Shown here: piece by piece, positions 1 through 26,509 of the stretch | Layout of the letters: every line of letters starts with the position of its first letter | How positions within the stretch are numbered: the stretch's first letter is position 1 | Virus record (IMG/VR): IMGVR_UViG_3300032323_001967 | Span: 1 to 26,509 of that record | DNA from: a virus | DNA length: 26,509 nt | Strand: one strand, 5' to 3' | Notes under the pieces: model-generated | The model's input: only the letters and a program-made list of their open reading frames with translations | What the model was told of the DNA's origin: nothing | Databases searched by the model: none | Program-made: the position numbers and the translations under genes

Positions 1-297
1 ATCTAATATAATATCGAAACCATCACTATATCCGTCACTAAATCCACCACCTTTGGTTCTATTTGCAGATTGGATTACACCGATACCTTGCTCCATTAAA
101 GCACCATTACAACACTTAACATCATAAGTATCTTTATCTAAACATAGACATGCTCTCCTACTATTCTTTGGTGAGGATAATCCACGAGTAGGCCCTAAAT
201 AATAACCCGAATTATTTTCTCTATTAACAGAATATCTTAACGCACCATTTTTACTATTTGACCAAGGCATAGTGATTGTTTGATATTTAACAATCAT
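1..297 (-). CDS. Cysteine-containing phage protein, C-terminus cut by window edge
   Basis: The frame is open from ATG at 297 to the left edge (99 codons, no stop), so the C-terminus is missing. A second in-frame ATG lies at 270 and could be the real start. The protein has a glycine/asparagine-rich N-terminal half with LGPTRGLSSPKNSRRACLC, then DVKCCNGALMEQGIG, a Cys-rich signature I have met in uncharacterised virion-region proteins of Bacteroidetes phages. It follows the tail chaperone in the leftward operon after a 19-base gap, so a virion role is likely. The last visible residues (GGGFSDGYSDGF) are Gly/Asp/Ser-rich. I do not know its function. Confidence 0.6.
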   Translation of the reverse strand, partial: MIVKYQTITMPWSNSKNGALRYSVNRENNSGYYLGPTRGLSSPKNSRRACLCLDKDTYDVKCCNGALMEQGIGVIQSANRTKGGGFSDGYSDGFDIILD

Positions 298-316
298 TGA
301 AACAAAAATAAGTAAT

Positions 317-577
317 CTATTTAATAGACTTCATTGCTTCCTTATGCATCAATGTTTCTAACTGATTTCTATCTGCTTTATACGATAGGAACAATAAACA
401 CTTCTCTAACGGCTCTTTAACTACTTCGTCTATTTCTTTAAGGTTACCGTCTGCAAGTTCAATAATCGTTGCATAACTTCTCCACTTTTTTCCAAAGTTG
501 ATTTGATGTTGTGAGGAAGCTCCATCTGCATCAAAGATTTCGGGATAGCGTTCAGTAAGTCCATTTGCAAATTGAGA
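317..577 (-). CDS. -1 frameshift extension of the tail assembly chaperone
   Basis: This reading frame is entered by a -1 slip at the T9 run and runs 86 codons to the stop at 317, giving a predicted 254-residue fusion (168 + 86) with the gene at 430-1080. The frame has no convincing start of its own: the nearest start-like codon is TTG at 598, inside the chaperone. Its protein looks real: INFGKKWRSYATIIELADG, EVVKEPLEKCLLFLSYK and NQLETLMHKEA resemble the downstream 'T' part of Bacteroidetes phage tail chaperones (FGKKWGWY, L..CL.YLSFEK, LE). It overlaps the zero-frame C-terminus by about 150 bases, so both tails must be encoded in the same DNA. Confidence 0.6.
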   Translation of the reverse strand, partial: SQFANGLTERYPEIFDADGASSQHQINFGKKWRSYATIIELADGNLKEIDEVVKEPLEKCLLFLSYKADRNQLETLMHKEAMKSIK

Positions 578-1080
578 AAAAAAAACAGAGTACCCCAATG
601 TATCTCCATGTCTACGTTCATAAATAAATTCTCTTTGATATCACCTGTATAACTTTCTATTTGATATCTATCACCTTTCTTTTGTGTAACAGGTCTGTAT
701 AGTATAGACATTATCTTTGCCCAATTCTTATCAATACTAATCGTATCCCATTGTGTAATATCAGCATATGCACCATACGCCATCTTTGATAGGTTAGGTT
801 CAAACCCATACTCTACTCCATCAATTGTAATAAATCTTTGTAGTTCAATTCCATCAGGCGAAACGAATTGTGATAACTTTGCTTTAAGCAAGTTATAACT
901 ATCTGCCGATAATCCTCTTAAATATTCAGGTTGTATACCACATAGGTGTAATAACATAATAGCAATCTGTGCTTCTTCGTTATCTCTGTAATTCTCTAAC
1001 TCACCTTGCATCTTTAAGTATGTACCTAATGTAATGTCTTTCCAACTAGTTGGGATTTCAATTGTTAATGTTTGTTTCAT
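430..1080 (-). CDS. Tail assembly chaperone, zero-frame product
   Basis: This 216-residue protein begins TLTIEIPTSWKDITLGTYLK, typical of tail assembly chaperones and similar small tail proteins of Bacteroidetes siphophages. Chaperones of this type (lambda gpG/gpGT) coat the tape-measure protein during tail assembly and are made in two forms by frameshifting. Here codons 166-168 are three consecutive TTT (a T9 run), and an open -1 frame continues for 86 codons, matching that arrangement. The gene overlaps the preceding coiled-coil gene by 23 bases. Odd points: it lies just after terL and far from the tape measure at 11773-13845. The assignment rests on N-terminal pattern plus overlapping-frame architecture; no search was run. 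Confidence 0.65.
   Translation of the reverse strand: MKQTLTIEIPTSWKDITLGTYLKMQGELENYRDNEEAQIAIMLLHLCGIQPEYLRGLSADSYNLLKAKLSQFVSPDGIELQRFITIDGVEYGFEPNLSKMAYGAYADITQWDTISIDKNWAKIMSILYRPVTQKKGDRYQIESYTGDIKENLFMNVDMEIHWGTLFFFLNLQMDLLNAIPKSLMQMELPHNIKSTLEKSGEVMQRLLNLQTVTLKK
577..585 (-). other. Probable -1 programmed frameshift slippery site (T9)
   Basis: On the minus strand nine consecutive T are read as TTT TTT TTT (codons 166-168 of the chaperone) between CTG and CTC. P- and A-site tRNAs can re-pair perfectly after a one-base backward slip, and the -1 frame stays open for 86 codons. A homopolymer this long could also be a sequencing error, but the coding quality of both frames argues for real recoding. 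Confidence 0.6.
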
Positions 1081-1246
1081 ATAATTTTAATATTTGTGTT
1101 AATCGTTTTGTTTTACTCATTTCGTTTTTCAACATTGCATCCATTGCTATGATTTGTGCACGGAGTGTTTCGTTTGCATTATGCATTTCTTTTGCATAAC
1201 TAATTAAATCTTTCAACTCATCTTCTGTCCATACTTTTGTTTCCAT
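1058..1246 (-). CDS. Small coiled-coil protein between terL and tail chaperone
   Basis: This 62-residue protein is acidic at the N-terminus (WTEDELKDLISYAKEMHN). A heptad-like run follows (NETLRAQIIAMDAMLKNEMSKTKRLTQILK), suggesting a coiled coil that oligomerises. It starts 1 base after terL ends and overlaps the chaperone gene by 23 bases, so it is co-transcribed and probably translationally coupled. No catalytic motif or membrane segment is visible. I do not recognise the family; its position suggests a packaging or assembly accessory role, which is inference. Confidence 0.6.
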   Translation of the reverse strand: METKVWTEDELKDLISYAKEMHNANETLRAQIIAMDAMLKNEMSKTKRLTQILKLYETNINN

Positions 1247-1247
1247 A

Positions 1248-2402
1248 CTATCTTATTGTGATTTGATAACTACCTTTACTCTGTGCTTTTTGTGATAGAG
1301 ACATCATACATCCATATCTTGCTGCGTCAATTGCGTGGTCGAGTCCACCTTCCGGCTTATCCGTTACATAACCATGTTTGTCTGTTTCGTATTGATAGGC
1401 ATACATCTCATTGATTAAGTTTTGTGAAGTCTTTAATATCTTTATCTTATAGTTCTTCATTACTGATATACCAAAGTTAATACTATCTTTACCTTTAACA
1501 ACAGGCTTCGTATTAAACCCACTACGATACAACTCTTCTATTAATCTCGGTTCCGAACTATCGCACCATATAGTTTGGTTTCTATCTATTTCTAATTTTC
1601 TTAATTTGTTTATGATATCGTTTGTCACTAACCCCGTTTCGTAAATAAGTTCTTCCAAATATAGTGTGTCACTATTTTTATATATAGCCACAAGACTAGC
1701 GGGGTCATTAGAGTAACCAACGTCAAACCCAAAGCAAACAAAATCACCTTCGATATCATCACACACATCAAATTCAAATACCGCTTTATCGTTTGCAGCA
1801 TATTCACCTTTACCATATATCTTCCATTTCTTTTCGTTAGTGTATTGTAAATCCTCAATTGCTTTAATCATTTCCTTTGGTAGATAAGGATTGTCTTTAT
1901 AGTTTGTAGTGTACCTCTCACAATCTTGCATCTGTCTTAACCAATGGTACGGACTAATAGTAGGATTATAAGCTAAAATAATTTTACCTGATGTACGAAT
2001 ACTTAACTGAAAATAACTTTCTTCATCCACTTCACTTGCTTCGTCAACAAAGAGTATAGTAGATTTAATACCGCGTAACTTATCGCCATCATCAGTATTA
2101 AGAAATTGTATAGTAGAATTAGGAAAATTATAAATCCTATCAGTAGTGTGCCAGTTATTGTCATCATATATTCCAAGCGATTTAAGTATATCGGTAAAAT
2201 CCTTTATGACTGTACGTTTCAAAGAAGGTATTGTCTTTCTTACAACTGTAATCGTTTCCGAACCTTCCAATGCTTTAACAATAAGGTATTGTAGTATCGC
2301 GTATGTCTTACCACTTCTCGTTCCACCAATGTGATGCGTTATTCTATTCCCTGCATCTAATAAGTGCTCAAATGTAATTGTAGTATTGATATTAACTTCC
2401 AC
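1248..2402 (-). CDS. terL: Terminase large subunit (packaging ATPase/nuclease)
   Basis: The motor protein that pumps DNA into the prohead and cuts concatemers. All expected motifs are visible in 384 residues. Walker A is GGTRSGKT (26-33) and Walker B is ILFVDEAS (116-123, catalytic D120/E121). A coupling motif AYNPT lies at 144-148. The RNase H-like nuclease domain has acidic residues in GFDVGY (D227), WCDSSEP (D281) and LDHAIDAARYG (D355/D359). The length is slightly short but within range for compact phage terminases. The gene overlaps terS by 11 bases and is followed after 1 base by a coiled-coil gene. It is the most certain call in the window. Confidence 0.96.
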   Translation of the reverse strand: MEVNINTTITFEHLLDAGNRITHHIGGTRSGKTYAILQYLIVKALEGSETITVVRKTIPSLKRTVIKDFTDILKSLGIYDDNNWHTTDRIYNFPNSTIQFLNTDDGDKLRGIKSTILFVDEASEVDEESYFQLSIRTSGKIILAYNPTISPYHWLRQMQDCERYTTNYKDNPYLPKEMIKAIEDLQYTNEKKWKIYGKGEYAANDKAVFEFDVCDDIEGDFVCFGFDVGYSNDPASLVAIYKNSDTLYLEELIYETGLVTNDIINKLRKLEIDRNQTIWCDSSEPRLIEELYRSGFNTKPVVKGKDSINFGISVMKNYKIKILKTSQNLINEMYAYQYETDKHGYVTDKPEGGLDHAIDAARYGCMMSLSQKAQSKGSYQITIR

Positions 2403-2685
2403 TACCTGATTTGGTTATGTTTATGTTTATAGATTGTATTCTTTGTTCAATCTCTGCTTTCATTTCAGTTCTACTCAATTTAGGTAAAGCATATTCCATT
2501 AACTTCAATGCTAAGTCCATTGCCTTCTCAGGGTCTCTCTTTTTTATTTCCTCTAAATCTTCTGATATTGTATTCAGGGTATTATTTACTGCACGAGCAA
2601 TTGTTAACTTCATTTGTTCTGTACTTCTATTCAAAGCACCCGGTGGTCTTCCCTTTGCTAACTTATGTCCTGGTTGAAATCCCAT
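2392..2685 (-). CDS. terS: Terminase small subunit
   Basis: The 97-residue protein directly precedes terL with an 11-base overlap. The N-terminus GHKLAKGRPPGALNRSTEQM has an AT-hook-like basic KGRPPG motif typical of Bacteroidetes phage small terminases. A helical segment follows (EDLEEIKKRDPEKAMDLALKLMEYALPKLSR), matching the family's conserved L..YALPKL pattern. The small terminase recognises phage DNA and recruits the large subunit. The C-terminus (ITKSGSGS) is Ser/Gly-rich and probably disordered. Position and motif together make this call strong. Confidence 0.88.
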   Translation of the reverse strand: MGFQPGHKLAKGRPPGALNRSTEQMKLTIARAVNNTLNTISEDLEEIKKRDPEKAMDLALKLMEYALPKLSRTEMKAEIEQRIQSININITKSGSGS

Positions 2686-2702
2686 TATCTTATATTATTT
2701 AA

Positions 2703-2743
2703 ATACACTAATTTAACAACTTAAAAATTATTTGTTAGTGTAT
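2703..2743. repeat. 9-bp inverted repeat upstream of terS
   Basis: ATACACTAA at 2703-2711 and its exact reverse complement TTAGTGTAT at 2735-2743, separated by 23 bases. It overlaps the 3' end of the 34-codon membrane-peptide gene and ends 18 bases before terS. It could be an RNA hairpin in the leftward transcript that separates early genes from packaging genes, or a protein-binding site. There is no T-tract in the right place for an intrinsic terminator. Confidence 0.45.
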
Positions 2744-2832
2744 ACACACCATGCGATAGATAATCCAATGGTGAGGAGATATGCCCCCATTAACACCCAT
2801 ATCTCGTCTATGTCTTTATTCTTATTTTTCAT
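2728..2832 (-). CDS. 34-residue single-pass membrane peptide
   Basis: A short open frame from ATG at 2832 to TAA at 2728, overlapping the end of the preceding gene by 11 bases as its neighbours do. A charged N-terminus (MKNKNKDIDE) is followed by one hydrophobic segment of about 20 residues (IWVLMGAYLLTIGLSIAWCV) and a short polar tail (YTNK), giving a probable N-in single transmembrane helix. No lysis gene is recognised in the window and the gene lies just before the packaging genes. A holin-, spanin- or exclusion-like role is therefore conceivable, but this is inference from topology only. Confidence 0.5.
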   Translation of the reverse strand: MKNKNKDIDEIWVLMGAYLLTIGLSIAWCVYTNK

Positions 2833-3004
2833 AATCTATTCTTTCTATGTGAAACCCATGCAACAACTCTCCATCCTTTGTATAAATCATAAACATATGG
2901 TAATCCAATTTATCATCCGATACCAATATCATATCTACCATTTTAAAGAATGTCCAATCAAAGTATAGTTCTAAATGTTTAGTAATGATTTCTTTTTTAT
3001 TCAT
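2822..3004 (-). CDS. Small protein of unknown function
   Basis: A 60-residue acidic protein (KKEIITKHLELYFDWTFFK, then LVSDDKLDYHMFMIYTKDGELL). It looks like one compact alpha/beta domain with no metal-binding cysteines or membrane helix. It overlaps the zinc-ribbon gene upstream by 8 bases and the membrane-peptide gene downstream by 11, so it belongs to the same leftward transcription unit. The tight overlaps are the main support for it being real. I do not recognise the family. Confidence 0.6.
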   Translation of the reverse strand: MNKKEIITKHLELYFDWTFFKMVDMILVSDDKLDYHMFMIYTKDGELLHGFHIERIDYEK

Positions 3005-3410
3005 ACCATCCTCTTGTATCTGGCGTTTCCTTTCTAATTACTCTTTTACTTCTTACTCTCATTTCTTTTTTAGCTTCATCAGTTCTTCTATCGTTTATCC
3101 ATTGTATGATACCTAACTCTTCTGCTTCCCTTAATTGTTTATCGTAATGTGCTGTAATTGCTTCTCTACCTTCTTCCCATGCTTTTCTTAAACTCTGTCT
3201 AATCTTTGTAAATCTAGCTAATGCTTCTCCTGTATAATTGTCGAAAGGATATGTATCTTTTGGTTCGTATGGTTTTACACTTTCCTTTTGTGCTTTTGCT
3301 AAACACTTCATACATCTCCATCTCGGTTTGTGTGTATGGTATGTATCACCACATATCTTACATACTCTTGTCTCTCCTACCTTTGTATTAAATGGTTTTT
3401 TAAACATCAA
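2997..3410 (-). CDS. Zinc-ribbon protein with basic helical C-terminus
   Basis: The 137-residue protein opens with four cysteines in two CxxC pairs (CKIC at 17-20, CMKC at 33-36), a zinc ribbon typical of small nucleic-acid-binding phage proteins; GDTYHTHKPRWRC between them resembles a family common in Bacteroidetes phages. The rest is highly charged and helical (ARFTKIRQSLRKAWEEGREA, then DEAKKEMRVRSKRVIRKE). It overlaps the sigma-like gene by 11 bases. ATG at 3410 is followed by a second ATG at 3407 and either could be used. It may bind nucleic acid or act with the sigma-like factor; that is inference. Confidence 0.7.
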   Translation of the reverse strand: MMFKKPFNTKVGETRVCKICGDTYHTHKPRWRCMKCLAKAQKESVKPYEPKDTYPFDNYTGEALARFTKIRQSLRKAWEEGREAITAHYDKQLREAEELGIIQWINDRRTDEAKKEMRVRSKRVIRKETPDTRGWYE

Positions 3411-3957
3411 ATGGATTTTTAATTATTCCTTTAAGGTGTTGTCTAATTCGTTTTAAATGTATGAATACTGTCGACTTACTTATTCCTATCTTATCTGCAA
3501 GTTCTTGTAATGTATCATCTCCTTCACACCAATACAATTCGTAAATACGGGCTGAACTAAATTGTCTTGTCTTCTTTAATCTATCTATCTCTTTAAGTAC
3601 TTGCTGATGTGCATACATAATATCATTGTCCAAAGTGATATCGTATTCTTCGTTGATGGACTCGGATTGAATGGTAGGAACGTATTGCATCTTCTTATTA
3701 CGCTTTACTTTGTTAATCCACCTACTACTAATAAACCTCATACAATAAATTAAATTATATGAATCTTCGTAATAAAGTTTTGGATTACACTTTTCGGCAA
3801 GGTATACATACAACTCGCCTACCATATCCTGACTTTCTAATCTGCTTTTACAGATATTGTAACTAACTTTCAATAACCATTCGTGTGAATTTCTATATAA
3901 GACTTCTAGCCTTTCATTACATTCACTTCGTAAACTGCCGGTTATTTCATTAGTCAT
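3400..3957 (-). CDS. Sigma-like RNA polymerase factor
   Basis: The 185-residue protein has the two-domain layout of a small (ECF-type) sigma factor. An N-terminal helical part includes SQDMVGELYVYLAEKCNPKLY (about 42-62), resembling the region 2 DLvqEvf pattern. The C-terminal helix-turn-helix (LQELADKIGISKSTVFIHLKRIRQHLK, about 150-176) resembles region 4, which reads the -35-like element. It lies in the middle of the leftward early operon, before the packaging genes, and overlaps both neighbours (8 and 11 bases). A likely role is redirecting host polymerase to late genes; a plain transcription regulator is the alternative. Confidence 0.72.
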   Translation of the reverse strand: MTNEITGSLRSECNERLEVLYRNSHEWLLKVSYNICKSRLESQDMVGELYVYLAEKCNPKLYYEDSYNLIYCMRFISSRWINKVKRNKKMQYVPTIQSESINEEYDITLDNDIMYAHQQVLKEIDRLKKTRQFSSARIYELYWCEGDDTLQELADKIGISKSTVFIHLKRIRQHLKGIIKNPFDV

Positions 3958-4183
3958 TTGCTTCTACTTTTTTAACAAAATCTTTGATTGTGTTTACTGC
4001 TCTAATCCAATGGTTTGCAGCACTTCCGCAACTGCATGGTTGCCCCTCGTTTGTTCCTGATATTTTATTATGATTAGCCCATACCCAATTCATTCTATCG
4101 TTTGGTATATGTGTGTGAATAGATTGAATTACTTCTACTAACTCTATATACTCTGCCTGTGTATAAGGTAAATACTTTTCCAT
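3950..4183 (-). CDS. Small CxC protein of unknown function
   Basis: A 77-residue protein with a helical N-terminus (AEYIELVEVIQSIHTHIP), a central Trp-rich segment (NWVWANHNKI) and PCSCGSAANHWIRAVNTIKD with a CxC motif at 50-52. I have met similar C-x-C-G-S...HW..AV motifs in unnamed Bacteroidetes phage proteins next to early genes. Its ATG at 4183 shares the A of the upstream gene's TAA (TAATG), and it overlaps the sigma-like gene by 8 bases, so translation is probably coupled. The function is unknown. Confidence 0.62.
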   Translation of the reverse strand: MEKYLPYTQAEYIELVEVIQSIHTHIPNDRMNWVWANHNKISGTNEGQPCSCGSAANHWIRAVNTIKDFVKKVEAND

Positions 4184-4500
4184 TATTTCTTTAAGTTTTT
4201 CAATTTTGGTAATTCTAATGAGGTTATTTCCGGTTGAGATTTCATAGGGATTGGTTTATCCAATGCTAAGAATTGTTTGATGTATGGAAACCCTGGGTGG
4301 GATGGGTGAAACTGAAATCCAACTACCGATAAGATAGTCATTAAATCATTAACCGATTCACATTTACTAAAATCTACAAGATATAAACTATCATTGTCAA
4401 TTACTGGTGTTCCATCTAAGTTTGCTTTAATTGCGTCCATTTGTTTTGCTTTTAATTTTTGTTCGTTTGTGTATGTAAAATATTCTTCTTCGTATGTCAT
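4183..4500 (-). CDS. Hypothetical early protein
   Basis: A 105-residue protein with a charged N-terminus (YEEEYFTYTNEQKLKAKQM), a central segment SLYLVDFSKCESVNDLMTI and a Lys-rich end (ELPKLKNLKK). No membrane helix or recognised motif is visible. It is locked into the operon by an ATGA overlap with the upstream gene and a TAATG overlap with the downstream gene. The segment VVGFQFHPSHPGFPYIKQFL may form a small folded core. I do not recognise the family. Confidence 0.6.
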   Translation of the reverse strand: MTYEEEYFTYTNEQKLKAKQMDAIKANLDGTPVIDNDSLYLVDFSKCESVNDLMTILSVVGFQFHPSHPGFPYIKQFLALDKPIPMKSQPEITSLELPKLKNLKK

Positions 4501-4703
4501 AATTTTATTCCTCCGTGATTTTCACAATTGAATAATTTGTCTAAATAATTTTTTCTACGGGTGCATCCACAATCTGGGTTCTTAAAGAATGTCCACGCAA
4601 TCCATGAGGCCAGGGAAGTTCCCCAGCCAAATGTAATTACGTTTATCAAACTTTCCAACCAACTACCTAGTGGAAAAACACACAACTTCTTTTTGTTATT
4701 CAC
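4497..4703 (-). CDS. Small hydrophobic CxC protein
   Basis: A 68-residue protein with a GTG start at 4703, directly on the stop of the HNH gene (TAGTG). Residues about 15-42 are hydrophobic (WLESLINVITFGWGTSLASW) and may be one membrane-associated helix. They are followed by DCGCTRRKNYLDKLFNC with cysteines at 45, 47 and 60. This arrangement (TFGWG ... CGC.RRK..LN.LF.C) recurs in small Bacteroidetes phage proteins of unknown role. The only in-frame start is GTG, and coupling to the upstream stop explains its use. Confidence 0.6.
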   Translation of the reverse strand: MNNKKKLCVFPLGSWLESLINVITFGWGTSLASWIAWTFFKNPDCGCTRRKNYLDKLFNCENHGGIKL

Positions 4704-5098
4704 TACTTTTTCTTTTTATCTACTTGATGATACTTTAATAAATTTTCAGAATAAGTAACCATTTGTAAATTACTTAATCTATTATCCTTCTTAACTGCGT
4801 TAATGTGGTCAATTACCATACCTTGTGTGATAGGACATATAAAACTTTCCCATACTAATCTGTGACCATACATAATTCTTCTTTCACTTTCATCGTCATA
4901 GATGTTGTATGTAACATATCCATCTTTACAATTAAGTGGATTGATTTCTCTGTAATTGTCAAACAAAGGTGCTTTATTGTTTTTGGTACCTGAATAGATT
5001 GATTTAGATACTAATCTACCTTTATCTGAAATTAAATACTTTGTAAAACTTATTCCGTTGTAAGTTGGGATAACCCATTGTTCTTTTTGATTTGCCAT
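4703..5098 (-). CDS. HNH endonuclease (NUMOD4-type, homing-like)
   Basis: This 131-residue protein has the usual two parts of phage free-standing HNH enzymes. The N-terminal part (QWVIPTYNGISFTKYLISDK) resembles a NUMOD4 DNA-recognition segment. The HNH core has RIMYGHRLVWESF (H79), MVIDHINAVKKDNRLSNLQM (D97-H98, N106, N110) and a final SEN. It would nick or cut DNA near its own gene and spread into phage lacking it, or act as a recombination or packaging nuclease. It is the first gene after promoter 5168-5199 and is followed without a gap by the GTG-start gene. Confidence 0.85.
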   Translation of the reverse strand: MANQKEQWVIPTYNGISFTKYLISDKGRLVSKSIYSGTKNNKAPLFDNYREINPLNCKDGYVTYNIYDDESERRIMYGHRLVWESFICPITQGMVIDHINAVKKDNRLSNLQMVTYSENLLKYHQVDKKKK

Positions 5099-5126
5099 TT
5101 TATTGTGTTTGTTTGTAATAATAAAT

Positions 5127-5192
5127 ATATCAGTAATTTAAAAACGTAATACTATTTATTATAATATGTAATATACGATAAATTACTGATAT
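5127..5192. repeat. 14-bp perfect inverted repeat overlapping a promoter (operator-like)
   Basis: ATATCAGTAATTTA at 5127-5140 and its exact reverse complement TAAATTACTGATAT at 5179-5192, 38 bases apart. The right arm fills most of the spacer of the leftward promoter; the left arm falls in the predicted 5' leader. This geometry suits a repressor bound at two sites with DNA looping. The gene upstream encodes a ribbon-helix-helix protein, an obvious candidate binder. In a transcript reading through from upstream the arms could also pair as RNA. Confidence 0.6.
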
Positions 5193-5199
5193 TTCCAAA
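5168..5199 (-). promoter_or_regulatory. Leftward Bacteroidetes-type promoter before the HNH gene
   Basis: On the minus strand TTTG (5199-5196) is followed after exactly 20 bases by TATATTAC (5175-5168), matching the Bacteroidetes pattern TTTG-N19-21-TAnnTTTG in 6 of 8 bases of the -7 element. The promoter at 6436-6467 has the same -33, -7 and spacing. The predicted start is near 5162, giving a leader of about 64 bases before the HNH gene. Confidence 0.6.
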
Positions 5200-5200
5200 T

Positions 5201-5389
5201 CTATTTACAATGTTTTTTAATTAGGTTACTTACTAATGAGGACATTCTGTATCCGTGATAGTCACAATACTCTTTAAGTATTCTATGTGTTTCACCTGGG
5301 ATTTGTACTAATCCTAAATCTCTCTTAATTGTTTTGTCTACTTTTGTAGAACCTTTTGGTCTACCTACTGGGTTTTTTGTTGTTGCCAT
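5201..5389 (-). CDS. Ribbon-helix-helix DNA-binding regulator with AT-hook-like tail
   Basis: A 62-residue protein. Its basic N-terminus NPVGRPKGSTK contains GRPKG, an AT-hook-like minor-groove motif. The remainder fits a ribbon-helix-helix fold: a short strand (LGLVQIP), helix A (ETHRILKEYCDYHG) and helix B (RMSSLVSNLIKKHC). Such proteins are dimeric repressors, usually of nearby promoters. Its stop lies 1 base from the -33 element of the promoter at 5168-5199, and the spacer of that promoter carries one arm of a 14-bp inverted repeat. Autogenous or local repression is a reasonable inference. Confidence 0.72.
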   Translation of the reverse strand: MATTKNPVGRPKGSTKVDKTIKRDLGLVQIPGETHRILKEYCDYHGYRMSSLVSNLIKKHCK

Positions 5390-5402
5390 TTTGTTTTGTT
5401 TT

Positions 5403-5702
5403 TTAGTTTTTATATTTGTAATTTAATTCACTATGTTTATTATAACTGATTGTATAATTTAACACACATTTGAATTGTTTAATAGATACCTTTTCTTTTT
5501 TAAGACATGATTTACATATCTCATCTACAATTTCAGAATATTCGTCATTTCTATTAGAGAGAGCTATTTTTGCTGATGTTATCTTAAACCATTTTTCTAT
5601 AAGACTGTATGGTAATGCATCCCATACTTTATCGACACTTTGTTCATTCTCTTGCAATAGATACCATAAATTTTCATCTCTATCAAATACATTTTTATTC
5701 AT
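5403..5702 (-). CDS. Hypothetical early protein
   Basis: A 99-residue, Lys/Glu-rich, mostly helical protein (FDRDENLWYLLQENEQSVDK, WDALPYSLIEKWFKITSAK) with two cysteines in EICKSCLKK. It lies between the initiator-like gene (6-base gap) and the regulator gene (13-base gap), so it is read from promoter 6436-6467. Its start is preceded by AATAAGTTATG, the same leader found on the rightward early genes, which supports this start. It may be an initiator accessory or helicase-loader-like protein by position alone; I do not recognise the family. Confidence 0.6.
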   Translation of the reverse strand: MNKNVFDRDENLWYLLQENEQSVDKVWDALPYSLIEKWFKITSAKIALSNRNDEYSEIVDEICKSCLKKEKVSIKQFKCVLNYTISYNKHSELNYKYKN

Positions 5703-5708
5703 AACTTA

Positions 5709-6407
5709 TTATTTTAATTTTATTGTAATTACTTCATCCATTAACTTCTTTTGTTTATCTGAAAGTTTTAATACATCAAAGAACTTCTCCCAAGTTATCT
5801 CATCCTGAATATCAAAGTATATATCTTCATACTCATTATCAGGAGTTTCATAATTAGTTAGTTTGTTATATAGCTTATAATATAATCCATAGTTATTAGC
5901 TGTATCATTACTCTTGTCAATTTCCTTATCCATATCTTTATCAATATCTTTATCAATATCTTTATCCATATCCATATCCTTAGTCCTTATGTAATCATTA
6001 GATAAGGGTTCTATAAGGGTTATTGAAGGATTAGATAATTGTTTAGTAATGGTTGGTAAAGTATTATCATTAGGTTTAATAATGTTATGTGATAATAGTA
6101 ATTCTCTTGCAGATTTAATTGCAGGTGTTTTAGAAGTAAAAAAGTTTTTATACTGAAATGTAATAAACTTTGGAATAAACCATTTATCATTATCAGTTGG
6201 ATATATTCTATCTTTTAGATAATCTATAATTTCATCTTCACTTCTTTCAGTTCCAGTTTGAAACTTTAATAATTTGAGATTTACTTTGTATACGCCAGCA
6301 TGGTCGCACATATCTAAAATGTAAATCCATACCAATTTCATATCAATTGGTAATTCAGTAAACCAACTATCGTTCCATTTAGTTGAGTCAGTTAATCTTT
6401 TAGCCAT
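5709..6407 (-). CDS. Replication initiator / replisome organiser-like protein
   Basis: The 232-residue protein begins MAKRLTDSTKWNDSWFTELP and continues MKLVWIYILDMCDHAGVYKV. I recognise this N-terminus from Bacteroidetes phage proteins annotated as replication or DnaD-like proteins, in which a winged-helix domain binds origin DNA. Residues about 141-166 are a low-complexity linker of DK/DM/DI pairs, and a C-terminal helical domain follows (WEKFFDVLKLSDKQKKLMDEV), as in two-domain initiators that recruit helicase. It is the first gene after promoter 6436-6467, and the iteron cluster lies about 300 bases upstream. The linker DNA is itself a hexamer repeat. Confidence 0.68.
   Translation of the reverse strand: MAKRLTDSTKWNDSWFTELPIDMKLVWIYILDMCDHAGVYKVNLKLLKFQTGTERSEDEIIDYLKDRIYPTDNDKWFIPKFITFQYKNFFTSKTPAIKSARELLLSHNIIKPNDNTLPTITKQLSNPSITLIEPLSNDYIRTKDMDMDKDIDKDIDKDMDKEIDKSNDTANNYGLYYKLYNKLTNYETPDNEYEDIYFDIQDEITWEKFFDVLKLSDKQKKLMDEVITIKLK
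5927..5980. repeat. Nine tandem TATCNN hexamers inside the initiator gene
   Basis: The + strand reads nine successive hexamers beginning TATC (TATCCA, TATCTT, TATCAA and so on), encoding the Asp-Lys/Asp-Met/Asp-Ile linker on the minus strand. The inner part is a 12-bp unit (TATCTTTATCAA) repeated. Lambda-type phages carry origin iterons inside the initiator gene at this point, so the array may bind protein. It may equally be a slippage-prone linker. Confidence 0.7.
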
Positions 6408-6435
6408 ATAATCTATTTTTTAGTTGTTTATAAAT

Positions 6436-6467
6436 GTAATATACGAATAATATTTTAAAGTACCAAA
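6436..6467 (-). promoter_or_regulatory. Leftward Bacteroidetes-type promoter before the initiator gene
   Basis: On the minus strand TTTG (6467-6464) is followed after exactly 20 bases by TATATTAC (6443-6436). The 13-base block containing the -7 element (ATGTAATATACGA on +, 6434-6446) is identical to that at 5166-5178. Transcription should start near 6430, about 22 bases before the initiator ATG at 6407. Confidence 0.62.
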
Positions 6468-6545
6468 TATTTTCCTATATCAATATATATTACATAAATT
6501 CGAAAAACGTAAAAAAAGTGGAAAAAACTTTTTTATGTTGTTAAT

Positions 6546-6650
6546 TATACGGAGATTAAATACTGCCGATACGCGATTCCGCATAATTTTATCGGTTCTC
6601 CTCATATAATCTATACCACCTCGTTTTGTGCCATTCGGGGTGGTTTTTTT
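6546..6650 (+). ncRNA. Candidate structured small RNA ending in an intrinsic terminator
   Basis: Between the divergent operons and in no gene, GGAGA (6551-6555) pairs with TCTCC (6597-6601). Inside it GCCGATA (6565-6571) pairs with TATCGGT (6590-6596, one G-U pair). Within that, GCG (6573-6575) and CGC (6580-6582) close an ATTC loop. A 9-base bulge (6556-6564) lies on one side only. The strong terminator at 6615-6650 follows after 13 bases, so a transcript of about 105-150 nt is expected. A weak -7-like TATATTAC lies at 6486-6493 without a clear -33. It could alternatively be the attenuated leader of the rightward operon or an origin hairpin. Confidence 0.45.
6615..6650 (+). terminator. Intrinsic terminator of the small RNA candidate
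   Basis: ACCACCTCG (6615-6623) pairs with CGGGGTGGT (6636-6644) over 9 bp with one G-U pair and a 12-base loop, then seven T (6644-6650). It is rightward-reading and no coding gene lies upstream on that strand, which is the main argument that something non-coding is transcribed here. Confidence 0.85.
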
Positions 6651-6677
6651 ATGTACCTACTTTTTTACTGAAAAATA

Positions 6678-6711
6678 CCCTATTTTTACCCTATTTTCCC
6701 CAAAAAACCCC
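6678..6711. repeat. Four helically spaced C-tracts (G-tracts on minus strand)
   Basis: CCC/CCCC tracts begin at 6678, 6689, 6698 and 6708, that is 9-11 bases apart, separated by A/T runs; the first pair shares the repeat ACCCTATTTT. The minus strand has four G-runs with 6-8 base loops, compatible with a loose G-quadruplex. The block is nearly free of G on the + strand and directly precedes the iterons, as an unwinding region might. Confidence 0.5.
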
Positions 6712-6716
6712 ATTTT

Positions 6717-6887
6717 CATAACTCATTGATAATCAATTAGTTGCATAACTCGTTGATTTTGAGGGTTTTATGAGGGTTTTTCATAACTCATTGATAATCA
6801 GTACTTTAGCTAAATCATTGATTTTCAACGACTTATGCGGACTGTGACATATATGGTAAAAATATATGTATAACGCATTGATACTCA
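6717..6887. repeat. Five iterons (19 bp) around a TTGAT-N-ATCA dyad
   Basis: Copies at 6717-6735 and 6782-6800 are identical (CATAACTCATTGATAATCA). Variants lie at 6744-6762 (CATAACTCGTTGATTTTGA), 6809-6827 (GCTAAATCATTGATTTTCA) and 6869-6887 (TATAACGCATTGATACTCA). Starts are 27, 38, 27 and 60 bases apart. The core is palindromic; in copy 1 it is a perfect ATTGATAATCAAT (6725-6737). All five are in the same orientation. The region between copies 2 and 3 has a direct repeat of GAGGGTTTT (6761-6769, 6772-6780). This fits initiator-binding iterons or a multi-site operator. Confidence 0.75.
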
Positions 6888-6953
6888 ATAAAGAATTTTT
6901 GGGTATATGACAAATCGTCTCATAAATCAGTAGGTAAAACCCCAAAATTGTTG

Positions 6954-6961
6954 TATATTTG
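6954..6961 (+). promoter_or_regulatory. Rightward -7-like element TATATTTG
   Basis: TATATTTG matches the Bacteroidetes -7 consensus TAnnTTTG completely, with a predicted start near 6968. No TTTG is present 19-21 bases upstream (6929-6934 reads AGTAGG), so the promoter would be incomplete and may need an activator. The fifth iteron ends 66 bases upstream. A stem CTCCTACC/GGTTAGGGG with one bulge would form at the very 5' end of the transcript. Confidence 0.4.
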
Positions 6962-7037
6962 TATATCTCCTACCAATTAAGGTTAGGGGTATGTAATTAA
7001 ATAAATAAACAAAGGGTGGTGACCTACACCAATTTTT

Positions 7038-7526
7038 ATGAAAAACACACAATTAGTTATGAACAACAAAACACAATCAGTTATGGTAAAAGTAAACAAC
7101 AAAAACAAAGAGTTAGAAACAATCTTAAAAGAATTAGGATTTAAGAAAAAAATTGAAACATCTTGCGCTGGATATAGTGTATGGAAATATGAAACATATT
7201 ACAATGAGTCTATTAGATGTAGAGTTGAATATAACACAATGGGTGATACACCAATAGTAGTTGTGTATAATGATATTTCTTCCGATATAGATGATACCTC
7301 TTGGAGTGAAGTTAATTTTTGGGGTGAACCAAAAGAAGTAGAAAACTATCTTATTCAATATAAGAAAAACTTAAAAAGTTATATGAAATATCTAAAAGAA
7401 CAAATTGATGAAACAATTGTTCTTACAAATCTTAATCCGCATGATGAAAATGTAAAGTTTATATTATCTCAATTGTTCAAACAAATGGACGAATATAGAG
7501 AAAAGTTTTTTAGAAAAACTAAATAA
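7038..7526 (+). CDS. First gene of the rightward operon, unknown function
   Basis: The open frame gives 162 residues from ATG 7038. In-frame ATGs at 7059 and 7083 are each preceded by the operon's leader (ACACACAATTAGTTATG; AAAACACAATCAGTTATG), so the true start may be 7059 or 7083 and the leader seems duplicated. The protein has a Lys-rich N-terminus with a helix (KELETILKELGFKKK), a probable beta region (YSVWKYETYYNES, CRVEYNTMGDTPIVVVYND) and a helical C-terminus (IQYKKNLKSYMKYLKEQIDE). No known motif is seen. A terminator-like hairpin follows at once, so this gene may be expressed more strongly than the rest of the operon. Early accessory function is inferred from position. Confidence 0.62.
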   Translation: MKNTQLVMNNKTQSVMVKVNNKNKELETILKELGFKKKIETSCAGYSVWKYETYYNESIRCRVEYNTMGDTPIVVVYNDISSDIDDTSWSEVNFWGEPKEVENYLIQYKKNLKSYMKYLKEQIDETIVLTNLNPHDENVKFILSQLFKQMDEYREKFFRKTK

Positions 7527-7534
7527 TCAAAATA

Positions 7535-7563
7535 GGGGAGTTGAAATATACTCCCCTTTTTTT
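7535..7563 (+). terminator. Intrinsic terminator after the first rightward gene (copy 1)
   Basis: GGGGAGT (7535-7541) pairs with ACTCCCC (7550-7556), 8-base loop TGAAATAT, followed by seven T (7557-7563). The hairpin sequence recurs exactly at 8249-8270. Strong enough to end most transcripts, it implies leakage or an internal promoter for the downstream genes. Confidence 0.8.
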
Positions 7564-7585
7564 ATAAACACACAAACAATAAGTT

Positions 7586-7777
7586 ATGATGATTAAAAAC
7601 ACAAAGATTGAAAAGAAACACCAATTCTATGAAGAAGTTCTTTTCCCACAATTAAATGGTAATGGTGAAGGTATCGGTCAGTACATTACTGAATTAGAAC
7701 AAAGAGTTCAAACATTGACACAAATGGTAAAAATACAAAGTGAAGAAATTCAAAGATTAAATGGAATTAAAAAATAA
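7586..7777 (+). CDS. Small helical protein, unknown function
   Basis: A 63-residue protein; the second half (YITELEQRVQTLTQMVKIQS then EEIQRLNGIKK) is a short leucine-zipper-like coiled coil, so it probably oligomerises. The start is fixed by the leader ATAAGTTATG. A second ATG follows immediately (MMIKNTK). It comes 22 bases after the first hairpin terminator, and its stop forms TAAGTTATG with the next start. I do not recognise the family. Confidence 0.6.
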   Translation: MMIKNTKIEKKHQFYEEVLFPQLNGNGEGIGQYITELEQRVQTLTQMVKIQSEEIQRLNGIKK

Positions 7778-7780
7778 GTT

Positions 7781-7957
7781 ATGGAAACATTAATTATGGA
7801 TTTAATCAAACAATCCCAAAAAAGTTTGAAACAAATTGAAGGTAAATACCAAAGTGATAGTTACCAAAACGAAAGTGAATGGAAAGAAGATATTACATTC
7901 ATTAAAGGTAGAATTGAAGGATATAAAAGAATTTTAGAATTAGTAAACACAAAATAA
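7781..7957 (+). CDS. 58-residue protein, unknown function
   Basis: The open frame from ATG 7781 to TAA 7957 starts 3 bases after the preceding stop within the junction TAAGTTATG. The protein is charged and mostly helical (METLIMDLIKQSQKSLKQIE, then EWKEDITFIKGRIEGYKRIL), with no membrane segment or cysteine. Its spacing, leader and amino-acid make-up match its neighbours, which is the reason to treat it as a real gene despite its length. The next gene (7971) has a comparable two-helix look (LLEQMDKNIKSLTESLE), and distant paralogy is possible. Confidence 0.6.
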   Translation: METLIMDLIKQSQKSLKQIEGKYQSDSYQNESEWKEDITFIKGRIEGYKRILELVNTK

Positions 7958-7970
7958 AAACAACAAAGTT

Positions 7971-8234
7971 ATGAAAGTAGAACAATTATTAGAACAAATG
8001 GATAAGAACATTAAATCTCTAACAGAGAGTTTAGAAGTATCAATATCGTTAGATAAATCCGAAGTGAAAGAAAAGTATGGTAGTCTTAAAACATACAACG
8101 AATGTGTTAGTATGGAAAGAGGTGCATTAACATCTATGATTACTTTAAGACAATGGATTGTAAATAAAAATTCAGTAGAAACACATTTAGAAACATACGA
8201 ACAATTAGTAGACCGTTCGTTTAGAAAAGATTAA
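7971..8234 (+). CDS. Small protein, unknown function
   Basis: An 87-residue protein with an acidic amphipathic N-terminus (VEQLLEQMDKNIKSLTESLE), a middle part ECVSMERGALTSMITLRQWI and an acidic tail. It is predicted helical and soluble. The leader is ACAACAAAGTTATG. A second copy of the hairpin terminator lies 15 bases after its stop. I do not recognise the family; early phage proteins of this size often bind host enzymes, but nothing in the sequence specifies that. Confidence 0.58.
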   Translation: MKVEQLLEQMDKNIKSLTESLEVSISLDKSEVKEKYGSLKTYNECVSMERGALTSMITLRQWIVNKNSVETHLETYEQLVDRSFRKD

Positions 8235-8248
8235 AATAATAAGTTATA

Positions 8249-8276
8249 GGGGAGTTGAAATATACTCCCCATTTTT
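8249..8276 (+). terminator. Second copy of the hairpin terminator
   Basis: GGGGAGT (8249-8255) pairs with ACTCCCC (8264-8270), followed by ATTTTT. A 25-base block including the hairpin is identical to 7532-7556, although the flanks differ. The preceding AATAAGTTATA resembles the operon's start leader with ATG changed to ATA. The T-tract is interrupted, so this copy is probably weaker than the first. Confidence 0.65.
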
Positions 8277-8288
8277 AAAGTGAAAATT

Positions 8289-8345
8289 ATGACAAGAAGA
8301 GAGTTTATAAAACAGCTGATAGAATTATTAAACAAAGTAAAATAA
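8289..8345 (+). CDS. Possible 18-codon peptide gene
   Basis: ATG 8289 to TAA 8345 encodes MTRREFIKQLIELLNKVK, a basic amphipathic helix. It is preceded by GAAAATTATG and its stop is 5 bases from the next start, the same spacing style as its neighbours. It could be a true micropeptide, a leader peptide coupling translation across the hairpin, or the remains of a gene partly lost when the hairpin block was duplicated. It is too short to support by coding statistics. Confidence 0.3.
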   Translation: MTRREFIKQLIELLNKVK

Positions 8346-8350
8346 GAATT

Positions 8351-8578
8351 ATGAAACATTATTCAGAAAGAGAAAGTAAAGATTGGACAACATCAAATAT
8401 GAAAACATACATTGACGATTGTTACTATTATAGTGATAGAGGTGGTGAATGTAAAAAGAGTTGGCCTGATTTGGAACACATTATGAAAGAGTCAGGTTTA
8501 GATGAAGTACCATTAAAAAAACAAATCAAATTCAAAAGAATATTTGATATAATGTATAAACAGGAATTTAATAAATAA
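8351..8578 (+). CDS. Small protein, unknown function
   Basis: A 75-residue protein with an aromatic, acidic first half (MKTYIDDCYYYSDRGGECKK with two cysteines) and a Lys-rich helical second half (LKKQIKFKRIFDIMYKQEF). No known motif. The start follows TAAGAATTATG. Its stop TAA begins the TAAGTTATG junction with the next gene. The DDCYYY...DRGGEC portion might bind metal or nucleic acid, but with two cysteines only this is a weak suggestion. Confidence 0.57.
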   Translation: MKHYSERESKDWTTSNMKTYIDDCYYYSDRGGECKKSWPDLEHIMKESGLDEVPLKKQIKFKRIFDIMYKQEFNK

Positions 8579-8581
8579 GTT

Positions 8582-8908
8582 ATGGACATCAAAGAATTAG
8601 AACAACGACTGATTGATTTGGAGAGAAGGTTCTTTCCTATTGAGAAAGTCCTTTATGAAAAACATAGAGAAGAAATCGAAGTGAAAAAATCAGAGGATAT
8701 TGAAAGGGATGGTACGAATTATAGAGTTAGTGCAATAATAGAAACGGATAAGGGTAACACACAAATACAATTCAATGTAAAAGGTTACACCGAAAAACAA
8801 GCACTATACTTTGCAAATGATAAAGTTATCTATCCTCAAATGGTAAGGTTAAAAGATAGTGGTAAAATTAAATGGTTTAAGACAATTAGTAAAGAAATAA
8901 TAAAGTAA
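8582..8908 (+). CDS. Hypothetical protein with N-terminal coiled coil
   Basis: A 108-residue protein with a helical N-terminus (DIKELEQRLIDLERRFFPIE), then a predicted beta-rich part (NYRVSAIIETDKGNTQIQFN, VKGYTEKQALYFANDKVI), ending in a basic segment. The beta part could form a small sheet domain. It begins 3 bases after the preceding stop (TAAGTTATG) and precedes the acetyltransferase by 3 bases with the same junction, so these two are likely translated together. I do not recognise the family. Confidence 0.6.
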   Translation: MDIKELEQRLIDLERRFFPIEKVLYEKHREEIEVKKSEDIERDGTNYRVSAIIETDKGNTQIQFNVKGYTEKQALYFANDKVIYPQMVRLKDSGKIKWFKTISKEIIK

Positions 8909-8911
8909 GTT

Positions 8912-9619
8912 ATGAAAGAGAATAATGTTTTAATTCCTGCAAATATGGATGAAATGAAAATCCTTTTGCAAGGTGAAAGAAATGATAATAAAAAAGAATG
9001 GCCTGCCGAAGCAAGATTAAACTTAAATGTTAAAAGAGTAGTGTGGAGTGAAAAGGAAGGTTGTTATGTACACTTATGTTTTACCGATAGTAATTACATT
9101 AAGTTTATGGATGAGTATATGAAAAGTAAAGTAGGTAATGAATATTTGCATGCGTGTATGTATTATGATGAAATAATCCATGTACCTGAAAATCTTAAAG
9201 ATAAAATGTATAAGATTAAAATGTTCACCGATAACCTTATCAAATTTAAGTTCGATGATTGTGAACTTATGTTTGTTCCGTATAACAAAGGTGTTATGCT
9301 TCTATCTATCAAAGTGAACGAAGATAGTAGAGGTAAAGGTATAGGAACAAATGTTATAGATGAATTATATGAGTTATCTGATAAATTAAATATACCTTTA
9401 TATCTTCAACCATATCCAGATGAGTATGGTATGCAAACGGATAAGATATGGCCTGAAATACATAGATTAAGAAAATGGTATGATAGATTAGGATTTGGGC
9501 CTGTGTTAGAAGAAGGTAGTTGGGTATGGAGTAATTTTACAGACGAATGTATTAAAGAATTGTTTGTAGAAGATTATATTGAAAAAAGTAAAAGAGCTTA
9601 CAAAATAAGTAAAAAATAA
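8912..9619 (+). CDS. GNAT-family N-acetyltransferase with extra N-terminal domain
   Basis: The 235-residue protein has a GNAT core in its second half. Beta strand and motif A are LLSIKVNEDSRGKGIGTNVI, with the acetyl-CoA pyrophosphate loop RGKGIG at 140-145. Motif B is LRKWYDRLGF (about 186-195) and a final strand SWVWSNF follows. Residues 1-105 do not look like GNAT and may give substrate specificity. The acceptor (protein, tRNA, small molecule or toxin) cannot be read from sequence. It ends the rightward early operon, where host-takeover and anti-defence enzymes often lie. The start is set by GTAAGTTATG. Confidence 0.82.
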   Translation: MKENNVLIPANMDEMKILLQGERNDNKKEWPAEARLNLNVKRVVWSEKEGCYVHLCFTDSNYIKFMDEYMKSKVGNEYLHACMYYDEIIHVPENLKDKMYKIKMFTDNLIKFKFDDCELMFVPYNKGVMLLSIKVNEDSRGKGIGTNVIDELYELSDKLNIPLYLQPYPDEYGMQTDKIWPEIHRLRKWYDRLGFGPVLEEGSWVWSNFTDECIKELFVEDYIEKSKRAYKISKK

Positions 9620-9664
9620 TAAAGAGTCTGTGTGTTTCATAACTAGCGTTGTCTAAAAACAACG

Positions 9665-9699
9665 AACCCCATTGGATTGATTTCCTTTGGGGTTTTTTT
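9665..9699 (+). terminator. Intrinsic terminator closing the rightward operon
   Basis: AACCCCA (9665-9671) pairs with TGGGGTT (9688-9694), with further GG/CC pairing inside, followed by a T-run (9693-9699). A smaller hairpin CGTTGT/ACAACG (9647-9652, 9659-9664) directly precedes it. It separates the rightward operon from the converging leftward virion operon. Confidence 0.82.
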
Positions 9700-9754
9700 C
9701 GTTTATTCTCCGATTTGATATGAAGATATCATTTATGTATTAAGTCCTCAGGAA

Positions 9755-9775
9755 ACAACCTTAAAATTAGGTTGT
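9755..9775 (-). terminator. Weak hairpin at the end of the leftward virion operon
   Basis: ACAACCT (9755-9761) pairs with AGGTTGT (9769-9775), 7 bp with a 7-base loop, 9 bases past the stop of the last leftward gene. On the minus strand it is followed only by TTTCC, so it may be a poor terminator or an mRNA-stabilising stem. Confidence 0.4.
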
Positions 9776-9783
9776 AACCTATT

Positions 9784-9906
9784 TTACCTACCTTGTCCTC
9801 TATATTGTTTCGTTGGTTTCACTTTGGGGCCGGAAGTCTTTTGTGCTTTACCACCTTTTCTTTTACCAAATGATGTTTTGTTACTATTGTTAGATACTTT
9901 TGCCAT
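9784..9906 (-). CDS. 40-residue very basic protein ending KQYRGQGR
   Basis: ATG 9906 to TAA 9784, overlapping the preceding gene by 17 bases. The peptide is rich in Lys/Arg/Gly (KTSFGKRKGGKAQKTSGPK) and ends TKQYRGQGR. I have seen the KYRGQGR ending on tiny proteins in Bacteroidetes phages, which supports a real gene. Its charge suggests binding to DNA, RNA or an acidic virion surface, possibly as a decoration or DNA-packing peptide; this is inference. It is the last gene of the virion operon, with the leader AGTAAACAACAAGTATG. Confidence 0.6.
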   Translation of the reverse strand: MAKVSNNSNKTSFGKRKGGKAQKTSGPKVKPTKQYRGQGR

Positions 9907-10075
9907 ACTTGTTGTTTACTAAATAATCTAATTCTATTCTAATGGTATTCACTTCTCTACTTATCTGCAAAATCATTTGTCTTAATTCATTCATTTGTTC
10001 TTGCTGATTTGCAACTCTCAACTCTAAATCATAAAGATTTGAATTGAATTTCTCTTTACGAAATAAGTGCATCAT
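9890..10075 (-). CDS. Small coiled-coil protein
   Basis: From ATG 10075 (an adjacent ATG is at 10072) the protein has 61 residues: a basic start (MMHLFRKEKFNSN), then heptad-like ELRVANQQEQMNELRQMILQ and ISREVNTIRIELDYLVNN. The frame is open further, to 10129, but that would run 41 bases into the preceding gene. ATTAAACATT just before 10075 resembles the late-gene leader, so I chose the inner start. It is probably an oligomeric coiled coil among the last virion-operon genes. The function is unknown. Confidence 0.6.
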   Translation of the reverse strand: MMHLFRKEKFNSNLYDLELRVANQQEQMNELRQMILQISREVNTIRIELDYLVNNKYGKSI

Positions 10076-10088
10076 AATGTTTAATTTT

Positions 10089-10397
10089 TTATTCTGAAAT
10101 TGGTACACAGTTGGGTACTTCTCTACCACCCATATCTTTTGTACCTATTGCTTCATAACCTTCCCAACATGCATCATCTAAACTTTGTAAGTTGATACCT
10201 CTAAACTTTGTATCGTATGCAACTCTTGCCATTACTTTTTCTGATGTGTCTTTTATTTTAGACATCTTTTCTTTGTCTAAATAAGAATAACATATTGCTG
10301 CTGCTTGTGATTGTTCGTATCCTGCTGATACTTCTACACCTATACAACGAGAAATGAATTGTTCTTCACTCTCTCCTTTTTTAATTTCTACTGGCAT
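10089..10397 (-). CDS. Virion-operon protein with phage-typical ISRC and PNCVP motifs
   Basis: A 102-residue protein. The N-terminus KKGESEEQFISRCIGVEVSA with QAAAICYSYL matches a short segment often attached to phage portal, protease or capsid-region proteins in Bacteroidetes phages. The C-terminal SLDDACWEGYEAIGTKDMGG followed by REVPNCVPISE matches another recurring phage tail-piece. The two motifs in one small protein may be why it is kept as a separate gene beside the protease, as a scaffold-like or capsid-associated factor. It follows the upstream gene after 3 bases, with the leader GTAAACAATTAAGATATG. Confidence 0.62.
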   Translation of the reverse strand: MPVEIKKGESEEQFISRCIGVEVSAGYEQSQAAAICYSYLDKEKMSKIKDTSEKVMARVAYDTKFRGINLQSLDDACWEGYEAIGTKDMGGREVPNCVPISE

Positions 10398-10400
10398 ATC

Positions 10401-10733
10401 TTAATTGTTTACTCTGTATGTTTTGTTATTAAATCTTACTTTGTAGACGGTATTAAAGTCCAATGTTCTCCAATCACCATCTAATCCTACTACGGGTATG
10501 TTATACATATCCATCGCAGCTTTTGTATCACTTCCACCTGCAATTCCATCACCAATCGGCCCGTCAATCCAATACATCTCATAATATCTTCTACGACCTG
10601 TTTCGGTTATCCAACCTACTCTTGCAGGATTTGATGCAGTTGCTTGGTTTAAAAGTATATCTTCAAATTCAGCAAAACTGATTTCTTGTGATATAAATTC
10701 AACCAACTTATTATTTACGGAATTACTTGTCAT
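10401..10733 (-). CDS. Hypothetical virion-operon protein
   Basis: A 110-residue protein with a helical start (NNKLVEFISQEISFAEFEDI) and an aromatic, glycine-rich beta-like middle (GRRRYYEMYWIDGPIGDGIA). It ends YKVRFNNKTYRVNN, as in a small beta-barrel. It overlaps the end of the protease gene by 11 bases. Position between protease and the ISRC/PNCVP protein suggests head assembly. It is too small to be a major capsid protein of the HK97 fold. I do not recognise the family. Confidence 0.58.
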   Translation of the reverse strand: MTSNSVNNKLVEFISQEISFAEFEDILLNQATASNPARVGWITETGRRRYYEMYWIDGPIGDGIAGGSDTKAAMDMYNIPVVGLDGDWRTLDFNTVYKVRFNNKTYRVNN

Positions 10734-11739
10734 TCTTTTTCTTTTTAGCTACTTCACCAGGATACGTTGATGCGGGTATCGATGGGTTAACTTCGGTTTC
10801 AGTAAGTAAACCTAAACTTCTTAATTTATTTCTACTCCAACTTAATGCTGATTTACCACCCCATAAAAGATATGAGATAGTTCCACATGCATTGGTATCG
10901 CTTGGGTCATAGTATACTTCTGCTCTACTTAAATACGAATGCATTCTCTTAATGGTTTCAACTGATATAGGTTCACCATTGGCAAGTTGTTGTGCTCTAA
11001 CCTTACCGGTTTGTGTTGCACATTTGTTACCATTCTTTTCGTTTAACTCTATTCCTCTCTTTGCATTATTAGAAATACTTTGTCCGTAGTCCGAATAAGA
11101 TTCCATTTCAATTCTTTGACCTTTTCCGTATCTCTTATCTTTTCTTATGATTGCTTTAATCTGACCTAAAAATATTTCAGCTTCTTCTTCTGTCAATTCA
11201 TCAATTGATTTCTCTAATGATAACTTAACATCACTCTTTCTATGTTCAAACAAACCTTCAATTGAATATCCATTGAATGTACCATCTTTTACTTTTTTCC
11301 AAACATCATCATTCTCTACTTTGTATACTGCGAATAGTGTTCCTTTTGGAAGGGTAAATCCGTATAAGTTTGATTTATCTTTTGTTGGTTGTTCAACTAA
11401 CCATAGTTCTGTTAAGTAAACACCTGATGTTTTATCACCATGCTCTAACGTTACTTCACTACCATATCCGTTCTTCATAAACTTTCTGGCAACGTTTTCA
11501 ATCGTTTGTTCACTAAAATATACATAGTATCTTTCACCATCAGCCGTTAATCTTAATATCTTTTTATTAGGTATTAACATAGGGCCGGCAACTAATCTTT
11601 TTTCATCAGATACTTCTGCAAACTTCACTTCGTTTGACATATATACAAAGTCTCTTTCAATAGCACCTGCTGCGACTAATGAATTGGCAAATACACCATC
11701 CTCTTCGTCTTGCAATATAAGTTCAAATAATTCTTCCAT
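10723..11739 (-). CDS. XkdF-like prohead protease with C-terminal phage domain
   Basis: The frame is open from 11766, but the first nine codons there coincide with the late-gene leader TTGTTAAATACAAAA (11760-11746), so the start is probably ATG 11739 (338 residues; 347 if 11766). The N-terminal domain matches XkdF-like serine proteases: AGPMLIPNKKILR, TLEHGDKTSGVYL with a probable catalytic His, and FNGYSIEGLF with a probable catalytic Ser. Such enzymes mature the prohead scaffold. The C-terminal part (KRMHSYLSRAEVYY, YLLWGGKSALSW) is a recurring phage segment. It lies after the tape measure, unlike the usual place beside portal. Confidence 0.78.
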   Translation of the reverse strand: MEELFELILQDEEDGVFANSLVAAGAIERDFVYMSNEVKFAEVSDEKRLVAGPMLIPNKKILRLTADGERYYVYFSEQTIENVARKFMKNGYGSEVTLEHGDKTSGVYLTELWLVEQPTKDKSNLYGFTLPKGTLFAVYKVENDDVWKKVKDGTFNGYSIEGLFEHRKSDVKLSLEKSIDELTEEEAEIFLGQIKAIIRKDKRYGKGQRIEMESYSDYGQSISNNAKRGIELNEKNGNKCATQTGKVRAQQLANGEPISVETIKRMHSYLSRAEVYYDPSDTNACGTISYLLWGGKSALSWSRNKLRSLGLLTETEVNPSIPASTYPGEVAKKKKNDK

Positions 11740-11772
11740 TTTGTGTTTTGTATTTAACAATTTCATTATTGA

Positions 11773-13845
11773 TTATCCACCACTACTAAATGTAGCAGCT
11801 CTATTTGTTCTTCTATCTAATGCCTGTGTTGAGGTAACGTCCTGTGATACTACAAACGCACGTACAGGTCTACCAGTTGCAGCACCTATTGTTTGTGCAA
11901 TTTGTGTTGTTGGGTTCATACCACCCTGAGTTTGTATTTGTGGTGGAGTAAATTGTGGTGGACCTGGCATCGATGGTGGTGCACTTGCTCCTGCACCTGC
12001 TCCACCTCCTCCACCTGTTGCTCCTACACTTGCACCTGCTGAATTGATTTGTTTAATACCTTGTGCAGTAGCTGCTATAACTGCTGCAATAGATAATGCA
12101 CCACCTATTCTAGATGGTATAAATGCTGGGTTAGGAATAGCCGGTGGTAAGATTGGTGGTACTGAGTTCATTTGTGTAATAATCTTTGCAACTGCTGCAC
12201 CTTTCTCAATTAACAATCCTGCGATTGCAACTGCTTTATTCTTTCCAGCTATCTGTCCAAGTAATTGTCCGAATTGTGCAAACAAATCTGCATATTGCAT
12301 TTGTAATGCAACCTTTGCATCTTGTGCAGCCTTTTCAATCGCAACTTCCTGATTGGTTATATTCTCTCTATCTTTTGCGTATTTGTTTCTAATTTCCGTC
12401 TTTTGTAATTCGGTAAGTTCTGTATTCGCTAATTCGTTTTGTTCTGCTTGTGCAAGTAGTTGTCTCTTTTGTTCAAGTCTTTCTATATCTTGTGCAAAGT
12501 CACCTTCTACTCTTGCATTTAATCTATCTATCTCTTCTATTTGAGATTGAATACCTAATGCAGTTATCTCTCTTTCCTCTTGTAATTTCTTTTTCTTTTC
12601 CTCATTCTTAAACTTCAATAAGTCAATTTCAGCTTTTATAAGGTCTCCGTTTGAATTAGCATACTTAACTCTCATATCATACAATGACTGTTGATACTCA
12701 GCTTCCGTTGTTAATCCTTTTTCCTTTTGAAGTTGTAAATCTAATTCTGCTTTTGATAAAGCTTCATCATTCTGTTTCTTCAAATCCTCAGCTGCCTTTG
12801 CTGCAATCTCTTTACCTTTTTCAGCAAAGTCTTTATCAGATGCTAACTTTTCAGCCTGTAATTTAGTGATATCTGCAAGAATGTTTTTATATTCTGCACT
12901 ACCTTTCTTTTCTAATGCTAATCTATCTTGTAAATCTTTTAGTTGTAATTGATACGCTTTTTCTGCAAAAGTCTTTTCAATATCAAACTTTTCTTGTTCT
13001 GTTTGTGCAACTGCTAATGCCTCAGCTTTAAGTTTTTCCAAAGCAGCCATGTCAAGCTTATCTTGAGCTTCCATTAGCTTCTTCTTTTCCTCTAATGCAT
13101 TTTTATTTGCATCAGTTCTTTCTTTAAGATTTTCCTTTTCTGTTTTAGTTAACTTTTTTGTTCCTTCTTCAAATCTACCAAATGCAGCTTTACCTGCATC
13201 TAATGCTGCAGGAATTGCATTTTTAAGTTTATCATATCCCTCTGATACAGTATCAAAGTCCAAAGTGAATATACCTTTAAGAATTTGACCTACACCAACA
13301 CCTACATTCTTAACTAAATTAAATAATCCTAGTAAAACTGAATAAAATACACCAATACCTTTTGTAATATATGGTAATGCTGATACTGCTAATTCAAGGA
13401 ATGCATCTAATAAAGGTTCAACCGCTGCAAATATACCACCGAAGATTTTCTCTAAACCAATTAATAATGGTTCGAGTTTTTTCATTGCACCTTCTGTTTG
13501 TGTAAATGCACCAACCAATCCACCAATGGCAGCAACAATTAAACCAATACCGGTTGCTTTTAATGCAGCACCCCATGATTTAGTTGCAAGTTCTACTTTC
13601 TTTAATCCCTGAAATAATTGACCAACAGGACCTGGTGCAGCTTCTAATGCACCTGCAAAGTCATCGGCACCTAATTTGGCACCTTCTATTGCATCTTCAA
13701 CATCTCTAATGTCTGCGGATAGTCTTTTAAAGTCAGCACTACCGGCAGCAGTTTCTTTCAATTGCTTTTTTAATTCACGCAATTGCTTTAATGAAGGTTC
13801 AATGTTAGAATTGATTTCTATGTCTACTTCGACTTTCTCTGCCAT
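11773..13845 (-). CDS. Tail tape-measure protein
   Basis: This is the longest gene (690 residues) and sets tail length. The N-terminal helix/turn region (SLKQLRELKKQLKETAAGSA) precedes hydrophobic segments (about 90-215: GIGLIVAAIGGLVGAFTQ, VFYSVLLGLFNLVKNVGVGV). A long charged coiled coil runs about 230-530. A Gly/Ala-rich hydrophobic stretch and a Pro/Gly-rich linker follow, and the C-terminus PVRAFVVSQDVTSTQALDRR is typical of Bacteroidetes tape measures. By the common rule of about 1.5 angstroms per residue the tail would be near 100 nm. It overlaps a 51-codon gene at its start. The tail chaperone is not adjacent, which is unusual. Confidence 0.92.
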   Translation of the reverse strand: MAEKVEVDIEINSNIEPSLKQLRELKKQLKETAAGSADFKRLSADIRDVEDAIEGAKLGADDFAGALEAAPGPVGQLFQGLKKVELATKSWGAALKATGIGLIVAAIGGLVGAFTQTEGAMKKLEPLLIGLEKIFGGIFAAVEPLLDAFLELAVSALPYITKGIGVFYSVLLGLFNLVKNVGVGVGQILKGIFTLDFDTVSEGYDKLKNAIPAALDAGKAAFGRFEEGTKKLTKTEKENLKERTDANKNALEEKKKLMEAQDKLDMAALEKLKAEALAVAQTEQEKFDIEKTFAEKAYQLQLKDLQDRLALEKKGSAEYKNILADITKLQAEKLASDKDFAEKGKEIAAKAAEDLKKQNDEALSKAELDLQLQKEKGLTTEAEYQQSLYDMRVKYANSNGDLIKAEIDLLKFKNEEKKKKLQEEREITALGIQSQIEEIDRLNARVEGDFAQDIERLEQKRQLLAQAEQNELANTELTELQKTEIRNKYAKDRENITNQEVAIEKAAQDAKVALQMQYADLFAQFGQLLGQIAGKNKAVAIAGLLIEKGAAVAKIITQMNSVPPILPPAIPNPAFIPSRIGGALSIAAVIAATAQGIKQINSAGASVGATGGGGGAGAGASAPPSMPGPPQFTPPQIQTQGGMNPTTQIAQTIGAATGRPVRAFVVSQDVTSTQALDRRTNRAATFSSGG

Positions 13846-13979
13846 AGTATTCTTTTAATTAGTTTCCATGTACCTTTCCAAGTACTGGGTAATTCGTAAA
13901 TACCTTTTGCAATATCAATTCGTTTGGATTTACCATAGTAATCACTTATTGCTAAAAGGTCTATAACATTTTTTATCAT
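13824..13979 (-). CDS. 51-residue basic protein before the tape measure
   Basis: ATG 13979 to TAG 13824, overlapping the tape-measure start by 22 bases. It is preceded by TTGTTAAATACAAAAAGC, the best copy of the late-gene leader, which supports a real gene. The protein is MIKNVIDLLAISDYYGKSKR followed by a Trp- and Lys-rich helix (TWKGTWKLIKRILWQRKSK) that is strongly amphipathic and basic. Genes in this place are often chaperone-like tail factors, and the overlap suggests translational coupling to the tape measure. I do not recognise the family. Confidence 0.55.
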   Translation of the reverse strand: MIKNVIDLLAISDYYGKSKRIDIAKGIYELPSTWKGTWKLIKRILWQRKSK

Positions 13980-14006
13980 GCTTTTTGTATTTAACAATTC
14001 GAAACC

Positions 14007-14870
14007 TTAAAATAAGTGATGGTAATCAGAATGTTTACCCCAATATTTATGTTCCTTACTTAAATTATCTTTACGATATATGTTGTAGTGTGAAGTGAAA
14101 TGATTTCCGTGATTGATATGAATGGATTGATTAGGTGCTTCCCATTGTTTTCTTTCCATAGTTTGTGTCTCAATCATACCTGAATTAGTTACTAATGCAT
14201 TTGGTAAAATCAAATTAAAGTGTTCAATTGCATCTTCTATTCTCATTGTCATTTGATGCATTGGTTCATCTCTTTGTCCTTTCTCTTGCCAACCATCTTT
14301 ATTGATACCACCATAATTCATATTAGTCCAAACTGCACCTCTTTCAAATTCAGGGTAATCAAAGTATCCTTCTGCATACATTACATCATGTTCTAAAAAA
14401 GAAACGTAATCGTATTCACCCATTGTTTTTGCAGTGTGAATACATTGAAGTATTTGTAACATTTGATTTAGATGTGAGGAACTTCTATTCCAACTAATTA
14501 TTTCAGTAAAAGGGTTGTTTTCTACTCTATTCCATACACAAGTAATGATATCAGCTTTATTTTCAGATGCTATTTTAATAGTTTCCAAAGATTTTTTTAC
14601 AGCAGGGTGATTTGTTTGGTCGTTTGAATACCAAATTCCTAATCTTCTATTTGTTGATTTTGGATAAACAAAAGTATCACCTTCCTTTACCTTTTCCTCA
14701 AATACCTCTCCTTCTAATTCTCCTATGATTTCCAGATACTTTACCACTCCTGGGATAGTATCACCTATAATTCCATTATCTACTCTTAAAACAATTCTTT
14801 TACCCTTTACTTTTGATTGTATGATTTCTGTACAATCTACTCCTCCATATGTTGCTTTTATTATCTCCAT
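14007..14870 (-). CDS. Glycosyltransferase with an N-terminal accessory domain
   Basis: A 287-residue protein. Residues 1-50 (IIKATYGGVDCTEIIQSKVK, VLRVDNGIIGDTIPGVVKYL) resemble a small DUF3395-like domain seen at the ends of some sugar-modifying enzymes. The remainder looks like a GT-A type transferase: a Rossmann-like region (ADIITCVWNRVE), then VSFLEHDVMYAEGYF with the DxD-like EHD (160-162) that would bind the metal and nucleotide sugar. Late His-rich segments (IHINHGNHFTSHYN) could complete the site. It overlaps the methyltransferase gene by 10 bases and is the third gene of the modification cassette. The sugar and acceptor are unknown. Confidence 0.72.
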   Translation of the reverse strand: MEIIKATYGGVDCTEIIQSKVKGKRIVLRVDNGIIGDTIPGVVKYLEIIGELEGEVFEEKVKEGDTFVYPKSTNRRLGIWYSNDQTNHPAVKKSLETIKIASENKADIITCVWNRVENNPFTEIISWNRSSSHLNQMLQILQCIHTAKTMGEYDYVSFLEHDVMYAEGYFDYPEFERGAVWTNMNYGGINKDGWQEKGQRDEPMHQMTMRIEDAIEHFNLILPNALVTNSGMIETQTMERKQWEAPNQSIHINHGNHFTSHYNIYRKDNLSKEHKYWGKHSDYHHLF

Positions 14871-15382
14871 AAGTGATAGACTCCTACTCTATTTATATCA
14901 TATTCACCTAACTGATAAAGTTGATAATTATTAAATCCCCATTCAACCATCTTTTGTTCACACAAAATACGAGTTGGGTCATTGTGATATTCAATTGCTA
15001 TTTCATCTACAAACTCAATCATTTCTTTTGTAACATTTTGAAAGTGTATTTCAGCACCTTCAATATCACACTTAATAACTTGTGGTTTGTATGTTTCTAA
15101 TAAATCTTCTATTTGTGCATTATGATTGACACATAAATGAAATATATTCCACTTACTATCATCACCATACAATCTATGATACTTTTCAATATCTTGCATT
15201 GCACAATCAAATCCAATTAATTTACTTGCACCTTTGGAAACAAAATATTCTGATGATGATGGCCATCCTTCATTCCAAGTACTATCCCAAAATGAACAAC
15301 CCATGTCCATCACCACTTTGTTTTCACAATTTAGAAATCTCCAATGGTTTTCTGGATTCTCTGATGTTATTTTTTCTATCAT
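14861..15382 (-). CDS. FkbM-type SAM-dependent methyltransferase
   Basis: A 173-residue protein with class I methyltransferase motifs. The SAM-binding loop is VVMDMGCSFWD (23-33), the second acidic strand is LIGFDC (55-60), and KCDIEGAE (104-111) matches the KxDxEGaE signature of the FkbM family, whose members often O-methylate sugars. It lies between two glycosyltransferases with ATGA (4-base) and 10-base overlaps, so the three products are probably made together and act in sequence: add a sugar, cap it with methyl, extend or add another. The acceptor is not known. Confidence 0.8.
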   Translation of the reverse strand: MIEKITSENPENHWRFLNCENKVVMDMGCSFWDSTWNEGWPSSSEYFVSKGASKLIGFDCAMQDIEKYHRLYGDDSKWNIFHLCVNHNAQIEDLLETYKPQVIKCDIEGAEIHFQNVTKEMIEFVDEIAIEYHNDPTRILCEQKMVEWGFNNYQLYQLGEYDINRVGVYHLWR

Positions 15383-16344
15383 AATAATTTGCTGTTTTGT
15401 GCAGTTTTTTCAATCCACTTCCAATATTCATATGAAGCAGTATCTTCTCTTACTTCTATATTTTGATTGTATGGTAATGAGTTCATAAATTGTGCTTTAT
15501 AAAATAAGCCTGATGTTGAATTAGTAACTCCTGCATTATGCATGATATTCATTTTATGGTAATCATCTTTTGTAGATGTACCCCAACTAAAATCAAAGTT
15601 TTGATGACATATAGTATGGTTTTCTCTCAACCAACCATTCCATAATACTGCCCACATATCTGCACACCATATTTGTAATTCGTGATAAGATGGGTCAATC
15701 TGTTTCTTAATATTATTTAAATCTGAAATATTTTTGTATAATACCTCACTATCTCTTTCAACTTTATTCCAATACTCATAATCAATACCTTTCATTAGGT
15801 ATTGTGCCCCTATGGCATTCAATTCATTCCTTTCAATTTCAAATTTGGATATACCTACTATATCACACATTGCTTCTAAAATATCATCTCCTTTTGACTT
15901 TATATAATCATGTCCGATATACCAACGAGTATCACTACCATACCATCTATTATCATTTATCATAACATCAGTAATCCATTCCGTTGGTGGTTTAGAAAAT
16001 ACGATATCACAATCATGGTAAAAGATTGTATCATTAACTAACTCAGGATATTTTTCCCAATGTTGTTTTAATATGTTAGGTCTGATTGATGAAATGTAGT
16101 GTTTAGTTTCTCTTGTATCATCATAGAAAAAGAAACGAGCTGGATAACCTGTTGCAAGTTTAATCCACTCTTCTGGTATTACACCATTTTGTTTCCAACA
16201 TACGATGTCAACATAATTTAAGTTAACACCCATAGATTGGAAATTATTTAACATCACTTCAACTTGCCATGCATAATACAAAGAAGCCGGTTGTGCACAT
16301 ACATAACGTAAGGATTTGCCATCTGCAATTTTTATGCCATTCAT
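15379..16344 (-). CDS. Glycosyltransferase (GT-A-like, DxD motif)
   Basis: A 321-residue protein with an N-terminal nucleotide-sugar region (LRYVCAQPASLYYAWQVEVM) and NDTIFYHDCDIVFSKPP, where D111-C-D113 is the DxD motif that holds the metal-bound nucleotide sugar. Later Trp/His-rich stretches (HELQIWCADMWAVLWNGWLR; MNIMHNAGV) probably form the acceptor site. It has a late-type leader (TTGTTAAATATGAAAA, 16366-16351), so it is timed with virion genes rather than early genes, and directly follows the Thr-rich fibre gene. Glycosylation of virion proteins is the favoured role; modification of a host surface glycan is the alternative. Confidence 0.74.
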   Translation of the reverse strand: MNGIKIADGKSLRYVCAQPASLYYAWQVEVMLNNFQSMGVNLNYVDIVCWKQNGVIPEEWIKLATGYPARFFFYDDTRETKHYISSIRPNILKQHWEKYPELVNDTIFYHDCDIVFSKPPTEWITDVMINDNRWYGSDTRWYIGHDYIKSKGDDILEAMCDIVGISKFEIERNELNAIGAQYLMKGIDYEYWNKVERDSEVLYKNISDLNNIKKQIDPSYHELQIWCADMWAVLWNGWLRENHTICHQNFDFSWGTSTKDDYHKMNIMHNAGVTNSTSGLFYKAQFMNSLPYNQNIEVREDTASYEYWKWIEKTAQNSKLL

Positions 16345-16387
16345 AAAATCTTTTCATATTTAACAACGAAAAGTTATATCGTATCAG

Positions 16388-18121
16388 TTAGCAAGTTACA
16401 TAGTTTGTAATTTCACCACTCGTATTTATTTCCACTGCATATGTGTCTAATGGGCCAGTTAACTTACGCCAACCGGTTGAGCCAACAAACGGAGTTGTTA
16501 AAGCTGTATTGGTATATAAAAACATTCCTACAAATGGTACGGTAAATCCAGCTTGTGCGTAAACAATACTTGTTGTCGTTGCTCCACTACATGCAGATGC
16601 TGAGTCACCACTCGCTCCATTATCAATTTGATACTCCTCAGGTGCACCCGAAGTTGTAGTAGTTGTTGTAGGAGGAACGGTCGTAGTTGTAGTCGTAGTT
16701 GAAGTAGTGCTTGTAGTCGTAGTTGTTCCAACTGTACAACAAGGGCCGTATGAGTCAATTGTAAATGTTGCAGTTCCACCCAATGTATTTCTTTGTACAC
16801 AATTTGGAGTACTTCCAATCACTTCTGGCCCAATACCTACTCCTTGTGTTTGTAATACATCATTACAATCTAAATATGTTACATTTCCTGCACCTGTTAC
16901 TTCAATGTTTACAAATTCAACACAATTACAAGGTATAGTTGTTGTAGTCGTAGTTGGTGCCGCAGTAGTTGTTGTCGTACTAGTCGTTGTTGTTGTAGGT
17001 ACACATGCTGCACAATTACTAAATACACTTCCAAAAGCAAGATTTGTATAATCAGGAGTTCCAACAGGGTCGATTTCTAAAACTTCCCAACAAGTAACAC
17101 CATTAAATCCTGCACCACTATTTCCTGAAATCTTAAACGCTTGACCAATACCAGAAGGAGTAGTTCCACTTCCCAAAGTTACTATAAATGGCCCTGCTCC
17201 ACCACCACAAGGTTCAACTTTGTAAGTTGTAATATAAGTTGTTGTGGTAGTTGTAGGTGCTGCTGTTGTTGTGGTTGTAGTGGTACTAGTGGTACTAGTC
17301 GTTGTTGTAGTAGGAGCCGCAGTAGTTGTTGTTGTTGTACTTGTAGTCGTAGCAGGAGGACAAGGACTTGTTTTACAATTACCAACAGGTGAAAACGTTC
17401 CTGTTCCTGATATAATTTCAACTTGTAGTAATCCACCGATAACTGCTGCACATAGGTATCTTGTACCTGCTGTCATATAAACATAATTCTCATTTTGTCC
17501 ATAACAGTTGAATGTTGCTACTTCACCACCTTCGGAAGTTATATTTACTTCAACACAATTACAAGGGTCAGGACTAAATGTTGTTGTAGTAGTCGTAGGG
17601 CCTAATGTTGTTGTAGTTGTTGATGTTGATGTAGTACTAGTCGTAGACGTAGTAGAAGTTGTAGTTGTGGTCGAAACCGGTACACAACATATACCAAATG
17701 CATCTATTGAATATATTGCAGTACCACCTAATGTAGTTGCATTTATACATCCAGTTCCAAAAGTACCTACTGTTACTAATCCAGGAGTTACACTTTCTGA
17801 TTGAGGTGTACCAAAACAATTTCTATATGTTACAGTTCCAGAAGCAGTCACATTTAATGTAATCGTTTCATAACACTCACAAACCAAATATTGAATTACT
17901 TCATTTAAAAAACATCCTACTGATAAATTGACTAACTTAATACAAGTAGCAGTATCAGGCATTGTAACTATTGCAGTTGACCCAATATTAGGCAAACTAA
18001 CAGAACTTCCATCCACACAAATTGTATAATTTATACAATCATCGGAATAGTATATGTCATATAAAGGTCCTGAATTAACAGACTTTGAAGTTAATGTTAT
18101 TTGTCTATATAGGTTTGCCAT
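16388..18121 (-). CDS. Modular fibre-like protein with Thr-rich linkers and Cys-framed domains
   Basis: A 577-residue protein of five globular parts joined by four Thr/Ser/Pro linkers (about 149-181, 257-297, 365-390, 455-486; e.g. TTTTTTAAPTTTTT). Globular parts 1 (about 75-148) and 4 (about 392-455) are clearly homologous: CEC/CNC start, GTVTYRNC versus GNVTYLDC, and TLGGTAIYSIDAFGICC versus TLGGTATFTIDSYGPCC. Part 2 shares the CNC start. The C-terminal domain (EYQIDNGASGDSASACSGAT onwards) is distinct. Such strings of small beta domains on mucin-like linkers suit a flexible virion fibre that binds carbohydrate. It lies 43 bases before the first glycosyltransferase. Host range or capsid decoration is inferred. 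Confidence 0.72.
   Translation of the reverse strand: MANLYRQITLTSKSVNSGPLYDIYYSDDCINYTICVDGSSVSLPNIGSTAIVTMPDTATCIKLVNLSVGCFLNEVIQYLVCECYETITLNVTASGTVTYRNCFGTPQSESVTPGLVTVGTFGTGCINATTLGGTAIYSIDAFGICCVPVSTTTTTSTTSTTSTTSTSTTTTTLGPTTTTTTFSPDPCNCVEVNITSEGGEVATFNCYGQNENYVYMTAGTRYLCAAVIGGLLQVEIISGTGTFSPVGNCKTSPCPPATTTSTTTTTTAAPTTTTTSTTSTTTTTTTAAPTTTTTTYITTYKVEPCGGGAGPFIVTLGSGTTPSGIGQAFKISGNSGAGFNGVTCWEVLEIDPVGTPDYTNLAFGSVFSNCAACVPTTTTTSTTTTTAAPTTTTTTIPCNCVEFVNIEVTGAGNVTYLDCNDVLQTQGVGIGPEVIGSTPNCVQRNTLGGTATFTIDSYGPCCTVGTTTTTSTTSTTTTTTTVPPTTTTTTSGAPEEYQIDNGASGDSASACSGATTTSIVYAQAGFTVPFVGMFLYTNTALTTPFVGSTGWRKLTGPLDTYAVEINTSGEITNYVTC
16645..17677. repeat. Four trinucleotide-repeat tracts encoding Thr-rich linkers
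   Basis: Tracts at about 16645-16733, 16935-17003, 17231-17353 and 17579-17677 consist of GTNGTN-type triplets on the + strand (ACN Thr codons on the minus), mixed synonymously but with long near-identical runs such as GTTGTTGTAGTCGTAGTTG. Tracts of this kind are prone to slippage and recombination, which could add or remove whole Cys-framed modules. Confidence 0.8.
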
Positions 18122-18125
18122 AGTT

Positions 18126-19496
18126 TTATATTAGTCCGTAAGAAGAAGTAAAGTAATTATAGTTATATTTTATTTCAGCATCTGTCAAATTTCTATTATA
18201 TAATAAAAATGCTTTTAATGTATAGTTTGCACCAAGAGTGTTTGTACCATTATAATTACCAATATATGTACTACCCGTTTCATTTCCTAATGGAATAGGA
18301 CGCCACCCACTACCGCTTGCACATGCATATCCATTATAAAATGGGCCAGATATATTTAATCCATTCGCAGAGCCTGTAAAATAATGTATTCTATTATCGT
18401 TAAAGTATGCTGTTGAAATTGTAGGATACTCACAACCAGTGCAACCTTGAAATGATGCTGAGTTAACATATCCAAACATTGAAGTTGCAGGTACACTAAC
18501 CGATGAGCCAGTAACTTTTGTAATGGAACCAAATTGGTAGTCTCGTTTTCCATCATTAGTTATTGCTCCTTTTGGCATTGATGTTGCTACACCATTTACC
18601 CAAGTTGGTTGAAATTTCCAACTAATATAACCAAACTGACCAGCAGAAGTATCACCTTTTCTAAAAATAGCTTCAATTGAATTATCCCCAGTATTTTCTG
18701 TATATCTAAAATATGATAAAAACGTATATCCACTTCCAGATAATTCTGTATTCAATGAAGGGCCTATCAAACGATTTGTAGTTCCATTAAGTTGCCATCC
18801 ATTTGAACCGCTTATCAATGTAGGGCCATTTACTACATAATTATTATTATTTCCACTTTCATCATACCATATTTGTGAACCACTATCATATCCATCTGGT
18901 GTTAAAAATACTATGGGACTTGGTGCAACTGAAATAGATGATGTGAAAGCAAATCCACACTCCTTTACAGGTAATAAGTTACTAATTACAGGTGGTTCTA
19001 ATGGGCCTAATAACTGAATTTTACATTCACCATTAGATAAGTTATATTCGTTGATTGCACGTAAGTGATAATAGTTTCCTCTCCATTCGCAAATATCGTT
19101 CAATTCCATCTTATAATAATCAGAAAGAGGAATGATTGCTTCACAATTAAATAAACGAGTTCTAGGATTATACAATAAACTTACATATGTTTCCCAATAC
19201 TTTGTATATAAATTTGATATAGGTATTTCACCATACGCTGCAGCCTCATTATTAAAAAGTAATGACTCACTATCAATCGTTGGAAAACTACCGGTAACTA
19301 CATTATAGTTGTCAAAATAAGGAAAATGATTTTGTGCAAATGTTACACCTGAGTTAGTCAACGAACCACTCTCAATCCAATAAGTTTCACAATCAACTAA
19401 TCCATTATAGAAAAATAGACGTGGCAAAACTCTTGTTGGATTATAGTTTTGGTCACTAATGTATGTTGGTATGTATATTGGAATTACTTGACTCAT
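18126..19496 (-). CDS. Tail-tip protein with C-terminal LamG-like lectin domain
   Basis: A 456-residue protein. The N-terminal third (IYIPTYISDQNYNPTRVLPR, then NDICEWRGNYYHLRAINEYN) resembles a tail-associated segment common in Bacteroidetes phages. From about residue 200 it looks like a concanavalin/LamG jelly roll: IWYDESGNNNNYVVNGPT, GYTFLSYFRY, and the family's ending LKAFLLYNRNLTDAEIKYNY. LamG domains bind glycans or proteins, so this is a receptor-binding candidate. It lies between the large tail-tip protein and the Thr-rich fibre with gaps of 10 and 4 bases, all read together. Confidence 0.74.
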   Translation of the reverse strand: MSQVIPIYIPTYISDQNYNPTRVLPRLFFYNGLVDCETYWIESGSLTNSGVTFAQNHFPYFDNYNVVTGSFPTIDSESLLFNNEAAAYGEIPISNLYTKYWETYVSLLYNPRTRLFNCEAIIPLSDYYKMELNDICEWRGNYYHLRAINEYNLSNGECKIQLLGPLEPPVISNLLPVKECGFAFTSSISVAPSPIVFLTPDGYDSGSQIWYDESGNNNNYVVNGPTLISGSNGWQLNGTTNRLIGPSLNTELSGSGYTFLSYFRYTENTGDNSIEAIFRKGDTSAGQFGYISWKFQPTWVNGVATSMPKGAITNDGKRDYQFGSITKVTGSSVSVPATSMFGYVNSASFQGCTGCEYPTISTAYFNDNRIHYFTGSANGLNISGPFYNGYACASGSGWRPIPLGNETGSTYIGNYNGTNTLGANYTLKAFLLYNRNLTDAEIKYNYNYFTSSYGLI

Positions 19497-19506
19497 AATA
19501 TATTGT

Positions 19507-21510
19507 TTAACAGAAGAAACCTGTTCCGAAACCGATTTCCCCAGTTGTTGAATTTATTTCAAATGTTTCAGCACCAAATCCTGCATTAAAAGTTCTATAT
19601 CCAGTCACAGGTGATTGTGCATATCTATCGTAATACATTATTAAACCATATCCCAATGTACCATCTGTTGTATAAACATCAACTGAAATAGGTGAAGTAC
19701 ATACAATGTCAGGTCTACTAGCTGCACTTAATAATACATTTCCTGCAAAGAATGTACTTTCCGTTGGAGTTAAAGCACTACCTGATAAACCAGTACCTGG
19801 TATTCTAATCAACGGGTCAGAAGCAAATGTAGTTTTAACATTGAACTCACCTTGTGAAAAGAAGTTAGTTGTATCTATATAGTATTGTTTACCATATTCT
19901 CTATTTTCTGCTTTACTGAATTGTTGTGAAATGTAATCAGTATCCAAAGTATCACCAAAGTTTAATTTATTTACCGCAAGGTTGTTTGCAGGAATACACT
20001 CAATGTTTTTATCTAAATTAATGTATTTGTTAAAGTCTTTTATTTCACCTTGTGTATACCATTCATTAAATGCTTCAATTATAAATTCATTTAATTTGGT
20101 TTTGTTAGGATAGATTACTAAATTAAACTTCTTTTGTAAGCCTGTGATAAAATCAATCTGTTTGATACCCGTTGTACCATATGGCATGTTAGAAGGTATA
20201 TCCATTATTCTACCATCAGCAGCTGACTTAACTTCTTTTACTTCTAAATATGATTTAGTTGTACCTTGTGGGTCTAATGTCACAAGTGGTAAAGTACCCG
20301 CTGCTGAATTAGGGGATTGTCTTATTTGAAAATAATAATTACCAACAGGTATACTATTCAATACAAACTCACTTGCTAATTGATATGTTGTATTGATACC
20401 ACCAGTTCTACTTTGTTGTAGTTGGTCAAAGAAATTAATATATGCAGGTATTGCGGTAGTTCCATAAGGTGTTGCACTACCTGTTTCTAACACTCTTAAT
20501 TGCCATGTTCCATTTGCTGAAAGTGTACCTGGCATATTATTTACCGAACAACTTACATTTATGTTTATATTCAATACACCATTCAAATTAGTTTTTTTAT
20601 CAACTCTATATGCACCATTTGCATAAAAGTTTTGTGGGTCTGATAATTCGTTATACCAAGGAAGTGTTACCCAACTACCTGATGCAAGTGTTACGTCAGT
20701 CATACCACTACCAGATATTGCACCTACTTTTATCTTACCATATGTTTCCAAATCAACACCACTAAACTCAGGATATCTTAATGAGTTATTACAAACCATG
20801 TATATGTCGTCAATAAATGGACGAGACATAAATGAAGAGGAATATGTATATCCTGCTTCTTCAAAGATTGCATCTAATACAGGTTTAATTCTAATTGCAG
20901 GTTTGAAGTTTTGAACAGTCAATGCACCATCCTGGTCATCCATACCAAATAGGTCTAATGCACCTTGTGTAAACTCATATCCACTACCATATTCTGCAAG
21001 AGGATAAACTATATCTCCATTGAAAAGATTACCACTCCAACTTGCTGTAATATTATCGTAAGAAGCTGTATGGTTGTATTTTTCTAATGACGTTAAGTTA
21101 GTTAAAAAGTTTTTATTGATATCTCTTGCAAATGAAGATAGTCCACCATATATTGATATCTCATATGAGTCAATAAATTTATTTGCAAGTATGTTTACTT
21201 TGTTTAACTGCAAATATCCATCAGCTAAATAAAAAGAACCAAAGTCAAAGTAACAAGGTACTTTTGTATTCGTTGCAAATAGAAATGGGTTTTCAATACT
21301 GATATCGTATACATGTTCAAAGAATGCATTATTCTTTTTTGTACCAGGTATAGTTATCTGTCTTGTGAAATCGGCAGGTAGAACACCTAAATCAAATAGA
21401 CCTGTGACGTTATCCGAAATCAATATTTCTTCATCATCAAATAAGTCTAATTGAGTATCGTTGTTTGCTATCAATCTAAATACAAAACCTTGTGTACTAA
21501 TTATTCCCAT
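19507..21510 (-). CDS. Large tail-tip / baseplate protein
   Basis: A 667-residue beta-rich protein. The N-terminus (FDDEEILISDNVTGLFDLGV, LPADFTRQITIPGTKKNNAF, FFEHVYDISIENPFLFATNT) is one I recognise from Bacteroidetes siphophages as a conserved virion protein of the tail tip. The middle holds segments such as DNAILFGQ-like strands and WYTQGEIKDFNKYINLDKNI. The start ATG 21510 shares its A with the stop of the preceding gene (TAATG). Its job is probably structural, linking the tail end to receptor-binding proteins encoded just after. No peptidase or lysozyme motif is visible. Confidence 0.72.
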   Translation of the reverse strand: MGIISTQGFVFRLIANNDTQLDLFDDEEILISDNVTGLFDLGVLPADFTRQITIPGTKKNNAFFEHVYDISIENPFLFATNTKVPCYFDFGSFYLADGYLQLNKVNILANKFIDSYEISIYGGLSSFARDINKNFLTNLTSLEKYNHTASYDNITASWSGNLFNGDIVYPLAEYGSGYEFTQGALDLFGMDDQDGALTVQNFKPAIRIKPVLDAIFEEAGYTYSSSFMSRPFIDDIYMVCNNSLRYPEFSGVDLETYGKIKVGAISGSGMTDVTLASGSWVTLPWYNELSDPQNFYANGAYRVDKKTNLNGVLNININVSCSVNNMPGTLSANGTWQLRVLETGSATPYGTTAIPAYINFFDQLQQSRTGGINTTYQLASEFVLNSIPVGNYYFQIRQSPNSAAGTLPLVTLDPQGTTKSYLEVKEVKSAADGRIMDIPSNMPYGTTGIKQIDFITGLQKKFNLVIYPNKTKLNEFIIEAFNEWYTQGEIKDFNKYINLDKNIECIPANNLAVNKLNFGDTLDTDYISQQFSKAENREYGKQYYIDTTNFFSQGEFNVKTTFASDPLIRIPGTGLSGSALTPTESTFFAGNVLLSAASRPDIVCTSPISVDVYTTDGTLGYGLIMYYDRYAQSPVTGYRTFNAGFGAETFEINSTTGEIGFGTGFFC

Positions 21511-22673
21511 TAGATTATAAGTTTGTAGGCTTGGCCGAAGTTAAAGTCAAATCCGTATTGTATCACCTTATCTACTACACCTGTTTTAAATGTGATAGAT
21601 TGTGTGCTGATTGTAATTGGTCTCAAATCCCCATTCGCTTCATTGTATACCCAATATATTTCATCAGAAACTAATAGTTGCTTGAATATATCGTTATAGT
21701 CTTCACTTACCCAATCACTTTGTACTGAAATTGCTTGTTTAGAGTCAGCAATGTAATTTAATACAGAACTATCGTAATTATTGTATTGTAAAGTAGAACC
21801 TTGCCACGAACCTAATTGTGGTTGGTAAACTCTTCTTTCAGTATTAAATGATTGTTTACTAACCATGTTAAAGTTAAACCAATCAAATTGTCCGTATCTA
21901 TTCTTAAACTTAACTCTTACATTAGGATACTTTTGTTCACATACTACGTTATATGTAATAGGAGACCCAATATTCGTACTTCCTGATTGAGCTTGAATTG
22001 TGTATGAAGAGAAACTTCCACTCAAAGGAAACCCACTTTCTGCAATTCCTATGGGGTATTGTTGTATTTGTTGTGAAGAGGTTACACTCCCACTCAATGT
22101 TATAAATGCAGTTTGAGATGGAGAAGTATATCTTAATCTTGTAGGTTGTGAGCCAGAGTTAGCAACACCTACATAAACCCCTGCTAAACCTTCGTTAGTT
22201 GTGAATGCAGATTGTGTTGCAGGCCCATCAGTCATTAAAGGCCAGAATGGTGTCTTTGCAGTTATAGGTTGTCCTATTGGTTCTTGAAATATACCATACC
22301 CATCTAATATTTTATATGCAGAAGATTTAACATGACTACCTGTAATGTAAGTACTGCCTGAAAGATATTGTGTATAGAAATCAACAGCATAGTATTTTAC
22401 ATTTGATGTATTTGCCTGTGCTAAATCTTGTAATGTTGAATTTAATATTCTACTGAAATCAAATATACCAGTAAAAGAAGTATTTGGAAATTTAGCTAAA
22501 ACATAATCAGGTACAGATGCGGAGTTTGTATTCGAACCTGTCCAATAATATAATTCACCAACATATTGAAACCCTGGATTTGCCACAATTGAAGTATTCT
22601 CAAATACAGAAAATACTATCGGTGATTGTGCCAAAGAAACTATTGCAGGATTTTGAGTTATTGAAATTGACAT
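21510..22673 (-). CDS. Tail protein (distal tail / tip region)
   Basis: A 387-residue, Ser/Thr/Asn-rich beta protein (SISITQNPAIVSLAQSPIVF, VFENTSIVANPGFQYVGELY), with a C-terminal half of strands ending VIQYGFDFNFGQAYKLII. I recognise the N-terminus (AQSPIVF.V...) from structural proteins that accompany the tail-tip protein in Bacteroidetes phages. A late-type leader GGTTAAATAGAAAAC lies about 23 bases upstream of ATG 22673. TAATG coupling to the next gene suggests the two proteins are made in equal amounts and assemble together. A distal-tail (Dit-like) role is possible but not shown. Confidence 0.66.
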   Translation of the reverse strand: MSISITQNPAIVSLAQSPIVFSVFENTSIVANPGFQYVGELYYWTGSNTNSASVPDYVLAKFPNTSFTGIFDFSRILNSTLQDLAQANTSNVKYYAVDFYTQYLSGSTYITGSHVKSSAYKILDGYGIFQEPIGQPITAKTPFWPLMTDGPATQSAFTTNEGLAGVYVGVANSGSQPTRLRYTSPSQTAFITLSGSVTSSQQIQQYPIGIAESGFPLSGSFSSYTIQAQSGSTNIGSPITYNVVCEQKYPNVRVKFKNRYGQFDWFNFNMVSKQSFNTERRVYQPQLGSWQGSTLQYNNYDSSVLNYIADSKQAISVQSDWVSEDYNDIFKQLLVSDEIYWVYNEANGDLRPITISTQSITFKTGVVDKVIQYGFDFNFGQAYKLII

Positions 22674-22723
22674 TTATAATTTGTTTTCTATTTAACCAAC
22701 TCAAATGGTTTTGTATTGAATGG

Positions 22724-23119
22724 TTATCTAGCTCCTAACTCTTTTCTTATACTCAATCTTAAATCTTGTGCAATCTTTTTACCCGCATCTTTTGTGTATT
22801 TCTTAATTGCTGATTTTACCTCAGTAGATTTCCAAGCTTTCTTACCATAGTTGATAGATGCTTTATTTCCTGTCTTTTGTTTCCTAACTGTTTCACTTAC
22901 ATCTGGGTCGTTCCAAAATCTACCATATGTTGCACCAGGTGGAGAAACAAAGAAACTAACAGATGCGTTTCCTTTCTTATCGTATTTAGTCATTCTATCA
23001 GGTGTATTATACGACCTTAATGCATTACGAAGATTGCCTGTTTTACGAGGTGCAAGTGCAGACCCTACATTACGCAGAGTCTTTGCTAAATCTTTAAGTG
23101 ATTGTGGTTTAACTGCCAT
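22724..23119 (-). CDS. HK97-gp10-like head-tail joining protein
   Basis: A 131-residue basic protein. The segment GSALAPRKTGNLRNALRSYN matches the APxKTGNLR signature of the HK97 gp10 / tail-completion family, whose members sit at the head-tail junction. The C-terminus is helical and Lys/Arg-rich (SAIKKYTKDAGKKIAQDLRL). I chose ATG 23119 because it shares its A with the preceding stop (TAATG); an ATG at 23125 would add two residues (ML). It lies among portal-proximal connector genes, as expected. Confidence 0.72.
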   Translation of the reverse strand: MAVKPQSLKDLAKTLRNVGSALAPRKTGNLRNALRSYNTPDRMTKYDKKGNASVSFFVSPPGATYGRFWNDPDVSETVRKQKTGNKASINYGKKAWKSTEVKSAIKKYTKDAGKKIAQDLRLSIRKELGAR

Positions 23120-23688
23120 TAACAAACAGGATTAGGGAATGAGCCAGACGGTAGTAAGTTATACAAACATCTAGGTCTATCGTTGTGAGTTACTAATGTA
23201 AATGTTGCAACGTGTCCTGCTAATCCATTATTAAATCTTTCTACAAATGGTTCACAAACAATTTCACCATCTATATCAAATGAAGATACCGAATATTGAG
23301 TAAACGAAGTTAAATCATTTACGATTGCAAGTGAGTTAGCAAGTATATCAATATAATCATCAACTCCAAAGAATGGAATAGTTTGTTTGTTGTATGTAGT
23401 TTGTGATACAGTTAATGGGCCACCACTTTCGTTATCTTTATTCTTTATCTTATCAGCAACAACTAATTGTATTTCATGTCTAGTCGTACTATCTGAAATT
23501 GTAGAACTTAATACATTGACATTACCAAATGGATACATTGGAAACTCTCTGTCATCAACTTCCTGAATGTCACCTACTGTTACCTTTGCTAATTGTGGGT
23601 GATTGGTCATAATTGTTTCCCAATAATCCAACACATTATAGTAAAGTGTGTAGTTAACTCCCTGATTATATCGTAAGTAATTGCTCAT
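23119..23688 (-). CDS. Tail terminator-like connector protein
   Basis: A 189-residue protein with YNQGVNYTLYYNVLDYWETI at the N-terminus, then VTVGDIQEVDDREFPMYPFG and TTRHEIQLVVADKIKNKD, an alternating beta/helix pattern as in tail terminator and minor head-tail proteins. It ends in DRPRCLYNLLPSGSFPNPVC with two Cys. The order portal, connector, this gene, gp10-like matches that of other Bacteroidetes siphophages, where this slot holds the protein capping the tail tube. Assignment is by position and general pattern, not by a diagnostic motif. Confidence 0.58.
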   Translation of the reverse strand: MSNYLRYNQGVNYTLYYNVLDYWETIMTNHPQLAKVTVGDIQEVDDREFPMYPFGNVNVLSSTISDSTTRHEIQLVVADKIKNKDNESGGPLTVSQTTYNKQTIPFFGVDDYIDILANSLAIVNDLTSFTQYSVSSFDIDGEIVCEPFVERFNNGLAGHVATFTLVTHNDRPRCLYNLLPSGSFPNPVC

Positions 23689-23693
23689 AGTTA

Positions 23694-24206
23694 TTATAAT
23701 TGAATACCACCAAAGTATTGATTTGTTTGGTCAGGATAGATTTGTGTTTGGTTACCAACTGATTGTAAGTATTGAGGTATTTGATTTGAGTAAGAGATTA
23801 AAAAGTTTTGTAATCTCAATGCCCAATAATCAGCATTCGTTTGAGTTTGTTGCTTCAAATAATCAATCTCATTTTTAGAAGGTGCAACACCTTGTTCACT
23901 TTGTTGTTTAACTGCACCATTCGATTTGAATTGTACCGCAGAGAATGGGATGTATTCAACACAACTATACCAAATTAAACATGGTTTAACATAGTCTTCC
24001 ATTAAGTCAAAGTATATACCTGTGAATGGTGTTCCAGTTTCAATCTGTAATGAAATATAATCATACAATACCGTACCCAATAAGTTTTTCAAATACTTTG
24101 TTTGAGCAGTATAAATAAATGGAAGAAGTGCATCTGCATCTAGTGCACCTTGCAGTGGTGAGTTTTTTATAATATCATTTCTTGATACAAATAATGCTGT
24201 TGCCAT
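23694..24206 (-). CDS. Head-tail connector / head completion protein (DUF6712-like)
   Basis: A 170-residue helical protein. The N-terminus (ALFVSRNDIIKNSPLQGALD, ADALLPFIYTAQTKYLKNLL, GTVLYDYI) fits a family common in Bacteroidetes phages that follows the portal gene and is annotated as head completion or DUF6712. Such proteins form the ring under the portal that closes the head and docks the tail. It starts 6 bases after the portal gene and is followed after 5 bases by the terminator-like gene. The confidence comes from the N-terminal pattern and position together. Confidence 0.68.
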   Translation of the reverse strand: MATALFVSRNDIIKNSPLQGALDADALLPFIYTAQTKYLKNLLGTVLYDYISLQIETGTPFTGIYFDLMEDYVKPCLIWYSCVEYIPFSAVQFKSNGAVKQQSEQGVAPSKNEIDYLKQQTQTNADYWALRLQNFLISYSNQIPQYLQSVGNQTQIYPDQTNQYFGGIQL

Positions 24207-24212
24207 GTGTGT

Positions 24213-25505
24213 TTATTTTATAATTGTTTCGTATTCTTTTTCAAAATGTGCCGGCTTAACAAACTTTTCAATAGGTTCATCAGGTCTTATTTCTTGCACA
24301 TCTGTTGATGTCTCATCTTCTGTTGCTGCTGGATTTTCTAATTCCTTATTAGTTTCATCTGATACTTGGTCAACTGTCTTACCTGTTTCCTCAGCTTGTT
24401 GTGAAAGGATTGCAAGTGGTGTTAATTGGTCAAAGTATAATTGAGTATTATCGTATCCACCCTGTGTAAGTATATAATCTAATGAATTGATAATTAGATT
24501 TTGGAAAGGTGCAATAGTCATAGATTGTAAGATACTAAATGCAGTCATCATCTCCTCTGACTGAGAACTAAATCCATTTGCTTGTGTTCTAATACCAAAC
24601 AATAGGGGTGAAGTAATTCTATGTGCAACAAGGATTCTATCTTGTGCGTATTCTGCAACATACTGAAACTTCTCATGTAAGTTATCAATTTGTATAACAT
24701 CAATAGAAGGTTTAGTTGTAGGGTCATCATTAAATGATAACATAAACTTACCTGCGTTATTTGTACCTGTAAATTTAGCGTATAGTAAATCTTCAATCGT
24801 TTGTCTTTCTTCAGGAGCAGGTACACCATTGTTCATATTTAACATTACCATTGGTAAGAAACCATTTGTGATATTGTTTATGTGTAGGTTTGATAATTCT
24901 GCTTCTACCAATGAGAACTGCATTGCAGATACCCAATCAGGTAAACTATAATAATATAAATTAGGAGAATAGTTCTTTACCCAAAATATTTCCATCTTTT
25001 CGTTAGAAGTATTAAATGCAGGTATTTTCTTTTTATCTCTTACCTTTCTTTGGTCATTCCAATCTACACAATAATAGTAATTCTCAATACGAGGATTGTC
25101 AAATATCTTTTCAGCACGAAGTGTTTGAGCTGGTACGTGATATAAACGAATTATCTTCGTATGGTCATCGTTCCAATAAACTTGGAATGCAGCATTACCA
25201 AATAGTTTTAAATCGAATGCTGCCCTCTTTACATCCTCCTGTGGTATAATACGAGTAAGAGTAGTGTTAAAACTTTCATCCTTTGAATACAATCCTTTAC
25301 CATAAATTAAATCAGCTATACCTTCGATACATGCTGCATTTGTTGTAGAAGTATTGTATGCAAGTGTAACTGCATCAAAGAAATCATCATGTCCATAAAC
25401 ACCGAATGGCACCCATGCATGTCTCGTTTTAGTATCTTCTGTTATAATTGGTAGTGAGTTATTTCCGTTTGTATTCACTACTGATAAGTTTAATTCTTTA
25501 TTCAT
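24213..25505 (-). CDS. Portal protein
   Basis: A 430-residue protein. It forms the ring at the capsid vertex through which TerL pumps DNA. The pattern matches PBSX/SPP1-type portals: an N-terminal part with YNTSTTNAACIEGIADLIYG, a crown/stem middle (SLVEAELSNLHINNITNGFL), and LHEKFQYVAEYAQDRILVAH leading to RITSPLLFGIRTQANGFSSQ with SEEMMTAFSIL. The long acidic tail (AATEDETSTDVQEIRPDEPI) is typical of portal C-termini. Neighbours downstream are the expected connector genes. No capsid or protease gene follows directly, which is unusual. Confidence 0.87.
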   Translation of the reverse strand: MNKELNLSVVNTNGNNSLPIITEDTKTRHAWVPFGVYGHDDFFDAVTLAYNTSTTNAACIEGIADLIYGKGLYSKDESFNTTLTRIIPQEDVKRAAFDLKLFGNAAFQVYWNDDHTKIIRLYHVPAQTLRAEKIFDNPRIENYYYCVDWNDQRKVRDKKKIPAFNTSNEKMEIFWVKNYSPNLYYYSLPDWVSAMQFSLVEAELSNLHINNITNGFLPMVMLNMNNGVPAPEERQTIEDLLYAKFTGTNNAGKFMLSFNDDPTTKPSIDVIQIDNLHEKFQYVAEYAQDRILVAHRITSPLLFGIRTQANGFSSQSEEMMTAFSILQSMTIAPFQNLIINSLDYILTQGGYDNTQLYFDQLTPLAILSQQAEETGKTVDQVSDETNKELENPAATEDETSTDVQEIRPDEPIEKFVKPAHFEKEYETIIK

Positions 25506-25524
25506 ATTCTATTGTTTCTAAATT

Positions 25525-26509
25525 TTATGGACAACCTGGTGTGTTATCGTTTAATACACATCCTGCTGCGTATACTCTTAATGTTCTACCTGCAAAAGTT
25601 AAGTCTTGAAATCCACTACCTGATATATCAAATGATAAAAGAGGACTTACTTGGAAGCCTGGTTGGTATTGGAATTGTAAACTACCACTTACTCTACTTC
25701 TATAATATGTTCCATTCAAATCACCACCTGATGTACAAACAGGACTTACATTCCCACTAAAATTGTAAATAAATGGAGGAGTAGCCAAATCCCACGAAGT
25801 ACCATAAGGAACTGTACAATTTGAGTCACTACTCATAAATAATTTATATTCATTTATAACAACACTATCAATTGTTCCACCAGGAAGAATACTTCCACTC
25901 GCACATACGTTAAAGCCCATTCCACCAGCTTGTCTATTAAATCTAAAATCTGCATCAATTGCACCTGGTGCAACAGTAGTTGTAGTCGTAGTAGGTGCTA
26001 ACGTAGTTGTAGACGTTGTACTTGTTGTAGTAGTTGTTGGTACTAATGTAGTTGTTGTAGTTGTAGGAGCAATAGTTGTTGTTGTAGTTGTACTTGGTGC
26101 AGGTGCTGCCTGTGACCATACAATATATTCATTCACACTATCTCTACTAATAAATGTTTCACCCTCAGGTATTTGGTTTACATATCCAGGTTTATCAATG
26201 GATTGTGATGTAAATACTGCAAGAGAACCATGCCACACATCTTCACAATAAGTAAATGGTGTAGTCGAATTGGATATAGCAGGTGTAAGATACACTCTGT
26301 ATTGGTCTCCAACTATTGAATTACTTGAAATAGATAAATTAAATGACATACTAACAATACTTTCACACTCATTATAAGACCATTGACCTGGCCCATTTAT
26401 GAATGAGTAGTTATCTTGCGTCATCATATTTTGTAAAGTGACTCTTAAATAATTACTGCCAGAACATATCTGTTTTGTTCTTATTGTGTAATCATTGTAT
26501 CCACCTAGG
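25525..26509 (-). CDS. Fibre-like protein with Thr-rich linker, N-terminus cut by window edge
   Basis: The frame is open to the right edge; ATG 26427 is internal, since 27 codons upstream (GGYNDYTIRTKQICSGSNYL and on) are also open and coding-like. A beta-type first domain is followed by a mucin-like linker (about 25975-26097: TTTTTTIAPTTTTTTLVPT and more), then a second domain DADFRFNRQAGGMGFNVCAS ending VYAAGCVLNDNTPGCP. The linker style is the same as in the fibre at 16388-18121, though the domains differ. It precedes portal in the leftward operon. It is likely a virion surface protein and a possible target of the phage glycosyltransferases. Confidence 0.66.
   Translation of the reverse strand, partial: LGGYNDYTIRTKQICSGSNYLRVTLQNMMTQDNYSFINGPGQWSYNECESIVSMSFNLSISSNSIVGDQYRVYLTPAISNSTTPFTYCEDVWHGSLAVFTSQSIDKPGYVNQIPEGETFISRDSVNEYIVWSQAAPAPSTTTTTTIAPTTTTTTLVPTTTTTSTTSTTTLAPTTTTTTVAPGAIDADFRFNRQAGGMGFNVCASGSILPGGTIDSVVINEYKLFMSSDSNCTVPYGTSWDLATPPFIYNFSGNVSPVCTSGGDLNGTYYRSRVSGSLQFQYQPGFQVSPLLSFDISGSGFQDLTFAGRTLRVYAAGCVLNDNTPGCP
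25975..26097. repeat. Trinucleotide tract encoding the Thr-rich linker of the edge fibre
   Basis: A run of GTNGTN triplets on the + strand (for example GTAGTTGTTGTAGTTGTAGG), encoding Thr codons on the minus. It is the same kind of tract as in the fibre gene about 8 kb to the left, and the two loci could recombine with each other. Confidence 0.75.

Follow-up and report, generated by a model that had tools for sequence, protein, structure and literature searches.

Predicted O-glycosylation of poly-threonine virion proteins by a phage glycosyltransferase family

Three putative glycan-modifying genes follow a threonine-rich fibre gene in a stretch of viral DNA of 26,509 nucleotides (positions 1 to 26,509 of IMG/VR record IMGVR_UViG_3300032323_001967, hereafter the window), and their position raises the question of what their products act upon. 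The genes encode two glycosyltransferases, GT1 and GT3, and a methyltransferase, MT. A reading of the sequence alone had proposed that the phage itself makes O-linked, methyl-capped glycans on the threonine linkers of its virion.

The cassette and its threonine-rich neighbours

The window belongs to a tailed phage, since portal and tape measure genes are recognised in it. No near-identical DNA is present in phage records. The order on the minus strand is the second Thr-linker gene, portal, tail genes, fibre, GT1, MT, GT3 and tape measure (Table 1). The fibre and GT1 are separated by a gap of 43 bp, MT overlaps GT1 by 4 bp and GT3 overlaps MT by 10 bp, so that the three genes form one operon directly after the fibre. 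The gene coordinates, all on the minus strand, bear out the sequence-only reading of three mutually overlapping genes behind a fibre with four Thr linkers, and the second gene does carry a linker of the fibre type.

Table 1. Positions of the cassette, the threonine linkers and the leader motif in the window
Feature	Position	Strand	Remarks
Fibre/tail protein, proposed acceptor	16388-18121	-	577 aa, 146 Thr
GT1, phrog_4417 GT-A glycosyltransferase, proposed to add the first sugar to poly-Thr	15379-16344	-	321 aa
MT, class-I SAM methyltransferase with FkbM-like motifs, proposed sugar O-methyltransferase, optional	14861-15382	-	
GT3, N-terminal rhamnose-binding-lectin-like domain and GT-A glycosyltransferase, proposed glycan extender	14007-14870	-	
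Second Thr-linker protein, possible second acceptor	25525-26508	-	5' end beyond window edge
Thr linker 1 (core) of fibre	17606-17674	-	
Thr linker 2 of fibre	17237-17359	-	
Thr linker 3 of fibre	16937-16999	-	
Thr linker 4 (core) of fibre	16679-16726	-	
Thr linker of second protein	about 25972-26094	-	
Leader motif TTGTTAAATATGAAAAG before GT1	16350-16366	-	kept in 23/105 relatives
Second exact leader copy, between GT3 and tape measure	13981-13997	-	

The linkers of the fibre separate cysteine-bearing domains, and the C-terminal part of the protein matches phrog_21885 (E 6e-7). All four Thr codons are used in the linkers, in the same proportions as in other virion genes; the linkers are therefore features of the protein and not DNA repeats, and an origin as a simple-repeat artefact was rejected. 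None of the other virion genes checked in the window exceeds 5 Thr per 20 residues. Against the Pfam family Mucin (PF01456) the second linker gene scores 17.5 bits, a purely compositional match below the cut-off of 34.7, and the fibre does not match.

The late-type leader that had been noted ahead of the cassette is a real motif before GT1, which is confined to one lineage. The sequence TTGTTAAATANNAAAAG has exactly two mismatch-free occurrences, one before GT1 and one within the gap between GT3 and the tape measure gene. In 23 of 105 relatives GT1 is preceded by GTTAAATAnnAAA, which in relatives also precedes the tail gene g21 and is likely to be a lineage-specific late promoter or leader.

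GT1 is a full-length match to phrog_4417 (E 8.3e-64, residues 13-314 on positions 2-291 of the 293 of the profile), the 'prophage pi2 protein 34' type, which is annotated as being of unknown function. Its AlphaFold2 model has a pLDDT of 95.5, and Foldseek finds 118 PDB matches with E <= 0.001 with glycosyltransferases on top, among them WbbM, UGGT, LgtC, LARGE1, glycogenin and the PBCV-1 capsid glycosyltransferase. The TM-scores are about 0.4-0.6, and the relationship is therefore one of common fold and not of close family. D111 and D113 of the DxD motif are invariant in two alignments, of 9 distant and 46 closer sequences. None of the three cassette proteins of the window has a Pfam match, and of 46 GT1 relatives a single one gives a weak hit to Gly_transf_sug (E 0.014); a PDB sequence search with the GT1 profile gave no match and hence no close relative of known activity. 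The predicted fold and the motif show GT1 to be a GT-A glycosyltransferase with DxD.

The model of GT3 (pLDDT 91.2) resembles the GT-A enzymes BoGT6a, SpsA and ppGalNAc-T1 as well as the PBCV-1 capsid glycosyltransferase 2p72, and an EHD motif is invariant in the family alignment. Both glycosyltransferase calls of the sequence-only reading are thus borne out by fold, though by no Pfam match. The N-terminal domain of GT3 matches the rhamnose-binding lectin 5h4s with E 5.5e-13 when the family profile is used and with 0.24 when the single window sequence is used; one GT3 relative matches the Pfam family SUEL at E 0.093. The relatives of MT conserve the motifs DxGC and K-x-DIEGxE and match Methyltransf_31 (best E 1e-6). 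FkbM (PF05050) is matched by 8 of 17 MT relatives, the best E of 0.013 being below the cut-off, and the MT of the window does not match it. MT is a class-I methyltransferase, and its assignment to the FkbM type, made earlier by inspection, is plausible from the DxGC and DIEGxE motifs but stays below the Pfam cut-off. Tblastn of MT and of GT3 against phage records gave no match.

Linkage of GT1 to poly-threonine proteins

GT1 homologs were gathered from viral contigs, bacterial genomes and phage records irrespective of Thr content, and viral loci fetched via GT3 and MT were counted together with those fetched via GT1. Of 114 distinct loci with 1.5 kb or more of upstream sequence, 105 have a poly-Thr protein near GT1 (62/68 in viral contigs, 33/34 in bacterial genomes and 10/12 in phage records), and in 93 of these 105 the poly-Thr gene is immediately upstream of GT1. 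A search for a cassette that is widespread without Thr proteins, the result which would speak against the sequence-only reading, turned up the reverse. Several of the apparently untagged loci have tags that are shorter, farther away or in a shifted frame; in three (L045, L094 and L333) GT1 is present with no clear tag in the stretch covered. One further contig (L060) carries a GT1 homolog and, in place of virion genes, other genes that include a protein of DnaK-type appearance, as judged by eye.

The pairing spans Bacteroidota-type and Bacillota phages with unrelated backbones. In the Bacillota loci the poly-Thr takes the form of a short tag at the C-terminus of the major capsid protein, of a small decoration-like protein or of the major tail protein. 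A single GT1 is accompanied by up to three tagged, non-homologous virion proteins per phage, and two or three are often found.

The converse link is weak. When 100 loci were chosen by a pure Thr run, GT1 was present in 13, in all of which it abuts the Thr ORF; most Thr-run loci have no GT1, and poly-Thr without GT1 therefore exists. A whole-contig search found phrog_4417 elsewhere in 1 of 50 poly-Thr contigs without GT1 nearby, and runs of at least 14 Thr are common in phage proteins from contigs that lack phrog_4417 altogether. A poly-Thr protein is no sign by itself that GT1 is present, and where GT1 is absent the poly-Thr may serve as an ordinary spacer or rely on different enzymes. Some long poly-Thr proteins of contigs without phrog_4417 have GT2 or sulfotransferase neighbours. 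The counts, 4 GT2 and 2 sulfotransferase matches per 145 genes near poly-Thr genes and 2 GT4-type matches per 145 far genes, show no clear tendency of poly-Thr proteins in general to have a glycosyltransferase nearby.

As a control for a general Thr habit, structural proteins were gathered by homology after removal of their tags. Among 72 loci of Bacillaceae-type major tail proteins with sufficient flank, 17 have both GT1 and the tag, 55 have neither and none is discordant; on the tree of these proteins both traits change nine times, always jointly, four of the changes lying on well-supported branches. The Enterococcus phiFL1-like tail proteins (3 both, 11 neither, 0 discordant) and the window lineage as defined by its portal (8 both, 6 neither, 0 discordant) add two supported co-transitions each, and the six members of the window lineage without GT1 are also without the Thr fibre and the entire cassette. 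All eight supported independent co-transitions (4+2+2) are concordant, for which a sign test gives p of about 0.008; the raw Fisher value for the association, 7e-17, ignores relatedness. One tail-homolog locus (L374), the only one of its kind, is without GT1 and still encodes a small poly-Thr protein four genes ahead of the untagged tail protein, and perhaps represents a recent loss of GT1. As judged from gene comparisons, adjacency together with joint gain and loss shows statistically that there is a functional link between GT1 and poly-Thr virion proteins.

Tag anatomy, recoding and the genes behind GT1

The lengths of the Thr runs peak at 5-7 both in the Bacillota tags and in linkers of the window type, and the runs are interrupted by S, SS, xAP or KP. 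The tag ends, that is, the residues after the last Thr run, agree within a phage in 19 of 57 cases against 2.9 in permutations, a count that includes related phages uncorrected. This agreement suggests a tag that is copied between, or commonly recognised on, the non-homologous proteins of one phage.

In seven phages or prophages (L113, L114, L355, L366, L368, L372 and L453) the tag is encoded out of frame at the stop codon. The shift is to the -1 frame at the capsid gene stop in 9183, nattely, VFW and a Listeria fleischmannii prophage, and to the +1 frame at the tail gene stop, with the sequence CCC TAA, in SA2, PT1-4 and TPWB06. In Lactococcus bIL285 (L454:4753-6001), NDKTTTTTTRHD follows the capsid stop in frame, shares an RHD end with the tag of the tail protein and precedes a second stop, so that readthrough of the capsid stop is possible. 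The simplest reading of the shifted-frame and post-stop tags is programmed frameshifting or readthrough, by which only part of the subunits would be tagged. In Listeria phage PSA programmed frameshifting gives longer C-termini to capsid and tail proteins. The likeness lies in the lengthening of capsid and tail C-termini by recoding, including a +1 shift at a CCC-stop as in the tail genes here; the difference is that the added part here is a poly-Thr tag and that recoding is proposed from sequence.

The slot after GT1 is variable. In viral contigs, with overlapping loci of one contig counted separately, it holds GT3 in 67 loci, MT in 36, GT2-type genes in 15 and radical SAM/SPASM genes in 11, and GT25, Gly_transf_sug and APS-kinase types in four loci each. 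No recognisable GT3 or MT is present in the GT1 loci of bacterial genomes or phage records. Of the three-gene cassette and Thr protein that had been read as one set, GT1 and the poly-Thr acceptor are conserved, and GT3 and MT are optional. Because these two are optional and the slot is modular, GT1 forms the core and is likely to act first, and the remaining slot genes would elaborate the glycan. The radical SAM/SPASM and APS-kinase-like genes (e.g. L034:10969-12000 and L071:12995-13465) hint at unusual or sulfated sugars.

Proposed glycosylation and its relation to known systems

From the GT-A identity of GT1 (predicted fold, DxD) and its tie to poly-Thr virion proteins (adjacency, joint gain and loss) we infer that it transfers a sugar to Thr hydroxyls. 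We put the probability that GT1 O-glycosylates poly-Thr on virion structural proteins at roughly 0.85. The acceptor would be poly-Thr in runs of about 5-7 residues broken by Ser or by xAP/KP, and in the window such linkers would be offered by the fibre, whose gene directly precedes GT1, and by the product of the gene ahead of the portal.

It is well established that some phage glycosyltransferases modify sugars of the host surface (PMC12619734). The enzymes considered here might do the same, for receptor change or superinfection exclusion, and lie near tail genes only since both concern adsorption. Among the slot genes as annotated, however, no transmembrane or flippase partner was recognised, and such a role would not lead one to expect the joint gain and loss of GT1 and poly-Thr on homologous capsid and tail proteins; host surface modification was rejected and is highly improbable. 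Glycosylation of phage DNA has been considered because the Enterococcus phages VPE25 and VFW carry GT1 and have glucosylated cytosine. That modification, however, is assigned to a separate T4-like beta-glucosyltransferase, and GT1 is located with virion genes and goes along with a protein tag, for which reasons this role was also rejected, its probability being close to negligible.

Poly-Thr could also be a mere flexible spacer, with GT1 and the tagged gene travelling as a linked module and some other part of the virion being modified. The many Thr-run proteins without GT1 and the usual adjacency of the tagged gene and GT1 would fit such a module. The tagged Bacillota proteins, however, are resident tail and capsid proteins, and the tag is all that their homologs without GT1 lack. 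Capsid proteins encoded several genes away from GT1 carry it too, which makes a mere spacer very unlikely. For O-glycosylation of Thr tracts made by the phage, as the sequence-only reading had it, the comparative genomics is strong and extends well beyond the phage of the window; the glycan itself is a prediction.

The later steps are drawn from gene content. GT3 with its lectin-like domain would extend the glycan on Thr tracts that are already glycosylated, and MT, where present, would methylate a sugar; we regard this sequence of steps as about evenly balanced, and its methyl part as tentative. The methyl cap proposed earlier finds no support beyond gene content and is weak because MT is optional, occurring in roughly one in three of the GT1 loci of viruses. 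A glycan coat may protect the linker or alter surface interactions.

We consider it fairly probable that phrog_4417 and poly-Thr constitute a portable tag-and-transferase system for virion glycosylation in Bacillota and Bacteroidota phages. A C-terminal or linker tag would be gained by unrelated capsid, decoration, tail and fibre proteins, sometimes on part of the subunits via programmed recoding, and would be O-glycosylated by one dedicated enzyme with optional glycan-elaborating genes adjacent. Many phages probably sugar-coat their particles by such a tag-plus-enzyme system. If so, a phage protein family annotated as unknown would acquire a function, the acceptor signature could be read from sequence, and glycosylated capsids or tails would be predicted in phages of lactic acid bacteria, enterococci, staphylococci, Bacillaceae and Bacteroidota, where the purpose of virion glycans could be tested in safe, well-studied phages.

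In the literature outside subscription journals no prior report ties poly-threonine to phage virions or their glycosylation, and virion glycosylation is shown chemically there for only a few mycobacteriophages. No virion glycoprotein was seen in a survey that covered ten other phages (PMC12894461). The closest precedent is the virion glycosylation of the mycobacteriophages Che8, Corndog and Myrna, in which, as the work is summarised in later papers, phage-encoded glycosyltransferases modify the capsid and tail tube proteins with glycans at their C-termini (Freeman et al. 2023, Cell Host Microbe 31:1216, via PMC12619734 and PMC12363180). In the Bacillota relatives here capsid and major tail proteins are likewise tagged at the C-terminus, and the phage-encoded glycosyltransferase is located among virion genes. 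The proposed acceptor here, in contrast, is a poly-Thr tag or linker, found on fibres too, the hosts are Bacillota and Bacteroidota, and the glycan is predicted from genes. At the sequence level, tblastn with two members of the GT1 family gave no match in mycobacteriophage records.

A virus-encoded GT-A enzyme for capsid glycans is also found in the chlorella virus PBCV-1, a eukaryotic virus, and its glycosyltransferase 2p72 matches both GT1 and GT3 in fold, with an identity of about 10%; to our knowledge it has no poly-Thr acceptor. The ppGalNAc-transferases of mucin-type O-glycosylation resemble the proposed system in their Thr/Pro-rich acceptor and in the combination, in GT3, of a lectin-like domain with a GT-A domain that matches the fold of ppGalNAc-T1; the lectin type, domain order and sequence family all differ, so that the likeness is an analogy. 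To phrog_4417, a family previously without function of which GT1 is a full-length member, the present analysis assigns a proposed one.
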